Shown here piece after piece: positions 1 to 64,000 of a stretch of 64,000 nucleotides of DNA. The stretch lies in NCBI RefSeq assembly GCF_902779965.1, contig NZ_CACZDK010000013.1, forward strand, positions 1 through 64,000, written 5' to 3'. The stretch's first letter is position 1. The number at the start of each line of letters is the position of its first letter. The position numbers and the translations under genes were made by a program. The notes beneath the pieces were generated by a model. It was not told the origin of the DNA. It worked only from the letters and a program-made list of their open reading frames with translations, and did not search any database. This DNA comes from Fibrobacter succinogenes. GTDB lineage: Bacteria; Fibrobacterota; Fibrobacteria; Fibrobacterales; Fibrobacteraceae.

Positions 1-2
1 GC

Positions 3-83
3 TTGAACGAAGAGAAAGCCAGCGTCATTAAGGCGCTGGCAGTAACAGCCCCTTCTAGGGGCAAAGCAAGCCACCCCTCTTAG
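3..83 (+). CDS. possible 3' end of an upstream gene
   Basis: An open frame runs in from the window edge and stops at TAG 81-83. It reads as a plausible C-terminus (LNEEKASVIKALAV...). The other two forward frames stop within the first 31 bases. The last codons run into two GC-rich hairpins (48-62 and 68-92), so the true end could differ. Nothing about function can be said from 26 codons. Confidence 0.25.
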   Translation: MNEEKASVIKALAVTAPSRGKASHPS

Positions 84-188
84 GGGTGGCTTGTGACTTA
101 TACCGCTCGGCTCTATTGCAGGACGGGACTCCGTCTTCGCCTCGCTCTCGCGGCCACGGCGTGTTAGTACACGCCGCTTGTCGCTCAC
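48..188. repeat. cluster of short palindromes
   Basis: Consecutive perfect stem-loops: GCCCC/GGGGC (48-62), AAGCCACCCC/GGGGTGGCTT (68-92) and CGGCGTG/CACGCCG (157-176). The last sits between CTCTCGCGGCCA and TGTCGCTCACG, which loosely resembles the flanks of the 37-nt hairpin repeat at 8586 and 19506. Open frames across this stretch lack coding character and I call no gene. Confidence 0.5.
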
Positions 189-228
189 GCCCCGCTTGCC
201 GAAACACGGTGAGCGGGGCTTTTTTTTA
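189..228 (+). terminator. intrinsic terminator
   Basis: A 13-bp stem (189-201 with 207-219, two G-U pairs) and loop AAACA are followed by nine T. It would end a transcript entering from the left of the window. Confidence 0.85.
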
Positions 229-230
229 TT

Positions 231-270
231 GTCACCCCGGACTTGTTCCGGGGCCATCCTGCACGGATCC
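231..270. repeat. GTCAT...GGATCC palindromic repeat
   Basis: CCCCGGA/TCCGGGG hairpin (235-241 with 247-253) preceded by GTCAC and followed by CCATCCTGCACGGATCC. It belongs to the dispersed palindromic family also seen at 4504, 19656, 19735, 32185 and inside the genes at 7153 and 59238. Confidence 0.6.
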
Positions 271-315
271 CCTTGCATACACGGTTCCAGTCGCAATTTT
301 GTATATTCCGTACAA

Positions 316-1242
316 ATGTCTAAAATCTCCGCATACATCCTGTTACTCTCCCTTTTCCTCCTTGCGGCCTGCGACAGCGCGAAAAAGGAGTTCGAGACAT
401 TGAAAGATGGTGAAATACTCCTCGATGTCAATACAGAAGAGTACTCGCTGAATGGAACTGCTATCGGAATAACGTTCATCGATATTTCTGCTGATGATGA
501 TTTCTATAACAAGCCAATTCGAACAGAATTGTGTGACGCAAAAGCAAGGTATCAGAAGTATGTTAGAAGGAATGGTTTGCCTTTATATGATTTAGCCAAG
601 TTACATGTTGATGATAACCTTTCTTATGGGGATTTCTATAAATCACTCATTTCAATGGAACTTTGCGGATATTCGGAGCTCAACATTGCGGTTGGGTCAA
701 ATTATAAGGACATTTTTTATTTAAGTATTCCTTCAGTTGATTATATGTGGTGCGACTTTGTTATTCGAGAAATGAAAGAGGTAAGATATAAGTGTTTGCG
801 TTACTGCCAAAAGTTATCGTTTGATGAAATTCTGAAAATGGGCATTAAGGATAGAGAGTGCGTTCAAAATTATGAGGGGCTTGATTTGGTTTTGTCGTTT
901 TATAGTAAAGGTGATGGCATCGCTTATGTCGTCAGTTTGAATGAAGCCTATTTCAATAAGGGAAGCCGGTTTGATGGTTTTAACTTCTATACATTTAACA
1001 ATGATGCTGATTTGTGGAGGTTTATTGAGAATGTCCGTTTGAGGGTGGAGCGCCAAACAGAAAAGAAATCTGAAATGAAACAGGATACGGTTCTAAGTTT
1101 ACTTGTTGATTCTGTAAATGTTTCTAATAAAATAACGCTTGTTTTTGAAAAAGACGTGCTGATGAAAGATATTGCTCCCGTCATCAAAAAACTAAATACT
1201 TACGGGTATAGATTAGCGTTTTCGATAGTTGATAGCAATTAA
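316..1242 (+). CDS. hypothetical lipoprotein
   Basis: 308 aa. The start at 316 is chosen because it opens a signal peptide (MSKISAYILLLSLFLLAAC) with a clear LAAC lipobox, so the mature protein should be a lipid-anchored envelope protein starting at Cys19. The longer open frame from 178 would put the repeat and terminator region inside the protein and is rejected. The mature part is Cys-containing and acidic with no family I recognise. It ends only 20 nt before the GH57-like gene and may share its transcript. A TATATT hexamer at 302-307 lies 8 nt before the start and there is no Shine-Dalgarno. Function unknown. Confidence 0.75.
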   Translation: MSKISAYILLLSLFLLAACDSAKKEFETLKDGEILLDVNTEEYSLNGTAIGITFIDISADDDFYNKPIRTELCDAKARYQKYVRRNGLPLYDLAKLHVDDNLSYGDFYKSLISMELCGYSELNIAVGSNYKDIFYLSIPSVDYMWCDFVIREMKEVRYKCLRYCQKLSFDEILKMGIKDRECVQNYEGLDLVLSFYSKGDGIAYVVSLNEAYFNKGSRFDGFNFYTFNNDADLWRFIENVRLRVERQTEKKSEMKQDTVLSLLVDSVNVSNKITLVFEKDVLMKDIAPVIKKLNTYGYRLAFSIVDSN

Positions 1243-1261
1243 AATTGCTATTCTTTGTCAC

Positions 1262-3118
1262 ATGAATCCTAGAATATCCTTTGTATTGCAGATGTCGCCT
1301 TCGACCTCGTATGAAAACCTTGAGGCGATTGCGCGTAACTTGCTCGAAGGATTGAATGTTCTTTTGGATTCTGAACAGGTGAAGTGCTCCATCTTTTTGG
1401 ATGGGCCGATGATTGAGGCGCTTTACAATGTGGCAAAGCCTTTGATGTTCGGCAAAATTCAGAATGCGATTCGCAATGGGGTTATCGAATTTTTGGGCGG
1501 TGGCTATTACGATCCGATGCTCCCGCTATTCCCTGAAGATTTGCAAACGATGCAGCTAGAATTGCATCGCAATTACCTGAAAAAAGTGCTAAGTGTTGAA
1601 CCGCAGGGGTATTTCAATTCCTCGCTGGTTTGGGAGCCGGGCATGGCCGATGTTCTGGAACGTTCGCGTTTTGATTTTGCGCTGGTGACGGAATCGGCGG
1701 TGCAAGATGCGCTTGGCCGCTCGACGCCTGTTTCGGGATGGTTCACGCTTGAAGATCGCGGTGCTCTTATCCGCATTGTTCCGGTGTCTGAGGTGCTTTC
1801 GAAAGCGATTGCCGAAGACAATCTTGCATGGCGCAGCATTGCTGAATCGTATTGTCGCGATGGCAAGTCGGCGGTGGCACTTTTGGATATTCCATCTGAT
1901 CCGAACGAAATTATTGATTTCTTTGGCCGCATTGTCGATTTTGTCGAGGCTAATGAGGTTCAGACTAGAACTGTTGGTTTTGCTGTCGATCAGCTTGAAA
2001 CTTGCGGTACAATCAGTTTCCTCGTTTCGGCGGGGCGCAAGCTGGGGCTCCCTTCGACGGCGCGCACGTGTCGCGAACTTTTAATCCGTCGCCCCGAAAT
2101 TAATTTGCACCATAAGTCATTCCTGAATTTGTACAGGAGAGGGCGCAGTTTGCTTTCGGGCAAGAAGTGGCTTGAGTTCTGTCATTCCCTTTTGCCTGCA
2201 ATGGCTCCGCTTTATTTTAGGGATATGTTCAATCGCTCGGGCATGCGCTCCATGATGGTCCGCAAGCGCTCGAATCGAATGCTGCTAGCCTCTTCTCAGC
2301 TGTTGGACGATCTTACTGGCTTTTCTGGACTTCGCGTAGATGTATGCGACTTTTTGCTTCGTGGCAAAAAAATTCTTTTTTGCGAAAATCCAGAATCCTC
2401 TTATTTGCTGGATTCCCGCTTTGGCGGTGCGCTCCGTGCCTTGAATTACAAGGCCGGAAAAATCAATTTAGTGAATACGTGGCGTGACGATGGCGAACCC
2501 TCCTTTGCTTTTTTGGATTGCCTCCTCCCGAACGTAGACTTTACGCCGGTCAAGCTAGAACAGATGCTTTACGATCGCAAACATTTGCTCGCAGACCCTT
2601 ATGATTACCGTATTCTCCGCTCGGACTCGGGTACGGAGATTATGCTGGACGAAGAACAAGGTTTTGCAAACGAAGAACGCAAGGCTTTGTTCAGGATCAA
2701 GAAGGTCTTTACTTTCCAAGGTGATGCGGCCAAGTTTACGGTTTCGTATGCGATAGACAATCTTGCGTACGTGAACACGAAGGGGTATTTCGGGACCATC
2801 CTCGAACTTGGACTTTTGTCGCGTGGCGATGTCAACAAGGTCTGGATTGACGGAAAGAATGTCAAGTGGAATATGGTCGAACCGCTTTTGTATCCTGATG
2901 GCAAGTCTCTTGAAATTCGTGACGAAAAGGATGGTTGCGTTTTCCGTATGGCATTTGACCGACCGACATCGATTTTTGTGGGCTCCATCTTTGGCGCTAC
3001 ATCGTCGGCAGCTCCGCAGGCGTTCCAAGGCATTCGCGTGTTCCCGTTCTGGAATGCGCCGTTTAACGTGCTCGATCGCAAGGCCTTTAAAATTTCAGTG
3101 TCGGTGACCAAGAGGTAA
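1262..3118 (+). CDS. GH57 family protein, 4-alpha-glucanotransferase-like, possibly inactive
   Basis: 618 aa from ATG 1262, the point where family similarity (NPRISFVLQ) begins; a frame-open start at 1229 adds 11 unlikely residues. The N-terminal barrel (about 1-270) has the motif GGYYDPMLPLFP typical of the 4-alpha-glucanotransferase branch of GH57. It is followed by a helical middle region (DUF1925-like) and a C-terminal beta domain (DUF1926-like). Length matches that branch. In characterised members the nucleophile Glu lies in a T-E-R-V-W motif; here the corresponding stretch is N-S-S-L-V-W, with Ser in place of Glu. The Asp-Asp-Gly motif of the second carboxylate is also not evident. Glucan binding or a regulatory role is therefore as likely as catalysis. 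The next gene starts 4 nt after its stop. Confidence 0.8.
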   Translation: MNPRISFVLQMSPSTSYENLEAIARNLLEGLNVLLDSEQVKCSIFLDGPMIEALYNVAKPLMFGKIQNAIRNGVIEFLGGGYYDPMLPLFPEDLQTMQLELHRNYLKKVLSVEPQGYFNSSLVWEPGMADVLERSRFDFALVTESAVQDALGRSTPVSGWFTLEDRGALIRIVPVSEVLSKAIAEDNLAWRSIAESYCRDGKSAVALLDIPSDPNEIIDFFGRIVDFVEANEVQTRTVGFAVDQLETCGTISFLVSAGRKLGLPSTARTCRELLIRRPEINLHHKSFLNLYRRGRSLLSGKKWLEFCHSLLPAMAPLYFRDMFNRSGMRSMMVRKRSNRMLLASSQLLDDLTGFSGLRVDVCDFLLRGKKILFCENPESSYLLDSRFGGALRALNYKAGKINLVNTWRDDGEPSFAFLDCLLPNVDFTPVKLEQMLYDRKHLLADPYDYRILRSDSGTEIMLDEEQGFANEERKALFRIKKVFTFQGDAAKFTVSYAIDNLAYVNTKGYFGTILELGLLSRGDVNKVWIDGKNVKWNMVEPLLYPDGKSLEIRDEKDGCVFRMAFDRPTSIFVGSIFGATSSAAPQAFQGIRVFPFWNAPFNVLDRKAFKISVSVTKR

Positions 3119-3121
3119 TGA

Positions 3122-3808
3122 ATGCGAGCCGACTTGATTGACATCCAGGTTGAAGACCGCGGCGAAGAAGTTGAAATCTCGCTATATGGTATTCTCGGTG
3201 AATACCAGTTGTCGGCTGTTCGCGAAAAACTGGAAATGCTCGTTCGCGGGCCGGGTGTATTTTTCTTTGTGAATCTCCAGAATGCTCGTTTTACGACAGA
3301 TGCTTATCGCAGTCTGTTCCTCGAAATTCTGAACATGGTGAAGCAACAGAAAGCATCGCTCATCTTGATTTTCGACAGCGAAGAATTGCAAACCTATTTT
3401 GAGCGTTACCGCAACATCTTTGAAATTTATAGGAGCCGCGAGGAGTATCGCAAGTCGGGCCTTTCTAAACAGGCTCACTTGGTCGGCCTCCATTACGAAA
3501 AGAGGTCCATCAGTCTTTCGCCTGGCTTTGCCGTTTCGGTGGCTCTGTTCCTGATTGGCTGGGCTGTTACGTTATTTGTTATTATCGTTGGGCAAGGGCG
3601 TGAAATCTCGGATAAGCAAGCGCAAATTACAGTTCTAGAAAGCCAGAAAGCACGATACATCCGCGAAATTGATCGCCTGGAATCTGCAATTGGTCCGATG
3701 CGCAAGCTCGGCGTGGTTCAGGATACAACTCTGCTAAGTTCCTTTGGTGTCATCCAGGATTGGGTTTCTTATCTAGAATACTTGGAGAAGAATCGGCGTG
3801 AAAAGTAG
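3122..3808 (+). CDS. STAS-like domain membrane protein
   Basis: 228 aa. Residues 1-110 look like a STAS/anti-sigma-antagonist fold (alternating strands and helices, with a 'VFFFVNLQNARFTTDAYR' stretch where STAS proteins carry the phosphorylatable Ser loop). One transmembrane helix follows near 135-158, then a coiled coil (about 160-190). AGAGG lies 6 nt before the start, which overlaps the stop region of the GH57-like gene; the 3' end overlaps the lytic transglycosylase gene. The context suggests a membrane-linked module with its neighbours. The STAS call rests on pattern only. Confidence 0.6.
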   Translation: MRADLIDIQVEDRGEEVEISLYGILGEYQLSAVREKLEMLVRGPGVFFFVNLQNARFTTDAYRSLFLEILNMVKQQKASLILIFDSEELQTYFERYRNIFEIYRSREEYRKSGLSKQAHLVGLHYEKRSISLSPGFAVSVALFLIGWAVTLFVIIVGQGREISDKQAQITVLESQKARYIREIDRLESAIGPMRKLGVVQDTTLLSSFGVIQDWVSYLEYLEKNRREK

Positions 3809-4484
3809 CGTACGACTTTCTTCGATGGCGGTAAGCGTTTTATTCGTTATCGGGTTTGCCGTCTTGTTCACTTTTGCGAGCGAATGGTATTCTAACCGGC
3901 TTAAGCTTGAAAATTTGGCTTACCGGGAACGCATTCTTCACAATGACCTTGAACATTTGGAAGTGGTGGGCAAGTGGACGCTGGACTATGTGAAAATCGA
4001 AAAGGCGCTCACGTATATGCTTGGCGACCGTCTCCCTGAGGTGAGCTTTCGCATTTTGGCCGAAAACCTTTGGCAGATTTCTCAATCGTACTCGCTGGAC
4101 CCGTTGATTATCCTTGCCGTGGTGGCGCAGGAAAGTCGCGGCAATCCGCTTGCTCGTGGGCGTTTCCAGACTGGAAAATTTTCGGGGGCACTTGGGTTAA
4201 TGCAGATAAAGTTAGAAACTGCAAAATCTATGGGAAGCCGCTTTGGGCTTGTTATCGAGACGGAAGAGGACTTGATGCGCCCTGAAGTCAACGTGGTCGT
4301 GGGTTCGGCTTATTTGATTCGCCTTATCGGAAAATATGGCCATTTGAGAGAAGCTCTGGTGGCTTATAATTTGGGGCATTCCGCTGTCGATAAACTCTTG
4401 GAAAAAAACGCTCCACTCCCGACCGTTTATTACGAGGGCGTTGTGGCAAAATATAAGGATTTGGTGGCGCATTGTTCGTTTTGA
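3798..4484 (+). CDS. lytic transglycosylase (SLT domain)
   Basis: 228 aa from GTG 3798, overlapping the preceding gene by 11 nt. One N-terminal membrane helix is followed by a Slt70/MltC-type goose-lysozyme domain (about 90-220). Visible motifs are AQESRGNP with the catalytic Glu, ALGLMQI, and AYNLG near the end. It should cleave peptidoglycan between MurNAc and GlcNAc, forming 1,6-anhydroMurNAc, from a site anchored on the periplasmic side of the inner membrane. It is the last gene of a tight run from 1262. An ATG at 3825 is an alternative start. Confidence 0.85.
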   Translation: MKSSVRLSSMAVSVLFVIGFAVLFTFASEWYSNRLKLENLAYRERILHNDLEHLEVVGKWTLDYVKIEKALTYMLGDRLPEVSFRILAENLWQISQSYSLDPLIILAVVAQESRGNPLARGRFQTGKFSGALGLMQIKLETAKSMGSRFGLVIETEEDLMRPEVNVVVGSAYLIRLIGKYGHLREALVAYNLGHSAVDKLLEKNAPLPTVYYEGVVAKYKDLVAHCSF

Positions 4485-4503
4485 AAAATAGTGGTTAGGA
4501 TTT

Positions 4504-4612
4504 GTCATTCTCCGTAGGAGAATCCATTATGTCTAAAATCATAGATGGACGCCTATGCTGTTTGTGAATGCAACTCAAGAAATAATGGTTCCTCGCGTAC
4601 GCGAGGATGACC
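4504..4612. repeat. two GTCAT palindromic repeats
   Basis: The first (4504-4534) is GTCATTCTC-CGTAG-GAGAATCCATTATGTCT. The second (4587-4612) is an inverted copy, GGTTCCTCGCGTACGCGAGGATGACC. Both are short hairpins of the dispersed family. The tail TCCATTATGTCT of the first is also found, slightly changed, in the copies inside the genes at 7153 and 59354. Confidence 0.7.
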
Positions 4613-4626
4613 AATTAAAAACCTCA

Positions 4627-4721
4627 CCACTGTTTACTATTTACTCAGCACTTCCTACTGTCTACTGTCTACTTCCTACTATTTACAAGCCACTTTCTAA
4701 TGACTATGGACCACTGACTAA
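4627..4721. repeat. heptanucleotide-periodic array (YYACNNN)
   Basis: Fourteen consecutive 7-nt units in strict register, beginning CCAC-TGT, TTAC-TAT, TTAC-TCA, GCAC-TTC, CTAC-TGT, CTAC-TGT. The first four bases are conserved (YYAC) and the last three vary; the last units decay. It lies between the lytic transglycosylase and TolC genes. A 65-codon open frame across it has no coding character. Confidence 0.8.
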
Positions 4722-4744
4722 AATCTTTTTTCTAAATTCTAGTC

Positions 4745-6106
4745 GTGATTAGGAAGTTGATTTTTATTCTTGCTATGACGGGGATTGCCTTGGCGGGTGA
4801 AGTCCGTTATGATTGTTTGCGCTTTGTAGAACAGGGCCTTGCTAATGATCCGCAGATGGCCGAAACGAAACATGCTCTGGAAGGCAAAAATGACAAGATT
4901 CGTTCTTTGACGGCCGAAGTTATTTTGCCGACTTTCAATGTGTCTATGATGGTGGGGCCCGCTCCCGGTTTGAAGGAAACGATTGATCAGTGGGGCGATA
5001 CTGTAGACACGTATGATTTTTCTCGAATGGGACCATTTTGGGCGGTCGAGGCCAAGTTTATCCAACCTTTGAATTTGGGACAGTACCGGAGCGGAAAGAA
5101 AGCTTTGGAAGCTGATTTACAGCAGAAATCCTTCGAAATTGAAAATTCAACCCACAAAAAAGAGGTTGAACTCCAGTCGTATTATTACAATTATCTCCTG
5201 GCGCTTGAAATGAAACGTCTTGCCGCGGACGCCAAAAAGCAAGTGGATAAGGCTTATGACCAGCTCGAAGAAGCTTTGGACGAAGATGAACCGACTGTTT
5301 CGCAGAACGATCTTTTGAACTTAAAAGCGAAAATGCACACCGTCAAGGAAGGCGTGATTGAAGCGGACCTTGGCATGAAGCGCGTGATGCTTGCAATTCG
5401 ATTTGCTCTCTCTTTGCCGGAAGGCGATACTTTTGCAACCGAAGATACTGTGCTTACAATGCGATCGGAACCACTCCCGACCGAAGAACAGGTTCGCGAT
5501 TTGACGATTAAGTATAATCCTGAATTGAAACAGCTAGAGGCCGGGCTCCGCGCTCGTAGGCTCCAGATGGATTTGGCCGAAGCGAAACTTGCCCCTGAAT
5601 TCTTCATCATGGGTGAATTCCAGTATGTGAAAAGCTGGGCCGGAAATCGCAACGTGCTGCAGAAAAGTGCTTTTGCCCAGGATGCCGTCAACAAGATTTC
5701 TGGACTTGTCGGCGTGGGCTTGAGATACCGCTTGAATTTCTGGAAGAGTTGGGAGGAGTTCCGCAAGGCGAGAACGGATTATCGTGGTCTTCAGCTTAAA
5801 GAAAATTATGCCGCCGATGGTTTGGTGGCGAAGGCCGTGGAACAGTATTATCAAGTTGTTGCGGCCAAGGAAAAGCTCGATGCCTTGCGCGAAAGTTTGC
5901 GTGCTTCGGAGGCAATTTTGAAAGGTGCCGCTATGAAATATGACTTGGACAAATCCCAAACGAGCGACCTCGTATCGGCTTACACGCAGAATGTAACAAT
6001 GAAAAAAGATTATTATTTCGCAGTTTGCCGATATAACGTCGAATTTGCCGGATTAATTGCAAAGATGGGTTTGTCTCTTCAAGAGTATAATTCGTATTTT
6101 AAATAA
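4745..6106 (+). CDS. TolC family outer membrane protein
   Basis: 453 aa from GTG 4745. The signal peptide MIRKLIFILAMTGIALAG is followed by two repeats of the outer membrane efflux protein fold, with long amphipathic coiled-coil helices (for example 110-190 and 345-420). Length and layout fit a trimeric outer-membrane channel for type I export or RND efflux. No membrane fusion protein or inner membrane pump is adjacent, so its partner is unknown. The downstream MlaC-like gene begins 18 nt after the stop and is likely co-transcribed. Confidence 0.85.
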   Translation: MIRKLIFILAMTGIALAGEVRYDCLRFVEQGLANDPQMAETKHALEGKNDKIRSLTAEVILPTFNVSMMVGPAPGLKETIDQWGDTVDTYDFSRMGPFWAVEAKFIQPLNLGQYRSGKKALEADLQQKSFEIENSTHKKEVELQSYYYNYLLALEMKRLAADAKKQVDKAYDQLEEALDEDEPTVSQNDLLNLKAKMHTVKEGVIEADLGMKRVMLAIRFALSLPEGDTFATEDTVLTMRSEPLPTEEQVRDLTIKYNPELKQLEAGLRARRLQMDLAEAKLAPEFFIMGEFQYVKSWAGNRNVLQKSAFAQDAVNKISGLVGVGLRYRLNFWKSWEEFRKARTDYRGLQLKENYAADGLVAKAVEQYYQVVAAKEKLDALRESLRASEAILKGAAMKYDLDKSQTSDLVSAYTQNVTMKKDYYFAVCRYNVEFAGLIAKMGLSLQEYNSYFK

Positions 6107-6124
6107 AAAATGAGGAGTATCAAG

Positions 6125-6703
6125 ATGTTTAAGAAAATTATGATTGCTATTGCCTGCGCTTCGCTCTTGTCTTTTGCTGCCGAAGATCCTGTGTCTGTCG
6201 TCAAGAGCAAGGACGTTGAATTGCAGAATATCATCAAGAAGTCTAAACGCACTGCTAAGGAAACGGAACGCGTCAAGAACCTCTTGAACGATTCCTTTGA
6301 TTTCGCCTTGCTTGCCAAGAAGTCTCTTGCTGCAAGTGATTGGAAGGCTCAGGACGCTGCTTCTCAGGAAAAGTTTGTGACTGAATTCCAGCGCATGGTC
6401 CGCAATTCCAGCGCCAACCGCTTGGAACTTTACCGCGCCGATTCCACGATTTACGAACCGGCAAAGATGAAGGGTTCGGACGATGCTCGCGTGATTGCCC
6501 ACCTGTGGAACCAGGGCAAGGAATCGGTGCTCGAATACAAGATGACGCTTGTGAATGGCAAGTGGAAAGCTTGGGACTTGGTTATCGACGATCTTTCGAC
6601 TGCTCGCAACTACAAGGAACAGTTTAGCAAGATCCTCAAGGATAAGAGCTTTGCTGAGCTGATCGATATCATCAGTAAGAAGGCCGACGAAGCCGAAAAG
6701 TAA
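6125..6703 (+). CDS. MlaC/Ttg2D-like phospholipid-binding protein
   Basis: 192 aa. ATG 6125 is preferred over 6110 because AGGAG lies 7 nt upstream of it, and it opens the signal peptide MFKKIMIAIACASLLSFA. The mature part matches the MlaC pattern: helical N-terminal half, conserved region around FDFALLAKKSLA, and a C-terminal sheet region (VLEYKMTLVNGKWKAWDLVIDD). Family members shuttle phospholipids across the periplasm for outer-membrane lipid asymmetry. MlaDEF partners are not in this window. The next start codon immediately follows its stop. Confidence 0.8.
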   Translation: MFKKIMIAIACASLLSFAAEDPVSVVKSKDVELQNIIKKSKRTAKETERVKNLLNDSFDFALLAKKSLAASDWKAQDAASQEKFVTEFQRMVRNSSANRLELYRADSTIYEPAKMKGSDDARVIAHLWNQGKESVLEYKMTLVNGKWKAWDLVIDDLSTARNYKEQFSKILKDKSFAELIDIISKKADEAEK

Positions 6704-7813
6704 ATGGGCTTCTTTTCCTGGCTCCTTTGTTCTATTCTCGTTGTAGCGCTTGTGCTACTGCTTTTCCCGTTTTCTGTTCGAATTGAATTTGAAGCTGGGG
6801 AGCGCGGTGCGCAGGCGCTGTTCTTTTTTTTCAAGAAGAAAATTTACGAGTACGAAAAAAAGTGGGGGCTGGGGGGAGACGACAAATGCGTAGATCGAGA
6901 GTCGCGACCAAGCTCGCTTGGGCATGACCGAGCCCAAGGGGGTGGGGCTGAGCCCCATCCAGTGAAATCTAATGCTGGTAGCGAGAGTGCGCCGCTAACA
7001 GAAGCCGTCGCAAAAAAGCCCGCAGACTCTCCGAAGACGGAATGTTTGGAGATGAGAGACGAGAGACGAGAGACGAAAGACGAGAGAGAAGTCGGAAGTC
7101 GGAAGTCGGAAGTGGGAATTAGTGAAAGTGAAAAGCGAGAATCTCAACCCGCGTCATCCTCGACCGTCAGGGAGGGGATCCATAATGTCTCGGATTGCAC
7201 TTGCGAAAAAGATCCAGTGAAGTCTAGTGATGACAGCGAAAATGCGCAACCTGCGAAAGTGAAGGCATCGTCTGTAGTTGAAGTCAAAGAATCCAAGCAT
7301 CACGATGCAGAAAAGTCAGAGACGTCAGCCGACGATTCAAAAAAGAAGCCGAAGAAAGAAAAGCGCAAACTCTCGGACCGCGAATTTTGGACAATCCTCT
7401 TAACTCCAGACTTGGATGCTCGGGCTTTTAGATATGTAATGAAAATTCTTGGTGCTGTGTTTTCGCTGTTCCGCATTCGCTTTAAGGATTGCTTTGTCGA
7501 AGGCATCCAGACGGATTACCAGACTATGGGATACTTGGCTGCGACGAATGGAGTTTTAAAGGCTTTCCCGTATGTTGGCGATTGGGACTTGAGAATGGAC
7601 TGGTGCCGTGAAAAGGAACTCCGTGCGGCGGGTGCTGTTCGATTGAGTGTCACTTTGCTTCGCGTTTTCTGCTTTGTGCTTGAAACGCTTGTGCTTGCTG
7701 GAATTTTGGCGTTCAGCTTTTGGCGCCGTCGTGCACGAGTGATTAAAACAAATGAACTCCCGGAATTGGGTTTTGTTCGCAAAAAGATTCTGAATATTAT
7801 TTTGGAGGACTGA
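6704..7813 (+). CDS. DUF2953-like membrane protein with repeat-derived linker
   Basis: 369 aa. It has an N-terminal membrane helix (MGFFSWLLCSILVVALVLLL), a long charged low-complexity linker (about 62-215), then a conserved C-terminal region (DREFWTILLTPDL ... RIRFKDCFVEG ... GDWDLRMDW) and a second hydrophobic segment (about 315-340). The C-terminal half resembles DUF2953; function unknown. The linker DNA consists largely of sequences that elsewhere in this window are intergenic repeats (see 6896-7192). It also carries a diverged duplication, PVKSNAGSESA and PVKSSDDSENA. The stop overlaps the next start (TGATG). Confidence 0.65.
   Translation: MGFFSWLLCSILVVALVLLLFPFSVRIEFEAGERGAQALFFFFKKKIYEYEKKWGLGGDDKCVDRESRPSSLGHDRAQGGGAEPHPVKSNAGSESAPLTEAVAKKPADSPKTECLEMRDERRETKDEREVGSRKSEVGISESEKRESQPASSSTVREGIHNVSDCTCEKDPVKSSDDSENAQPAKVKASSVVEVKESKHHDAEKSETSADDSKKKPKKEKRKLSDREFWTILLTPDLDARAFRYVMKILGAVFSLFRIRFKDCFVEGIQTDYQTMGYLAATNGVLKAFPYVGDWDLRMDWCREKELRAAGAVRLSVTLLRVFCFVLETLVLAGILAFSFWRRRARVIKTNELPELGFVRKKILNIILED
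6896..7192. repeat. three repeat families inside a coding region
   Basis: 6896-6932 is an inverted copy of the 37-nt hairpin element of 8586 and 19506, with flanks CGAGAGTCGC and ATGACCGAG and a different but paired stem. 7051-7120 is a ten-unit heptamer array (GACGAGA and CGGAAGT types). 7153-7192 is a GTCATCCTCGACCG...GGATCCATAATGTCTCG palindrome. All are read through by the DUF2953-like gene without a stop. Confidence 0.8.
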
Positions 7814-8517
7814 TGGCTGTTTTGACTTTGGAACGTTTACTTGCCTCGATGGGCTTTGGTAGCCGCAAGGATGCTCGTGGCCTGGTTCGCATGGGACTTG
7901 TGGAACTAGATGGCAAGGTCCTTGATGATCCGTTTATGGAGTTCAAGGAACGTCCGGAGTTTATTACGGTAAACGGTGAAGAAGCTCCGACGGTGGAAAA
8001 GTTGTACGTGATGCTTTACAAGCCAACGGATGTAGAATGTAGCCATAATGCTCGTGACCATAAGCCTGTGTACGATCTTTTGCCGGAACGCTTTACGGCA
8101 ATGGGCATCCAGTCCGTCGGGCGCTTGGACGCGGATTCTTCGGGACTATTGCTGCTCTCGAATCAGGGTGACTTTATTCATAAAGTAGAAAGCCCCAAAA
8201 AGGGGCTTTGGAAAAAGTATCGCGTTACGCTGGCGAGGCCGTTTACAGATGCGCAGAAGGCAGAGCTTTTGGCGGGCGTGATGCTCAAGGACGAACGACG
8301 TCCGGTGCTGGCTCGTGAAATCGAAGTGGACGGAGATGCTGTTGTCATTTCGATTGGCGAAGGACTGTACCATCAGGTTCGCCGTATGTTTGCTGCCGTC
8401 GGGAATCACGTGGAAACGCTTGAACGTGTCGCTATTGGACCGGTTGTTCTGGATCGCACGCTGGGTGAGGGCGGTTGGCGATTCCTCACCGAAGATGAAG
8501 TGGCTGCACTGTCGTAA
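7813..8517 (+). CDS. RsuA/RluB-family rRNA pseudouridine synthase
   Basis: 234 aa. An N-terminal S4 RNA-binding domain (LERLLASMGFGSRKDARGLV, 1-60) precedes the catalytic domain, which has the motif GRLDADSSGLL containing the catalytic Asp, and GLYHQVRRM. It isomerises a uridine in rRNA during ribosome maturation. Length is closest to RsuA (16S U516), but RluB/E/F activity cannot be excluded. GGAGG lies just upstream and the start overlaps the stop of the preceding gene, so it is translationally coupled. Confidence 0.88.
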   Translation: MAVLTLERLLASMGFGSRKDARGLVRMGLVELDGKVLDDPFMEFKERPEFITVNGEEAPTVEKLYVMLYKPTDVECSHNARDHKPVYDLLPERFTAMGIQSVGRLDADSSGLLLLSNQGDFIHKVESPKKGLWKKYRVTLARPFTDAQKAELLAGVMLKDERRPVLAREIEVDGDAVVISIGEGLYHQVRRMFAAVGNHVETLERVAIGPVVLDRTLGEGGWRFLTEDEVAALS

Positions 8518-8585
8518 TAAAGGAGATGCCCCGTCAAACGTAAGGGGTGAAAAATAATGGATGGGGCAAGCCCCAACCTCTTTGA

Positions 8586-8622
8586 CTCGGTCATAGCCAT
8601 ACAAGTATGGCTGCGACTCTCG
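8586..8622. repeat. 37-nt element with covarying hairpin, copy 1
   Basis: Constant flanks CTCGGTCAT (8586-8594) and GCGACTCTCG (8613-8622) surround a perfect 8-bp hairpin AGCCATAC-AA-GTATGGCT. Outer arms AACCTC (upstream) and GAGGTT (downstream) pair as well, giving a longer cruciform. Copies lie at 19506 and, inverted, at 6896. The surrounding 8518-8670 also holds GGGGC/GCCCC and GAGGATGAC fragments and no gene. Confidence 0.8.
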
Positions 8623-8678
8623 CCATTTGAGGTTGTCCCTACGCTTCGCTTCGAGGATGACGGGGCATGACAAAGAAA

Positions 8679-8698
8679 AGCCGGCGTTTAAGCCGGCT
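8679..8698 (-). terminator. intrinsic terminator of the HU gene
   Basis: AGCCGGC (8679-8685) pairs with GCCGGCT (8692-8698). On the minus strand it is followed by TTTTCTTT. It could also work on the plus strand for the pseudouridine synthase gene (CTCTTTC follows). Confidence 0.75.
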
Positions 8699-8748
8699 CT
8701 TTCGTATCAGGCGTATGCGTTGCCTGAGCTGATAGGTTCAACGTTCGT

Positions 8749-9123
8749 TTAGATGGAATCGAAATCACTGTTGATTTGTGCGATTTCGTTTTCGGTTTCA
8801 AGTTCGGGTTGCACGGTGGCTTCGCCGAGAATGCCTTCGAGCGAATTGATCTTGTCCTTAATGTCGTTGCTGAACTTGAAGGTCGGGACCAAGCGTTCGT
8901 CGATGAGGACTGTTTCGCCTGTGCGGGGGTTACGTGCCGGTCGAGCCTTGCGGGGCTTGCAGGCGAACGTGCCAAAACCGCGAATTTCAATAGTATTGCC
9001 TTCGATAAGCTTCTCGCCAAGCAAATCGAGGAACTGTTCGACGACAATTTTAATATCATTGCGCACAAATCCGGTGGATTTAGCGATTTCTTGAATAAGG
9101 GATTGTTTAGTTATATTAGCCAC
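8749..9123 (-). CDS. HU/IHF family DNA-binding protein
   Basis: 124 aa from GTG 9123. It has the HU fold with the arm motif GFGTFACKPRKARPARNPRTGE around residues 47-68; the first 90 residues match normal HU length. A C-terminal acidic extension (about 92-124, ending FDSI) is unusual for HU. It binds and bends DNA as a dimer in the nucleoid. On the minus strand TATATT sits at 9135-9130, six bases before the start, with no Shine-Dalgarno, suggesting a leaderless message. Confidence 0.9.
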   Translation of the reverse strand: MANITKQSLIQEIAKSTGFVRNDIKIVVEQFLDLLGEKLIEGNTIEIRGFGTFACKPRKARPARNPRTGETVLIDERLVPTFKFSNDIKDKINSLEGILGEATVQPELETENEIAQINSDFDSI

Positions 9124-9228
9124 GCACTAAATATAAGTTTATCATAGACTTAGAGTGATGGTTCGTGCGAAATTAAATATTTTTTTCGGGTTCACATTGC
9201 GGAATATTTGTGAATAGTTGTGACTTAA

Positions 9229-10365
9229 ATGTTGAAGATTGATAATTTGCCTAAAAAGGTCCGTTTTAGTCTCCGGGATAAGGAGATTTTCCCCAATACT
9301 ATCTTGAGTCCGATGGACGGTGTGACCGATGCGCCGTTCCGGCGTCTTTGCCGTGTGCTTTCGGGCGACCGCATGGGGCTCTTGGTTTCGGAGTTTGTTC
9401 CAACGGATGGCGATGCCGTGTTCAACCCGGATGGTCACAAGCAATTGAAGTTTTTCCCGGAAGAGCGACCGTTCGGTGTGCAAATTTTTGGACGTTTTCC
9501 CGACCGTATGGCGTATGCCGCTGGTCGAATTGCCGAGCGTTATCACCCGGAATTTATCGAAGTGAATGCGGGGTGTCCGGCGCCGAAGGTGGCGGGCAAG
9601 GGGAGCGGTTCTGGACTTTTGCGCGACTTGCCGCGTTTGCAAGAAATTTTACACGAAGTGAAGAAAACGTTGGATGCGAAGGCGCTAGAGATTCCGCTCA
9701 CGCTCAAGTGCCGTATTGGCTGGGACGACGAAAGCATCAACGTGATGGAAACGCTCAAAATTGCCGAAGGCGAGGGCGTTGAAATGCTCACGGTTCATGG
9801 TCGCACTCGTTTGCAAGGTTATAACGGCCTCGCCAATTGGGACTGGATTGGCAAAGTTGCTGCTGCAGCGAAGATTCCTGTGATTGGAAATGGCGATGTG
9901 AATAGCGTCGAATGCGCTCGCGAACGCATCAATACTTACGGTGTTTCGGGCGTGAGCATTGGGCGTGGGGCGATGCATAATCCCTGGATTTTCGGGCAGA
10001 TTGCAGATGCCTGGGAAGGTCGCGAAAAGCATGTGATTACCGCTGAAGAAGCGCTTGACGTGTTCCCGCTTTATTACAAGTTTAAGATTGAGGACGGGGC
10101 GACCGAGATGAATGCGATGGGCCGCATGAAACAACTCGCCGCGCGTTTATGTAAGGGATTTGTAGCTCCTTCGGATGACAGTGTCGCGATGTCGGTGCGG
10201 CAGGCTTTATTGACGTGCCAATCGGCTGCTGAAATGCTCGATTGCGTTGAAAAGCTCAAGGACGGGATTGCCCGCGAAATGGTCTTTGAACCGGAACGCC
10301 TCGTGAACCTCAACGGCGCCAAAGAAACCGAACTCAAATTCGGTGACCAATTCAAAGGCCGTTGA
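9229..10365 (+). CDS. dusB: tRNA-dihydrouridine synthase, DusB type
   Basis: 378 aa. An FMN-binding TIM barrel opens with LSPMDGVTDAPFRRL. NAGCPAPKV carries the catalytic Cys, followed by LKCRIGWDD, TVHGRTRLQGY and IGNGDV. The C-terminal part is the helical tRNA-binding domain. It reduces specific D-loop uridines to dihydrouridine. The DusB call is by overall motif pattern; DusA is encoded separately at 26722. The gene is alone between the divergent HU gene and the GC-rich repeat at 10432. Confidence 0.85.
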   Translation: MLKIDNLPKKVRFSLRDKEIFPNTILSPMDGVTDAPFRRLCRVLSGDRMGLLVSEFVPTDGDAVFNPDGHKQLKFFPEERPFGVQIFGRFPDRMAYAAGRIAERYHPEFIEVNAGCPAPKVAGKGSGSGLLRDLPRLQEILHEVKKTLDAKALEIPLTLKCRIGWDDESINVMETLKIAEGEGVEMLTVHGRTRLQGYNGLANWDWIGKVAAAAKIPVIGNGDVNSVECARERINTYGVSGVSIGRGAMHNPWIFGQIADAWEGREKHVITAEEALDVFPLYYKFKIEDGATEMNAMGRMKQLAARLCKGFVAPSDDSVAMSVRQALLTCQSAAEMLDCVEKLKDGIAREMVFEPERLVNLNGAKETELKFGDQFKGR

Positions 10366-10431
10366 TATTATCAATAAATGCGTGAAAAAATAACTGTATA
10401 AGAAATTATAGTTAATCGTTGAGAGAATAAA

Positions 10432-10611
10432 GCGTCGGCCAAGGATGGGGAGGGTGCAGGGAGGGGCCCGTGCGGCCTTCGCAGTAGCGTGCAAAACGAG
10501 TGTTGCGACGGGCTGCTTGCAGACCGGCATAACCGAGTGAAGCCGCTGACGCCTAGGCGTCAAAAGCATCAAAGCTCTCTGAGCTGGGGCCCCGCCCGCA
10601 AGACGTACTTT
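10432..10611. repeat. GC-rich structured repeat, long copy
   Basis: The first 52 bases (10432-10483) are identical to 53317-53368. The last 31 (10581-10611) match 53374-53404 with three differences. GGGAGGGGCCC (10459-10469) pairs with GGGCCCCGCCC (10587-10597) across about 117 nt, which contain the perfect 16-nt palindrome TGACGCCTAGGCGTCA. Much GC-richer than its surroundings. The rest of the gap 10366-10731 holds only the promoter region described next. Confidence 0.8.
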
Positions 10612-10659
10612 AATGATTAAAAAATTGATGAAGTGCTGATTCATTCAGCATAAAAACAA

Positions 10660-10725
10660 GTACTCAAAAAAAATCTCAAAATTTTATGATTACCTCTTGA
10701 CTTTGAGTCAAAATTTGAGTACATT
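10660..10725 (+). promoter_or_regulatory. promoter with four-half-site dyad operator
   Basis: The -35 TTGACT (10697-10702) and -10 TACATT (10720-10725) are separated by 17 nt. The -10 ends 6 nt before the ATG at 10732, so the transcript is probably leaderless. CTCAAA occurs at 10663 and 10675, and its complement TTTGAG at 10702 and 10714. The four half-sites are exactly symmetric about 10691 with 12-nt spacing within each arm; the outermost are extended as GTACTCAAA and TTTGAGTAC. This layout suggests repression at the promoter by a dimeric or tetrameric regulator. Confidence 0.65.
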
Positions 10726-10731
10726 TGGAAT

Positions 10732-11559
10732 ATGGAAAAAGCAATCGACATATTTCAGTTTACACACTTTCGCAAGTACTTGGATGAGTATCAGGCGGCA
10801 CGCGTGCTGACTGATCCTGAATTCACCAGGGCGGGGGCCTGCGCTTTGCTTGGTCTCCCGAAGACTCGCAGCTATTACAACGATATCGTCAAAGGAAAAA
10901 AGCTTTCTAGCCGAATGATTCCGAAGTTTGTAGAAGTTCTTGGACTCAACAAGAAAGAAGCCAAGTACTTTGAAACGATGGTGAATTTTGACCAGGCAAA
11001 AACAACAACGGAACGCGATGCATTTTTTGATGAACTCATCAAACTGCACCCGGATCCGCAACACATCTTGAATGAAGATGCCTACGAGTATTACAATCAC
11101 TGGTATAATAGCGTATTGTTTACGGCGTTGGATGTGATGGATGTTTCGGATGACCTTGAACCGATTCAAAAACGCATTTTTCCGAAGGTCTCTGTGGGAA
11201 CTTTGAAGCGTTCGTTGGAGTTACTTGCACGCATCGGATTTGTGCGCAAGAACGAAGACGGTTTCTGGAAAAGTTCGCGTGAATCGGTGAGCAGCGGAGC
11301 CTATAACAATAGTGACTTGGTTCGCCAATACCAATTGCAGTGCTTTGAACTTTCGAAGCAGGCGTTGCTTGCAAATGACGATAATCCATCGGACATGGGA
11401 ACGTTCACGTTCAGCGTTTCGGACGACGCCTATAGAGAGATTGCCTTGGAAATTCAGAACTTGAAAGCCAAGGTGCGTAGGATTATTACGCAAGATAAAA
11501 AGGAAGCGACTGGAGTGCACCAGTTGAATATTCACTTGTTCACAAATTTGAAAAAATAA
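10732..11559 (+). CDS. TIGR02147 family protein, putative regulator
   Basis: 275 aa. It matches the Fibrobacter-expanded TIGR02147 family: opening IFQFTHFRKYLDEYQ, then a helix-turn-helix-like segment (ARAGACALLGLPKTRSYY type, about 33-60), a middle region with KKEAKYFETMVNF, and a C-terminal part (DUF4423-like) containing SVGTLKRSLELLARIGFVRK that resembles a winged helix. I infer a transcriptional regulator; no member's function is known to me. It is followed after 11 nt by a lipoprotein gene, as in the second pair at 57609-55236. Its promoter carries a dyad operator, so autoregulation is plausible. Confidence 0.8.
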   Translation: MEKAIDIFQFTHFRKYLDEYQAARVLTDPEFTRAGACALLGLPKTRSYYNDIVKGKKLSSRMIPKFVEVLGLNKKEAKYFETMVNFDQAKTTTERDAFFDELIKLHPDPQHILNEDAYEYYNHWYNSVLFTALDVMDVSDDLEPIQKRIFPKVSVGTLKRSLELLARIGFVRKNEDGFWKSSRESVSSGAYNNSDLVRQYQLQCFELSKQALLANDDNPSDMGTFTFSVSDDAYREIALEIQNLKAKVRRIITQDKKEATGVHQLNIHLFTNLKK

Positions 11560-11570
11560 ATCGAGGAAAA

Positions 11571-12554
11571 ATGATTATGATTATCAATAAAATTACAAAG
11601 TTAGGCATTGCCGTGGCTATGCTTGGTCTTGGTATCCTTGCCGCTTGCAGTGATAATAATGTGGCTTCATCATATAGCGAATCGAGTTCGGGAAAGCCTG
11701 TTGAACAAAAGGGACTCCTTGCTGAATTGGATACTTCGTTAGTTCACAAGAAAATCTCTGGGGAAAATATTTGTGTTGATTCTGTTGATGATGAATTGTA
11801 CGAAGGCCCAATGCTTTTAAGGAAAAACAATCCCGAGGATAGTGTAATAGCTTGGGGTAGGGTTATGTGCCGTCCACATAAAGATATTTACCTGTTTATG
11901 GATGCTAGGGCTCAAGTGGTTGATGCTAAAGGGAATCCCATGGCGTTTGCGAAGGTTTATGAAGGAGTCTGCGATTATGATGATCCCAAGTGCCAATATA
12001 CCACAGACAAGGATGGTTATTTCTTCATGGACAGCGTCAATTATTTGACGTATTGGGAAAACGATTTTGCTAAAGAGGCTAAATATGCTTATATAGAGGA
12101 TTTTCGAAATCTTCAATTGCGTGCGCTTTCTGCAGATTCAAGCCTTGGGGCCAATGTTTATTCCAGTTTTTTAAATGCCAGTGTTGTGGCTATTGATGGA
12201 AAACTTGTTGCCGAATTGGAAAAAATTGTTGTTGAAACTGTATATTCGGCCAAGGTATATTTGGATTCCCTTTATATAGCGTATGATGAAAATACATCGG
12301 AACGTGATAGGGAAAATTTTGATAATTGGAACAAAGGTATAAAGGAAGATCTTAAAAATGGAGAAAAAGTTTGCATAGAAAAGAAAGGTGAAAATGATGA
12401 ATCTTCTCCGTCGTCGTTCTATCCATGTCAAAGGGTAACGGATGAAGATTATAAGAATGGGTATATGACAATATATGGATTGCCAGAAGGAACTTACAAT
12501 ATTTTAATAGGAGGAACGTATTATGAATTCTCTCCGCTGGAAGTAAAGCCGTAA
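11571..12554 (+). CDS. secreted lipoprotein paired with TIGR02147 gene
   Basis: 327 aa. Signal peptide with lipobox GILAAC (Cys26 from ATG 11571; ATG 11577 is an equal alternative, as GAGG lies 4 or 10 nt upstream). A Ser-rich linker (SSYSESSSGK) follows. The mature protein contains a carboxypeptidase-like regulatory fold segment (ARAQVVDAKGNPMAFAKVYEG ... TTDKDGYFFMDSV) and ends with YGLPEGTYNI, typical of surface beta-sandwich domains. Probably an outer-membrane surface lipoprotein co-transcribed with the upstream regulator. The following gene is a diverged tandem copy. Confidence 0.75.
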   Translation: MIMIINKITKLGIAVAMLGLGILAACSDNNVASSYSESSSGKPVEQKGLLAELDTSLVHKKISGENICVDSVDDELYEGPMLLRKNNPEDSVIAWGRVMCRPHKDIYLFMDARAQVVDAKGNPMAFAKVYEGVCDYDDPKCQYTTDKDGYFFMDSVNYLTYWENDFAKEAKYAYIEDFRNLQLRALSADSSLGANVYSSFLNASVVAIDGKLVAELEKIVVETVYSAKVYLDSLYIAYDENTSERDRENFDNWNKGIKEDLKNGEKVCIEKKGENDESSPSSFYPCQRVTDEDYKNGYMTIYGLPEGTYNILIGGTYYEFSPLEVKP

Positions 12555-12618
12555 ATCGAACTTAATGCATTGAAAAATGAAAATTTTCAGTGTCTCAAAT
12601 TTGAAAAAACGAGGTTAA

Positions 12619-13599
12619 ATGATTATGATTAAAAATAAAATTTCAAAGATGTACATTGCTTTGTCGGTGCTGGGTTTCGGAATCCTTGCCGCTTGTAGTG
12701 AAAATGATGTTGCTTCGTCGTTCAGCGAAACGTAAACGGGCAAGCCTGTTGTGCAACTGGGGCGTCTTGCCGAATTGGATACGTCCATCGTTTACCAACG
12801 AATTGATGTTGTGGATCCGTGTTCTGAAAAGGCTGTGGTTTTAGACGTTGATGAGCCTAATGTGTTGGCCAAGGCGTCTCCTATAGTTGATTTTGGCGAT
12901 GTACCTTCCCCTGCGTGTGGTCGAAAAGAAACTATTCGCTTGTATATAAATACGAGAGTGCAAGTGGTTGATCCGCAGGGAAAACCGCTAGCAGGTGCTA
13001 AGGTTTACGAAGGCGGTTCCGCTTGTGATGATGGCGAATGTTTATACACCACGGACAAGGATGGCTATATCTATATAGATAGCGTAGCTTATCTTTGGTA
13101 TTTGCAAGGAAGTGAGCCGCGCTTCAGTTCTCTCCAGTTGCGGGTGCTTTCGGCGGATTCAAACTTTGGTGTCAATGTTTATTCTAGTTTTGCGAACGCT
13201 TCCGCCATGACAATTGATGGTGTGCCGTTTGCTGAATTGGAAAAGATTGTTTTGGAACCCGTATATTCTGGTAAATTAAGCTTGAATCCGCCTTTCAAGA
13301 TTTTGAAATTTTATGAATATATGAGTAAAAGAATGAAATGGGATGAACGCCTGGAAAAGGATATTGAAGAAAAGGCTGAATTGATGGTTTGCGTGTATTC
13401 GGAAGATTTTATGGATGGAGAGCGTTCCGATGTTCCGGATTATTATGTGCCTTGCCAAAGGGTGACCGAAGAAGACTATGAAAATGGGTACATGGTTATT
13501 TATGGCTTGCCTGAAGGGAAATATTATTTCGGCATATCTGAACCTGGTGCATCTGAAGGCTTTGGCGTGTATGAAGGCTTTGAAGTCGTAAAACCCTAG
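12619..13599 (+). pseudogene. tandem lipoprotein copy with in-frame stop
   Basis: This repeats the layout of the previous gene: GAGG, a double start ATGATTATGATT, and a lipobox GILAAC. Codon 39 is TAA (12733-12735), where the paralogue reads E-S-S-S-G and this copy reads E-T-stop-T-G. The frame beyond is intact for 288 codons and stays similar to the paralogue (VVDPQGKPLAGAKVYEG, TTDKDGYIYIDSV, YGLPEGKYYF), so the stop is recent, a sequencing error, or tolerated. A GTG at 12751 could restart translation but would lack the signal peptide. The sequence before it (CAAATTTGAAAAAA then CGAGG) copies the 3' end of the TIGR02147 gene, marking a tandem duplication. Confidence 0.75.
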
Positions 13600-13624
13600 A
13601 TAAAAATGTATTAGAGGAGGAATG

Positions 13625-13660
13625 ATTTCAGCGGCTGATTTTGGTCGCTGAAATTTTCAT
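13625..13660 (+). terminator. intrinsic terminator
   Basis: ATTTCAGCG (13625-13633) pairs with CGCTGAAAT (13646-13654), followed by TTTCATTTTTT. It ends the TIGR02147/lipoprotein transcript. Confidence 0.75.
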
Positions 13661-13741
13661 TTTTTGTAATACTTGTGAGAAGATGTGGCTTGCTCGGTGG
13701 TGGGCGTGGCAAATTGCGAAAAAAAATGTTTTAATTGAAAT

Positions 13742-13804
13742 GCGATTGTTTATAAATCGCTTTTTTGCACTTCATTCTATCTTGCGATTGGTCCGCAATT
13801 TTTC
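13742..13804 (+). terminator. two tandem terminator-like hairpins before the aminotransferase gene
   Basis: GCGATT/AATCGC (13742-13760) followed by six T, then TTGCG/CGCAA (13782-13798) followed by TTTTTC. Both start with the same TTGCGATT or TGCGATT sequence. They lie 40-100 nt before the ATG at 13844 and could be leftover terminators or a leader that attenuates transcription. Confidence 0.45.
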
Positions 13805-13843
13805 TAAATTGCCCCGCGGAAATTTCAAAACAGGACATTGAGA

Positions 13844-15136
13844 ATGAACTACAATCCTCTCGCTCAAGCTTTGAATGCAGAACTTTCCGCAAATGGTTGC
13901 TGCGTTCTTGACATGCTCTCTGAACAGGGCAAGGCCATTTTCTTCCCGCGCAAGGGTATTCTTGGCCAGGGTGCCGAAGCTAAGGGCTCCGACATCAATG
14001 CGACAATCGGTACAGCTCTCGAAGACGATGGTTCTCCGCTCGTTTTGGACTGCGTTCTCAAGTCCCTCAATCTTCCGAAGACTTCTTTCCTCTATGCTCC
14101 GAGCTTCGGTAACCCGGACCTCCGCAAGGAATGGAAGGCTCAGGTTATCAAGAAGAACCCGACACTTGCTTCCAAGAACTTCAGCAACCCGGTCGTGACC
14201 TGCGCTTTGACGCACGCCATCAGCTGCGCTGGCTACTTGTTCCTCGATGCTGGCGACGAAGTGATTATCCCGGACCTCTACTGGGACAACTACGAACTCG
14301 TGTTCGAAAACGCTCGTGGCGCAAAGATCAAGACGTTCAACACTTTCAAGAACGGTGGTTTTGATACGGAAGCCTTGAAGGCCGCCCTCGCCGAAAGCAA
14401 GTCTAGCAAGAAAGTCGTTCTCCTCAACTTCCCGAACAACCCGACAGGCTACACCGCAACAGAAGTGGAAGCTGTCGAAATCGCAAAGATCCTCACGGAA
14501 TGTGCCGCTGCCGGCAACAAGGTCGTGGCTCTCCTCGACGATGCTTACTTTGGACTCGTCTATGAAGAAGGCGTGACGAAGGAATCCCTCTTTGTGAAAC
14601 TCGTGGATGCACACGAAAATCTCCTCGCCGTGAAGCTCGATGGCCCGACCAAGGAAGACTACGTTTGGGGCTTCCGCGTGGGCTTTATGAGCTTTGGTTT
14701 CAAGGGTGCTACCGAAGCCCAGCTCAAGGCTCTCGAAGACAAGGCTGCCGGTACGGTCCGTGGAAACATCTCTAACGGTCCGTCCATTAGCCAGAAGATT
14801 TTGCTCGCCGCTTACCAGAGCGCCGAATACGCCCAGCAGAAGGCTGAAAAGTACGCCACCTTGAAGAAGCGTTACGACATCATCAAGGAAGTCTTGGCTG
14901 CTCACCCGGAATACAAGGAAGCCTTTGACCCGATGCCGTGTAATAGCGGTTACTTTATGTGCATCAAGCCGAAGGGCGTTGACGCCGAAGAACTCCGCCA
15001 GAAGCTCATCAAGGATTACAGCACCGGCACTATTATGCTCTCGGGCCTTATCCGCATTGCATTCAGCGCCGTTCCGACCGAAAAACTCGGCAAGCTCTTT
15101 GAAAATATCTATAATTGCATCATGAAGATGAAGTAA
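13844..15136 (+). CDS. class I/II aminotransferase
   Basis: 430 aa from ATG 13844; a TTG two codons earlier is unlikely. This is a fold-type I PLP enzyme. NFPNNPTGY is the conserved NNPTG motif, LLDDAYFG carries the Asp that contacts the PLP pyridine ring, LDGPTKEDYVWGFRVGF holds the likely Schiff-base Lys and the downstream Arg, and LIRIAFSAV near the end supplies the carboxylate-binding Arg. The amino donor cannot be deduced. It is rich in preferred codons, suggesting high expression. A heptamer-repeat hairpin separates it from citrate synthase. Confidence 0.85.
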   Translation: MNYNPLAQALNAELSANGCCVLDMLSEQGKAIFFPRKGILGQGAEAKGSDINATIGTALEDDGSPLVLDCVLKSLNLPKTSFLYAPSFGNPDLRKEWKAQVIKKNPTLASKNFSNPVVTCALTHAISCAGYLFLDAGDEVIIPDLYWDNYELVFENARGAKIKTFNTFKNGGFDTEALKAALAESKSSKKVVLLNFPNNPTGYTATEVEAVEIAKILTECAAAGNKVVALLDDAYFGLVYEEGVTKESLFVKLVDAHENLLAVKLDGPTKEDYVWGFRVGFMSFGFKGATEAQLKALEDKAAGTVRGNISNGPSISQKILLAAYQSAEYAQQKAEKYATLKKRYDIIKEVLAAHPEYKEAFDPMPCNSGYFMCIKPKGVDAEELRQKLIKDYSTGTIMLSGLIRIAFSAVPTEKLGKLFENIYNCIMKMK

Positions 15137-15139
15137 ACA

Positions 15140-15227
15140 GTGGTTAGTAAACAGTGGTTAGTAAACAGGAATGTAAAAAGAACATTTTTATTGCAAGCCT
15201 AACCACCAACCACTAACCACCAACCAC
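15140..15227. repeat. inverted heptamer arrays
   Basis: Left arm GTGG-TTA-GTAA-ACA repeated twice from 15140. Right arm CCAC-CAA-CCAC-TAA-CCAC-CAA-CCAC (15203-15227). The arms are partly complementary (GTGGTTAG with CTAACCAC), so the region can form a hairpin between the aminotransferase and citrate synthase genes. A related pair lies at 26558-26675. Confidence 0.75.
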
Positions 15228-15242
15228 TCATTTGGAGATTCC

Positions 15243-16532
15243 ATGTCCAATAACGCGACCTTAAACTACAACGGAAAAAGCTACGAACTCCCCGTCGTTG
15301 ATGGCACTGAAGGCGAGCACGGTCTCGATATCAGCGCACTCCGCAAGAGTTCAGGCCTTGTCACGCTGGATTACGGTTACTTGAACACCGGTAGCACCAA
15401 AAGCTCAATCACGTTCGTTGATGGCGAACATGGTGTGCTGCGTTACCGAGGATACTCCATTGAAGACCTTGCAGAAAAGGCGACTTTCCCGGAAACCGCT
15501 TGGCTCCTGATTTACGGAGAACTCCCGAATCAGGAACAGTTGAGCCATTTCCGCACGCTTTTGACGGAAAACGCTCTTCTGCACGAAAACTTGCTGCACT
15601 TTTTCCGCGAAATGCCGCCGGGAGCTCACCCGATGGGTATTCTCTCGTCCGTGGTGAACGCCGTTGGCCTTTTCACGCCGCGTTTTTACGACGACGAAAA
15701 CATCGCAAGTGCATTCGAACTCACGACCGCTGGCCTCATTTCGAAGATCCGCACGATTGCCGCGTTTGCCTACAAGGCTAGCATCGGTGAACCGTTCGTG
15801 TACCCGGAAGCGGAACGCAGCTACTGCAGCAACTTCCTGAACATGATGTTCAGCAGTAAGGCTCGCCCGTACCATCCGGATCCGATCATGGAAAAGGCGC
15901 TCAACACGCTTTTGATTGTCCATGCGGACCACGAACAGAACTGCTCCACTTCGACCGTTCGCATGGTGGGTAGCTCTCAGGCTAACCTTTACGCTAGCAT
16001 TTGCGCCGGCATTTGCGCCTTGTGGGGCCCGCTCCATGGCGGTGCTAACCAGGCTGTGCTCGAAACGCTCCTGCGCATCCAGCAGAGCGGCATGACGATT
16101 GAACAGGTGATGGATAAGGCCAAGGACAAGAACGATCCGTTCCGTCTCTCCGGCTTTGGTCATCGTGTTTACAAGAGCTACGACCCGCGCGCCAAGGTGC
16201 TGAAAAAGCTCATGTACCAGGTGTTCGAACGCGAACACGTTCACGACCCGCTTTTGGATGTGGCAATCAAGCTCGAAGAAGCCGCCCTCAAGGACGATTA
16301 CTTCATTGCACGTAAGCTCTATCCGAATGTGGACTTCTACTCTGGCATTCTCTACCGCGCCATGGGCATCCCGACGAACATGCTCACCGTGATGTTTGCG
16401 ATTGGACGCTTGCCGGGCTGGATTGCCCACTGGAAGGAAATGCACGACGATCCGCAGAGCAAGATTAACCGTCCGCGTCAGATTTACATCGGCAAGAACG
16501 AACGCCCGTGGATTGATAGGGACAAACGATAA
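15243..16532 (+). CDS. gltA: citrate synthase
   Basis: 429 aa, the usual length for the hexameric (type II) bacterial enzyme. It condenses oxaloacetate and acetyl-CoA to citrate. Signature motifs: VHADHEQNCSTSTVR with the first active-site His, GPLHGGANQ with the second, GFGHRVYK, and NVDFYSG with the catalytic Asp. The N-terminal beta domain is present. TTTGGAG lies 5 nt before the ATG. In a succinate-producing anaerobe it would serve the oxidative branch towards 2-oxoglutarate and glutamate (inference). Confidence 0.96.
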   Translation: MSNNATLNYNGKSYELPVVDGTEGEHGLDISALRKSSGLVTLDYGYLNTGSTKSSITFVDGEHGVLRYRGYSIEDLAEKATFPETAWLLIYGELPNQEQLSHFRTLLTENALLHENLLHFFREMPPGAHPMGILSSVVNAVGLFTPRFYDDENIASAFELTTAGLISKIRTIAAFAYKASIGEPFVYPEAERSYCSNFLNMMFSSKARPYHPDPIMEKALNTLLIVHADHEQNCSTSTVRMVGSSQANLYASICAGICALWGPLHGGANQAVLETLLRIQQSGMTIEQVMDKAKDKNDPFRLSGFGHRVYKSYDPRAKVLKKLMYQVFEREHVHDPLLDVAIKLEEAALKDDYFIARKLYPNVDFYSGILYRAMGIPTNMLTVMFAIGRLPGWIAHWKEMHDDPQSKINRPRQIYIGKNERPWIDRDKR

Positions 16533-16565
16533 GCTTTTTGCCGCGGGCATGAACTGCGAAATTGA

Positions 16566-16626
16566 AAACTGCGGTGGTACTAGACAAATTAAAAATCTCT
16601 CGGAAATGCTCCGGGAGATTTTTTTC
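16566..16626 (+). terminator. gltA terminator, left copy of a flanking repeat
   Basis: AATCTC/GAGATT stem-loop (16594-16620) with a T run. The stretch from AAACTGC (16566) to the T run is closely repeated at 19213-19274: TAGACAAAT, then AAATCTCTCGGAA, GGGAGATTTTTTT. The two copies bracket the AT-rich hypothetical block 16633-19187. Confidence 0.8.
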
Positions 16627-16632
16627 AATGGC

Positions 16633-17265
16633 TTAAAAGACGGGCTTTGTATCAATGTTTTGGAAAGCTTGATTTTTGTTATATTCTTTGATGGCGTCAT
16701 CCAATAAATAGGCACCCCACAGTCCAAGGCCATATATATTCACAGGAACAGTCAAAATACCGACCCCTCCAATATACTTTCCTGCATTCATTCCGTTTGC
16801 GTCCATAATTATACCTCCCAAAAATGCCGCCAAAGAAGTCAATAAAAGAACTCTTTGAAAATTATAGAATCTTTTGGCACTTGCATAATACTTGTTAGGC
16901 ATGTTTCGATCTTTTATATCTTTTTCTAAAATGTCTAGCACTCCCTTTGGCCCTAGAGAATAACGTTCATTTTCGTAATCCTTTTTCCCTAAGCAATAAT
17001 CTATAGTGAGACCTTCTCCCCAACTGTATATGATTTTTGAAGAATCGACATACGCTTTTTTCTCGTATTTCTTTTTTGCTATGCTGTCGCTTGGGGGATA
17101 GCTTGCTTCAATTTTATCTAATTCTTTATCTGTTGAAGCCTTGTTGAATTTGTTGTTGATTGTGAATGTAGTTGAATTAAAATGGTGCTCATTGCTAAAA
17201 TATTTGGGCATCAGTTGTGCGAAAAGTAAGCACGGAAATAGAACGAGAATAATTAGGAATTTCAT
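16633..17265 (-). CDS. hypothetical exported or membrane protein
   Basis: 210 aa. Signal peptide MKFLIILVLFPCLLFAQ at the start, a Lys/Glu-rich middle, and two hydrophobic helices near the C-terminus (about 136-155 and 164-186). No recognised family. Base composition is AT-rich, unlike gltA beside it. Its end lies a few bases from the gltA terminator, so the two are convergent. Confidence 0.65.
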   Translation of the reverse strand: MKFLIILVLFPCLLFAQLMPKYFSNEHHFNSTTFTINNKFNKASTDKELDKIEASYPPSDSIAKKKYEKKAYVDSSKIIYSWGEGLTIDYCLGKKDYENERYSLGPKGVLDILEKDIKDRNMPNKYYASAKRFYNFQRVLLLTSLAAFLGGIIMDANGMNAGKYIGGVGILTVPVNIYGLGLWGAYLLDDAIKEYNKNQAFQNIDTKPVF

Positions 17266-17277
17266 GAAAGAAATGTA

Positions 17278-17403
17278 GGAAAATATGGTGATTATATTGT
17301 CGTTAATCCAGAAGGAATTCTTGTTAATGATTCTAATGACTGAAGGTATGTGTTAGAACAGGTGAAAGCTTCAGGTATTTCAAAAAGTGTTATTTTGCGG
17401 TAG
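17278..17403 (+). pseudogene. decayed gene scrap
   Basis: One frame reads GKYGDYIVVNPEGILVNDSND, then TGA (17341), then RYVLEQVKASGISKSVILR and TAG (17401). The text on both sides of the TGA looks protein-like and a single TGG-to-TGA change would join them. No start codon or signal precedes it. I read it as the 3' remnant of a lost gene; the parent is not recognised. Confidence 0.35.
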
Positions 17404-17525
17404 TTGGAACGTCGGAGAACGTTATATCTCTACGGAAAATGTTAATTTTGTTTCTAGATTGTATTTAGTCCTTTGTAAGGAAAATGTGATACTTTCGAGA
17501 ATACTTATAAAATAAAAGATAATAT

Positions 17526-17984
17526 ATGAAGTACTTCTTTTTTAAAATTTATTCGCTAATCATGTTGTTGCTCATGTTTGTTGGATGCCCGTATGTGGAC
17601 CACGGAACAAGCTATGCAACCAATCATATCGTTACATCTTTTGATGAAATTAAGGGCTGTTATTATCGAGAAAATATTTTTGCGGAAAATAATTATAGAT
17701 GTACAGAAGTTTGCATGGATTCTTCAAAAGCTTTTATCCATGAGAGATGCTTTATTTTAGATGAAAATGGAGGCTTAGGACAGATGAGGAAAGATACTTC
17801 TTTCGAAGTTGATGTCTATTTAGAACATCTTGAAAAAGATGGTACTATAAGCTATGCATTACGGATTAAAGGTGTAGGTGATTACAATTATTATGAAAGG
17901 GAAGATTCTCGAGAACTTGAAGTGTATAGTGGTGATGAAAAAAGTGTTTACTCAACGAAGGGGAAAAACAAATGCGAGTATTAA
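17526..17984 (+). CDS. hypothetical lipoprotein
   Basis: 152 aa. A signal peptide ends in MLLLMFVGC, a plausible lipobox. The mature part has six more Cys (IKGCYYREN, YRCTEVC, HERCF and others), probably disulfide-bonded. AT-rich codons. Overlaps the next gene by 13 nt, so the two are coupled. Function unknown. Confidence 0.65.
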   Translation: MKYFFFKIYSLIMLLLMFVGCPYVDHGTSYATNHIVTSFDEIKGCYYRENIFAENNYRCTEVCMDSSKAFIHERCFILDENGGLGQMRKDTSFEVDVYLEHLEKDGTISYALRIKGVGDYNYYEREDSRELEVYSGDEKSVYSTKGKNKCEY

Positions 17985-18532
17985 TTCTTTGTCTTTTCCT
18001 TATTGTGTCTTATGCAAATGCTTTTTTTGCTTATGGAAATTTGGGTGATAGCAGGTTGCAAAGTAATCATCATGTTTATCGACCAGCTGGTATCGTGAAC
18101 TATACTCTTGGTATTGGTTTTCATGATGAACCTGAAAATATCGTAGATTACAAGATGTCCTTTGGCGTAACGCGATTGGGATATTCATATAACGATGGCG
18201 ATGAAAGTGTTTCGCTTTATATGCTTGATTTTAATTTATTGTCTTGGTCTGTATCATACGAAAAATTTTATTTTGAAATATTTGCCGGTTTTTCATTTCG
18301 ATTTGCGGGAACAAATTTTTCGGACTATATGCGTGAAAACGACGGATTTGTTGAACGGTATTCTCCTAAGTATGGGTACCGATTGGGTTATTATATAAAG
18401 GATAACTTACTTGTCGCAATGACTGCTAATTACAACTATGTGTTGTGGCGGTATGAAAGCCGGATTTATAATAGCAACAATATGTTGCTTGTTGGCGGTA
18501 TCGGAATCTCGGTCCAATATAACATTTTTTAA
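17972..18532 (+). CDS. predicted outer-membrane beta-barrel protein
   Basis: 186 aa. Signal peptide MRVLILCLFLIVSYANA. The rest is made of alternating aromatic and polar strands (FYFEIFAGFSFRFAG, LLVAMTANYNYVLW) ending in the aromatic residue F (ISVQYNIF), as expected for a small 8-strand barrel. It overlaps the preceding lipoprotein gene, suggesting a two-component envelope unit. No family recognised. Confidence 0.6.
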   Translation: MRVLILCLFLIVSYANAFFAYGNLGDSRLQSNHHVYRPAGIVNYTLGIGFHDEPENIVDYKMSFGVTRLGYSYNDGDESVSLYMLDFNLLSWSVSYEKFYFEIFAGFSFRFAGTNFSDYMRENDGFVERYSPKYGYRLGYYIKDNLLVAMTANYNYVLWRYESRIYNSNNMLLVGGIGISVQYNIF

Positions 18533-18548
18533 AAGATAGGAAAATCAA

Positions 18549-19187
18549 ATGAAAAAATAATAATTAGTATTTTACTCCTTTGTTCAGTATCTTTTGCACT
18601 TTCATTAGATGACGTTAAAAGAGGTCTGAAAAGCAATTCCATTAACGAAGACTCTTTGAAAATGAAATTTAAAACGACAATTTCATCTCCATTGATGGGA
18701 ACACAGACAATGGAATCGTACAATGTACGCAAAGGACCCGATAAAATTTACTTTGAAATGAAAGGGAAGTTGATTAATCAGCGTATGATAGTTTCAGGTA
18801 AAAAAATGAAGGTTATTGATTTAAAGACTAATGCCGAAAGGATTATGAATACGAATCCTGAAATGCTAAAAAATGCAGTCGCCTGTTTCTAATCCAATGG
18901 AAAATGGAAATTGGAAAAATCCTGTATTGGTATCCGGGAATGTTTATCGTATAGATGGTGATTCTGCTACTGTTTATTATGATGCTGCTCAAAAACACCT
19001 TGTCAAGATGGAACAAAATAATGATAAGACCAATACTTTAATAACATTTGAATATAATCCATCAACAAAACAGATGTCTGCAATGAGAATGTCCATTATG
19101 ATAGAATCAAAAGAGACAAAGATTGATATGGAATTTTCTAAATATCAAAGCTCGAAGAATTTCCCAGACAGATTTTTTGATTTTTAG
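18549..19187 (+). pseudogene. LolA-like protein gene with two A-tract frameshifts
   Basis: Read with one A added in the six-A run at 18552-18557 and one A removed from the six-A run before 18873, the sequence gives one continuous protein of about 212 aa. It starts with a signal peptide (MKKIIISILLLCSVSFA), continues SLDDVKRGLKSNSINEDSLKM, and ends KYQSSKNFPDRFFDF. The pattern (TMESYNVRKGPDKIYFEM, then VYRIDGDSATVYYD) resembles LolA/outer-membrane-lipoprotein-sorting folds. As written, translation from ATG 18549 stops after three codons. The two shifts cancel. Either real decay or two homopolymer errors. Confidence 0.7.
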
Positions 19188-19212
19188 TGTTTTAGGGATA
19201 AATCGAACGTGT

Positions 19213-19274
19213 AAACTGCAACTGTAATAGACAAATAAAAAAATCTCTCGGAATTGCTTCGGGAGATTTTTTTT
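19213..19274 (+). terminator. terminator, right copy of a flanking repeat
   Basis: AATCTC (19242-19247) and GAGATT (19263-19268) close a stem-loop followed by eight T. It matches 16566-16626 over about 60 nt, including the AAACTGC and TAGACAAAT upstream parts that are not needed for termination. Confidence 0.8.
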
Positions 19275-19782
19275 AGATCCATATTGACATTGTACATGGT
19301 TTGCAATGCAGCGATGTCGTTGAGTGCTGTGTCTAGTAGTAGTGCTCTTGACTTTAATGTTTCAAAGGACTATATTTGGTACTGAATTTAGTTCTTGATT
19401 CTAGGCGTGATTTAGAAGATGCTGTTTGGAATCGTATGATGTATCCGTTTATGTAAACGCTTGTTGTTTTGCTTCATAAACCGGGTGTTGCAGAAACCTC
19501 TGCGGCTCGGTCATAGTCATGTAAGCATGACTGCGACGCTCGCCTTGCTTGGTTTGCGGGCTGGCGTTTGAAGCCCGCTCAGTGGCGGGCATGACATGTT
19601 TAGAGCCAAGGCTGAAGCGAGGGGGACGCTTCCCCCATTTTATATCGAGACTTGACTGGATCCTTCGTCGCCAGCTCCTCAGGATGACGCTTTCCTTTTA
19701 CTACCAACAGTCTACTGTTTACTAACCACTAGATTTGACTGGATCCTATCGGTCGCGATGCTCCCTCCAGGATGACGGATCG
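19275..19782. repeat. repeat-rich intergenic block
   Basis: No gene seen in 19275-19782. It contains the second copy of the 37-nt hairpin element (19506-19542; stem AGTCATGT/GCATGACT), a GCCCGCTCA-GTGGCGGGC hairpin, two GGATCC...AGGATGAC palindromes (19656-19688 and 19735-19776), and a heptamer array TTAC-TAC-CAAC-AGT-CTAC-TGT-TTAC-TAA-CCAC-TAG (19698-19732) between them. Confidence 0.75.
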
Positions 19783-22173
19783 CTACTGACTAATCACTTT
19801 CTGATGGCCTGTTCGCATATGCAATAGCGAATCGACCATTTCGTTCCAATGTTCTAGAACGACTTTGCCAATGGCGGGATCGTACATTTTGCCTAGATTC
19901 TTTTCTATTTCTTCGCGGCAGTAATCTAGCGACATGGCGTCACGGTAAACGCGCTTGCTGGTCATGGCATCGATTGAGTCCGCGATGGCAATCACTCGGG
20001 CGCCTATCGGAATGTCTTCGCCTTTGAGGTGTTCCGGGTAGCCACGGCCGTCGTAGCGTTCATGATGATGCAATACAATCTGCACCATTTCGTGCGTGTA
20101 GTTGGACTGCATTAGAATCTTTGCACCAATGACCGGGTGCTGCTTGATGATTTCGAATTCTTCGTCTGTGAGTTTTCCCGGTTTTGTAAGTACGTTGTCT
20201 CGAATGCCTATCTTGCCGATATCATGCAAGTGCGCTGCATGTGTAATCAACGATATTGAACTTTCCGAAAGGCCCAGAAAACGGGCGATTAGTTCCGAGT
20301 ATTCTCTTACACGTTCGGAATGGTGTGCGGTGTAGGAATCTTTTGCTTCTTCGACTGAAATCAGGCAAGAAATCAAATCCTTGAGATTTTTGTTTTCGCT
20401 GTTTTCAATTGTTTTGTGATAGCGCACCTTGTCGCGATACATGTTCAAGTCGGCTTCCATTTTCCAGTCGCTAATGGATTTGCGGATTCCTGTATCGCTA
20501 TACAGGCGGCTTTCGCCCACTGCAATCGACAAATGGTACAATGCGGTCTTGTTGTATTCTTCAACGCTGTCTCTCAATTGTGTTTGCTGTAGGAATAATG
20601 TATCTTGCGGAGCGCGTGTCACAACGACAAATTCATCGCCGCCGATTCTAAAGCAATTTCCGTTGCTTCCGTATGCGTTCTTGATGGCTTTTGCTGCCGC
20701 GATGATTAGCTCGTCGCCTGCTTGATGGCCAAAGGTGTCGTTTGCATATTTAAGGCCGTTCACGTCCATCAAGTACATGGTCCAAGTGCTTGCTTCGGAA
20801 TCTTCTTGATTGATTGTGTTTAGAAGGGCGTCGAAGGCAAGTCTGTTTTCAAGGCCTGTCAAGCTGTCTGTGGTAGCGACGTCTTGCAGGTGTTCGTTCA
20901 TTACGCGTAACTTACTGTTAATTTGTTCCAACTCAAATGAGGTTTCGCGAATGAATGTTGCCATGCGGGCGGCAAGCGGTAAACGTGTAGATTTTACTTT
21001 GGGCTCAACTTCGTTTTTGACTTGCTCGCGTTTGACGACGGGGCCTTCGCGCATCGATGCGATGACGAGCGTAATGTTGTGTTGGTTCAAATGGCCTTTT
21101 TCACGCAGGAATTCGCCGTGCGAGAAAAATCCTGTATTGGGTGCGATTTTTTTCAGTGGAGCAATTTCGTATGTCGGTTCGTGTTGCGACCAGAAGGCTT
21201 TACGTGCCGCACAAGAGAATATATGCAAAACTTCAGGAGCGAACATTTCGCTGTTTTCACTTTCGGTCTTGATGCTATCGACGATCAACTGTGGTTCGCC
21301 ATACGACAGGCGAACGATGGAGCCTTCATCGATGTCCGAAGACATTGTGAGCGATCCGTCCGGGTTGCTTGCGCCTGCGGCTCGCACAATCGAAATTCCG
21401 TTATGTTCGTAGAGCATCGGAAATTCAAGCGCATTATAGAAAAAGTTTTTGTCGTTCTTGATATTCAAGTATTTGTTATAAACTTCGTAGGCTGGGATGC
21501 TGCCCAATTCATAAAGGATGTTGCCTTCGGAACGGGTGACGTGGAAATTACGGCCGATGGGTTTCCAGCCGCTAATCTTGCGTGATTCTACATAGAATTC
21601 TCTACCGCCATAGAAAACCACCAAAAGTCCGGTCTTGGTATAGCCGCCTACTGACGAAAATACGCAGGATTCCGGGCTTGTAATGTCAGGGGAGCAGACT
21701 ATGCCGCCAAAGACTTGAATGTCTGGAGCTAAGGCATCGAGCCCTTCGCAAAGGTGTGTTGTTGAGAACGATGAAATGCAGTGATAGATTTCAATAGCTT
21801 TTACCCAATGATTCCGATTGGCTTCTTGCTCAATTTCGCAGGCGATATCGCTGATGGATTTTTTGGAAAAGTCATATTGATAAATCTCGAATTTACTCGT
21901 TGGCTTTTCGAATATGATGGCGGATACTGAAATTTCGCTAGCTTTGTCGCAGTTGGCTATGTTTCCGCTTGTCGAGTTGCCGAACCACGGCACATCAGGA
22001 AAAATGTGTTCTAGAGTGTTCCAAACAGATTTAAGCTTTTCCGGATCTAGCTCTTCAGAATGGATTTGGAAACATATGGTAGGCGACCCGTTTTCTTTGC
22101 ACCAGTCGCTAAACTGGACAAGTTCTTTTTCGAACGAGGCTGCATCATTAAAAGCAAAAATTCTGTTTTTCAT
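19783..22173 (-). CDS. FIST-GGDEF-HD-GYP signalling protein, copy 1
   Basis: 796 aa, cytoplasmic, no membrane helix. The N-terminal FIST sensor pair (about 1-385) has GNSTSGN, FGGIVCSPD and TGFFSHGE motifs. A GGDEF domain (about 435-585) has an intact GGDEF signature (FRIGGDEF) but no RxxD inhibitory site. A C-terminal HD-GYP domain (about 600-780) has HDIGKIG and HHERYDGRGYP. FIST domains bind small ligands. The protein could make c-di-GMP with one domain and degrade it with the other, or one domain may regulate the other. It is a tandem paralogue of the upstream gene at 22360. Confidence 0.88.
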   Translation of the reverse strand: MKNRIFAFNDAASFEKELVQFSDWCKENGSPTICFQIHSEELDPEKLKSVWNTLEHIFPDVPWFGNSTSGNIANCDKASEISVSAIIFEKPTSKFEIYQYDFSKKSISDIACEIEQEANRNHWVKAIEIYHCISSFSTTHLCEGLDALAPDIQVFGGIVCSPDITSPESCVFSSVGGYTKTGLLVVFYGGREFYVESRKISGWKPIGRNFHVTRSEGNILYELGSIPAYEVYNKYLNIKNDKNFFYNALEFPMLYEHNGISIVRAAGASNPDGSLTMSSDIDEGSIVRLSYGEPQLIVDSIKTESENSEMFAPEVLHIFSCAARKAFWSQHEPTYEIAPLKKIAPNTGFFSHGEFLREKGHLNQHNITLVIASMREGPVVKREQVKNEVEPKVKSTRLPLAARMATFIRETSFELEQINSKLRVMNEHLQDVATTDSLTGLENRLAFDALLNTINQEDSEASTWTMYLMDVNGLKYANDTFGHQAGDELIIAAAKAIKNAYGSNGNCFRIGGDEFVVVTRAPQDTLFLQQTQLRDSVEEYNKTALYHLSIAVGESRLYSDTGIRKSISDWKMEADLNMYRDKVRYHKTIENSENKNLKDLISCLISVEEAKDSYTAHHSERVREYSELIARFLGLSESSISLITHAAHLHDIGKIGIRDNVLTKPGKLTDEEFEIIKQHPVIGAKILMQSNYTHEMVQIVLHHHERYDGRGYPEHLKGEDIPIGARVIAIADSIDAMTSKRVYRDAMSLDYCREEIEKNLGKMYDPAIGKVVLEHWNEMVDSLLHMRTGHQKVISQ

Positions 22174-22183
22174 TTAAATTTTC

Positions 22184-22239
22184 CCTTCTTGTTACACCAA
22201 AGTGTACTTTGACTTTATTAATATATCTTATCAAGAAGG
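22184..22239. promoter_or_regulatory. palindromes upstream of the FIST-GGDEF-HD-GYP gene
   Basis: CAAAGT-GT-ACTTTG (22198-22211) is a perfect palindrome. CCTTCTTG (22184-22191) is complementary to CAAGAAGG (22232-22239). On the minus strand AAGATATATTAA upstream of this gene also occurs upstream of the paralogue's start (24741), marking a shared candidate -10. Confidence 0.35.
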
Positions 22240-22314
22240 AATATGTCTGGCGGAATGTAAAAATTTGGGCCTTAAATTGACAAAAATAGAATTTTGGGGC
22301 TATTATAACGGGAA

Positions 22315-22338
22315 AAGCGAACCCTTTCAGGTTCGCTT
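22315..22338 (-). terminator. intrinsic terminator of the upstream paralogue
   Basis: AAGCGAACC (22315-22323) pairs with GGTTCGCTT (22330-22338). On the minus strand it is followed by TTCCCG, on the plus strand by TTTTTT. Located between the two FIST genes. Confidence 0.6.
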
Positions 22339-22359
22339 TTTTTACAGAACAAGATATCA

Positions 22360-24741
22360 TTAAATAACTTTCGGACGACCCGATAACATTTTCATTAGGT
22401 AATCAACAATTTCATTCCAGTGTTCCAGGGCGACCTTGCCTATGGCGGGGTCATACATCACGCCCAGATTCTTCTCGATTTCATTACGGCAGTATTCCAA
22501 CGACATGGCGTCGCGGTAAACGCGCTTGCTGGTCATGGCGTCAATTGAGTCCGCAATGGCAATCACACGGGCGCCTATTGGAATGTCTTCGCCTTTGAGT
22601 CCTTCCGGGTAGCCACGGCCGTCGTAGCGTTCATGGTGGTGCAGTACGGTTTGCACTAGTTCATGCGTGTAGTTGGACTGCATTAGAATCTTTGCGCCAA
22701 TGACCGGATGCTGCTTGATGATTTCGAATTCATCATCGGAAAGTTTACTGGGCTTTCCAAGCACGTTGTCGCTAATGCCCATTTTTCCGATATCGTGCAA
22801 GTGCGCGGCATGCGTAATCATGGCTATAGAACTTTCTGAAAGGCCAAGAGAACGTGCAATCAGTTCCGAGTATGCCTTCACACGTTCAGAATGGTGTGCG
22901 GTATAGGAATCTTTTGCTTCTTCGACTGAAATCAAGCAGGAAATCAAATCCTTGAGGTTCTGGTTTTCGCTGTTTTCAATCGGCTTGTGGAAACGCACCT
23001 TGTCGCGGTACATGTTCAGGTCGGCATCCATTTTCCAGTCGCTAATGGACTTGCGGATTCCGGCATCATTGCACAGGCGGCTTTCGCCCACAGCAATTGA
23101 CAAATGGTACAGCGCGGTCTTGTTGTATTCCTCAATATCTTTTTGCAAATTGGAATACAAAATGAAAAGCGTGTTCAGCGGGGCTCGTGTAATAACGGCA
23201 AATTCATCGCCACCGATTCTAAAGCAATTGCCTTTGGATCCATATGCGCTTGTGATGATATTAGACGCCGCGACAATTAATGCATCGCCTGCTTGATGCC
23301 CAAAGGTGTCGTTTGCGTATTTAAGACCGTTCACGTCCATCAAGAGCATGGTCCAATTTGTATTTGTATCTTCTTGACTGATCATCTTTAGAAGCGCATC
23401 GAAGGCGACTCTGTTTTCAAGACCGGTCAAGCTATCTATTGTAGCGACATCTTGCAAGTGCTCGGTCATTACTTGTAATTTGCTGTTAGTTTGTTCGAGC
23501 TCGAAAGATGTTTCGCGAATGAACGTAGCCATGCGCGCGGAAATCGGTAGGCGGAAAGACTTTTCTTTGCGAGAACCTTCGTTATTGGTTTGCTCGTGTT
23601 TGACGATTGAACCTTCGCGCATCAATGCGATGACGAGTGTAATGTTGTGCTGGTTCAAATGGCCCTTTTCTCGCAAGAATTCACCGTGCGAGAAAAATCC
23701 TGTACTAGAGGAGATTTCTTTAAATGGGGTTATTTCGTACGTTTGATCGTGTTGCGACCAGTAAACATTTCTTGCTGCACAAGAGAATATGTGCATAACA
23801 TCAGGAGCGAACTCTTTGCATTTTTCGCTTTCGGTCTTGATATTTTCGATAATCAACTGAGGATCGCCATACGACAATCGAATCATTGATTCTTCGTCGA
23901 TGTCCGAAGACATTACCAATGATCCGTCCGCTTCGCAGGCAGCAACGGCACGCACAATTGAAACTCCGTTATGCTCGTAGAGCATCGGGAATTCAAGGGC
24001 GTTGTAAAAGAAGTTTTTGTCGTTGTTGATGTCCAGGTACTTATTGTACACTTCATTGGCAGGGATTCCGCCCAATTCGTAAAGGACGTTGCCTTTGGAA
24101 CGAGTTACTTGGAAATTACGGCCAATGGGTTTCCAGCCGCTAATCTTGCGTGATTCTACAAAAAATTCTTCACCGCCATAGAACACTGCCAAAAGACCTG
24201 TCTTTGTATAGCCGCCTACCGACGAGAATATACAAGAATCAGAACTGTTGATATCAGATGAGCCCGCAATACCGCCAAAGATTTGGATGTTTGGTGCAAT
24301 AGCGTCAAGTTCTTCGCAAAGATGTGTTGTTGAAAATGGTGTGATGCAATAGAAAATTTCGAGAGCTTTCACCCAAGAATTATGGTTTGCGACTTTTACG
24401 ATTTCGCTTGCAATATTGCTGATGGAATCTTTAGAAAAGTCGTATTGACAAATCTGAATTTTTGTTGTCGGCTTTTCAAATATAATTGCTGATACAGAAA
24501 TGTCGGTTGTCTTTTCGCCGTCCGCAATGTTTCCGCCTGTAGAGTTTCCGAACCATGGAGCCTGGGGAAAAACGCGTTCCAAAATATCCCAAACAGGTTT
24601 TAATTTATCTGAATCTAACAAGGCTGAATGGATTTGGAAGCATACAGTAGGCGAGCCATGTTCCTTGCACCAAGTGCTAAATAGGTTTAGATCGTTTTCG
24701 AACTCTACTGCATTTTTAAAAGCGAAAGCTTTGTTTTTCAT
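22360..24741 (-). CDS. FIST-GGDEF-HD-GYP signalling protein, copy 2
   Basis: 793 aa with the same three-part layout as its neighbour: FIST pair, GGDEF (FRIGGDEFAV) and HD-GYP (HDIGKMG, HHERYDGRGYP). DNA similarity to 19783-22173 is highest in the HD-GYP end, where long stretches are identical, and lower in the FIST sensor. This suggests that the output domain is held constant, perhaps by gene conversion, while the sensors diverge. The first residues (MKNKAFAFKNAVEFE) parallel the copy (MKNRIFAFNDAASFE). Own start region and own terminator, so it need not be co-transcribed with copy 1. Confidence 0.88.
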   Translation of the reverse strand: MKNKAFAFKNAVEFENDLNLFSTWCKEHGSPTVCFQIHSALLDSDKLKPVWDILERVFPQAPWFGNSTGGNIADGEKTTDISVSAIIFEKPTTKIQICQYDFSKDSISNIASEIVKVANHNSWVKALEIFYCITPFSTTHLCEELDAIAPNIQIFGGIAGSSDINSSDSCIFSSVGGYTKTGLLAVFYGGEEFFVESRKISGWKPIGRNFQVTRSKGNVLYELGGIPANEVYNKYLDINNDKNFFYNALEFPMLYEHNGVSIVRAVAACEADGSLVMSSDIDEESMIRLSYGDPQLIIENIKTESEKCKEFAPDVMHIFSCAARNVYWSQHDQTYEITPFKEISSSTGFFSHGEFLREKGHLNQHNITLVIALMREGSIVKHEQTNNEGSRKEKSFRLPISARMATFIRETSFELEQTNSKLQVMTEHLQDVATIDSLTGLENRVAFDALLKMISQEDTNTNWTMLLMDVNGLKYANDTFGHQAGDALIVAASNIITSAYGSKGNCFRIGGDEFAVITRAPLNTLFILYSNLQKDIEEYNKTALYHLSIAVGESRLCNDAGIRKSISDWKMDADLNMYRDKVRFHKPIENSENQNLKDLISCLISVEEAKDSYTAHHSERVKAYSELIARSLGLSESSIAMITHAAHLHDIGKMGISDNVLGKPSKLSDDEFEIIKQHPVIGAKILMQSNYTHELVQTVLHHHERYDGRGYPEGLKGEDIPIGARVIAIADSIDAMTSKRVYRDAMSLEYCRNEIEKNLGVMYDPAIGKVALEHWNEIVDYLMKMLSGRPKVI

Positions 24742-25071
24742 TGCGATAACACCCCTTTGTGGTCTATGCGTGACCGTTTGCTTTAATATATCTTTTGAGA
24801 GAGGGATGTGGCTAGGGGGAAAATGAATTATGTGATTTCAATCGCTAGAAAAAATATCCGAAAAAATGGGATATTTTTCGTTTTAATGAAAAATATCACA
24901 AAATTTTATGGTCAAAAAATTACAATTTTCTTAGAAAAAAGTTAGGCTAGGTGAACTGTTAAATGATTACTTTTTTCTCACAAAAAAAACGTGATAAAAT
25001 GCAGCTTTTTCGGTTTGCTTTTTGCTTGTGAGTTTATCTGAAAAACGGTTTTGTTACCTGTCAAATTTTTT
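24742..25071. other. AT-rich gap, no gene seen
   Basis: 330 nt upstream of the FIST gene copy 2, with A and T runs. On the minus strand AAGATATATTAA at about 24795-24784 is a candidate promoter element for that gene. Nothing else is supported. Confidence 0.5.
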
Positions 25072-25117
25072 CAACGTTGTTGCAGTCACCGATGAAGGTA
25101 ATCGTCTTTGATTTGCC
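25072..25117 (-). pseudogene. scrap of an ornithine carbamoyltransferase gene
   Basis: These 46 bases match argF positions 25639-25684 at 39 of 46 bases and encode GKSKTITFIGDCNNV where ArgF has GKPKTVAFIGDGNNV. The frame stops shortly after the match. It lies just past the argF terminator in the same orientation, so it is most likely the last visible piece of a former tandem argF copy. Confidence 0.7.
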
Positions 25118-25142
25118 CATTTGCTGAATGCGAAAAATAAAT

Positions 25143-25166
25143 AAAGCCACCCCAAAGGATGGCTTT
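25143..25166 (-). terminator. argF terminator
   Basis: AAAGCCA (25143-25149) pairs with TGGCTTT (25160-25166). On the minus strand it is followed by ATTTATTTTTC. Confidence 0.7.
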
Positions 25167-25189
25167 AAAAATATTTGTAATCTTATCGT

Positions 25190-26149
25190 TTATTTTGCGA
25201 ACGGTTCCATCACCTGCCAAAGCACGGCCTTGTGTGCATGCAAGCGATTTTCGGCTTCTTCGAAGCTCATGTTCACGTCGAGGTTATCCATCACGGAGTC
25301 CGTGATTTCTTCGCCGCGGTGTGCCGGCAAGCAGTGAGATACCTTGCAGTGTGCAGGAGCGAGTTTCAAGAGTTCGTCGTTGATTTGGAACGGCAAGAAG
25401 TGAGATTGCTTCGTTGCCTTTTCGCCTTCCTGACCCATCGAAACCCAAACGTCGCTATAGAGAATGTCAGCGTCCTTGACGGCATCCTTCGGATCGTTGA
25501 AAACACGGTATTGGCAGCCGTGCTTCTTGAGGCCTTCCTGAGCTTCTTCCACTACCTTGGCGGGCTGTTCAAAGCCCTTCGGGCAAGCGAGCGTGAAGTT
25601 CATGCCGACCTTGGATGCGAGCGCAAGGAAAGAGTTTGCAACGTTGTTGCCGTCACCGATGAAGGCGACAGTCTTCGGTTTGCCATCGGCATTCTTGAAA
25701 CCGCCGAGATTTTCGTTAATCATCTGTGCAAATGCAATGGCTTGGCACGGATGATAATCGTCGGTCAATGCGTTCACGACCGGGATAGAGCCGTATTCAG
25801 CGAGTTCTTCGACGAGCTGCTGCTTGAAGCAGCGCACGACGATGGCGTTCACCCAGCGGCTGAGGCAGCGGGCAACGTCCTTGACGCTTTCACGCTTGCC
25901 AAGCCCGATAGAATCCGGAGAGAGGAGCACGGCGTGGCCGCCGAGCTGGTTCATGCCCACCTGGAAAGTCGTGATAGTTCGCAGAGACGGCTTCTCGAAG
26001 AACATGGCGATGTTCTGGCCGTGAAGACGGTCAGAGACCTTACCAGCGTGAACTTCAGCCTTGAGACGCGAGGCAATCTCGATTGTTTCGAGGACTTTTT
26101 CTTCGCTCCAGTCCATGAGGCGGAGGAAGTGTTTGTTGCGATCTATCAT
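25190..26149 (-). CDS. argF: ornithine carbamoyltransferase
   Basis: 319 aa, normal length. It transfers the carbamoyl group from carbamoyl phosphate to ornithine, giving citrulline in arginine synthesis. Motifs: FEKPSLRTITTF (carbamoyl-phosphate loop), DDYHPCQA, FIGDGNNVANS and HCLPAHRGEEITD with the ornithine-side Cys. The usual S-x-R-T-R loop here reads S-L-R-T-I, losing the second Arg. AAAGGA lies 6 nt before the start. HCLPAHRGEE argues for OTC rather than the N-acetyl- or N-succinyl-ornithine enzymes. A decayed partial copy lies downstream at 25072. Confidence 0.9.
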   Translation of the reverse strand: MIDRNKHFLRLMDWSEEKVLETIEIASRLKAEVHAGKVSDRLHGQNIAMFFEKPSLRTITTFQVGMNQLGGHAVLLSPDSIGLGKRESVKDVARCLSRWVNAIVVRCFKQQLVEELAEYGSIPVVNALTDDYHPCQAIAFAQMINENLGGFKNADGKPKTVAFIGDGNNVANSFLALASKVGMNFTLACPKGFEQPAKVVEEAQEGLKKHGCQYRVFNDPKDAVKDADILYSDVWVSMGQEGEKATKQSHFLPFQINDELLKLAPAHCKVSHCLPAHRGEEITDSVMDNLDVNMSFEEAENRLHAHKAVLWQVMEPFAK

Positions 26150-26318
26150 TTGTTTTCCTTTGGGTGAAACCCATTTACCAATTGATTAAAAAATCATCCG
26201 GTTCTTATTGTTTTCGTGATTTCCGAGCGCTTTTCTAGGCTTTTCAAAATGAAAAACGAAAAAAACGGAGCTTTTACACTCCGTCTTACAGGAAATCACA
26301 AGAAAATGCTAACGGATA

Positions 26319-26414
26319 TTAGCGAAGTTTCTTTTTGTGACGGTCACGACGACGGCGTTTCTTACGCTTGTGAGTCGCAATCTTCCTGCGCTTTCTTTTC
26401 TTTCCGCAAGGCAT
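26319..26414 (-). CDS. 31-aa ribosome-associated protein, AURKAIP1/COX24 domain
   Basis: Very basic peptide MPCGKKRKRRKIATHKRK followed by KRRRRDRHKKKLR and TAA. It matches the short bacterial AURKAIP1/COX24-domain family (DUF1713), whose members are about 30 residues and are thought to be small-subunit ribosomal proteins, like mycobacterial bS22. GGAG lies 7 nt before the ATG on the minus strand. The gene is alone between argF and the repeat block. Confidence 0.85.
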   Translation of the reverse strand: MPCGKKRKRRKIATHKRKKRRRRDRHKKKLR

Positions 26415-26500
26415 ATTGTATCTCCGTTAAAGGTTAAACATAAAAATACGCCACCAAATAGAGAAAAAAAAATCTTGTTTGTCAAGGGGTGGGGGTGAAA

Positions 26501-26727
26501 ATAGACGAAAGACGAGAGACGAAAGAACGCCCGCTTTGCGGGCTATAGACGAAAGAAGTGGTTGGTAAACAGTGGTTAGTAAACAGGAATGTAATAATCA
26601 AGAATACCTAACCACTAATCATTTTTTTCATTCCAAACCACCAACCACTAACCACTGCCTACTGTCTCCTTCCTACTGCCAATCGTCTTTCGTCTATAGG
26701 ACCGAAGGTCCGTTCTTTCGTCTATTC
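26501..26727. repeat. 227-bp mosaic inverted repeat
   Basis: Left half: ATAGACGAAAGA, a GCCCGC/GCGGGC hairpin (26529-26543), TATAGACGAAAGA, then GTGG-TTG-GTAA-ACA heptamers from 26558. Right half mirrors this: CCAC-CAA-CCAC-TAA-CCAC-TGC-CTAC heptamers (from about 26638), TCTTTCGTCTATA, a GGACC/GGTCC hairpin (26699-26711), then TTCTTTCGTCTAT. The last copy supplies the stop codon of dusA (26722-26724, TAG on the minus strand). No gene inside. Confidence 0.8.
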
Positions 26728-27750
26728 CACAACGCATTCCATGGCTTTGCGGATGAGTGCTGCGGCGCCTCCGTAAGCTTGTGCACGCGGGCTTTCGTTG
26801 CTCAGCATGGCGCGGAACTTGCGTGCGCCCGGGAGTCCGGCGAAAAGTCCGTAGAGGTGCTTGACGAGAATCGTCGCTGGGCAGCCTTCGGCGGTCTGCT
26901 TTTCCACGTAGGGGAGGTATGCTTCGAGGAGCGCTTTGCGCGTAGCGGGAATGGCTTTCCCTGCGATGATGTCGGCGGGGTCTTCGCTTGTCGGGCGGAT
27001 GTCATTAAAGATGCGGGCGTCGGCATCGTGCAAGAACCAAGGGTTCTCGTAGGCTTCGCGACCGACCATGACGCCATCGAGGTCCTGGAGTTGTTCTTCG
27101 ATTTGGTCGAGAGTCTTGATGCCGCCGTTGATGCTCAAGTTGAGCTCGGGCATCTCGGCCTTGAGGCGGTGGACGAACTCGTAATGGAGTGGCGGTACTT
27201 CGCGATTCTCTTTAGGCGAGAGTCCTTTGAGCCAAGCTTTACGCGCGTGCACGATAAAAATTTTGCAACCGGCATCCTTGATGGTCTGGATGAAGTCTGT
27301 GAAAAATTCCCAGCTGTCCAAATCGTCAACGCCGATGCGGCATTTGATCGAAACAGGAATCGAGACGGCGTCTTGCATGGCCTTAAAGCAATCGGCGACA
27401 ACTTGCTTTTCTTTCATGAGGCATGCGCCAAAATTTCCGTTCTGCACACGGTCCGATGGGCAACCGCAATTCAAGTTGACTTCGCTAAAGCCAGCGGCTT
27501 CGACGAGCTTTGATGCGGCGGCAAGGTCAGACGGGTTGCTACCGCCGAGTTGCAATACGGCGGGGTGTTCGAACGGTTCATGCCCGAGGAACAAGTCCTT
27601 GTTTTCGCAGTGTAAAAGCCCCGTAGACACGACCATTTCGCTGTAGAGCAAAATGTGCTTGGATAGCAAACGCAAAAAATAACGTTCGTGGCGGTCCGTG
27701 CAATCGAGCATCGGAGCGATGGAAAGTCTACGATTAAAGTCGATGTTCAT
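26722..27750 (-). CDS. dusA: tRNA-dihydrouridine synthase A
   Basis: 342 aa. Opens RRLSIAPMLDCTDRHERYF, the characteristic DusA N-terminus. NLNCGCPSDRVQNG holds the catalytic Cys; SIKCRIGVDD, FIVHARKAWLKGLSPKENR and NLSINGGI follow. It reduces uridines 20/20a in tRNA D-loops using FMN. The second Dus in the window, of a different subgroup from the one at 9229. The stop codon lies in the repeat block downstream. The next gene upstream ends 18 nt away. Confidence 0.92.
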   Translation of the reverse strand: MNIDFNRRLSIAPMLDCTDRHERYFLRLLSKHILLYSEMVVSTGLLHCENKDLFLGHEPFEHPAVLQLGGSNPSDLAAASKLVEAAGFSEVNLNCGCPSDRVQNGNFGACLMKEKQVVADCFKAMQDAVSIPVSIKCRIGVDDLDSWEFFTDFIQTIKDAGCKIFIVHARKAWLKGLSPKENREVPPLHYEFVHRLKAEMPELNLSINGGIKTLDQIEEQLQDLDGVMVGREAYENPWFLHDADARIFNDIRPTSEDPADIIAGKAIPATRKALLEAYLPYVEKQTAEGCPATILVKHLYGLFAGLPGARKFRAMLSNESPRAQAYGGAAALIRKAMECVVE

Positions 27751-27768
27751 GCATGTAAAAATAGAATT

Positions 27769-29472
27769 TTACAACTGCATTTTGTCGGTACTTTCTATAG
27801 CGTGGTCTTCGTTCCAAAGAATGACCTTGTTGCGGCCATGTTCCTTACCTTCGTAAAGAGCCTTGTCGGCAAGCTGGATGCACTTTTCGGCCCCTTGACC
27901 GCTATCGAATTGAGCAACACCCAATGTAATCGTAACCTTGATTTCTTTGCCGCCAAAGAAGATTGTCTGGTTTTCAATCTGCTTGCGGAATCGCTCGGCA
28001 ACGTGGGCGGCGTCGTTCATTTCTGTTTCGGGCAAAAGCGTCAAGAATTCTTCGCCACCGTAACGGGCGAGAACGTCGTATTTGCGGAGTAACCCGCGGA
28101 TTGTGCTTGCTACGGACTTGAGCACGGCATCGCCTGCGGCATGCCCGTAGGTGTCGTTCACGTTCTTGAAATGGTCGATATCCAAGAAGATGATGCTGAA
28201 CGGTTTTTTGAATCGCTTTGCTCGGTCCACTTCTTTTTCGATGGTCCTGTGCATATCGCGGCGGTTCGGAAGTTGCGTGAGTTCATCGGTTCTAGAAATG
28301 ATGTCGAGTTTCTTGTTAGCTTGTTCTAGTTCGTACGTGCGTTCCTTGACTTCTTTTTCAAGCAATTCCCTGTGTGCGTTCAGCTCTTGGATCTGTCGTT
28401 TGATGGTCGCGTGCATTTGGTTAAAGACTTTTGCGAGTCGGCCGATTTCGTCCTGACTGTTTTTGGTCTTGAATTCTTCGATGTTAAGGTTTCCTTCGGT
28501 GATTTGCGAAATGTGGTCGATCAAGCTGTTGAGCGGTTTACACACAATCAAAATTTGCCAAAGAGAAACGAGCAAAATGGCGATGATGGAACTGTACAGA
28601 ATAATTCGGCTCACGTGTTTGACTGATGAAACGTGTGCGTCAATTTCGGTTTTGGGTTGGAGCGCGATAAGACCGAGATCGTAAGTCGGGTTGAATGTTT
28701 TGTTAATCAGGTAAGTCGATCCGTTTTCGAGCGTGAGGAAGCGGATGTTGTTGCCGTCTTCTTGCTTGATGTTCATGCCCGCAAGTCCGAGTTCCGAAAT
28801 TTTATGAACTCCGTCGAGCCACGTCCTCATGTTGGGGTGGTAGAGAATTTCGCCTTGGCCATTGCATGCGATGAGGATTCCGTTTTGCCCCACCTTGTAT
28901 TCCGAAAAATATTTCCAGAGGCGTCGGATCGAAAAACTCGAAATCAGTCGACCATCACCGATAGCACGGTCCGAAACGACAACGCCAAAGGCGCGCTTCG
29001 GTGTGCCGTCGGCATCGCGGTACCACGGTGAAATTGTGGGCCTGTGTGGCGAAATCCTGTTGAATTCGATGGGGTAGCTGATTTTTGCAGTCCCCATCAT
29101 GGAATTGTTGCAGATCAGGTTATAACTTCTGTCGAATAGCGAAATCGATTCGCCCGAAATAAAGAGCGAAGAAATGTTGTAACTCTTGAGGTAACCTGCT
29201 GCCGTGAGCTTGTCCATGCTCTGGATTTCGGATGTCTTTGCCAAAAGTGTGAGTCGGCTTGCGAACTGCTCCATTTCGTTGTTGGCTGTATTTGCAAGCT
29301 GTTGAAGCTGAGTCTCGTTCGTGTCGTAACTCAACTTCAATGTGGTTTTCATCTGCTTTTGCGTAAAGAAGTATGTCCCGATTGTCACGATAAGAAGCAT
29401 CGAGATAATCAACAGCAAAAGGCTCTTGATGATAATACTGTTTGTGATGCTTGATATTTTTGATGTTCTCAT
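27769..29472 (-). CDS. Cache-HAMP-GGDEF diguanylate cyclase
   Basis: 567 aa. A membrane helix (about 13-33), a periplasmic double-Cache-like sensor (about 35-285), a second helix (about 288-310), a HAMP domain, a short coiled coil, then a GGDEF domain with active-site YGGEEF and an RKYD inhibitory site five residues before it. It should make c-di-GMP from two GTP with product inhibition, controlled by a periplasmic signal. The gene upstream (29503) encodes a membrane-tethered solute-binding protein 30 nt away, a likely partner in sensing. Confidence 0.9.
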   Translation of the reverse strand: MRTSKISSITNSIIIKSLLLLIISMLLIVTIGTYFFTQKQMKTTLKLSYDTNETQLQQLANTANNEMEQFASRLTLLAKTSEIQSMDKLTAAGYLKSYNISSLFISGESISLFDRSYNLICNNSMMGTAKISYPIEFNRISPHRPTISPWYRDADGTPKRAFGVVVSDRAIGDGRLISSFSIRRLWKYFSEYKVGQNGILIACNGQGEILYHPNMRTWLDGVHKISELGLAGMNIKQEDGNNIRFLTLENGSTYLINKTFNPTYDLGLIALQPKTEIDAHVSSVKHVSRIILYSSIIAILLVSLWQILIVCKPLNSLIDHISQITEGNLNIEEFKTKNSQDEIGRLAKVFNQMHATIKRQIQELNAHRELLEKEVKERTYELEQANKKLDIISRTDELTQLPNRRDMHRTIEKEVDRAKRFKKPFSIIFLDIDHFKNVNDTYGHAAGDAVLKSVASTIRGLLRKYDVLARYGGEEFLTLLPETEMNDAAHVAERFRKQIENQTIFFGGKEIKVTITLGVAQFDSGQGAEKCIQLADKALYEGKEHGRNKVILWNEDHAIESTDKMQL

Positions 29473-29502
29473 GGAATTTTCTTATTTGGGTTTGATGTCG
29501 GT

Positions 29503-31053
29503 TTATTGCTTCTTTTTGCGGTTGAATGCGAAGATGAATCCAACAAGTACAGCGATGGCAAAAATCCAGGGTGTACTGCTGAATCCGGAGTCCACTTCTG
29601 CAACGGGCTTGGGCTGCTCGATGATATGGCGGTTTTCGCGATTGTCCTTGATGCCTAGAGCCTTGTGCCATGTGGTGCGGAACTCGGCAAAAGTCAAGTT
29701 GCTTGCGTTCTTGTAGTTCAAGCGTCTGTTGATTTCTTTAGAGTAGTTGTTGAGGATTTCGTAAATTTTTTCCTCGGAGTAGAGTGCCGGAATTTCAAGA
29801 TGGTCCCAAATGGCGCTGAACATCAAGATGAGATTCTGCTCGATGTCGCCCCATTCGGGAATGTTGGTGTATGCTCGTCCTGATTCGAGCATCTTGACGA
29901 GTGTCTTGTAGTCGGGGTCTTTGGACCAGCTCTTGAGCACTCTTTTGGAGGTGGGGAGCATGCCGATTTGCTTGGTGTAAGAGTTCAAGTTTTCGTCGTT
30001 CGTGAGGAACAGCAGAAGGTCTATGGCTTCGGGTCTGGTGTTGCTTACCGGAATAGCGAGGTTACTACCACCGATAAAGCTGATTGAACCTTCGGTCCCT
30101 GTCGGGATGGGCAGAGCAATCACGCTATCCTTGCCGATCCTTGTGTTGTTGAGTCCGCCCTTGGCGCCGTCAAATCGGGTTTGCATAATCACTTCGGAAG
30201 TGTTTACGATAAAGGCTAGTTCACCGGCGTTGAAGTGCTGCACAATCTGTGCGGTGTTCATTTGTAAGGCATCAGTGCTAACAAGTGTGTCGAGCACAAA
30301 ACTCAAGTACTTGGCGATCCCGTAAATGGTTTTGGGAGATAGAATCCCCGCTCTCCATTTGCCGTAATTGTCTTTTTCTATAAAGTTGCCGCCGTTGCTC
30401 CAAATCCACGGAGCGAAGTTGTGCGGAATGTTCCAGTCGCTTTTTCCCGGAAATGCGAATGCACTGACCTTCGTTCCATCGTCAAGTGTTTCGCGGCTGT
30501 TCTTTACTTTACGGATCGCATTCACGAAGCCATCGAATGTAGCAACATCTTCGGGCTGTATGTTGTTCTTCTTGAGAATGCGCTTGTTCGCAAGAACCGG
30601 ACGAATGTCGATAAACCATGGAATAGAGTAAATAGCTGTATCGGAATCAATGTGAGTCGTGTTCCAGCTGACCGGAACGAATCTTGACGAGTCGATGGAA
30701 GCTAGCCAGGGATTCAAGGCCTTGATTTCGCCGCGCGAGGCGAAGTACGGAATCCAGGTGGTTCCGAGCTGGAGAACGTCTGGGGCGTCTTTTCCAGAAG
30801 AGAGGGTAGTTGAAATACGGTTCCAGGCTTCACCCCAGTCCAAAACGACAACTTTGGTCTTGATTCCAGTTCGCTTTGTAAAAAGATTGAGCCTTTGTTC
30901 CAGTTTTTCCTGCGGAGATGCGCCGTTTGGCATAACCCAGACGGTTAAAGGATCTTGTTTGGGGTTGTGCTTTGCTACAGGTGCCTTTGCGGCAAAAAGA
31001 GATGAAACGGCTACTGCTGTGACGATGCTCACAATTTTTGCGATTGTATTCAT
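29503..31053 (-). CDS. extracellular solute-binding protein with C-terminal membrane anchor
   Basis: 516 aa from ATG 31053, with GGAGG 7 nt upstream and a clean signal peptide (MNTIAKIVSIVTAVAVSSLFA). A longer open frame to 31305 is rejected. The main part is a type-1 (sugar ABC transporter) solute-binding fold: LTVWVMPNG, APDVLQLGTTWIPYFA, SFIGGSNLAIP, RPEAIDLLLFL. Instead of a lipobox it ends with a membrane helix (WIFAIAVLVGFIFAF) and basic tail. No permease or ATPase gene is adjacent; the following gene is a Cache-GGDEF cyclase. I infer a tethered ligand receptor rather than a transporter component. Confidence 0.82.
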   Translation of the reverse strand: MNTIAKIVSIVTAVAVSSLFAAKAPVAKHNPKQDPLTVWVMPNGASPQEKLEQRLNLFTKRTGIKTKVVVLDWGEAWNRISTTLSSGKDAPDVLQLGTTWIPYFASRGEIKALNPWLASIDSSRFVPVSWNTTHIDSDTAIYSIPWFIDIRPVLANKRILKKNNIQPEDVATFDGFVNAIRKVKNSRETLDDGTKVSAFAFPGKSDWNIPHNFAPWIWSNGGNFIEKDNYGKWRAGILSPKTIYGIAKYLSFVLDTLVSTDALQMNTAQIVQHFNAGELAFIVNTSEVIMQTRFDGAKGGLNNTRIGKDSVIALPIPTGTEGSISFIGGSNLAIPVSNTRPEAIDLLLFLTNDENLNSYTKQIGMLPTSKRVLKSWSKDPDYKTLVKMLESGRAYTNIPEWGDIEQNLILMFSAIWDHLEIPALYSEEKIYEILNNYSKEINRRLNYKNASNLTFAEFRTTWHKALGIKDNRENRHIIEQPKPVAEVDSGFSSTPWIFAIAVLVGFIFAFNRKKKQ

Positions 31054-31180
31054 TGTACACCTCCTGATTCCAAAACGCTCAATGTATCGACAATTTATGT
31101 GTATTATATTTGTAGATTTATTAAAAAAATAACAGAAATGCAAGCGAAAAGTTTTCTTTAATAGTCCATGGAGGGGCAAA

Positions 31181-31555
31181 ATGTTGGCTGTTTGCGGTAT
31201 TGTAAGGCAAAATGGGCGTGTTTTGGTGTGTAAAAGGGCTTCTGGAATGCAATTTTCTGGTTTTTGGGAGTTGCCTACTGAAGGTTTGGAGGGCGATGAT
31301 TGCACCGAAGACGCCTTGGAAAGGGGCTTTTTTGAGCGGTTAACGGCAAAAATGCGTGCTTTGCGACCCGTCGGAGCGATTGATTTTACGTGTGGCGAGG
31401 GGTATCGGCTTTTGGCGTATGATGTTGAGCTGGAGAAAAATTTCTTTCATATATATGGATACAACGATTTCCGGTGGGTAAAACCATGCCATTTACGGCG
31501 ACTTCGGGTGCTTGAGCCACATCGAGTAATACTCAAGGGACTTGAATTTTTTTAG
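31181..31555 (+). CDS. Nudix-fold protein with degenerate Nudix box
   Basis: 124 aa. MutT-like start (LAVCGIVRQNGRVLVCKRASGMQFSGFWELP). The Nudix box region reads GLEGDDCTEDALERGFFERL, lacking the R-E-x-x-E-E core needed to bind Mg. The tail W-V-K-P resembles the adenine-glycosylase-linked Nudix group. It may bind rather than hydrolyse nucleotides. GGAGG precedes the ATG. Divergent from the solute-binding protein gene. Confidence 0.65.
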   Translation: MLAVCGIVRQNGRVLVCKRASGMQFSGFWELPTEGLEGDDCTEDALERGFFERLTAKMRALRPVGAIDFTCGEGYRLLAYDVELEKNFFHIYGYNDFRWVKPCHLRRLRVLEPHRVILKGLEFF

Positions 31556-31655
31556 TAAATTTTTGACACACCCAAAACCTACCTCTAGCAAATTTGAAAG
31601 TTCTTTCTTATATTTCTACAAAACTAAAACACTTAAATATAAGGAGTTTGTAATT

Positions 31656-32087
31656 ATGAAAAAAGCAATTCTCGCCCTCGTTTGCGCTGGTATGATCGTT
31701 CTTTCTGGCTGCTATGGTAGCTATGGTTCGACTAAGTGGCTTCATGGGGCCATTGGTTCCATTGGCAACAAGTGGGCGAAATCTCTGGTTCACTTCTTGG
31801 CTACTCCGATTTACGCAGTCACCTTCCTCTTTGTGGACTTCCTTTTCATCAACACTATCGAATTCTGGACGGGCTCCAATCCGTTTGCTGCCGGCGATTC
31901 CTACTATGAAAAGGACGCTCAGGGCAACTCCGTTGCTGCTGTGAAGAACGAAGACGGCTCCCTCTCTGTACAGTTCACCTCTGCTAAGGGCGAAGTCTCC
32001 AACCTCACTCTCCAGCGCGATGAAAATGTCGTTCGTGCCCTTGATGCCGAAGGCAACCTCGTTGCCCAGTACGAAATCGAAAAGTAA
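31656..32087 (+). CDS. DUF3332-like lipoprotein
   Basis: 143 aa. ATG 31656 is chosen for AAGGAG 9 nt upstream and a signal peptide with lipobox VLSGC; a frame open from 31542 is rejected. Mature start CYGSYGSTKWLHG, a hydrophobic segment (LVHFLATPIYAVTFLFVDFLF), then a beta-rich tail. It resembles DUF3332 proteins of unknown function. Strongly biased codons suggest high expression; it has its own terminator. Confidence 0.75.
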   Translation: MKKAILALVCAGMIVLSGCYGSYGSTKWLHGAIGSIGNKWAKSLVHFLATPIYAVTFLFVDFLFINTIEFWTGSNPFAAGDSYYEKDAQGNSVAAVKNEDGSLSVQFTSAKGEVSNLTLQRDENVVRALDAEGNLVAQYEIEK

Positions 32088-32111
32088 TCGACAAACAAAT
32101 TTCGTCATTAG

Positions 32112-32144
32112 AACACTCTCTGGATATCCGGAGAGTGTTTTTTT
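32112..32144 (+). terminator. intrinsic terminator
   Basis: AACACTCTC (32112-32120) pairs with GAGAGTGTT (32131-32139), with seven T in all. Ends the DUF3332-like gene. Confidence 0.85.
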
Positions 32145-32184
32145 AATTCGGAATTAGAGCGAAGCGAAAGTACAATTGGTTCAA

Positions 32185-32325
32185 GTCATCCTCCGTTAGG
32201 AGGAACCATACGTTGTCGCAAGAAACAGGCGCTCTGCGCCGACCTCATACCTCGTACCCTAACCACCAACCACTAATCACTTCCTACTTATAATTAATAA
32301 CTATTAACAAATAACTATTAACCAC
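32185..32325. repeat. palindromic repeat plus heptamer array
   Basis: GTCATCCTCC-GTTA-GGAGGAACCATACG (32185-32212) is a dispersed palindrome. From 32263 nine 7-nt units follow in register: CCAC-CAA, CCAC-TAA, TCAC-TTC, CTAC-TTA, TAAT-TAA, TAAC-TAT, TAAC-AAA, TAAC-TAT, TAAC-CAC. The array runs up to the -10 of the next gene. Confidence 0.75.
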
Positions 32326-32334
32326 TTTTTTATA

Positions 32335-32347
32335 TATAATTACAGAC
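32335..32347 (+). promoter_or_regulatory. -10 box of a probable leaderless promoter
   Basis: TATAAT (32335-32340) ends 7 nt before the ATG at 32348, with no Shine-Dalgarno in between. No good -35 is seen; TAACTA at the right distance lies in the heptamer array. Confidence 0.5.
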
Positions 32348-33073
32348 ATGCAATTGATTTGGGTTGTTCGTTACCGTATTGCTTTTGCTATGAAACTTGC
32401 GTTCGTGATGGTCTTCGCGGCATTTCTTTGCGCATGCAACGGTAACGATATGAACCGTGGTGACGAAGCGCTCCGCATTGGTGATTACAAACGAGCTGCG
32501 AAGAATTTCTCGAAGGTCTTGGACAAAGATCCGGCGAACAGGGACGCCCGCTACGGGCTTGCGATTGCTTATTATGCCATTGCCGAAGATAAGGAGCGTT
32601 TAAGGGTAAGTACTCTTGCTTTTTGGGAACGCACGGTTCGCGAATTTAAGATTTTGTCTGTAGTCGATACGAGCGAAAAGTCAAAACCCATGTATTCGAC
32701 TTCGTTGTTTTATTTAGCGCGGGCGATGCTTGCCGAAAATGCGCAGGCCAAGGTGCTACCGCTTTTGGACCAGTCTATAAAACTTGATCCGGAAAATTAC
32801 TTTAGTTATAATCTGAAAGCGTTGATTTTGGCGGGTCAAGGCAATACCGAAGAAGCAAAGAAAATCTATGCGTACATTGTGACGCGGGAACCGAAATTTG
32901 CATCGGCTTACGTGAACCTCGGAAACCTTTACTGGAATGCGCACGACTACGAATCGGCATGGGATATCTGGTCGATGGGGCATGAGGCATTGCCGCAAGA
33001 TGTTGTGCTTGCGAAGTGGACGCGTATCGCAGAAGACTCACTCAAGGCGATGGTTTATTCGGGTAAACTGTGA
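32348..33073 (+). CDS. TPR-repeat lipoprotein
   Basis: 241 aa. Signal peptide with lipobox FLCAC (around residue 30), so lipid-anchored. Tetratricopeptide repeats follow: NRGDEALRIGDYKRAAKNFSKVLDKDPANRDARYGLA, then units around 115-210 (AKVLPLLDQSIKLDPENYFSYN, AYVNLGNLYWNAHDYESAW). A scaffold for protein contacts at the envelope. First gene of a three-gene run with a kinase and an AAA+ regulator; its stop overlaps the kinase start (GTGA). Confidence 0.82.
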   Translation: MQLIWVVRYRIAFAMKLAFVMVFAAFLCACNGNDMNRGDEALRIGDYKRAAKNFSKVLDKDPANRDARYGLAIAYYAIAEDKERLRVSTLAFWERTVREFKILSVVDTSEKSKPMYSTSLFYLARAMLAENAQAKVLPLLDQSIKLDPENYFSYNLKALILAGQGNTEEAKKIYAYIVTREPKFASAYVNLGNLYWNAHDYESAWDIWSMGHEALPQDVVLAKWTRIAEDSLKAMVYSGKL

Positions 33074-34275
33074 GCGGGCGAACCATGAGAAAATCCGAAA
33101 AATCGCTCTTGGATTCCGTGACGGGAGGCCGTTTGCTGCATCGTGGCGGCGAAGCGTCTATTTACTTATTGAATGTTGGCGGAAAGCCTTTTGTCCTCAA
33201 GTGGTATAACGACGGATTCTCGTTTGACGAAAATATTGTTGTAAATACAAATAAAGTACATGTGCCGGGATTGTACCGCATTGAGGAATGGGGCAATCGC
33301 AATGGAACACCGTACTTGATTTACGATTATGTCGAAGGTGTAACTTCTGATAAATTGGGGCGCATGCCGGTGGTCGTTGCGCTGGTGGCACTTCGGCAGG
33401 TTGTGGCGACGCTTGACGCTTTGCGAAAACAGGATGTGTCGCATGGGGACTTGAGCCCGGCGAATGTAATTTTTGCGGTAGATGAAAATACGCGTGCTGC
33501 CGGTGAACGCGCGAAATCCGCGGGATACGGGTTGCGTGCGGTTGTGATTGACTGCGGAATTGTCGGGCCGGGCGCGCTTGCCTATGCGGCTCCGGAGCGG
33601 TTCCAAGGCAAGCCTGCAGATGAAAAGAGCGATTTGTTCAGCTTGGGGCTTTTGCTGTACCGCTGGATTGCAGGCGAGGATTTGATTAGCGCAGATAGCT
33701 ATGAGCAATTTGCCGAACAGATGGCAAGTGTAGAGAACTTGAACATCTCGGAAAAGCTTTACTCGACGGGCGCCTTTAATACATCTGAAGGGGCGGTTCA
33801 ATTAAAGGCGCTAGAAGCCCTGTGGGCAGGGCTTCTGCGTTCCGACCCGTCGGAACGCGTCGAGGATTTCGAAGAACTTGATGAAATTCTAGAGATTGCC
33901 CTTGATAAAATTGCGGGCGGTGCAATTGCGCTTTCGACTTGCGTTACCCAATATATCCAATCCATAACGGGTTCCGAAAGCTATCGGAATGCGGTACAAA
34001 AAGTTCCAGAGTGCCTCGAAAACGGCCTTCCGTTTGTTGTTCATAAGAAAAATAACTGGCTAAAATGGAGCATTTGGGGCGTTTTGGTACTTATATTAGC
34101 TTTGTTAGTTCTGTTGCTTTCGGGTGGAACAATGCGTTTCGGTATCGATGCAACGGGGGACCAGCTGTTGAAGCGGTCGAGGAGCATGGAGTCGTCAACG
34201 GAAAGCGAAAACGCGCCTGTATTGAAGGTAGATAGTTTGCTTTTGGACCTCCCTGTACCTGCCGCTGAACAATAG
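33070..34275 (+). CDS. membrane-anchored serine/threonine protein kinase-like protein
   Basis: 401 aa from GTG 33070 (overlapping the previous stop), or ATG 33085. A protein-kinase fold spans about 10-280: VLKWY with the ATP-binding Lys, SHGDLSPANV as catalytic loop (HGD instead of HRD) and IDCGIVGPG in place of DFG with the metal-binding Asp kept, then APERFQGKPADEKSDLFSLG. One membrane helix lies near 334-354 and a short extracytoplasmic tail follows. Catalysis looks possible. The substrate may be the downstream sigma-54 activator; this is inference from gene order. Confidence 0.82.
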   Translation: MSGRTMRKSEKSLLDSVTGGRLLHRGGEASIYLLNVGGKPFVLKWYNDGFSFDENIVVNTNKVHVPGLYRIEEWGNRNGTPYLIYDYVEGVTSDKLGRMPVVVALVALRQVVATLDALRKQDVSHGDLSPANVIFAVDENTRAAGERAKSAGYGLRAVVIDCGIVGPGALAYAAPERFQGKPADEKSDLFSLGLLLYRWIAGEDLISADSYEQFAEQMASVENLNISEKLYSTGAFNTSEGAVQLKALEALWAGLLRSDPSERVEDFEELDEILEIALDKIAGGAIALSTCVTQYIQSITGSESYRNAVQKVPECLENGLPFVVHKKNNWLKWSIWGVLVLILALLVLLLSGGTMRFGIDATGDQLLKRSRSMESSTESENAPVLKVDSLLLDLPVPAAEQ

Positions 34276-34297
34276 CGCAACTAAACAGGGCTTTGTT

Positions 34298-35752
34298 ATG
34301 AAATCGGAATCCATGCTCGCCACAGAAAAGATGCTGGATGTGGTCAAGACTCTTTTAGATGAGGAACAGCCGGAGGCTCTTTTCCCGAAAATTCTAGAAG
34401 TTGCAAAAGATGTTTTGCATGCGGATGCCGCAGTCCTGGACATCGGTGGCGAGGAACCGCTCCATTTTTCGAACCCTGAAAAAGTTTCCATTTCAATTTC
34501 GGCAATCAAGCTTGCAAAAAGCGAGAAGCGTGCTGTGGTGTGGAACCAGCTTGATGATGAATCGGCGGATTTGTCCAAGTCCATTGTGCAAAACCAGCTC
34601 ACGAGTATCATGGTGTCTCCGTTTAGAACGCCTGATTCCGAGGCGGGTTATCTCTATTTGCAACGTGCGGCCCGCAAGGATCCGTTTACCGAAGAAGATA
34701 GCGCGCTCTTTGATTCGTTTGTGGCAGTCTGTGAAAAGTTTGCGTTTGCCGCTTACGACCGCTTGCGTGACAAGGAATCTCTCGATACATTGAAAAATGT
34801 TGTCCGTAAAGATGGTATTGTCTATTCGTCTAAGGCGATGGTCGATGTGATTGCGATGGCCGATAAACTTTCGCCGCTCCCGCTCCCGGTGATTATCCGT
34901 GGTGAGACGGGTACGGGCAAGGAAGTGATGGCACGTTACATCCACAAGCACAGCCCTCGTGCAGATAAGCCTTTTATTGCGGTAAACTGTGGCGCTATTC
35001 CGGAGCATTTGATGGAATCGCTGATGTTCGGGCATGCGAAGGGCTCGTTTACAGGGGCGATTGAAAATAAAAAAGGCTTTTTCGAAGAAGCCGATGGCGG
35101 TACGATTTTCCTCGATGAAATTGGCGAGCTTCCGCTTAACATGCAAGTGAAGCTTTTGCGCGTGTTGCAAGAAAAGCATATTACGCGTGTGGGCGACAAT
35201 CGCGAAATTCCGGTGAATGTGCGCGTGATTAGTGCAACGCATGTGGATTTGGAAGAGGCTGTGCGCGAAAAACGTTTCCGCGAAGATTTGTATTTCCGCA
35301 TTCAGGTGTTGCCGCTGGAACTCCCGCCGCTCCGCAATCGCGGTCAGGATGTGGTGCTGCTGGCCGAAAGTTTTATACAACGTTATGGGGCTGAGTATGG
35401 CCGTGGAAAATTCCACTTGAGCCGAAATGCCGAAAAGGCTTTACTCGGTTACCACTGGCCGGGAAATGTGCGCGAACTTGAAAACCGTGTGCAAAAAGGT
35501 TTGGTGCAAGCGGTTCATGGCGTGATTCAGCCCAAGGATTTGGGCCTTGATGACATGCAGGTTCAGGCGAAGGAATCTCCGCGTACACTCAGGGAAGCCC
35601 GCGAAGCCGTTGAACGCGAAGTCATTTCGCGCGCGCTCAAGGATACAAAGGCAAACCTCACGCTCGCTGCGACGATTCTTGGAATTGATCGTAAAGTGCT
35701 GCGTGAAATCATGGAACGCTTGAATTTGAAAAAAGAAGACTTTAAGGTATAG
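34298..35752 (+). CDS. GAF-AAA+-Fis sigma-54-dependent transcriptional activator
   Basis: 484 aa. N-terminal GAF-like domain (about 10-165), AAA+ domain with Walker A GETGTGKE, the sigma-54 contact loop GSFTGA (Ser instead of the usual Ala of GAFTGA), Walker B GGTIFLDEIGEL, and arginine-finger region REDLYFRIQVLPL. A C-terminal Fis-type HTH (about 440-480) follows. It should drive open-complex formation by RpoN RNA polymerase. Third gene of the TPR/kinase/regulator run, so its GAF domain or phosphorylation state may respond to envelope signals. Confidence 0.9.
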   Translation: MKSESMLATEKMLDVVKTLLDEEQPEALFPKILEVAKDVLHADAAVLDIGGEEPLHFSNPEKVSISISAIKLAKSEKRAVVWNQLDDESADLSKSIVQNQLTSIMVSPFRTPDSEAGYLYLQRAARKDPFTEEDSALFDSFVAVCEKFAFAAYDRLRDKESLDTLKNVVRKDGIVYSSKAMVDVIAMADKLSPLPLPVIIRGETGTGKEVMARYIHKHSPRADKPFIAVNCGAIPEHLMESLMFGHAKGSFTGAIENKKGFFEEADGGTIFLDEIGELPLNMQVKLLRVLQEKHITRVGDNREIPVNVRVISATHVDLEEAVREKRFREDLYFRIQVLPLELPPLRNRGQDVVLLAESFIQRYGAEYGRGKFHLSRNAEKALLGYHWPGNVRELENRVQKGLVQAVHGVIQPKDLGLDDMQVQAKESPRTLREAREAVEREVISRALKDTKANLTLAATILGIDRKVLREIMERLNLKKEDFKV

Positions 35753-35790
35753 GGGTGTTTGGTAAAATGTTTAATTTAAGGAGTGTGGTC

Positions 35791-36282
35791 ATGAAAAAAA
35801 TCGTAATGGCGTCTGCAATGATGGCCGCAACCGCTATGGCCGGCAGTTTTGAATCCCGCCCGGAAGCAAGTGTGCCGACACCTGTTGAAGCTCGTGAGAG
35901 TTTTGACAAAGTTCCGAAAATGTCGGAAAAAGAAAATATGGATTGGCAGAGATTGCGCGAAGAACGCCGTGCTGCCCGCGAACAAATTCTTGAAAATCTG
36001 AGAAACAAAACGGCTGGCGAAAAAAATGAAATGTGCGATGTTGCGGCAATGCCGATTGCGCTTGAAACTCCTATCGAGAAGAAGGTTGAAAAACCGAAGG
36101 ACGAGCTTATCCAAGAAAAGAAAATGGAGGAAAAGGAACTGCCGAAGGGACCTTTTGTAAAGCCTTTTGGCCCAGACCGCATGGAACCGCGTCGTCCGAT
36201 TGTGCCACGTCCAATAGAAGGCCATCCTTGGAAAAATCAAAATCCGCGTGACTGGAAGAAAGGACCGATTCAGAGAAAGTAA
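35791..36282 (+). CDS. small secreted Pro/Lys/Glu-rich protein
   Basis: 163 aa from ATG 35791, with AAGGAG 7 nt upstream and signal peptide MKKIVMASAMMAATAMAG. The mature part is charged: a helical segment (NMDWQRLREERRAAREQILENL) then a Pro-rich basic tail ending GPIQRK. No recognised family. The start of the next gene follows its stop directly, so the two probably work together. Confidence 0.65.
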   Translation: MKKIVMASAMMAATAMAGSFESRPEASVPTPVEARESFDKVPKMSEKENMDWQRLREERRAAREQILENLRNKTAGEKNEMCDVAAMPIALETPIEKKVEKPKDELIQEKKMEEKELPKGPFVKPFGPDRMEPRRPIVPRPIEGHPWKNQNPRDWKKGPIQRK

Positions 36283-37434
36283 ATGAAGTTTTTGTTTGGT
36301 TTAATTCTGTTGGTCTTTGCGACTGCGCTCTTTGCTGAGACGCAGGAACAGGCTTATTATCGCGCGTTGAAATTTGAAGAAGCTGGCGATATTCCTGCGG
36401 CACTTCAAGCTTTCGAAGAGGCTGTTGCGTTGCCAGGCGAATACACCGAAGAAATTCAGGGAATTATTCGCGATTATGAGGCTGCGCTTGGGATGTCTGA
36501 TAGCGATACCGTAAGCGCTAGCTTGTGGGATTCTTTCCATGTCGCGGGAGAACTTGGGCTTTATGGCATGCACTATAAAGAATCCGGTATGGAAAAAGGT
36601 GAAATGGGTGGTGACCTATTTTTGAATGTGAATCCGTACTTGGATTATGCTTCTGGTGTGTGGTCGCATACATTTGCCGCTTCGGTGCAGGGCGATTACT
36701 TCTTGAATAACGATGATATGCCGGTGCTTGACACTAACGATTGGAACATTGTGTTTGGTCTTGAATATACGTTGTTCGGAAAATCAATGCTCTTGGATTT
36801 AGGCTATGATTTTAACATCGAGGGCAAAAATTTATCTTCGGATGTTTATGCTTGGTTTGAAAAAGATTTGTTCCGCTTTGAAAAACAACGCTTGGGAGCG
36901 GTGGCGTGGGGTTTTTACCAAACTTCGGGTCCCATGTCGTTTGCGGTGTATGGCTCGTGGCATAGAACAGTTCCTGTTGGCTTGAATGGTACAATATATG
37001 TGGGCGCCAAGTACGAAGCCGATTCTGTCTTTGATTATAAATCTTACTTCCGTTCTTACGATGATGTCGTAAATGATACTACGGAATCTTTAACTGCTGA
37101 CGATTTGGTGTTTCAGAATGTTTTAGGAAAGTGGTTCGGCCCGATTTGGCGCTCTAGAATTTCGTACAAGTTTAAAAATCGTATCACGATTGAAGGCAAA
37201 ATGAATTTGTACTACCGTTTTGCCGTTGGCGGCCCTGATAGCGATTTTGAAAAAATCAAGAAGTTTACGGGCGTGTGTGGGGCAACGGTTTCTTGGAAAA
37301 ATTGGAAGTTGAACTATTACTTGGGGCTCGAACGCAAGTACACCCGCCTTACTTTGCCGCATTTTTATAAAAAGATTTATACCGAAAGTTCTTCGCTTAC
37401 ACAGCTGAAGCTAGGAGTCAAGTGGGATATTTGA
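36283..37434 (+). CDS. outer-membrane beta-barrel protein with N-terminal TPR
   Basis: 383 aa. Signal peptide MKFLFGLILLVFATALFA, one TPR-like unit (QAYYRALKFEEAGDIPAALQAFEEAVALP), then a long stretch of amphipathic beta strands ending in LKLGVKWDI. Strand pattern and aromatic girdles suggest a barrel of 12-14 strands. Unknown function; co-transcribed with the preceding secreted protein and possibly controlled by the adjacent sigma-54 activator (inference). Confidence 0.65.
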   Translation: MKFLFGLILLVFATALFAETQEQAYYRALKFEEAGDIPAALQAFEEAVALPGEYTEEIQGIIRDYEAALGMSDSDTVSASLWDSFHVAGELGLYGMHYKESGMEKGEMGGDLFLNVNPYLDYASGVWSHTFAASVQGDYFLNNDDMPVLDTNDWNIVFGLEYTLFGKSMLLDLGYDFNIEGKNLSSDVYAWFEKDLFRFEKQRLGAVAWGFYQTSGPMSFAVYGSWHRTVPVGLNGTIYVGAKYEADSVFDYKSYFRSYDDVVNDTTESLTADDLVFQNVLGKWFGPIWRSRISYKFKNRITIEGKMNLYYRFAVGGPDSDFEKIKKFTGVCGATVSWKNWKLNYYLGLERKYTRLTLPHFYKKIYTESSSLTQLKLGVKWDI

Positions 37435-37546
37435 TTAGTAGACAGTAGGAAGTAGACGGTGGTTAGTAGGATGTAGACGGTAGACCGTAGGAAGTGGGTA
37501 GTAGATAGTACGGTGTTGACCGTGGGATGTTAATTGCGGGTTGTTG
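37435..37546. repeat. sixteen-unit heptamer array (NNNGTRG)
   Basis: Sixteen 7-nt units in perfect register, beginning TTA-GTAG, ACA-GTAG, GAA-GTAG, ACG-GTGG, TTA-GTAG, GAT-GTAG. The last four bases are conserved and the first three vary freely. It is the complement-strand form of the YYACNNN arrays. It starts directly after the stop of the beta-barrel gene. Confidence 0.85.
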
Positions 37547-37578
37547 GTAAACTAAAGAATTTGGTGTAATGGAAAACA

Positions 37579-37606
37579 AAAGAGGCAAGCGTTTGCTTGC
37601 CTCTTT
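37579..37606 (-). terminator. bidirectional terminator near tRNA-Ala
   Basis: A 12-bp perfect stem AAAGAGGCAAGC/GCTTGCCTCTTT with loop GTTT. On the minus strand it is followed by TGTTTTCC, so it ends the tRNA transcript. Confidence 0.8.
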
Positions 37607-37610
37607 TGCG

Positions 37611-37683
37611 TGGAGATAGTGGGAGTCGAACCCATGACCTACAGATTGCGAACCTGTCGCTCTACCAACTGAGCTATATCCCC
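37611..37683 (-). tRNA. tRNA-Ala (anticodon CGC)
   Basis: Full cloverleaf on the minus strand: acceptor GGGGATA/TATCTCC with the G3-U70 pair that defines alanine tRNA, D stem GCTC/GAGC, anticodon loop TTCGCAA, T arm ATGGG-TTCGACT-CCCAC, discriminator A. The 3' CCA is not encoded (CGC follows), so it must be added by CCA-adding enzyme. Confidence 0.92.
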
Positions 37684-37761
37684 ATAGATAACTTGTTAGC
37701 GGGCTGAATATAGCTAAAGCAGCCCTTTTTGGCAAGTGGACGGACCTCAACTGCAAGTTCT

Positions 37762-39486
37762 TTATTTCATTTTGAACGAAAGCATCGTGATGTCATCGAA
37801 CTGCGGTGCTTTTCCAGAGAATTCCTTCACCGCCATGCGGACTTTTCTGCACATGAGCCGGACGGAATCGTCCTTGGCATCGTTGAGGACTTTTTGCAAG
37901 CGTTCCATGCCGAATTCTTCGTCTTTTTCGTTTGTCGCTTCAGGAATACCATCGGTGTAGGTGAAGATGGTGTCGCCTGGTTGCAATTGGGCTTCAAAAT
38001 TTTGGTATTTGTATCCGGGCATTCCTGCGAGAACGAATCCACTTTTGACATCTGCTATTTTAAATTCGCCGTCTTTGTGCTTGATGAATGGCTTTTCGTG
38101 CCCTGCATTGGCGTAAACGAGTTTCCCGGTTTTGATGTTCAGTATTCCGCAGATGCACGTGACGAACATATCGTGTACGTTGTGCTCGGCAAGTTCGTCG
38201 TTGGCGCGGTTGAGCGCTTCGGCGGGCGAAAGCCCGTGTTGCAGATTGTGCTTCAAGACAATTTTTGAAACCATCATGAATAATGCGGCTGGAACTCCTT
38301 TCCCGGAAACGTCAGCAATGAGCAGGGCTAGGTGGTCGTCATCAATAAAAAAGTTGTCATAAAAGTCGCCGCCGACTTCGAGTGCGGGGCGCATGACGGC
38401 GTAGTTCTCGATGCCTTCAACCTCGATGGGCCTTGAGAGAGCAGCTCTTTGGATTGCGGTCGCGATGGAAAGTTCTGTCTGGATTTTCTGCTGCTTTGCT
38501 GTAGCTTCGGTCAGGTTCTTTACGTAATCATCGAGTTCTGTTGCCATTTCTTTGTATGAACGAGCGAGTTCTCCAACTTCAGAAGTGAAATAGATATACT
38601 TCTGGCATTTTTGCAGGATGTTGTTGATCCTTTCGTAAATGTCTGTATTCTGTCCGAAAGTTCTTGCGATTTTGCTCATGCTCTCGATGGGCTTAGTCAC
38701 AGTCCGTTCCATATAAAAGAGAAATCCTAGCGAAACCCAAATACAAATATTGAGCAGTCCGCCGATGAAAAAGTAAACGTAGTTCCAAAGGTAAAGATTG
38801 TTTTCTCCATATTTAAGGGCGATGCTCGGGTAACTTGCGGATCCGATGGCAACGGAGATGACGATGCTTGAAACTAAAAAGAACAAGATGAATTTTTCGT
38901 TGAGCGAAAACGAGAATATGAAGCTTGAGGGCTCGTGATGATTTTTTCGTATGTGGTGTTGGCATATCAGCGAAGCGCAAATGAGGTACGGAATGCCAAT
39001 GACTACCATCGTGATGAACTGGTTGAAGAAAATATTTGCAGAGAGTAATGAAAAATATTGTTCGTTGTACTTGAGCTTGATGACGCTTACGACCATGAAC
39101 GCCGAGGCTATTGAATCAAGAATAACAATGAGCATGTATTGTACGTTCTTGTAAACTTTATCGAGCTTGAATTTATTTTTGTCTTTTCGCCGTAAATGGT
39201 TCCAGATAACTGCGGGAACGTAACCGTAAATAATTTGGACAAAAAAGCCGGGGATAAAGATGATGGCATCGTAGCCTGAAATGATATCGGCAATGAGGTT
39301 CGCGATTGCACAACCAAGGATTCCGAAAAATCCAAAGGATATACCGAACAGCAAGGGGAGGGCGGCGACAATTCGAACTTCGGTTGTATCTGAAATCTTG
39401 AACAGCTCTCGACAAGGATAGCCGAGAATAAAGAAAATTAACCCACAGATAACAGCAATGAGTATGTACTTATGAATATTCTTCAT
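37762..39486 (-). CDS. membrane-bound PP2C/SpoIIE-type phosphatase
   Basis: 574 aa. About six membrane helices in the first 270 residues, a HAMP-like/coiled segment, then a SpoIIE/RsbU phosphatase domain (about 345-574). Metal-binding motifs are intact: EVGGDFYD, LLIADVSGKGVPAALFM, YANAGHEKPF, FTYTDGIPEA and QFDDITML. Such proteins dephosphorylate STAS-domain anti-sigma-factor antagonists. No anti-sigma pair is adjacent; the STAS-like protein at 3122 is far away. The signal sensed by the membrane part is unknown. Confidence 0.9.
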   Translation of the reverse strand: MKNIHKYILIAVICGLIFFILGYPCRELFKISDTTEVRIVAALPLLFGISFGFFGILGCAIANLIADIISGYDAIIFIPGFFVQIIYGYVPAVIWNHLRRKDKNKFKLDKVYKNVQYMLIVILDSIASAFMVVSVIKLKYNEQYFSLLSANIFFNQFITMVVIGIPYLICASLICQHHIRKNHHEPSSFIFSFSLNEKFILFFLVSSIVISVAIGSASYPSIALKYGENNLYLWNYVYFFIGGLLNICIWVSLGFLFYMERTVTKPIESMSKIARTFGQNTDIYERINNILQKCQKYIYFTSEVGELARSYKEMATELDDYVKNLTEATAKQQKIQTELSIATAIQRAALSRPIEVEGIENYAVMRPALEVGGDFYDNFFIDDDHLALLIADVSGKGVPAALFMMVSKIVLKHNLQHGLSPAEALNRANDELAEHNVHDMFVTCICGILNIKTGKLVYANAGHEKPFIKHKDGEFKIADVKSGFVLAGMPGYKYQNFEAQLQPGDTIFTYTDGIPEATNEKDEEFGMERLQKVLNDAKDDSVRLMCRKVRMAVKEFSGKAPQFDDITMLSFKMK

Positions 39487-39543
39487 AAAACTCCTTCTTG
39501 ATTTTTAATATAAAACATTTTTGGGGGAAGGAGAAAAAAACGA

Positions 39544-39570
39544 AAAGCACTTCTCAAAGAGAAGTGCTTT
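39544..39570 (-). terminator. terminator of tRNA-Asp
   Basis: A perfect 12-bp stem AAAGCACTTCTC/GAGAAGTGCTTT with loop AAA, followed on the minus strand by TCGTTTTTTTC. Confidence 0.85.
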
Positions 39571-39574
39571 ATCG

Positions 39575-39650
39575 CGGGATAGACGAGGCTTGAACTCGCA
39601 ACCTCCGGCGTGACAGGCCGGTGCTCTAACCAAAATTGAGCTACCACCCC
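39575..39650 (-). tRNA. tRNA-Asp (anticodon GTC)
   Basis: Cloverleaf on the minus strand: D stem GCTC/GAGC, anticodon stem CCGGC/GCCGG with loop CTGTCAC, T arm GCGAG-TTCAAGC-CTCGT, discriminator G as expected for Asp. The acceptor GGGGTGG/CTATCCC contains two G-U pairs, and the D-loop (AATTTTGGTTA) is two bases longer than usual. CCA is not encoded. Confidence 0.85.
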
Positions 39651-39784
39651 AAGTGGTTCGATTGATTTCTCAATCGGTGAACCATATTTAAAAACTTGTT
39701 TTGATTCAGTCAAGCCCTTTGGGCAAAAAAAGTGAATAAAGTTTTGATATAAATAGTTATTCTGTCCAAATGTTCACTATTTTT

Positions 39785-39813
39785 TAGACAATTGGGGGCT
39801 CTTTTTCTATATT
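39785..39813 (+). promoter_or_regulatory. uvrA promoter, probably leaderless
   Basis: TAGACA (39785-39790) and TATATT (39808-39813) with a 17-nt spacer. The ATG at 39821 starts 8 nt after the -10, and no Shine-Dalgarno is present. No LexA-type box is evident. Confidence 0.6.
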
Positions 39814-39820
39814 TGCGTTC

Positions 39821-42800
39821 ATGACGAAATCTATTGAAATCCGCGATGCTCATGAACACAACCTCCGCCATGTCGATTTGACGATTCCCCGCGACTCGAT
39901 AGTCGTGGTGACTGGCGTTTCGGGCTCGGGCAAGTCGAGCCTTGCTTTTGATACGGTGTTCCAGGAAGGGCAGCGCCGTTTTGTGGAGTCGCTTTCGGCG
40001 TATGCACGCCAGTTCATTGGTCGCATGAAGCACCCGGATGTGGAAAGCGTTCGCGGGATTTCGCCGACGATTTCGATTGACCAGAATACGGTGAACCGTA
40101 ACCCGCGCAGTACGGTGGGTACGGTGGTCGAGATTTTGGACCATTACCGTTTGATGTTTGCTCGTTTGGGCGTTCCGCATTGCCCCAAGTGCGGCAAGGT
40201 GATTCAGGCGCAGTCGGTGGATCAGATTGTCGATAACTTGTACGCAAGCGATGAGAATAAAAAGATTTTGGTGATGGCGCCGATTGTGCAGGAGCGCAAG
40301 GGCGAATACCGCAAGGAACTCGCGGAGCTCAAGGAAAATGGATTTGTCCGCGTACGCGTGGATGGGACGATTTACAGGCTCGAAGAAGTGCCGCTGTTGG
40401 TGCGTTACGAGAAACACACGATTGAAGTGGTGATTGACCGCTTGACGCTCGAACGCAAGAACATGAGCCGTTTGCGCGAAGCGATTGAAGGAGCCTTGAA
40501 GCTCACGGACGGAAAGCTCGTGTCGTTTTTGTTGACGGCGCCGGAAGCTGCGGGCTCGGAAAGTGCCGCGAAAGATGGCTCGGCGGATGCCTCGCTGGGG
40601 GCTATCGCGAAGGAAGAATACCGCTTGCAGGGTACGCAGCTCGCTTGCCCGAAGTGCGGAATTTCTATCCCGGAACTTGAACCGCGATTCTTTAGCTTTA
40701 ACGACCCGAAGGGCCAGTGCCCCGCATGTAAAGGCCTTGGCGAAAGCTGCGAATTTGACGTTAATTTGATTGTGCCGGATCCGAGTTTGTCTTTAAAGCA
40801 GGGCTGCCTTGCCCCGCAAAAGAAGGATGACGGATGCATCATCTTTAGTGATTTTGGCTGGCGCAATTTGCGTACGATTGCAAACGAAATGCACTTTTCG
40901 CTGGATACGCCGTGGAATAAGCTCAAGAAGGCGCAACAGGACGCCGTGCTTTATGGGACTCCCAGCGGGAGTGAACGCGGTGTGGTGACGATTATGCAGG
41001 AACTTTGGGACATGTGGCATATTTACCACTTCCGAAAGTATATGCAGATTGGCGTTTGTCCGGAATGTCACGGAACGCGAATCAACCGCATTGCGGCGGC
41101 CGTCGATTTCCACGGTCATAACATTTGCGAGATGACGGAATGGTCTGTTGAAAAGTCTGTCGAGTTTTTTGACAAGTTAAAGCTCAGTCCCAAGGAACAG
41201 CGCATCGGTCGCGAAGTGCTCAAGGAAATCCGCGGGCGCCTTGGATTCTTGAAGGCGGTGGGCCTTGGCTATTTGGACATTAGCCGCAAGGCTTCGACGC
41301 TTTCGGGCGGTGAGGCGCAGCGTATCAGGCTCGCAAGTGCCGTGGGGGCGGGGCTCCAGGGCGTGCTTTATGTGCTTGACGAACCGAGCATTGGTTTGCA
41401 CCCACGTGACAACGATAAGTTACTCGAAATGCTCGAACGTTTACGTGCCCAAGGCAACAGCCTTCTCATCGTGGAACACGATGAGGATACGATGCGTCAT
41501 GCGGACTGCGTGATTGACGTGGGCCCTGGCGCGGGTGTCGAGGGCGGTCGCATCTTGGCGGCAGGCACGGTCGAAGAGCTGGAGAAGAACAAGTCTTCGC
41601 TTACGGGTGCCTATTTGAGCGGTCGCAAAGCGATTGAAATCCCGTCGCAGCGCATGAGAATTGACAAGAATACGCCGAAACTCAAGGTTTGCGGAGCTTG
41701 CGAAAACAACCTCAAGAACATTGATGTGGAAATCCCGCTTGGTGGCGCGTTTACCGTAGTCACGGGCGTTTCGGGCTCGGGTAAGAGTACGCTTATCAAC
41801 CAGATTTTGCGCCGTGAACTTGCGCGAGTGTTCTACAATTCCGAAGAACCGGTCGGCAAGTTTGACCATTTGGAAGGTCTTGAAAACATTGACAAGGTCA
41901 TCGAAATTGACCAGACGCCGATTGGACGCACCCCGCGCAGCAACCCGGCGACTTACACGAAAATTTGGGACGATATCCGTGACCTCTTTGCGGGCATGGA
42001 AGAAAGTAAAGTGCGTGGCTACACCAAGAGCCGTTTTAGCTTTAACGTGAAGGGTGGCCGCTGTGATGCTTGCGAAGGCGCGGGCGTGAAGGTCATCGAC
42101 ATGCACATTTTGCCGAGCGTGCAAGTCACTTGCGATGTGTGCGATGGCAAGCGCTTTAACGAAGCGACTCGTGAAGTTTATTTTAAGGGCAAGAATATTT
42201 CGGAAGTGCTCGACATGAGCATTGCCGAAGCTGCTGAATTTTTCAAGGACATTCCGAAAATTGCAGAACCGCTCAAGCTCCTTTGCGAAGTGGGCCTCGG
42301 CTACCTCACGCTCGGTCAGCCGTCTACAACGCTCAGCGGTGGCGAAGCGCAACGCGTGAAGATTGCTTCGGAACTGCGCCGCCCGGGTACGGGCAAGACG
42401 CTTTACTTGCTCGACGAGCCGACAACGGGTTTGCATTTTGAGGATATCCGTCGATTGCTCGAATGCTTGAACCGCTTGCGCAGTCTCGGGAACAGCGTCG
42501 TCGTGATTGAACACAACCTGGACGTAATCAAGTGCGCGGACTGGATTATTGATTTGGGCCCAGATGCGGGCGTGAATGGCGGTCGCATTATCGCAACGGG
42601 AACTCCTGAACAAATTGCCAAATGCAAAAAGAGCGAAACCGGGCGCTACTTGGCTCCGGTCTTGGCGAAAAAGCATGGCGAAAACAAGCATTTTGAACGC
42701 ACGGATGAAAAGGGCGAAGATTACTCGCTTGATATCGAAGTTCATGGAGCTCGCAAGCACAACCTCAAGAACATCGATGTCACGATTCCGCGCCACAAGC

Positions 42801-45157
42801 TCACCGTGATTACGGGTGTTTCGGGCTCGGGCAAGTCGAGCCTTGCGTTTCATACGCTCTTTAGCGAAGGCCAGCGCCGCTTTGTGGAAACCCTTAGCAC
42901 TTATGCTCGCCGATTCTTGGGCCGCCCCGACCGCGGTAGCATTGATTCTATTTCGGGCCTCGCCCCAGCCATTGCCATTGACCAAAAGAGCGCGAGCAAG
43001 AGCCCCCGCAGTACGGTGGCAACGCTTACCGAAATTTACGATTACTTCCGCATTTTGTGGGCCCGCGTGGGAACTGCCCACTGCCTCCATTGCGGAAAGC
43101 CGGTGAGCTCCTATGCCGCAGGCGACTTGATGCAATTTGCATTTGACCGCGACCTCAACAAGATGGTGACTGTGCTTGCCCCGTTCGAAATCAAGGACGA
43201 AATTAAGTTGTCTAAGATTTTGACTGAAAAGGGTTACCGCAAGGCATATCTTGGCAAAAAGCTTGTGGAACTCCCGCTGCCGAAAATTCCGATTCGCGAA
43301 AAGCAGTTGCTTGCCGTGGTCGATTCCGTGGTGGTGAAGGATGAAAATCGTGCTCGTCTCGTCGAAGCCTTTGAACGCGGTTACCGCGACGGTAACGGAA
43401 TTCTCTACGTGGATTGCGATGGCGAAGAACGCCTCTCGGCCAGTGAAAAGCCCGGCTGCCCGGATTGCGGCTGGTACATGGATTCCGCGCTGAACCCCAA
43501 GCATTTCAGTTTCAACACGCACTGGGGCGCCTGCGAAACATGCCTTGGTCTTGGACATTTCAAGGATGGCGAAGAATGCCCCGATTGCCACGGCGAACGC
43601 TTGAAGCCTGAATATCTTGCGGTGCGCATCTTGGGCAAGAACATCATGGATGTGCATCACATGAGCATTGCCGAAGCCCGCGACTGGTTTGCGAAAGTCG
43701 ATTTTGCAAACGAAGAAAATGCGACGTCTGCATCCATCCAGAGTAAAACGACAATTGCCGCGCCGCTCCTCCGCGAAATTATTGGCCGCTTGGACTTCTT
43801 GATTAGCGTGGGGTTAGGTTACATTGGCCTTGACCGTGCGGGCGATACGCTTTCGGGCGGTGAATCCCAGCGCATCCGTTTGGCTAGCCAAATCGGTAGC
43901 GGCCTCGAAGGCGTCTTGTATGTGCTTGACGAACCGACTGTCGGCCTCCATGAAAGTGATACCGCAAAACTCTTGGATACGCTTTACCGCTTGCGCGACC
44001 TCGGTAATACGCTCGTGGTCGTGGAACATGACATCAAGATGATGCAGGCCGCAGACCACATTATCGATATGGGCCCGGGGGCGGGCGATTTCGGTGGCGA
44101 AGTCGTTGCCGAAGGATCGCCTGCAGAACTTGCAAAACCATATGCGTTGCAACAATTCCCGCGTAGCGAAACGGTCAAGTTCCTCACCTATTCCACGCCG
44201 GTGGCAAACCAGCTGGAACCGGTACGCATCACGGACGATACGGAATTCTATGAATTCAAAAATCTTAACGCTAATAATTTGAAGAACTTGTCTGTAAAAT
44301 TCCCGAAAAAAGCGGTGAGCGTTGTCTGTGGCGTTTCGGGTTCGGGCAAGAGTTCACTCGTTGTCGATGAAATTTTCCCGGCGCTTAAAAAGCAGTTCCA
44401 GGCTCGCGGTCGTAAAAAGCAGAGCGGCGAAGTTTTACTTGTAGACCAGAGCCCGATTTCGGGAACGCCTCGCAGTACGCCGGCGAGTTTCACGGGCGTC
44501 TTTGACGATATCCGCAAACTGTTCGCGAAGCTCGAACAATCCAAGATGAAGGGCTTCGATTACGGTCGCTTTAGCTATAACCTTGCGCGAGGCCGTTGCC
44601 CTGCTTGCGAAGGCCGTGGCGCCGTCGCTGTCGAGATGCACTTTCTCTCGGACATTTGGGAAACCTGCGAAGTTTGCGGTGGCAAGCGTTACAATCAGGA
44701 AACGCTCACGGTCACGTTCAAGGGCAAGAACATTGCCGACGTGCTTGACATGCGCATTGTCGAAGCCTGCGAGTTCTTCAAAGACCAGCCAAAAATTTTG
44801 CCGAAGCTTGAATGCCTCCGCGATGTGGGTCTCCCGTATGTGAAGCTTGGACAACCGGTTACGACACTTTCGGGTGGCGAATCCCAGCGCTTGAAGCTTG
44901 CTGCGGAACTTTGCCGCCGTCCGGCGAACGAAATGGTTTACCTGCTTGATGAACCTACGACGGGCCTTCATTTGAAGGATATCCAGATCCTTTGGAACCT
45001 CTTGCGTAGGCTTTCGGCGCGTGGCGATACGGTCATTGTCATCGAACACCATCCCGATATTATCCGTTTGGCAGATTGGAAGGTCGAATTGGGACCTGTT
45101 GGCGGAGCAAAGGGCGGTTACTTGCTCGAAATGGGTGTTAATTCGTCGAAATTTTAG
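39821..45157 (+). CDS. uvrA: double-length (fused tandem) excinuclease UvrA
   Basis: 1778 aa, about twice the usual 940. Two complete UvrA units are fused: residues 1 to about 945, and from about 968 to the end. Four Walker A motifs ([48 protein letters not shown]), four LSGGE(A/S)QR signatures and four DEP(S/T)xGLH Walker B regions are all intact. Zinc-finger CxxC pairs are present (CPKCG, CPACKG, CDACEG, CDVCDG, CPACEG, CEVCGG). It recognises DNA lesions for nucleotide excision repair with UvrB/UvrC. The fusion encodes a covalent version of the normal UvrA dimer; chlamydiae have a similar long form. Confidence 0.96.
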
Positions 45158-45206
45158 CATCTCTTTTCTAAGAAGAAATTATTTTTCTAGACAAGAAGGT
45201 TCTAAA

Positions 45207-47675
45207 ATGACAGGAGTGCTTATGACATTTTCCCGATTGCTTCCGCTTTTGTTGCTGGTTCCGGCGCTTACCATGGCCGACGAAGATCGCAACTTCAAAT
45301 TGACATCGGAAAATTTTAAAGTCGGTAGCCTCCTGGAGGGAAGTCTTTTGGAAAATGCTTCCAAGAAAGCTATTGCTTTGGACAAATCTTTAGCTATCTC
45401 GCAGGAACCGGTCTTCCCATTGCTGCCTAATACGCTTTACCTTCGCTATAAAAAATCCGCTAAGGATTACTTGTGGTTTTCTGGCGAGGCAAAGCCGGAA
45501 GAATATAAGAAGCTCCATGCCTTTAGCCTCAAGGGCAATCATTTGACCGCTCGCGAGGTGGTGGGACTCCGTCTTTATGCATCCCGTCAGTATAAAGCCT
45601 TCCAGGACGAAGCCGATATCTATTTTGATGCCGAGTATGTTTATTCGCCGCGTGTTGCAAAACTCCTGTTCATGAAGAATGGCAAGTGGCAGGTCTTGAA
45701 CGAAAGCGTGCATCCGGGTTTGGTGCAAATCAAGACCGATGAAAAGAATTTGGAAGTTGTGTCTCTGAATTCAAAGATGAAGGCGGGAACGAGGGCAATC
45801 TATCCTGCTGAAAATGGTGTTTATTTCTTTTCGTTCAGCGCTCCGGGTAAATTCCCGTATGTCGATGCGGGTGTGCTTAAGCCGGGTGAAGTGCTCACGT
45901 TCAATGTGAAGTTCCCGGAACCGGATTCCGTTGTTGTGCTTTCAAGTTCGGGGGCGGCGGTTCCTGAAGTTGTTGCGGCATCTAGTTCGAGTGAGGCGAC
46001 TCCTGAAGCTGTAGCTACTTCTAGTTCCGCTCTTGCTGATTCAGTCGCTGGTTCTTCTAGCTCGAATGCATCCGTGGAAATTCCTGATTTTGATGCTGCT
46101 GTTTCGAGTTCAAGTGTGGCGTCTTCGGAATCGAAGGCCCCAGCGCCGTTGCTTTCTGTTACGCTTGAACAGGTGCAGGCTCTTCAGGTGCTCGAAGAAG
46201 CTGAATCGCTTTATGATATCTTCTCAGCCGATGTCGACAAGAATTTCACGCGTATAGACACGACTGAATTTTCCAAGTTCTATCCTTCGATTATCCCCGC
46301 CGAATCGCTTGGACTTAACAATTCGGGAAAGGTCTATCGCGATTATGTGAAGCATTATAATTTGAAACGTAGCGAAGCGCAAAAAATCTGGCGAGAAAAA
46401 AAGTTGGGCGAAGTTAGCGCGATCTATAAGGCTTTCCATGCAAAGTTCGATAGCTTGCAGATGCTCCCGATTGAAATTAACATGTTGCCTGCCGCGGTGG
46501 AAAAAATCATGAAGGTCGTTGACACAACCGCTGCGTCCACTGACACGTCAAAGAAAACTTTAGATTCTTGCAAAATCGAATCGTTGGGGCTTCGCTTTGG
46601 TACGGACCACAATCGTGTTGAGGTTTCTTGGAAGGGCGTGGTTGATGGTTTTTCGATGGATTCACTTGTGAATCTATTTGCCAATGGAGACTCTTCCCTT
46701 GTGACTACGCTGTTTCTTGTGAATAACAAACCGGTGTGGGTGTTCAAGGAAGGTGCTTTGGTTGGGCGTTACCAGTATCGCTATGGCAAACTTGGATTCC
46801 GTGTGGGCGATTCCCTTTATTTTGGCAAGGGTAAATTTACTTTGCCGAAGCATATTGCTATTGAAAAAGAAGTTGTGGATTGGCTCAAGTCCAGAGGGCC
46901 TGAATCGTCTTCGTCAGTTGTTGCCAGTTCTTCTTCTAAAGTGGTGGATACCGTAAAGTACGAACCGAAGTTTAATGTTGTTGAACATCCTTCTCGTGGA
47001 ACCGTTGCTATTATTGATTCGGGTTCGTTCCGCTATCGTGGTAAGGTTGTGTCGATGTCTCCGTTTGCAATTCATACAACCGAAGTGACGCAGGAATTTT
47101 ATCACAAAATTATGGGCCTCTTGGATTCGACAAAACGTAATTCCGATAGATCGGCATTCAAGGGGCCGAACAAGCCGGTCCAAAATATCACTTGGGAAAA
47201 GGCGCAGTATGCCTGTAAGGTCCTTGGTGGTGACTTGCCGACCGAGGCTCAATGGGAATATGCTGGCCGCGCTGGTAGTAACGATGGAGTCCCGTGGACG
47301 ATGGACGATGTAATGAGCGTTAGTAAGTATGCTATCTTTGCAGAAAATTCTTTCAAGGTCGGTAAGAAAAATGAAGCTTATGGCCCGCATGATGTGGCAA
47401 CGAAATCTCCGAATGCATGGGGACTTTATGACATGTCGGGCAACGTAACGGAATGGACCCGCGACAATTACTTTGCGATTACGTTCACGATTGAAAGTTC
47501 AAATCCGACGGGATCTTTCTTGGGAACGAACAAAGTAATTAAAGGCGGCTCTTGGAAGGATAAAGTCAAGAAATTGAACATGACATACCGCGATGATGAA
47601 GATCCACGCTATTGGTCGGATTACATTGGCTTCCGCTGTGTGTTCCCGCTCGAACGAATTGTTCAGGAAAAGTAA
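45207..47675 (+). CDS. secreted SUMF1-domain protein with Ser-rich linkers
   Basis: 822 aa from ATG 45207 (GAAGG 7 nt upstream); ATG 45222 with AGGAG 5 nt upstream is equally good. Signal peptide (FSRLLPLLLLVPALTMA), a beta-rich N-terminal domain (to about 240), linkers of SSS runs (about 245-320), a helical region, another SSSS linker, then a formylglycine-generating-enzyme-like domain (from about 610): FAIHTTEVTQEFYHKIMG, LPTEAQWEYAGRAG, GLYDMSGNVTEWTRD, IKGGSWKD, YIGFRCV. The paired active-site Cys of true FGE are not evident, so a binding role is likelier. Possibly cell-surface. Confidence 0.8.
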   Translation: MTGVLMTFSRLLPLLLLVPALTMADEDRNFKLTSENFKVGSLLEGSLLENASKKAIALDKSLAISQEPVFPLLPNTLYLRYKKSAKDYLWFSGEAKPEEYKKLHAFSLKGNHLTAREVVGLRLYASRQYKAFQDEADIYFDAEYVYSPRVAKLLFMKNGKWQVLNESVHPGLVQIKTDEKNLEVVSLNSKMKAGTRAIYPAENGVYFFSFSAPGKFPYVDAGVLKPGEVLTFNVKFPEPDSVVVLSSSGAAVPEVVAASSSSEATPEAVATSSSALADSVAGSSSSNASVEIPDFDAAVSSSSVASSESKAPAPLLSVTLEQVQALQVLEEAESLYDIFSADVDKNFTRIDTTEFSKFYPSIIPAESLGLNNSGKVYRDYVKHYNLKRSEAQKIWREKKLGEVSAIYKAFHAKFDSLQMLPIEINMLPAAVEKIMKVVDTTAASTDTSKKTLDSCKIESLGLRFGTDHNRVEVSWKGVVDGFSMDSLVNLFANGDSSLVTTLFLVNNKPVWVFKEGALVGRYQYRYGKLGFRVGDSLYFGKGKFTLPKHIAIEKEVVDWLKSRGPESSSSVVASSSSKVVDTVKYEPKFNVVEHPSRGTVAIIDSGSFRYRGKVVSMSPFAIHTTEVTQEFYHKIMGLLDSTKRNSDRSAFKGPNKPVQNITWEKAQYACKVLGGDLPTEAQWEYAGRAGSNDGVPWTMDDVMSVSKYAIFAENSFKVGKKNEAYGPHDVATKSPNAWGLYDMSGNVTEWTRDNYFAITFTIESSNPTGSFLGTNKVIKGGSWKDKVKKLNMTYRDDEDPRYWSDYIGFRCVFPLERIVQEK

Positions 47676-47677
47676 TC

Positions 47678-48259
47678 ATGAGTAATAATTCCAATAAGGA
47701 AAAAAGCCTTTTTAAGAAGCTTACGGCACTTCCGTATTTGCTGGTGTTTCTTGCTTTGTTGATGCCATTGGCTAGTGTTTCTTGTTCGGCTAAGGACGAC
47801 AGCAAGCCTATTGCGGAGATGACGTTTTATCAAGTGGCTTCGGGGGTTGACCTCGATAAAGCACTAGCGGACCCTGCGCTTGGACAAATGCACCGCATGG
47901 TCAAGGAAAACCCCAAGGTTTTGGACCGTTTCAAGGTGCAGATGCCGAATTTCCCTAAAATGGAACCGGTTCACCATCTGTACGGTATCCTCGCTGCGGT
48001 ATTCTTGGCAGCGGTGTTTGCTTGGATAGTGCCGCTGGCTTCTACGGTGATGGGGCTTTTGTCGATGGTCTCGCTGTGGTCGCTTTTGATGAAGCTTTCG
48101 CAGATTAGCGATATGCTAGGGATTCCGCTATTGAAAGTTCAGGCTGGAATTGGCCTTTATTGCGCTAGTTTCTTGATTTTGATAGGAACAGCGATGAATA
48201 TAGCGACTCTAGTACGCCCGGCAGTTATCGCCCGCCGTAGCCGAAAAAAGAAAAAGTAA
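47678..48259 (+). CDS. hypothetical inner-membrane protein
   Basis: 193 aa from ATG 47678; AGGAAAAG precedes it, overlapping the end of the SUMF1 gene. A helix at about 16-36 is followed by an extracytoplasmic loop (CSAKDDSKPIAEMTF ... VHHLYG), then three more helices (about 101-190) and a basic tail RRSRKKKK. LASVSC is a poor lipobox, so I favour a membrane helix. Likely co-transcribed with the SUMF1-domain gene. Function unknown. Confidence 0.65.
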   Translation: MSNNSNKEKSLFKKLTALPYLLVFLALLMPLASVSCSAKDDSKPIAEMTFYQVASGVDLDKALADPALGQMHRMVKENPKVLDRFKVQMPNFPKMEPVHHLYGILAAVFLAAVFAWIVPLASTVMGLLSMVSLWSLLMKLSQISDMLGIPLLKVQAGIGLYCASFLILIGTAMNIATLVRPAVIARRSRKKKK

Positions 48260-48286
48260 ACAAAAAGTTTACAAAATATAAATACA

Positions 48287-48321
48287 AGGATCCGACGAGA
48301 GTCGGGTCCTGTTTCTTTTTT
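48287..48321 (+). terminator. intrinsic terminator
   Basis: AGGATCCGAC (48287-48296) pairs with GTCGGGTCCT (48301-48310), loop GAGA, followed by GTTTCTTTTTT. Confidence 0.85.
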
Positions 48322-48577
48322 AAATGTTTTTTTAAGTTTACAATCCTGATATCAAGAATTGTCTTTTTTCTCAACGTGTGACCAGTGTCAAAAGTATGAA
48401 AAAAAACAGAAAATGGGCAAAAATAGGTATGATTAGAGGGGATTCTTTTTTGTATAGGAAATTTTAAATTTTGCATTGTGTTGGGGATTATCTTAAACTT
48501 TTGTTTACGATAACGGGTTGATTAGGTGCGTAACCTTAAAACTTATGATGCTTGGAGTGGGTATCAAAATAAATATT
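48322..48577. other. AT-rich leader region, no gene seen
   Basis: Upstream region of the polysaccharide kinase gene. Poly-A and poly-T tracts, no convincing promoter pair, no repeat. The open frame here only extends the downstream gene backwards without coding character. Confidence 0.45.
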
Positions 48578-50788
48578 ATGGCAGAACAAGAAAAAGTTAC
48601 AGCATCGGGTTTGTCTTCGGTTCCGACCACTCGGGACAGTGAAGAAATTTCCTTACAGGAAATATTTCTCCTCCTTTGGAGAAATAGAAAAGCCATTATC
48701 ACATGCGTCTTGGTTGCCGCAGTGATCGGAGCTTTTGTTGCTCAGTGGACTCGTCCTGTATATTCTAGTGACGTGCTCCTTCAGGTGAACATGAAGGGCA
48801 ATAGCAGCAAGTCGACTAAGGCTATGGGCGAAATGGGTGAAGTTTTGGAAATGGCTAGCCCGACCGACGCCGAAATTGAGCTCATCAAGAGCCGTTTGGT
48901 TCTGACTACGGTTGCTCAGGAGGAACACCTCCATCTGTCTGCCCAACCGATAGGTTTTTGGAATCGCCTGCTGCATATGGAAGGCCGTATGGATCTGGAT
49001 TCATTGCAGATTCCGGCTGAATTGCGCACCGAAAAGTGGTATGCTGTGGCTGATGGCGAAGATGGATATTCCGTAATCGCTCCGGATGGCAAAAAAATTC
49101 TTGATGGAAAGGTTGGGGAAATTTGCAAGGCCGCCTATGCTGGTGATTCCCTGGTCATTCGTGTGAAGTTCTTGCTTGCTCGTGAAGGACAGGAATTCAT
49201 CATTGCTCAGGGGTCTTCGCTGAAAGCTGGCCGCGCTTTGAGGGGTGCTTTGGGTGTGGCAGAACAGGGTAAAAAGACAGGTATTATTTCCGTTCATTTT
49301 AGCCACCGCTATCCAGATCGCGCCGCTTCCATTTTGAATACCATTGCTAAGACTTATCTGCGCCAGAACGTTGAAATGCGTAGTGCTGAAGCCGAAAAAA
49401 CGCTTGAATTTTTGGAAAGCCAGTTGCCGATGGTCAAGGCTAAGCTTGATAGTGCTGAAAAGGTTTTGGCCGATTATCGCTATAAGATTGGCTCTATTGA
49501 CATGAATGGCGAAACCAAGGCCCATATTTCGAAAGAAACGGAACTTAAAAGACAAATTCTTGAAATGGAACAGAAAAGACAAGCTGCAATGCGTCTTTTC
49601 AAGGCCGAACATCCGAGTGTCGTGACGCTTTCTAGACAGTTGGGCAAATTGCGCTCTGAATTGAATATGCTTAAGAAGAGCGCTCAAAAGATGCCTCTCA
49701 CGCAGCAGGAAGTCGCTCGTTTGCAAGAAGAAGTGGCCGTGAATAACGAAATCTACACGAACATGCTCAACAATATCCAGCAGTTGCGTGTGGTGCGTGT
49801 CGGTGAAGTGGGTAACGTGCGTATTGTCGATTTGGCTCAGGTTGAATCGATGCCGTCCAAGCCGAAGAGAAAGAAGATTTTCCTTATTGCTGTCGCTGCA
49901 GGCTTTTTACTGGGTGTATTCTACGCTTACTTGATGTATTTGCTCAAGAACGGCGTTCGTAGCGCTTCTGAAATTGAACGCGAAACGAAAATGAATGTGC
50001 TCGTGAAGATCCCGAAGTCCCACAATAAATTGCTCGGCAAACGTGGAAAAATGCGCCAAAACATGCCATTTGTGCTGCAGAGAACCGAAGACCAGGTGAC
50101 GGAATCCTTCCAGTCCATGATGACGGCGATCAACTTCTCGTTCTCGCACAAGGAACACTCCGTAATCCTCGTGATGGGTCTGATTTCTGGCGTGGGTAAG
50201 AGCTTTGTCTCTCAGAATCTTTCTGCCATTGCCGCCACTAGCGGCAAAAAGGTGCTGTTGATTGATGCTGATATGCGTCGTGGCTCTGTTCGCACTGGTG
50301 GCGCCGGACTTGCAGATGTGCTTGTCGGAAAGAAAACTTTGGATGAAGCAGTTCAGCAGAAATACGACAAGAATATGTTCGTGCTTAACGCTGGCAAAAC
50401 CAACATGACGGCTTGTGGTTTGCTCCGTAGCGATGCCATGGACAACTTGCTTAAGGAAGCTCGCCAGAAGTATGATTTGGTTATCGTTGACACTCCGCCC
50501 TTAAGCTTGGTGACCGATGCCGAATTGATCTGTCCTTTAGCCGATTACTTGCTGTTTGTGCTCCAATATGGCAAGCATCGTATGGATGACATTAAGGAAT
50601 CGCTCTCGAAGATTGTGCGCTATTCCGGAAAGCAGGGTGCTATTGTGTTGAACCAGTATGAATATGAACCGGGTCATTACGGTTACTATGAAAAGGAATA
50701 CAACAAGCAGCAACCACAGGATTATAAGCGCTTTTCGTTTGCATCTTTATTCTTCTTATTAGGCTCTAGATTTGGAGGTAGACAATGA
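48578..50788 (+). CDS. Wzc-type polysaccharide co-polymerase/tyrosine kinase
   Basis: 736 aa. ATG 48578 is chosen because the preceding codons look non-coding. A Wzz domain lies between two membrane helices (about 48-68 and 430-450) with a long coiled coil. The cytoplasmic BY-kinase domain has Walker A GLISGVGKSF, Walker A' LLIDADMRRG and Walker B LVIVDTPP. A C-terminal Tyr cluster follows (NQYEYEPGHYGYYEKEY) for autophosphorylation. Such proteins control chain length and export of capsule or exopolysaccharide. No glycosyltransferases, Wzx, Wzy or Wza are nearby, so the partner locus is elsewhere. Its stop overlaps the next start. Confidence 0.9.
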   Translation: MAEQEKVTASGLSSVPTTRDSEEISLQEIFLLLWRNRKAIITCVLVAAVIGAFVAQWTRPVYSSDVLLQVNMKGNSSKSTKAMGEMGEVLEMASPTDAEIELIKSRLVLTTVAQEEHLHLSAQPIGFWNRLLHMEGRMDLDSLQIPAELRTEKWYAVADGEDGYSVIAPDGKKILDGKVGEICKAAYAGDSLVIRVKFLLAREGQEFIIAQGSSLKAGRALRGALGVAEQGKKTGIISVHFSHRYPDRAASILNTIAKTYLRQNVEMRSAEAEKTLEFLESQLPMVKAKLDSAEKVLADYRYKIGSIDMNGETKAHISKETELKRQILEMEQKRQAAMRLFKAEHPSVVTLSRQLGKLRSELNMLKKSAQKMPLTQQEVARLQEEVAVNNEIYTNMLNNIQQLRVVRVGEVGNVRIVDLAQVESMPSKPKRKKIFLIAVAAGFLLGVFYAYLMYLLKNGVRSASEIERETKMNVLVKIPKSHNKLLGKRGKMRQNMPFVLQRTEDQVTESFQSMMTAINFSFSHKEHSVILVMGLISGVGKSFVSQNLSAIAATSGKKVLLIDADMRRGSVRTGGAGLADVLVGKKTLDEAVQQKYDKNMFVLNAGKTNMTACGLLRSDAMDNLLKEARQKYDLVIVDTPPLSLVTDAELICPLADYLLFVLQYGKHRMDDIKESLSKIVRYSGKQGAIVLNQYEYEPGHYGYYEKEYNKQQPQDYKRFSFASLFFLLGSRFGGRQ

Positions 50789-51768
50789 TAAACATGAAGG
50801 TAATCTCTGCATTTGCTTTCGCTCTCGCTATGGCGGGAACATCGTTTGCTGCCGATGAAGAAGTAATCGGCAAGTATGGCTCCATTACGGTTAAGAAAAT
50901 TCACGGTGAAGCCAAACGTAATAGCTGGGAAACCAAGTCGGATAAAGTTGTCGCCTATATTGACGATAGTTCCGATGAAGTTCCTGTGATTTCTGAAGAT
51001 GTACAGGTGGACTCTGTTTATTATAGCCGTGTGTTTAAGAATAATGTTAGATCGACGATAATGCTTCCTTTTAGCGTTCCAACATGGAAACTTCAAAGTT
51101 TTGGAGTATATTCTTTTGTGTCTTTAAAAAAGGATCAGTATAACAATACTCAATATAGCGTATATGTTCAAGAATATTCTAGTACATTAGAAGCTAATAC
51201 TCCATATATTGTTATATCAACTAAGCCTGAAGACAATGTTATTTCTTTTAGTATAGAAAATTCTGGGATAAATAAAGTAACATTCAATACTACGACTAAT
51301 TCGCAACGTAAGACGTTTCAGAATGATGATGGCTATAACTGGGAAATCATTGGAACCTATGAACGCATAGATTTTAAGAATCCTAAGGGTGTCTATGGTT
51401 TTGCCGCTAAGGAGAAAGATGATGGTACGAAATTAGGCGATTTTAAGAGGGCTACTTGCAGCGAAAAGAGCTGCGCCTATATCAGACCTTTTAGAGCCTT
51501 TTTAAGATGCACTTTGCCTGCCGCTATAAAAGGGTTGGCGAAATCTGCGGATGATGCTGTTAGCTTGGATAATTTACCAGAAACAGTTGAAGTTCGTGTC
51601 ATTAATGCTGATAGCAGCACAACTTCCCTTGGCAAGCTTAATACATATACAGGTGAATTTGTTTCGAATGACAACCGTTGGTACGATATGAAGGGTCGTT
51701 TGCTTCAGCATAAGCCGACTGCAAAGGGAACTTATTTCCATAACAGGAAAAAAGTAGTCATTAAGTAG
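50785..51768 (+). CDS. secreted protein with sorting-tail-like C-terminus
   Basis: 327 aa. GGAGG lies 6 nt before ATG 50785, and the start overlaps the kinase stop. Signal peptide (MKVISAFAFALAMAGTSFA). The mature part is beta-rich. The last 35 residues contain WYDMKGRLLQ and GTYFHNRKKVVIK, which resembles type IX secretion C-terminal domains (pattern YDxxGR ... KGxYxxxxxKxxxK). Surface display or secretion is inferred. Co-transcribed with the tyrosine kinase and the small acidic peptide gene. Confidence 0.7.
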   Translation: MINMKVISAFAFALAMAGTSFAADEEVIGKYGSITVKKIHGEAKRNSWETKSDKVVAYIDDSSDEVPVISEDVQVDSVYYSRVFKNNVRSTIMLPFSVPTWKLQSFGVYSFVSLKKDQYNNTQYSVYVQEYSSTLEANTPYIVISTKPEDNVISFSIENSGINKVTFNTTTNSQRKTFQNDDGYNWEIIGTYERIDFKNPKGVYGFAAKEKDDGTKLGDFKRATCSEKSCAYIRPFRAFLRCTLPAAIKGLAKSADDAVSLDNLPETVEVRVINADSSTTSLGKLNTYTGEFVSNDNRWYDMKGRLLQHKPTAKGTYFHNRKKVVIK

Positions 51769-51780
51769 GAGTGGCTGAAT

Positions 51781-51939
51781 ATGAATATCAAAGTCGAAAA
51801 GAGAAAATATACGCCGCCATGCATGAAGCTCGTGCAACTGACACGAGTGTCTAACCTGCTTAGTTCATCAGAATTTAGTGACGATAGTGGCGTTGATTTC
51901 GAAGATCTCGGCGAAGGTTATGACGACGAATTTGGTTAA
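51781..51939 (+). CDS. 52-aa acidic-tailed peptide
   Basis: MNIKVEKRKYTPPCMKLVQL, then TRVSNLLSSSEFSDDSGVDF, then EDLGEGYDDEFG. AGGAG lies 9 nt before the ATG. A basic N-terminal half with a KYTPPxMKLVxL motif is joined to an acidic, Ser/Asp/Gly-rich C-terminal half around an LLSSS step. The layout is like leader-plus-core peptide precursors and like short peptides common in Bacteroidota. No modifying enzyme is adjacent. The last gene of the polysaccharide-kinase operon, followed by a terminator. No function is known to me. Confidence 0.65.
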   Translation: MNIKVEKRKYTPPCMKLVQLTRVSNLLSSSEFSDDSGVDFEDLGEGYDDEFG

Positions 51940-51967
51940 CGAAATTCTCCATTGAAGAAAGCTGAAG

Positions 51968-51997
51968 AAAGGTCGCGAGAAATCGCGGCCTTTTTTT
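51968..51997 (+). terminator. intrinsic terminator
   Basis: An 11-bp stem AAAGGTCGCGA/TCGCGGCCTTT (one G-U) with a GAAA tetraloop and a T run. Ends the kinase/surface protein/peptide operon. Downstream, 52048-52075 holds a short heptamer stretch (TTC-CTAC-TGT-CTAC-TAA-CCAC). Confidence 0.9.
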
Positions 51998-52094
51998 ACA
52001 ATGTCATTTCAGCGTTTTGAGGGTTTGTTGCATAAGCAGTCGGCGATAAAGTCTAAGTTCTTCCTACTGTCTACTAACCACTGCGGCGAAGCCG

Positions 52095-53192
52095 CTACAC
52101 ATTGAACAAGAAGTACATGATGTCGCCATCCTGCACGAGGTATTCCTTACCTTCCGTGCGGACAAGCCCTGCTTCCTTCGCTGCGTTCCAGCTGCCGTGC
52201 TTGAGGAAGTCGGCGTAGCTCAAAGTTTCTGCGCGGATGAAGCCGCGTTCGAAGTCCGTGTGGATAACGCCTGCGCACTGCGGGGCCTTGAAGCCTGCGT
52301 GGAATGTCCAGGCGCGGCATTCCTTTTCGCCTGCGGTAAAGAACGTGCGGAGACCGAGGATTTCGTAACCCTTGCGAACGACAGAGTCGAGGCCGGATTC
52401 GGTCATGCCGAGTTCCTTGAGGAAGTCAGCCTTGTCGGCCGGTTCCATGGCAGAGAGTTCTTCTTCGATCTTGCCGCTGATGACAATCACGTCGTGACCG
52501 TGCTTGGAGGCGTATTCTTTAAGCTGGTCCACGTAGGCGTTACCCGTGAGGATGTCGTCTTCCTTGACGTTTGCGCAGTAGAAGAGCGGCTTTGCGGTGA
52601 GGAGACCGAGGTCTTTCACGATGCCTTCCATTTCTTCGCTGTCGTGCATCACGGTGCGTGCGGCGTGGCCTTCTTCCATGCTCTTCTTCAAGAGTTCACA
52701 AGCGGCGAGGCGAGCCTTTGCTTCGGCGTTACCGGTACGTGCAGACTTGGCTTCGGTAGCAAGGCGCTTTTCGACAGTGTCCAAGTCCTTGAGGATAAGT
52801 TCCGTTTCGATCACTTCGACGTCGCGGATCGGATCGACAGAACCGTTCACGTGGATGATGTTTTCGTCGTCAAAGCAGCGCACCACTTCCATGATAGCTT
52901 CGCATTCGCGGATGTGGGTGAGGAACTGGTTTCCGAGACCTTCGCCCTTGGAAGCGCCCTTTACAAGACCTGCGATATCGACAAATTCTGTAACGGCCGG
53001 GACGATGGATTTCGGGTTATAGACTTTCACAAGTTCATCGAGACGAGCATCCGGGACGCTGACCATGCCGACGTTCGGGTCGATGGTGCAGAACGGATAG
53101 TTTGCGGATTCTGCGCCTGCGTTGGTGATTGCGTTAAAGATGGTGCTCTTGCCCACATTGGGGAGGCCTACGATGCCACATTTAAAACCCAT
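52095..53192 (-). CDS. ychF: ribosome-associated ATPase YchF
   Basis: 365 aa, normal length. Obg-family P-loop protein: GLPNVGKSTIFNAIT (G1), DIAGLVKGASKGEGLGNQFL (G3) and a NVKE motif in place of NKxD, consistent with ATP preference. A coiled-coil arm lies at about 135-200, and a C-terminal TGS domain (RAWTFHAGFKAPQCAGVIHTDFERGFIRAE). It binds ribosomes and affects translation and stress responses. Single gene, divergent from the MATE gene. Confidence 0.96.
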   Translation of the reverse strand: MGFKCGIVGLPNVGKSTIFNAITNAGAESANYPFCTIDPNVGMVSVPDARLDELVKVYNPKSIVPAVTEFVDIAGLVKGASKGEGLGNQFLTHIRECEAIMEVVRCFDDENIIHVNGSVDPIRDVEVIETELILKDLDTVEKRLATEAKSARTGNAEAKARLAACELLKKSMEEGHAARTVMHDSEEMEGIVKDLGLLTAKPLFYCANVKEDDILTGNAYVDQLKEYASKHGHDVIVISGKIEEELSAMEPADKADFLKELGMTESGLDSVVRKGYEILGLRTFFTAGEKECRAWTFHAGFKAPQCAGVIHTDFERGFIRAETLSYADFLKHGSWNAAKEAGLVRTEGKEYLVQDGDIMYFLFNV

Positions 53193-53316
53193 GATAATCT
53201 CCGATTTTTAGCGGTTCTTGCCGCCGTCTGTTTTTTGCGATGTAAAGTTAGAAAAAAGTAGCTCATCTGCAATTATCTGTGGGGCTGTAAAATCAAAATT
53301 CGTCGTGAGAATGGAG

Positions 53317-53404
53317 GCGTCGGCCAAGGATGGGGAGGGTGCAGGGAGGGGCCCGTGCGGCCTTCGCAACTCCGAGCTTGGGCCCCGCCCGCATGACGTT
53401 CTTT
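53317..53404. repeat. GC-rich structured repeat, short copy
   Basis: 53317-53368 is identical to 10432-10483 and 53374-53404 matches 10581-10611 with three changes. Here only 5 nt lie between the two blocks instead of 97. GGGAGGGGCCC (53344-53354) pairs with GGGCCCCGCCC (53380-53390). Located between divergent ychF and MATE genes; the remaining sequence of 53193-53498 shows no gene. Confidence 0.85.
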
Positions 53405-53498
53405 TTTGCGTTTAAAAAGGATTTTAGCCATTGATTCAAAAAATCCCTTGTGGCGGGCCACGTGAAAATCTAAATTTACGCCCGTTTTTAGGTGTTGT

Positions 53499-54848
53499 AT
53501 GGCAACGGATTCGTTAAAGACGAACATGGATATGTTGAACGGCCCTCTCGGGAGAAAAATCCTGAGGTTTGCCATTCCGTTGGCCGCGACTAGTATTTTG
53601 CAACAGCTGTTCAATGCCGCTGATGTTGCCGTGGTGGGGCAGTTCGCAGGCGACAAGGCGCTAGCCGCAGTCGGTGCGAATACGTTCGTCATCAATTTGC
53701 TCATCAATCTGTTCGTGGGCATTTCTGTCGGGGTGAACGTGGTGGTTGCCAATTCCATCGGGGAACGCAGTTACCGTTCGGTGACCCGCAGCGTACACAC
53801 GTCGGTGATGGTCTCGTTCTTTAGCGGAATTTTCCTTTCGTTTGTCGGCATCTTTTTTGCAAGGCCGATTCTTTCGGCGGTTTCGACACCTTCGGACATT
53901 TTGGACATGGCAGTGCGTTACCTGCAAATCTATTTTGCCGGAATGCCGTTTGTAATGCTGTTCAACTTTATCGCAGCGATTTTGCGCGGCAAAGGCGATA
54001 CGAAGCGTCCGCTTTATGTGCTGATGGTTGCAGGTGCTGTGAATGTCGTTTTGAACTTGATTCTCGTAGCGGGCTTTGGCCTTGGTGTGTCGGGCGTTGC
54101 GATTGCGACTGTTTTTGCCAATGCCATTAGCGGACTTACGTTGATCTATTTCTTGCTCCATGAAGTGGGACCGTTCAAGCTCGAATTTTGGAAGCTCCGC
54201 GTGACGCCGCTTTTCTTGAGCCGCATTATGCGCGTGGGTTTGCCGTCCGGGCTTCGCGGTGTTGTGTTCTCGTTTAGCAATGTGTGCTTGCAGTCGGCCA
54301 TAAACAGCTTGGGGTCTGCAACGGTGGCGGCTTCTGCTGCGGCCCTCAATTACGAATTCATTGTGTATTACTGGCTCAATTCGTTCTCGCAAGCTTGCGT
54401 GACTTTTGTGGGGCAGAACTACGGCGCGAAAAACATGCCCCGTTGCCGTAGCGCAGTCCGCTGGACGCTCTTGCTGGGCTGCGTCTCGACGATTGTCTTG
54501 AGCGCGCTTTGCTGCATTTTTGCCCATCCTTTGCTGTCCGTATTCACTTCTGATTCAGAGATTATTGAAATCGGTTCTATCCGCATGTACGTGGTGGTGG
54601 GGCTCTTGTTCATCAATGTCTTCTTGGATGTATTTTCGAGTGCGCTTTCGGGAATGGGGCGTTCGCTTGCTCCGGCGCTTACTTGTGTCGCTGGCGTGTG
54701 CGGAATTCGCATTCTTTGGGTATTCTTTGTGTTCCCGCAGTATAAATCGTTCGCTTCTCTCATGGTGATTTACCCAATTAGCTGGGTTGTGACCATATCA
54801 GTTCTTGTGGGGCTTTATTTCTACTACGTAAAGCACACAAAGTTCTAG
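53499..54848 (+). CDS. MATE family efflux transporter
   Basis: 449 aa with twelve predicted membrane helices in two six-helix halves. Opening PLGRKILRFAIPLAATSILQQLFNAADVAVVGQF is typical of the NorM/DinF superfamily, with VGQNYGAKNMPRCRSAV in the second half. Proton- or sodium-driven export of cationic compounds or lipid-linked substrates; the substrate cannot be told. It is preceded by the GC-rich repeat and has no clear Shine-Dalgarno. Confidence 0.92.
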   Translation: MATDSLKTNMDMLNGPLGRKILRFAIPLAATSILQQLFNAADVAVVGQFAGDKALAAVGANTFVINLLINLFVGISVGVNVVVANSIGERSYRSVTRSVHTSVMVSFFSGIFLSFVGIFFARPILSAVSTPSDILDMAVRYLQIYFAGMPFVMLFNFIAAILRGKGDTKRPLYVLMVAGAVNVVLNLILVAGFGLGVSGVAIATVFANAISGLTLIYFLLHEVGPFKLEFWKLRVTPLFLSRIMRVGLPSGLRGVVFSFSNVCLQSAINSLGSATVAASAAALNYEFIVYYWLNSFSQACVTFVGQNYGAKNMPRCRSAVRWTLLLGCVSTIVLSALCCIFAHPLLSVFTSDSEIIEIGSIRMYVVVGLLFINVFLDVFSSALSGMGRSLAPALTCVAGVCGIRILWVFFVFPQYKSFASLMVIYPISWVVTISVLVGLYFYYVKHTKF

Positions 54849-55046
54849 GCTCCTTAGAACTTGTTCCGCATGTGCAAAAACAGCTCAAATGCTGCTATTT
54901 TGCGAAAATTTAATTGTAAATGTTTGTTTTCGGACTTGCCCGTTTGGGCGGCATTGCCAATTATTTGACATTTTGTCAATGAACGGATTTGGTGCTTTGG
55001 GGTAAAAATCCCCAAATAAACATAATTTACGGGTATCCAATACACA

Positions 55047-55193
55047 GCCGATTTGGGATTGAATTCGATAGTATCAATTAGTGTTGGAGAATTGATGCTT
55101 TTGTATCGGGTGGAGACTCGGATCACTCTTCTTCATGATAATACTAAAGTGACCTTGGCCGAACAGAGTTTTCAATCCCAAACGGCCTTTTTT
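55047..55193 (+). ncRNA. candidate structured RNA with own terminator
   Basis: A long closing helix pairs GCCG-A-TTTGGGATTGAA (55047-55063) with TTCAATCCCAAA-CGGC (55171-55186), with a single bulged A. Inside are a 7-bp hairpin (ATCAATT 55073-55079 with AATTGAT 55090-55096), a 5-bp hairpin (CGGGT/ACTCG around loop GGAG, 55107-55120) and a pairing TCACT/AGTGA (55123-55152). Six T follow the closing helix at once, as in an intrinsic terminator. No convincing ORF spans it. It matches none of the common RNAs I can recall (6S, SRP, tmRNA, RNase P). An independent TTTGGGG/CCCCAAA hairpin lies upstream (54996-55016). Confidence 0.55.
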
Positions 55194-55215
55194 GCCCCCT
55201 TCGAGGGGGCTTTTT
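55194..55215 (+). terminator. second intrinsic terminator after the candidate RNA
   Basis: GCCCCC/GGGGGC with loop TTCGA followed by five T. It is in tandem with the hairpin of the candidate RNA and reads on the plus strand. Confidence 0.8.
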
Positions 55216-55235
55216 AATTGCCGTTTAAACTGCGT

Positions 55236-56777
55236 TTACAGCAAGTCGTCGAGGTTTATCCCGTACATCTTCACGTTGTCAATCCACACGTCGGAACCGT
55301 TGTAGACGAATATCGTGAAGCGCGTAATTTTGTTGCGGGTGACTTCCCAACCATGGTAGCTCTTGCCATCGGCGTTGGTGAAGTCTTTGGGAGTGACCGC
55401 TACGCGAGTCCATTCCTTATTTACGCTTCCTTTGTACGAAGTCTTGTAGTTCGTGTCGGATTCGACAATTGTTTCAAGCACAATTTCGAAGTCGCCATCA
55501 CCCTTGATCCAAACTTCTACAGAATCGAGCTTGCTCAAGTCGTGCTGGTGTTCTGCAATGCGGGTGCCGATAACAACGTAGCGTCCCAACTTGTTGGCCT
55601 GGTATTGCACGTGGAGCACGTTCTTCCCGAAAATGGAACTGTCGGCTTTTTCAATACCGTTTGTAGGTGTCTTGTCGAGATCGTTTTTGACCGTTGCGCT
55701 GTCGTGCGGCTGGATGTACCAATCGTACTTGTTTTTTAACGGTGCCGGAAGTGCGTTATATTTGGTGCCACTTTCGAAGTTTAATATAGTGACGCTGTTG
55801 AGCGCATTCACGAGGGAATCGCTGAGGCCTTTCCAGACGTTCACATCCTTGAGCTTTTCGGCATTCTTGTCGCCCCAGGTGAGCATCCACGGCCTTACGG
55901 TATCTGCGGCGTTTTCGACGCGGATGTTGAGCGTGGCGCTGTTGATGGTTGTATCCCAGCCGTCAATTTCGAACGGGAGGAGGTTCCCGCTGCCATCGTA
56001 AAGGCGGATGTCGCTTCCGTCCTTGGCTGCTTTCTTGAAATCGAAGTTGTCTTCGGTCAATCGCAACACCAGTACAGTCGGGAAACTGAGCGGGCGCATC
56101 CAATCCGAAATCAGTTCGGAAGGCATAAAGCGGATTGAGTTTTCGGGAATGACTTTGTTCGGATTCTCGATGAGTCCGAGGTCAATCGTATCGTTCGTTG
56201 TAACCGTTGCTGATGTCTGACCGATGGCGCCCATGTCTTGAGCGTCCCAAGCACTGACCGTGAGGTTTCCGCATGGCGCCTTACGGATGACGAACTGCCC
56301 CAGAGAATCGGTCTTGACAATTTCGTTGGTGCCTTGGATAGCAACCCAGGCGTAGTTGGCGGAGTCCGGCAAATCTACAAGACCCTTGACCGCTCCAACG
56401 GCTTCGAGTGAAGCGCTGTCGAGCGTGTACTCGTGGTTGAGATTGTTCAGCGTGTACTGCAAGACGATGGAGGAATCGCCCTTGGTAAAGTTGATGATGT
56501 ACGAACCGTTCTGGTGTTTGTCGATGTGGACCCAACCGTTGGTATCTGTTGTGCCTTGGTAAGTGTAATTGACAGAATTCGTTTCGGTGGTGTCGGCGAC
56601 GTACCAAGAGGGGAGCACCTGGTAGCGCACGTTTGCGGCTGGCGTCCCTTCGTTAAAAATTCGAATGGCGATGGCGTTTTCGATTTCCGTCGTATTCCCG
56701 GCAGAGTCGTTGCCTAATCCGCAGGCAGCGAGAATTCCAAAGGGAACCAAATAAAGAAGCTTGTTAAAATTTTTCAT
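55236..56777 (-). CDS. surface lipoprotein with DUF2341 and CBM-like domains, paired with TIGR02147 gene
   Basis: 513 aa. Lipobox GILAAC after a signal peptide (MKNFNKLLYLVPF). A beta-sandwich region with repeated Gly/Asp turns (about 30-200) is followed by a DUF2341-type domain (FPTVLVLRLTEDNFDFKKAAKDGSDIRLYDGSGNLLPFEID, about 230-310), then a C-terminal carbohydrate-binding-like jelly roll (LDSVEVWIKGDGDFEIVLE ... FTIFVYNGSDVWIDNVKMYG). Probably binds glycans at the cell surface. The start lies 1 nt after the stop of the TIGR02147 gene, so the two are one operon. Confidence 0.82.
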   Translation of the reverse strand: MKNFNKLLYLVPFGILAACGLGNDSAGNTTEIENAIAIRIFNEGTPAANVRYQVLPSWYVADTTETNSVNYTYQGTTDTNGWVHIDKHQNGSYIINFTKGDSSIVLQYTLNNLNHEYTLDSASLEAVGAVKGLVDLPDSANYAWVAIQGTNEIVKTDSLGQFVIRKAPCGNLTVSAWDAQDMGAIGQTSATVTTNDTIDLGLIENPNKVIPENSIRFMPSELISDWMRPLSFPTVLVLRLTEDNFDFKKAAKDGSDIRLYDGSGNLLPFEIDGWDTTINSATLNIRVENAADTVRPWMLTWGDKNAEKLKDVNVWKGLSDSLVNALNSVTILNFESGTKYNALPAPLKNKYDWYIQPHDSATVKNDLDKTPTNGIEKADSSIFGKNVLHVQYQANKLGRYVVIGTRIAEHQHDLSKLDSVEVWIKGDGDFEIVLETIVESDTNYKTSYKGSVNKEWTRVAVTPKDFTNADGKSYHGWEVTRNKITRFTIFVYNGSDVWIDNVKMYGINLDDLL

Positions 56778-56778
56778 T

Positions 56779-57609
56779 TTATTTTTCCTTCTTTTTATTG
56801 AGTGCGACGGGGAATAAGGCGAGGTTCAACTGCATTACACGATCGGGTACGATGCACTTATCGACTCGAATCTGGATTTCTTTACGGAATTCCTTGAGCA
56901 TCTTTTTGAGGTCTTCGAAACCTTTAGCGTCGACGGCCATGGTGATTGTCGAAATGTCTCGGTTTTCTGGCGGAATTTCGTTCAAAGAACGGATGCCAAA
57001 CTGCATGACCTTCGAATGGAAACTGCGGATTGCTTCGGCCTTTTCGGCGCCTTGAACCGTGATGTGCGGGTCGGCGAGGCGGACTTTGCTGTTATTGTTG
57101 ATGGGCTGGATAAAGCCGAGCGATTTTAGAATTTCGATGCTCTCTTGCGCTTGTTCTTCGGTGATGGGCGGAATGACGCTGTTGGCGATTTCCGGAATGT
57201 CCACATTGCCGTGTTTCACTTCGATGAGCGCTCTCACGACAATGGTCCACCAGGCGCTAAGATACTTGAGTTCGTTATCTTTGAGTAGATGACGCTTGAC
57301 ATCGCGCAACTGGAACGCCTTTTGCAGAATTTCCGCTTTTGTTTTTTCGGATTTCGTGCGCGAGGCGACGATTAGTAAATCGAAATAAGCGGCCCCGCGA
57401 CCATCGAGCCCGAGCATTTTTTTTGCGGCGGGAACTGCATGGACGGGAAGATTTCGCTTTTTTTGAACTATATAATAAGCGTGACTTGAATCCAAGCCAA
57501 GCGTCTTGCCGAGAGTGCTAAAGGAATACAAGGAGTTGTGCTTTTTGTGCTCCAAGTAGTAATCCTTGATCATATCTCGGTAATCATCGTAATCAAAGAT
57601 TTCTGCCAT
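56779..57609 (-). CDS. TIGR02147 family protein, putative regulator
   Basis: 276 aa from ATG 57609 (the frame is open to a TTG two codons earlier). It opens IFDYDDYRDMIKDYYLEHK, with an HTH-like segment (STLGKTLGLDSSHAYYIVQKKR), GRGAAYFDLLIVASR, and a C-terminal winged-helix-like part (QAQESIEILKSLGFIQPI). Diverged from the copy at 10732 but the same architecture and the same position just before a surface lipoprotein gene. On the minus strand TATATT at 57631-57626 is a candidate -10; no CTCAAA sites are found here. Confidence 0.8.
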   Translation of the reverse strand: MAEIFDYDDYRDMIKDYYLEHKKHNSLYSFSTLGKTLGLDSSHAYYIVQKKRNLPVHAVPAAKKMLGLDGRGAAYFDLLIVASRTKSEKTKAEILQKAFQLRDVKRHLLKDNELKYLSAWWTIVVRALIEVKHGNVDIPEIANSVIPPITEEQAQESIEILKSLGFIQPINNNSKVRLADPHITVQGAEKAEAIRSFHSKVMQFGIRSLNEIPPENRDISTITMAVDAKGFEDLKKMLKEFRKEIQIRVDKCIVPDRVMQLNLALFPVALNKKKEK

Positions 57610-57741
57610 AACCAAACCTAAACTAAATATACTTTAAAATTTGTTGGAGGGAGGCGTGTGAGTAATTAGTAAGCAGTGGTTTCGTGGGCTGATGGGCGAA
57701 ATTTACTAGAATTGTAAAGTCAAATAAACGGAAGTTGCATT

Positions 57742-58728
57742 GTGAAAAAATTTTTGTTATTACTTAGCCTTATTTTAGTAGCTGTGCTTTTTGTATCGTA
57801 TTCAAAGAAAAAAGCGGAATTCGAAAAGTACGAAGCCATGATTGCAGAAACTAATGCTTGCCTTGCTGCAGGCGATTGGAAATGTGCCGAGGAAAATGTT
57901 CGCGAACTTTTGAAGTCAGAACCGAACGATACAAATTTGCAGTTGCATATGGCAGGCATTCTTTTTGAGCAGGAACGTTATCAGGAATGTATTCGCTATA
58001 TTGAAACTTTGAATTTTAAACATAAGGATTTAGATTACCTTGTTGAAAAGTCAAATCTTTTGGAACAGGAAATGGCGCAACTGGGCGTTGAAAAGTCCAT
58101 GCATTTCCGTTTGGAATTCGATGGCGGCCCCTCCAAGAAAGATGTGATGGAAGCGCTTGCCGTTTTGGAAGTCGCCTACGATTCAATTAGTAATTTGTTC
58201 GACTTTATGCCCGAAAATAAAATGTGCTTGGTGCTGTATCAGGATAAGGAATATCAAGGTGTGGGCCCGCGCCCTGATTGGGTGGCTGCCGTGTTCGATG
58301 GAAAGTTGCGTGTGCCCGTGAACTTGATGGCGTATCGTGAAGTTTATCGCCCGGTGCTGTTTCATGAATTAACTCACGCGTTTGTGCGTTCTATGACGCA
58401 GGCAAAGGTCCCGCTTTGGATGAACGAGGGAATTGCTCAAGTCATAGATGCTTCGCATAATAACGAAGAACGCCCGGCGGGATCATACCCAAGTATTGAA
58501 TCGCTCACGGAATCGTTTGTAGATGAATCGAATACGGAAAAAGCGACGAAATTTTATTGGTTTTCTAGGCGAATGGTCGAGGAACTTTTGTGGCGCGATG
58601 GCGGCGGCCCGGAGGCTTTCCGCAATTTTGCAAAATGCTTGCAGGACTTGCGCAAACTTGGGACGGATGGCGCATTGCAAAAGTATTACGGAACAAACGC
58701 TAAAGATTTGTTGGAATCGATTCGGTGA
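57742..58728 (+). CDS. membrane-anchored zinc metallopeptidase (gluzincin) with TPR
   Basis: 328 aa from GTG 57742 with GGAAG upstream. One N-terminal membrane helix (KFLLLLSLILVAVLFV), a TPR region (about 30-100, DWKCAEENVRELLKSEPND), then a gluzincin (peptidase MA-like) domain. This has HELTHAF as the zinc-binding HExxH and a downstream PLWMNEGIAQ whose Glu is the third ligand. It should cut proteins outside the cytoplasmic membrane. The stop overlaps the region of the asparaginase start, so the two may be co-transcribed. Confidence 0.82.
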   Translation: MKKFLLLLSLILVAVLFVSYSKKKAEFEKYEAMIAETNACLAAGDWKCAEENVRELLKSEPNDTNLQLHMAGILFEQERYQECIRYIETLNFKHKDLDYLVEKSNLLEQEMAQLGVEKSMHFRLEFDGGPSKKDVMEALAVLEVAYDSISNLFDFMPENKMCLVLYQDKEYQGVGPRPDWVAAVFDGKLRVPVNLMAYREVYRPVLFHELTHAFVRSMTQAKVPLWMNEGIAQVIDASHNNEERPAGSYPSIESLTESFVDESNTEKATKFYWFSRRMVEELLWRDGGGPEAFRNFAKCLQDLRKLGTDGALQKYYGTNAKDLLESIR

Positions 58729-58760
58729 GAATCGTGTTGGATTGTACGATGGTGGCGGCA

Positions 58761-59765
58761 ATGAAAAACATTGTGATTTTGGCGACTGGCGGAACGATTG
58801 CTGGCGCAGGCGAACAAGGTAAAGATATCGGCTATAAGTCGGGCTCTATCAAAGCGCAAACGTTGATTGATGCGGTCCCTGAATTGAAAAATGTGGCAAA
58901 CATTTGCGTGGAGCAGTTTTGCAATATCAATTCGGACGATGTTACTTCTGAAATTTGGATTGCTTTGGCGAAGCGGATTCAGGAACTTTCGCAACGCGAG
59001 GATGTGGACGGTTTCGTGATTATGCACGGAACCGATACGATGGAAGAAACCGCATTTTTCTTGAGCTTGACGCTAGGTGCGGGGGCGAATTGTAAAGAAC
59101 AAATTGCCGCACAAAATGCTGCGAAACCGGTGGTTCTGACAGGCTCGATGCGCCCCGCAACTGCTGCAGAACCCGATGGCCCCGCGAATCTCCTCTTTGC
59201 CGTAAAAAGCGCGGTAGCCCTGTCATGCCAGAATCCTGTCATCCTGGAGCCAAAGGCGATAGGATCCAGTGCTGTTTACGTAGCCTTCGCAGGCAAACTC
59301 ATGGACGCCCGCACTGTGCAAAAAATCCATGCGAACGATTTGGACGCATTCTCGTCATTCTCGACCGAAGGGAGGGAGTCCATTATTTCTCGTTTCGACG
59401 TTTCCTCTTTGCGTTCCCTCCCGCGCGTCTCCGTCCTTTACTTTAACGCCGATGCTGATGCCGACCTTTTGCACTTTGCCGCAGAACGCTCGGCTGGGCT
59501 TGTGATTGCTGGTGCTGGCGCTGGAGAATTTTCGCTGTCATGGGCTGCAGTCATTGCAGAAATCGTCGCGCAAAAGAAAATCCCGGTGGTCATTTCTACG
59601 AGAATCAATCGCGGTTGCATTGTGCCGGAGCAACTCCTTGTTTCCGGAACGATTGCTGCTTATGATTTGCCACCCGCAAAAGCGGCGGTGCTATTGCGGC
59701 TTGCTTTAACTGTAACGAATGATTCCGCGACAATACAGGAATTCTTTCGAAATAGCGTCGGGTGA
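58761..59765 (+). CDS. L-asparaginase with repeat insertions
   Basis: 334 aa from ATG 58761, where the family similarity begins (KNIVILATGGTIAG); a GTG at 58725 overlapping the previous stop is an alternative. It hydrolyses asparagine to aspartate and ammonia. Catalytic motifs are intact: TGGTIAG with the first Thr, and MHGTDTMEETAFFLS with the second Thr-Asp pair; GSMRPATAAEPDGPANLL follows. Residues 160-170 (VILEPKAIGSS) and a loop near 198-210 are encoded by copies of dispersed palindromic repeats. Relative to the family the first adds roughly a dozen residues between the NLL helix and the conserved A-R-T region. No signal peptide, so probably cytoplasmic. Confidence 0.85.
   Translation: MKNIVILATGGTIAGAGEQGKDIGYKSGSIKAQTLIDAVPELKNVANICVEQFCNINSDDVTSEIWIALAKRIQELSQREDVDGFVIMHGTDTMEETAFFLSLTLGAGANCKEQIAAQNAAKPVVLTGSMRPATAAEPDGPANLLFAVKSAVALSCQNPVILEPKAIGSSAVYVAFAGKLMDARTVQKIHANDLDAFSSFSTEGRESIISRFDVSSLRSLPRVSVLYFNADADADLLHFAAERSAGLVIAGAGAGEFSLSWAAVIAEIVAQKKIPVVISTRINRGCIVPEQLLVSGTIAAYDLPPAKAAVLLRLALTVTNDSATIQEFFRNSVG
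59222..59390. repeat. palindromic repeats inside the asparaginase gene
   Basis: 59238-59270 is GTCATCCTGGAG, seven bases, then CGATAGGATCCAGT. The inverted intergenic copy at 19735-19775 has the same two ends. It is preceded by a partial copy GTCATGCCAGAATCC (59222-59236). 59354-59390 is GTCATTCTCGACCG...GAGTCCATTATTTCTCG, matching 7153-7192 in the DUF2953-like gene. Confidence 0.8.
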
Positions 59766-59771
59766 ATGCTG

Positions 59772-59856
59772 AACCTCTCTTTATTCGAATAAATTGAAAG
59801 TACTTGATTTATTTAATTGTTTTCTATTCTAATAGAGGTTATATTTATGAATAAAG
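59772..59856. promoter_or_regulatory. crossing inverted repeats before the Cys-rich operon
   Basis: AACCTCT (59772-59778) is complementary to AGAGGTT (59834-59840) and the adjoining CTTTATTC (59779-59786) to GAATAAAG (59849-59856). Because the pairs cross, they would form alternative structures or a pseudoknot. TTATATTT lies between the two right-hand arms and may be a -10. Confidence 0.35.
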
Positions 59857-59870
59857 GATAGGGAATAGAG

Positions 59871-60659
59871 ATGAAATTCGGTGACCATATAGGGAGAATA
59901 TTTTTGCTGGTGGGTGTGCTGTCCGGTGTAATTTATGCCGGTGTAATAAAAATACCCATGGGTGCCGAGGATATTTTTCCGTGCTATAAGGCAGATGGCC
60001 GTACCTGCAAAGTCGTCAATTATGCCAGTTCGTCTGACATGCCGATGGATGGTGAACTAGCCTTTGTTGGAAACAAGATGGATTGCCTGTATGCTGATGG
60101 CAGGGCGTATATTATCGCGCGGAGCAATGCGCCTGAACAGATTCACGATTCCGTATTTTGGGGGACAACTTCGCGTTGTTATGACGATAACTGGAATTGT
60201 GGGAATCTTGGCGATAGCGTCGAGATTCCGCGATATACAAAAAAATCTGGACTCTATTTCCATTCCTGCAAGAATTCGGTCGCGACGGCCAAGGGGTGTA
60301 AACCTGTTGAAAATGGCTTGGAAATTCTTGTGACGGATGAAATGAAAATGGTGCCGATGACGCGTGCGGCGCTCTTCTATTATTTTAAAGCCCGCCAAAA
60401 GAAGAACTTCAATTCCTTGATGGAATGGCTCCTGAAAAATGATAAGATGGACGGTTTCTTCCAGACGTTGCCGTGGGGACTCAAAGAAGAAGATTTAATT
60501 CGTGCGGGCAATCTCGCGGTTCCCGGTGTGACAGAATTGAATTTCTATTTACGCGACAAGAAAGTAGAAAGCAAAAGTTATCAGAAGGGGAACATCAAGT
60601 CGTTTGGCGAGTTGATGAATTCCTGCAAGGAGTGGGGTAAATCTCATGAAACTCCGTAA
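59871..60659 (+). CDS. Cys-rich secreted protein, module B only
   Basis: 262 aa. Signal peptide (IFLLVGVLSGVIYA) then a domain with about nine Cys: DIFPCYKADGRTCKV, NKMDCLYADGRAYIIARSNAPEQ, SRCYDD, YFHSC, AKGCKPVENGLEILV, and a C-terminal LMNSCKEWGK. The same domain forms the C-terminal half of the third gene (61827). No family recognised. First of three overlapping genes, so the proteins are probably made together and exported. Confidence 0.7.
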   Translation: MKFGDHIGRIFLLVGVLSGVIYAGVIKIPMGAEDIFPCYKADGRTCKVVNYASSSDMPMDGELAFVGNKMDCLYADGRAYIIARSNAPEQIHDSVFWGTTSRCYDDNWNCGNLGDSVEIPRYTKKSGLYFHSCKNSVATAKGCKPVENGLEILVTDEMKMVPMTRAALFYYFKARQKKNFNSLMEWLLKNDKMDGFFQTLPWGLKEEDLIRAGNLAVPGVTELNFYLRDKKVESKSYQKGNIKSFGELMNSCKEWGKSHETP

Positions 60660-61830
60660 CGTTTGCTTGGTTTGCCTTTGGTTGGCGTTGCATGCGTTTG
60701 CGGCATCGCCCCGCGTTGCGGAATACTGCGCCGAAATTGTAGACGACAGTACGTATCGCCCCTTGTTGATCAAGGATCTGGATGAACCTATCAAGGATTG
60801 GATTTATCCGGATTCAATTCCCTGTGAGCGTACTCCATGTCGGGCAAGATGGGAAACGGAGAGTAAGGTCTTTTTCCCGTACGATATTGAATGCCGTGAA
60901 GATGGTCTGTTGGCCGGCTTGTTTGGCGGTGGCGGAGGAGGGCTTGCGTTTTGTACGCATTGTCCGAAGAGGCCGATAAAGTTACAACGAATAGAGAAAA
61001 TCAAATTGTATGGCAGCAAAGATATGAATGGTTGCTGTCGAGGTTTGCAAAAAGATGAATTCAGCAGGAGAACTTTTCACCTGCGCAATGCTCGTGAAAC
61101 CCTGAAGGCTTTTTATGGCATGCCATTTTGGGGAAAGTGGAGTGGCGAATGGGAAACCAACGGCAACGGGAATCTTCCGCCGATGGAACGTGATTTTCCT
61201 GCAAAGTTGGTTGGCGAATGTAACGATACGATTCCTGCTGTAGAGTACTGCGTGAGCGGTGGAAAGAATGTGGAACTTCATCTGGTTGACTATTACGACG
61301 TGTTGCCGCGGCTATTTTTCAGCGATGGAAATAACGAAAAGGATGATGAAGAAAATGAAGATGCGAACAAGATGATTTGCGAAGGAACCATGCGCGTTGA
61401 AAAATCATACGAGATGGATTTTGGAAAATACGGGAAAAGAACGTTGGCACATTTTGTGGAACAGGACACTTGCCATTTGACAAATATTATCGCAACAGAG
61501 GTCTATATTCCAATTCCCAAGTTTATCGGTGCCGATGTACTCAAGGGAATACCTGCAAAAAGTCTGTATGGGAAACGCATCCCCATATCGTCGAAGAATA
61601 TTTTGAATTGCAATTTCGATACCGTTGAAAGGAATGTCCAATTCTATGCCCGCATCGGTGGTAAATGTGGTAAGCTGGATTTGCTGAAAAAAGAGAAAAT
61701 GAACATCTTTGAATATGAGCAAATTGAAGATATTCGGCACCATACGGAGAATATGGTTCATTGGATTTCGTGCGGAGATGATTTTGTTTGCCCGCTGAGC
61801 TGCATTGAAGTGAAGGACATGTTGCCATGA
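60646..61830 (+). CDS. Cys-rich secreted protein, module A type
   Basis: 394 aa. Signal peptide MKLRNVCLVCLWLALHAFA. The mature part has about 20 Cys, starting RVAEYCAEIVDD, then IYPDSIPCER and FCTHCPKRP, NGCCRGLQ. A second related half follows (LYGKRIPISSKNILNC, CGKLDLL, FVCPLSCIEV). The first half resembles the N-terminus of the next protein (AHFCVDYFER, WPDSIACGD, CKICNSDD). It overlaps the first gene by 14 nt and the next by 4 nt (ATGA). Unknown function. Confidence 0.7.
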   Translation: MKLRNVCLVCLWLALHAFAASPRVAEYCAEIVDDSTYRPLLIKDLDEPIKDWIYPDSIPCERTPCRARWETESKVFFPYDIECREDGLLAGLFGGGGGGLAFCTHCPKRPIKLQRIEKIKLYGSKDMNGCCRGLQKDEFSRRTFHLRNARETLKAFYGMPFWGKWSGEWETNGNGNLPPMERDFPAKLVGECNDTIPAVEYCVSGGKNVELHLVDYYDVLPRLFFSDGNNEKDDEENEDANKMICEGTMRVEKSYEMDFGKYGKRTLAHFVEQDTCHLTNIIATEVYIPIPKFIGADVLKGIPAKSLYGKRIPISSKNILNCNFDTVERNVQFYARIGGKCGKLDLLKKEKMNIFEYEQIEDIRHHTENMVHWISCGDDFVCPLSCIEVKDMLP

Positions 61831-63197
61831 GACGGAAATGCTTGTCGCTTTTGTTTGTTCTTTCTTGTTCCCTTTTTGCGAATGGGGCGTCAACGGCTCA
61901 TTTTTGCGTCGACTACTTTGAAAGAAACGATGAAAGCTACAGCTTGATAGTGGCTTCAACTCGCGGCCTTTTGCCTGATTCAAAATGGAAGTGGCCAGAT
62001 TCGATTGCTTGCGGAGATGTTTTTTGGGAAAATAAACTTGTTCTGAATTACAAGGACGAAGAAATAGTCTTTAATGCAGATTATGATACAACTTCTGAAA
62101 ATTTAAGCTGTAAAATTTGCAATAGCGATGACCGCTTACGGAAAAGGGGAGTATTCCCGCCGTCCATAGATTTTTTGAAGGCGCATGAGTATTACTCTTC
62201 TTTTGAAAGGGAGAATAAGTCGCCAATTGATTCGGCTTTTGTTAGAGACCTTTATGGGAAAAAGATCAAAGCGGAATGGAATAGTGCGCTTTCGTGTTCG
62301 TGTCCTTCTTATAGGGCGCCAGTCTTGAAAACGACTTTGAATATTGTAATTGATGGAGAATGCCCTAAGAAAAAGCCGATTGCGGAAACACAAAATGCGG
62401 CCGTAGAAAATAAGCCATCCGTAGAGGATACTGTTGTTGAAAAAACTGTTGAGACGGATTCACTAGATGAGGGAACCTGGGTGAGCTCGGAATGTTCTTC
62501 TTGCTTGGACAAGTGCGTTTCGGATGAAGAAGAAAAACTTCCGGAGATGGCGGCGGGAATGTTCCCTTGCTATTGGGAGGACGCTACCCGTGAAAATCAT
62601 CAGGTTCATTTCTATGGTAGTTCCAAGCAAATGAATATGGCGGATAAGCCGGAAGGATTGGTAGAGAACATGGAGTGCTTTGACGTGAATGGGGAACGTT
62701 TTTTGGTGTTCGGGACTAATGTTCCCAAGCAGTATTATTCAGAGCTCAAGCGAGGCTATTGGTTCTTGCCCTCATGTTATGAAAGTGTGAATGATTTTGA
62801 AAAAATGAAACCTCGGGAAAAGCCCTTCTATTTTTGCGAAAAAGAATCGGCTCCTGGTGGCTGTAAGGCGGTAGCGCACGGAATAGACATCGTGTTCGAT
62901 GTGAATGGAAAATTCAGCGGTTGGGATCGCAAAGTTTTGTGGTTGTATGCAAAACTGATGGAATCTGGTGATGCTTATTCATTTATGCGTGATGTGAGAT
63001 ATGGTGATTTGAATAAGGTCATGCTGCCTGCAAATATGTCGGAAAAGGTCTTGTTTGAAATCGGTAATGATGCAGCACAGAAGACTGCGGGCATGGCGTT
63101 CTATCGCGGAACTCAGAAAGTGGGTTACGAAAAATTTAGCCGGAAGCAACTGACATCGCTAAAGGAAGCTCTTGGAAAATGCAAAGCGTGGAAATAG
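61827..63197 (+). CDS. Cys-rich secreted protein, fusion of modules A and B
   Basis: 456 aa. Signal peptide MRRKCLSLLFVLSCSLFANG. Residues about 25-180 parallel the N-terminal module of the second gene. An acidic, Val/Glu/Thr-rich linker follows (about 185-225). Residues about 245-456 parallel the first gene: GMFPCYWEDATRENHQV, ENMECFDVNGERFLVFGTNVPKQ, SCYES, YFCEKE, GGCKAVAHGIDIVF, and the ending LGKCKAWK. Thus the three genes combine two modules as B, A and A+B. Probably disulfide-bonded envelope or extracellular proteins. Confidence 0.72.
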   Translation: MRRKCLSLLFVLSCSLFANGASTAHFCVDYFERNDESYSLIVASTRGLLPDSKWKWPDSIACGDVFWENKLVLNYKDEEIVFNADYDTTSENLSCKICNSDDRLRKRGVFPPSIDFLKAHEYYSSFERENKSPIDSAFVRDLYGKKIKAEWNSALSCSCPSYRAPVLKTTLNIVIDGECPKKKPIAETQNAAVENKPSVEDTVVEKTVETDSLDEGTWVSSECSSCLDKCVSDEEEKLPEMAAGMFPCYWEDATRENHQVHFYGSSKQMNMADKPEGLVENMECFDVNGERFLVFGTNVPKQYYSELKRGYWFLPSCYESVNDFEKMKPREKPFYFCEKESAPGGCKAVAHGIDIVFDVNGKFSGWDRKVLWLYAKLMESGDAYSFMRDVRYGDLNKVMLPANMSEKVLFEIGNDAAQKTAGMAFYRGTQKVGYEKFSRKQLTSLKEALGKCKAWK

Positions 63198-63347
63198 GGA
63201 AATTGGTGATGAGTGATTTTATAGCAATTAGGCGCTGAAAAAGTTTGAACTTTGGTCAATTTCGGTGATAATATCGTTTTTTTGTTGCTATATTGATTAG
63301 TGTTATTTTGAATTTATGTTGTATATACTTTAGCGTCAATTTGATAT

Positions 63348-63785
63348 ATGAAATTTCTCATCCAGCGAGTCACTAAGGCTCAAGTCGATATTGAAGGTGA
63401 AACAGTCGGAAAAATTGATGGCAAGGGATTACTTGTGCTGATTGGCGTTGGCGAGGGCGATACTCGCGAAGTTGCCGACCGATTCATCAAGAAAATGCTT
63501 GCGCTCCGCATTTTTGCCGACGAAAACGGAAAGACGAACCTCTCCATCAAAGATGTGGGTGGCTCGCTTTTGCTTGTTTCGCAATTCACGCTTTATGCGA
63601 ATTGCAATAAAGGCAACCGTCCAACGTTTAACGGCGCAGGCAATCCGACACTAGCCAATGAACTTTACGAGTACATCATTGAACAGTGCAAAAAAGAAGT
63701 TGCCATCGTTGAAACGGGAAAATTCGGTGCGGACATGCAAGTGAGTCTTGTCAACGACGGCCCATTTACTATAATGCTAGAATAG
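63348..63785 (+). CDS. dtd: D-aminoacyl-tRNA deacylase
   Basis: 145 aa, full length. Removes D-amino acids (for example D-Tyr) and glycine mischarged on tRNA-Ala. Key motifs: [33 protein letters not shown] (Ser-Gln-x-Thr active-site motif), and [10 protein letters not shown] (the Gly-Pro cross-subunit motif) at the C-terminus. Its upstream gap (63198-63347) is AT-rich with no other feature that I can support. Confidence 0.95.
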
Positions 63786-63838
63786 CACGAATCTTATTGC
63801 TTTTGTCATTCCCGGTGTTTGTCCTCTTGGAGTATTTT

Positions 63839-64000
63839 ATGAATTTTTTGCAATTTATGTTATTGAGCTTTTCAGTGTTAATCCTCGCTTGCGCGGGTTC
63901 GCGTGACACGGCCTCGGAAGGCGCTGGTGATGGTATGGCCGATGTTCCTTGTACGGAATGCGGTACGCAGGGCGAAATTGAACTCAAAATTACGGACGAA
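63839..64000 (+). CDS. lipoprotein, truncated by window end
   Basis: 54 codons visible. GGAG lies 6 nt before ATG 63839. Signal peptide MNFLQFMLLSFSVLILAC with lipobox ILAC, followed by a Gly/Ser-rich stretch and VPCTECGTQGEIELKITDE running off the edge. Too short to classify. Confidence 0.7.
   Translation, partial: MNFLQFMLLSFSVLILACAGSRDTASEGAGDGMADVPCTECGTQGEIELKITDE

Follow-up and report, generated by a model that had tools for sequence, protein, structure and literature searches.

A disordered linker as a probable sink for dispersed repeats in a Fibrobacter gene, with similar captures in other genes of the genome

In a 64,000-nucleotide stretch of Fibrobacter succinogenes DNA, analysed at its full length and called the window here, the gene at 6704–7813 carries copies of three dispersed repeat families within its reading frame. 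Very probably, a pre-existing and permissive linker of the encoded protein has acted as a repeat sink, in which in-frame captures were reshaped by recombination and slippage, and the same has taken place in about two dozen other genes.

The host gene and the repeats within it

Profile models for families A and C were built from intergenic copies only and searched with nhmmer; they gave no match in the reversed window. The features of the window are as follows, where G075 is the closest relative of the genome of the window (G000).

6704..7813, + strand: host gene, 369 aa, uninterrupted open reading frame (ORF), with orthologues in genus genomes
6872..7345, + strand: linker, residues 57–214, predicted to be disordered, pLDDT < 50 almost throughout
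6880..6960, + strand: hairpin element A, in frame; nhmmer match 6880–6940, E 2.4e-17; chimera of two G075 copies
6896..6932, + strand: 37-nt core of A, CGAGNGTCGCG-stem-CATGACCGAG; contains the breakpoint of the 180-bp difference from G075
about 7049..7087, + strand: heptamer array 1, (AGACGAR)n
about 7088..7120, + strand: heptamer array 2, (GAAGTCG)n
7152..7191, + strand: element C, imperfect palindrome GTCATCC...GGATCC (7153–7181) plus conserved 3' flank; nhmmer E 2.4e-14
7367..7810, + strand: conserved C-terminal region, residues 222–369; dN/dS 0.07–0.16; invariant columns
8570..8638, − strand: intergenic hairpin A copy; nhmmer E 9.9e-15; no gene called over the copy
19496..19553, − strand: intergenic hairpin A copy; nhmmer E 4.4e-10
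59352..59391, + strand: second genic element C copy; nhmmer E 5.8e-10; in frame in the asparaginase gene 58725–59765

The repeats described in an earlier note on this DNA were recovered. Its inverted copy of the 37-nt hairpin corresponded to A at 6880–6940, on the strand opposite to the copy at 8570–8638, its ten-unit heptamer array to about ten units split over two arrays (7049–7120), and its GTCAT...GGATCC palindrome to element C. The absence of stop codons from the repeats was also confirmed, as the 369-residue frame remained open throughout with zero stops across them. The 331-bp repeat-bearing segment had 43 matches in its own genome.

One neighbour of the gene is MlaC-like, and the other, on the opposite side, encodes an RNA pseudouridine synthase (Pfam); an orthologue was found in 77/80 genus genomes. 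The named relatives with an orthologue were all Fibrobacter and included several metagenome-assembled genomes of F. succinogenes. In many genus genomes, the gene was 5–8 kb from a contig end, which suggests a long repeat just upstream. The host had been described as DUF2953-like, for which no basis was found: PF11167 had no match in the protein and none in the whole genome at E ≤ 10. The 369-aa protein matched no Pfam family, and a fold search using its low-confidence model gave no result. The model, built from 11 sequences, predicted a membrane helix, three strands, a region with pLDDT < 50, helices and strands, and a second long helix, predicted to be hydrophobic, at the C-terminal end of the conserved region. 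The linker had been placed between a membrane helix and a conserved domain; this general placement stood, except that three predicted strands intervene between helix and linker. That it is charged and disordered-looking agreed with its composition and with pLDDT < 50 for nearly all of residues 57–214.

Compared with 14 relatives, dN/dS was 0.07–0.16 for the C-terminal part and 0.08–0.35 for the N-terminal part. Purifying selection is strong at both ends of the protein, so that any expression of the gene must include translation of the linker in between. The selection on both sides, together with the matches of the copies to models built from intergenic sequence, supported the claim that dispersed repeats had become coding sequence.

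The heptamer peptides are low in complexity and charged, so that a charged linker of this kind might resemble the repeats by chance. This was contradicted by nucleotide E-values between 1e-14 and 1e-17 for the intergenic-built models, by zero matches in reversed controls, and by codon shuffling, which left 0.0 heptad arrays vs. 34 observed; chance is therefore next to impossible as an explanation. It is also extremely improbable that the gene is decaying, or that the repeats were introduced by misassembly of a genome obtained from a metagenome. Several of the genomes are metagenome assemblies, and the G075 orthologue has a 79-bp gap in the linker that causes a frameshift and breaks the ORF in two, which means that the gene can be lost or that the assembly is wrong there. 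However, the frame was open in nearly all orthologues, purifying selection was strong, and the same kind of insertion was found in genomes of 9–30 contigs, such as G047, G008, and G005.

Age and turnover of the linker

The linker was present in all orthologues measured (68/68), with lengths from 82 to 224 residues, and most of these linkers contained neither hairpin nor GTCAT elements. Outside the clade of the window, linkers of 82–177 aa consisted mostly of alanine, proline, and charged residues, and mostly lacked A or C. In the window linker, the three families together made up only about a third of the length. Judging from these sequences, the linker is older than the repeats.

The earlier note had the linker assembled from repeats, as new coding sequence joining the helix to the domain. 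Linkers were indeed longer in the repeat-bearing clade, with a median of 159 aa vs. 125 aa outside, but an origin from repeats is very unlikely, as it was contradicted by the linker found in every measured orthologue outside the clade. The associated prediction of short linkers in strains without the insertions was borne out only in part: strains without a given repeat exist, but outside the clade their linkers still ranged from 82 to 177 aa.

Within the clade of 17 sequences, the combinations of repeats in the linker differed among strains. A and C each changed state at least 6 times on a tree of the conserved parts, which was a quick tree with several weak forks. In another, unrelated lineage, heptad arrays of a different unit, AAAATTC, were found in the same linker (G029 and G027).

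The comparison with G075 revealed how the linker changes. In the pairwise alignment, the linker of G075 contained two hairpin copies where that of the window contained one, and the two genes differed by exactly 180 bp (60 codons), with breakpoints in the shared 37-nt core. Given these breakpoints, the window copy combines the 5' part of the first G075 copy with the 3' part of the second. The more distant G005 also had two hairpin copies, suggesting that the window lineage lost the 180-bp segment. In addition, one heptamer array differed by 21 bp, or three units; no smaller change in heptamer number would preserve the reading frame. Together, the 180-bp and 21-bp differences point to recombination and slippage as processes that reshape the linker in frame.

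The sequence of events under the sink explanation would be as follows. The disordered linker, which presumably has no sequence-specific task, would have been permissive to insertions of short dispersed repeats. Copies of three mainly intergenic families, which are probably mobile, would have been inserted in the sense direction and free of stops, and selection on the C-terminal region presumably acted as a filter by which frame-breaking insertions were lost. Later, recombination between two hairpin cores and slippage of heptamers would have altered the linker by whole codons. At base level, neither a clean target-site duplication nor an empty site could be identified, which counts against the insertion reading, and exchange between strains could mimic repeated insertion.

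Repeat families and their copies in other genes

The heptamer pattern was found in 69/80 genus genomes, and the 37-nt hairpin core in 71/168 phylum genomes, all of the same family; reversed controls were zero for both. The stem of hairpin A has 7 pairs, with 94% of cells paired and a covariation of 0.855 vs. 0.244 when shuffled and at most 0.15 when slid; the stem flanks carry no covariation evidence, because the search pattern fixed them. Element C is only an imperfect palindrome, and the heptamers are not palindromic. The seven-base period recurred with differing unit sequences. A single preferred reading frame for A was rejected, as different genes used three frames.

Other repeats were also observed. 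Many intergenic A copies of the genome had AGTAGGA/AGTAGAC heptamers on either side, so that hairpin and heptamers looked like a single composite element. A perfect 52-nt direct repeat occurred in the window at 10432–10483 and 53317–53368, 43 kb apart, and each of its copies had a second, diverged repeat close by; this is another dispersed family.

The three families had been described as otherwise intergenic here. This did not hold, and the host gene is not an isolated case. Element C was also found in the asparaginase gene of the same window, between the Pfam domains at residues 15–214 and 234–341, and all three families occurred in other genes genome-wide. Genome-wide counts were based on the matches listed from the searches and on a 464-kb sample, with genes called by our own codon-usage model. 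Among the matches listed, about 25 genes of the genome overlapped A, C, or heptamers, the host gene being one of them. Pfam gave names to most of these genes, among them RNase HII, MnmE, UvrB, ParB, FeoB, ZnuA, and RlmL as well as a topoisomerase, asparaginase, a NUDIX hydrolase, an SNF2 helicase, and others. In the 464-kb sample, 24/28 heptad arrays and 15/16 A copies were intergenic. Given that coding sequence makes up 87.5% of the sample, this still amounts to strong avoidance of genes. The heptad arrays inside genes were of the stop-free kind: 4/9 stop-free arrays in the sample were genic vs. 0/19 of the others (p 0.006).

The genic copies were located at positions that spare the fold. The inserts of MnmE (322–371) and RNase HII (about 137–215) had no counterpart in solved structures, and those of asparaginase, ParB, UvrB, a pseudouridine synthase (L136), and others were between Pfam domains. 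Across the genus, the MnmE and RNase HII loops were filled with different repeats in different strains and were nearly empty in some. In 128 coding sequences of three genes, 60/60 repeat matches fell in the variable segment, which comprised 27% of the bases; the p-value of this result is not to be taken literally, because the segments were set after inspection and the orthologues are related. The MnmE and RNase HII loops also contained further families, such as GTCATTGCGAGG-type and CCCCGGA...TCCGGGG hairpins (loci L205–L264). Very probably, the process proposed for the host gene has also taken place in about two dozen other genes, in their loops and in the linkers between their domains.

The orientation of the copies was not random. 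Among the matches listed for the genome, the A and C copies clearly internal to genes were all in the sense direction (11/11, p 0.001); three genic antisense A calls were left out of this count, because they touched the ends of called ORFs. Intergenic co-directional copies also leaned toward sense, by 17 to 6 (p 0.03). The all-sense orientation hints at something beyond passive tolerance.

Both this orientation and the strong covariation of the stem would be expected if the repeats were kept as RNA, with the hairpin working in the mRNA and the coding position incidental. We consider this unlikely. In close relatives, the gene is retained in the absence of the hairpin. The window copy, being chimeric, has an outer stem that has ceased to match the intact elements, and the heptamers are without such structure here. 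Selection on a DNA hairpin during copying would also give covariation. No Rfam family matched the hairpin at E ≤ 1, and the Rfam search of the window returned tRNAs only. An active process in Fibrobacter, perhaps linked to transcription or RNA, that copies structured repeats sense-wise into permissive loops is a possibility to which we assign a low probability. If it were true, the fixed loops of core enzymes would be strain-specific repeat sinks.

Relation to known repeat systems

Rickettsia palindromic elements (RPEs) are found in protein-coding genes (Ogata 2000, 2002; Claverie and Ogata 2003, as presented in PMC2996958 and PMC3733652). Similar to RPEs as portrayed in those two accounts, the repeats of this study are dispersed palindromic sequences that occur between genes and, in frame, in housekeeping genes at non-structured positions, and uvrB is a host in both. 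Copies of A, C, and the heptamers were all found both between genes and in frame within them, A folds through its covarying 7-pair stem, and the inserts of MnmE, RNase HII, and the inter-domain regions lie at positions that spare the fold. Different from RPEs as so described, the Fibrobacter sequences are probably distinct, and the host is a gut and rumen genus, not an intracellular parasite. Moreover, several unrelated families, including heptamer arrays, share linkers in Fibrobacter, and strain-by-strain turnover is visible within one genus.

According to Di Nocera and colleagues (2013, PMC3733652), intragenic REPs with GTAG or CGTC tags are read in frame within genes for repair, replication, and tRNA modification, and are proposed to be neutral when located in linkers or loops. 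Similarly, the Fibrobacter repeats are REP-like and lie in frame in such genes. However, neither family was consistently tagged: GTAG at the repeat end was not constant in the alignments of A copies or C copies, and neither was CGTC, as GTCAT was constant in C but the base before it varied. By these criteria, the repeats do not belong to a tagged REP family. A RAYT transposase as mover was rejected, since the Y1 tyrosine transposase family PF01797 had 0 matches in the genome of the window, an absence that is not absolute as this genome is 97% complete. PF01797 was present in 27/80 genus genomes.

Cyanobacterial STRRs are arrays of heptanucleotides. The TAACTGA repeats of Beggiatoaceae are described as mainly intergenic and contain a stop (PMC4679880). 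Similar to both, Fibrobacter has seven-base tandem repeats at many sites per genome. Different from both, it has several unit sequences per genome and stop-free units inside genes.

No published work on such repeats in Fibrobacter was found in the literature searched. What is seen in the window gene recurs across the genus, as a pattern that appears to work like RPEs and intragenic REPs, with more families and visible turnover. Previously, in-frame capture of intergenic repeats was known mainly from Rickettsia and scattered REP-rich genomes. Since the genus provides 80 genomes, at least three families, and loops whose repeat content differs from strain to strain, insertion, recombination, and selection become traceable at single loci. 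Strain-specific "domains" in the housekeeping proteins of Fibrobacter may be translations of repeats, which matters for annotation and for phylogenies based on such genes.
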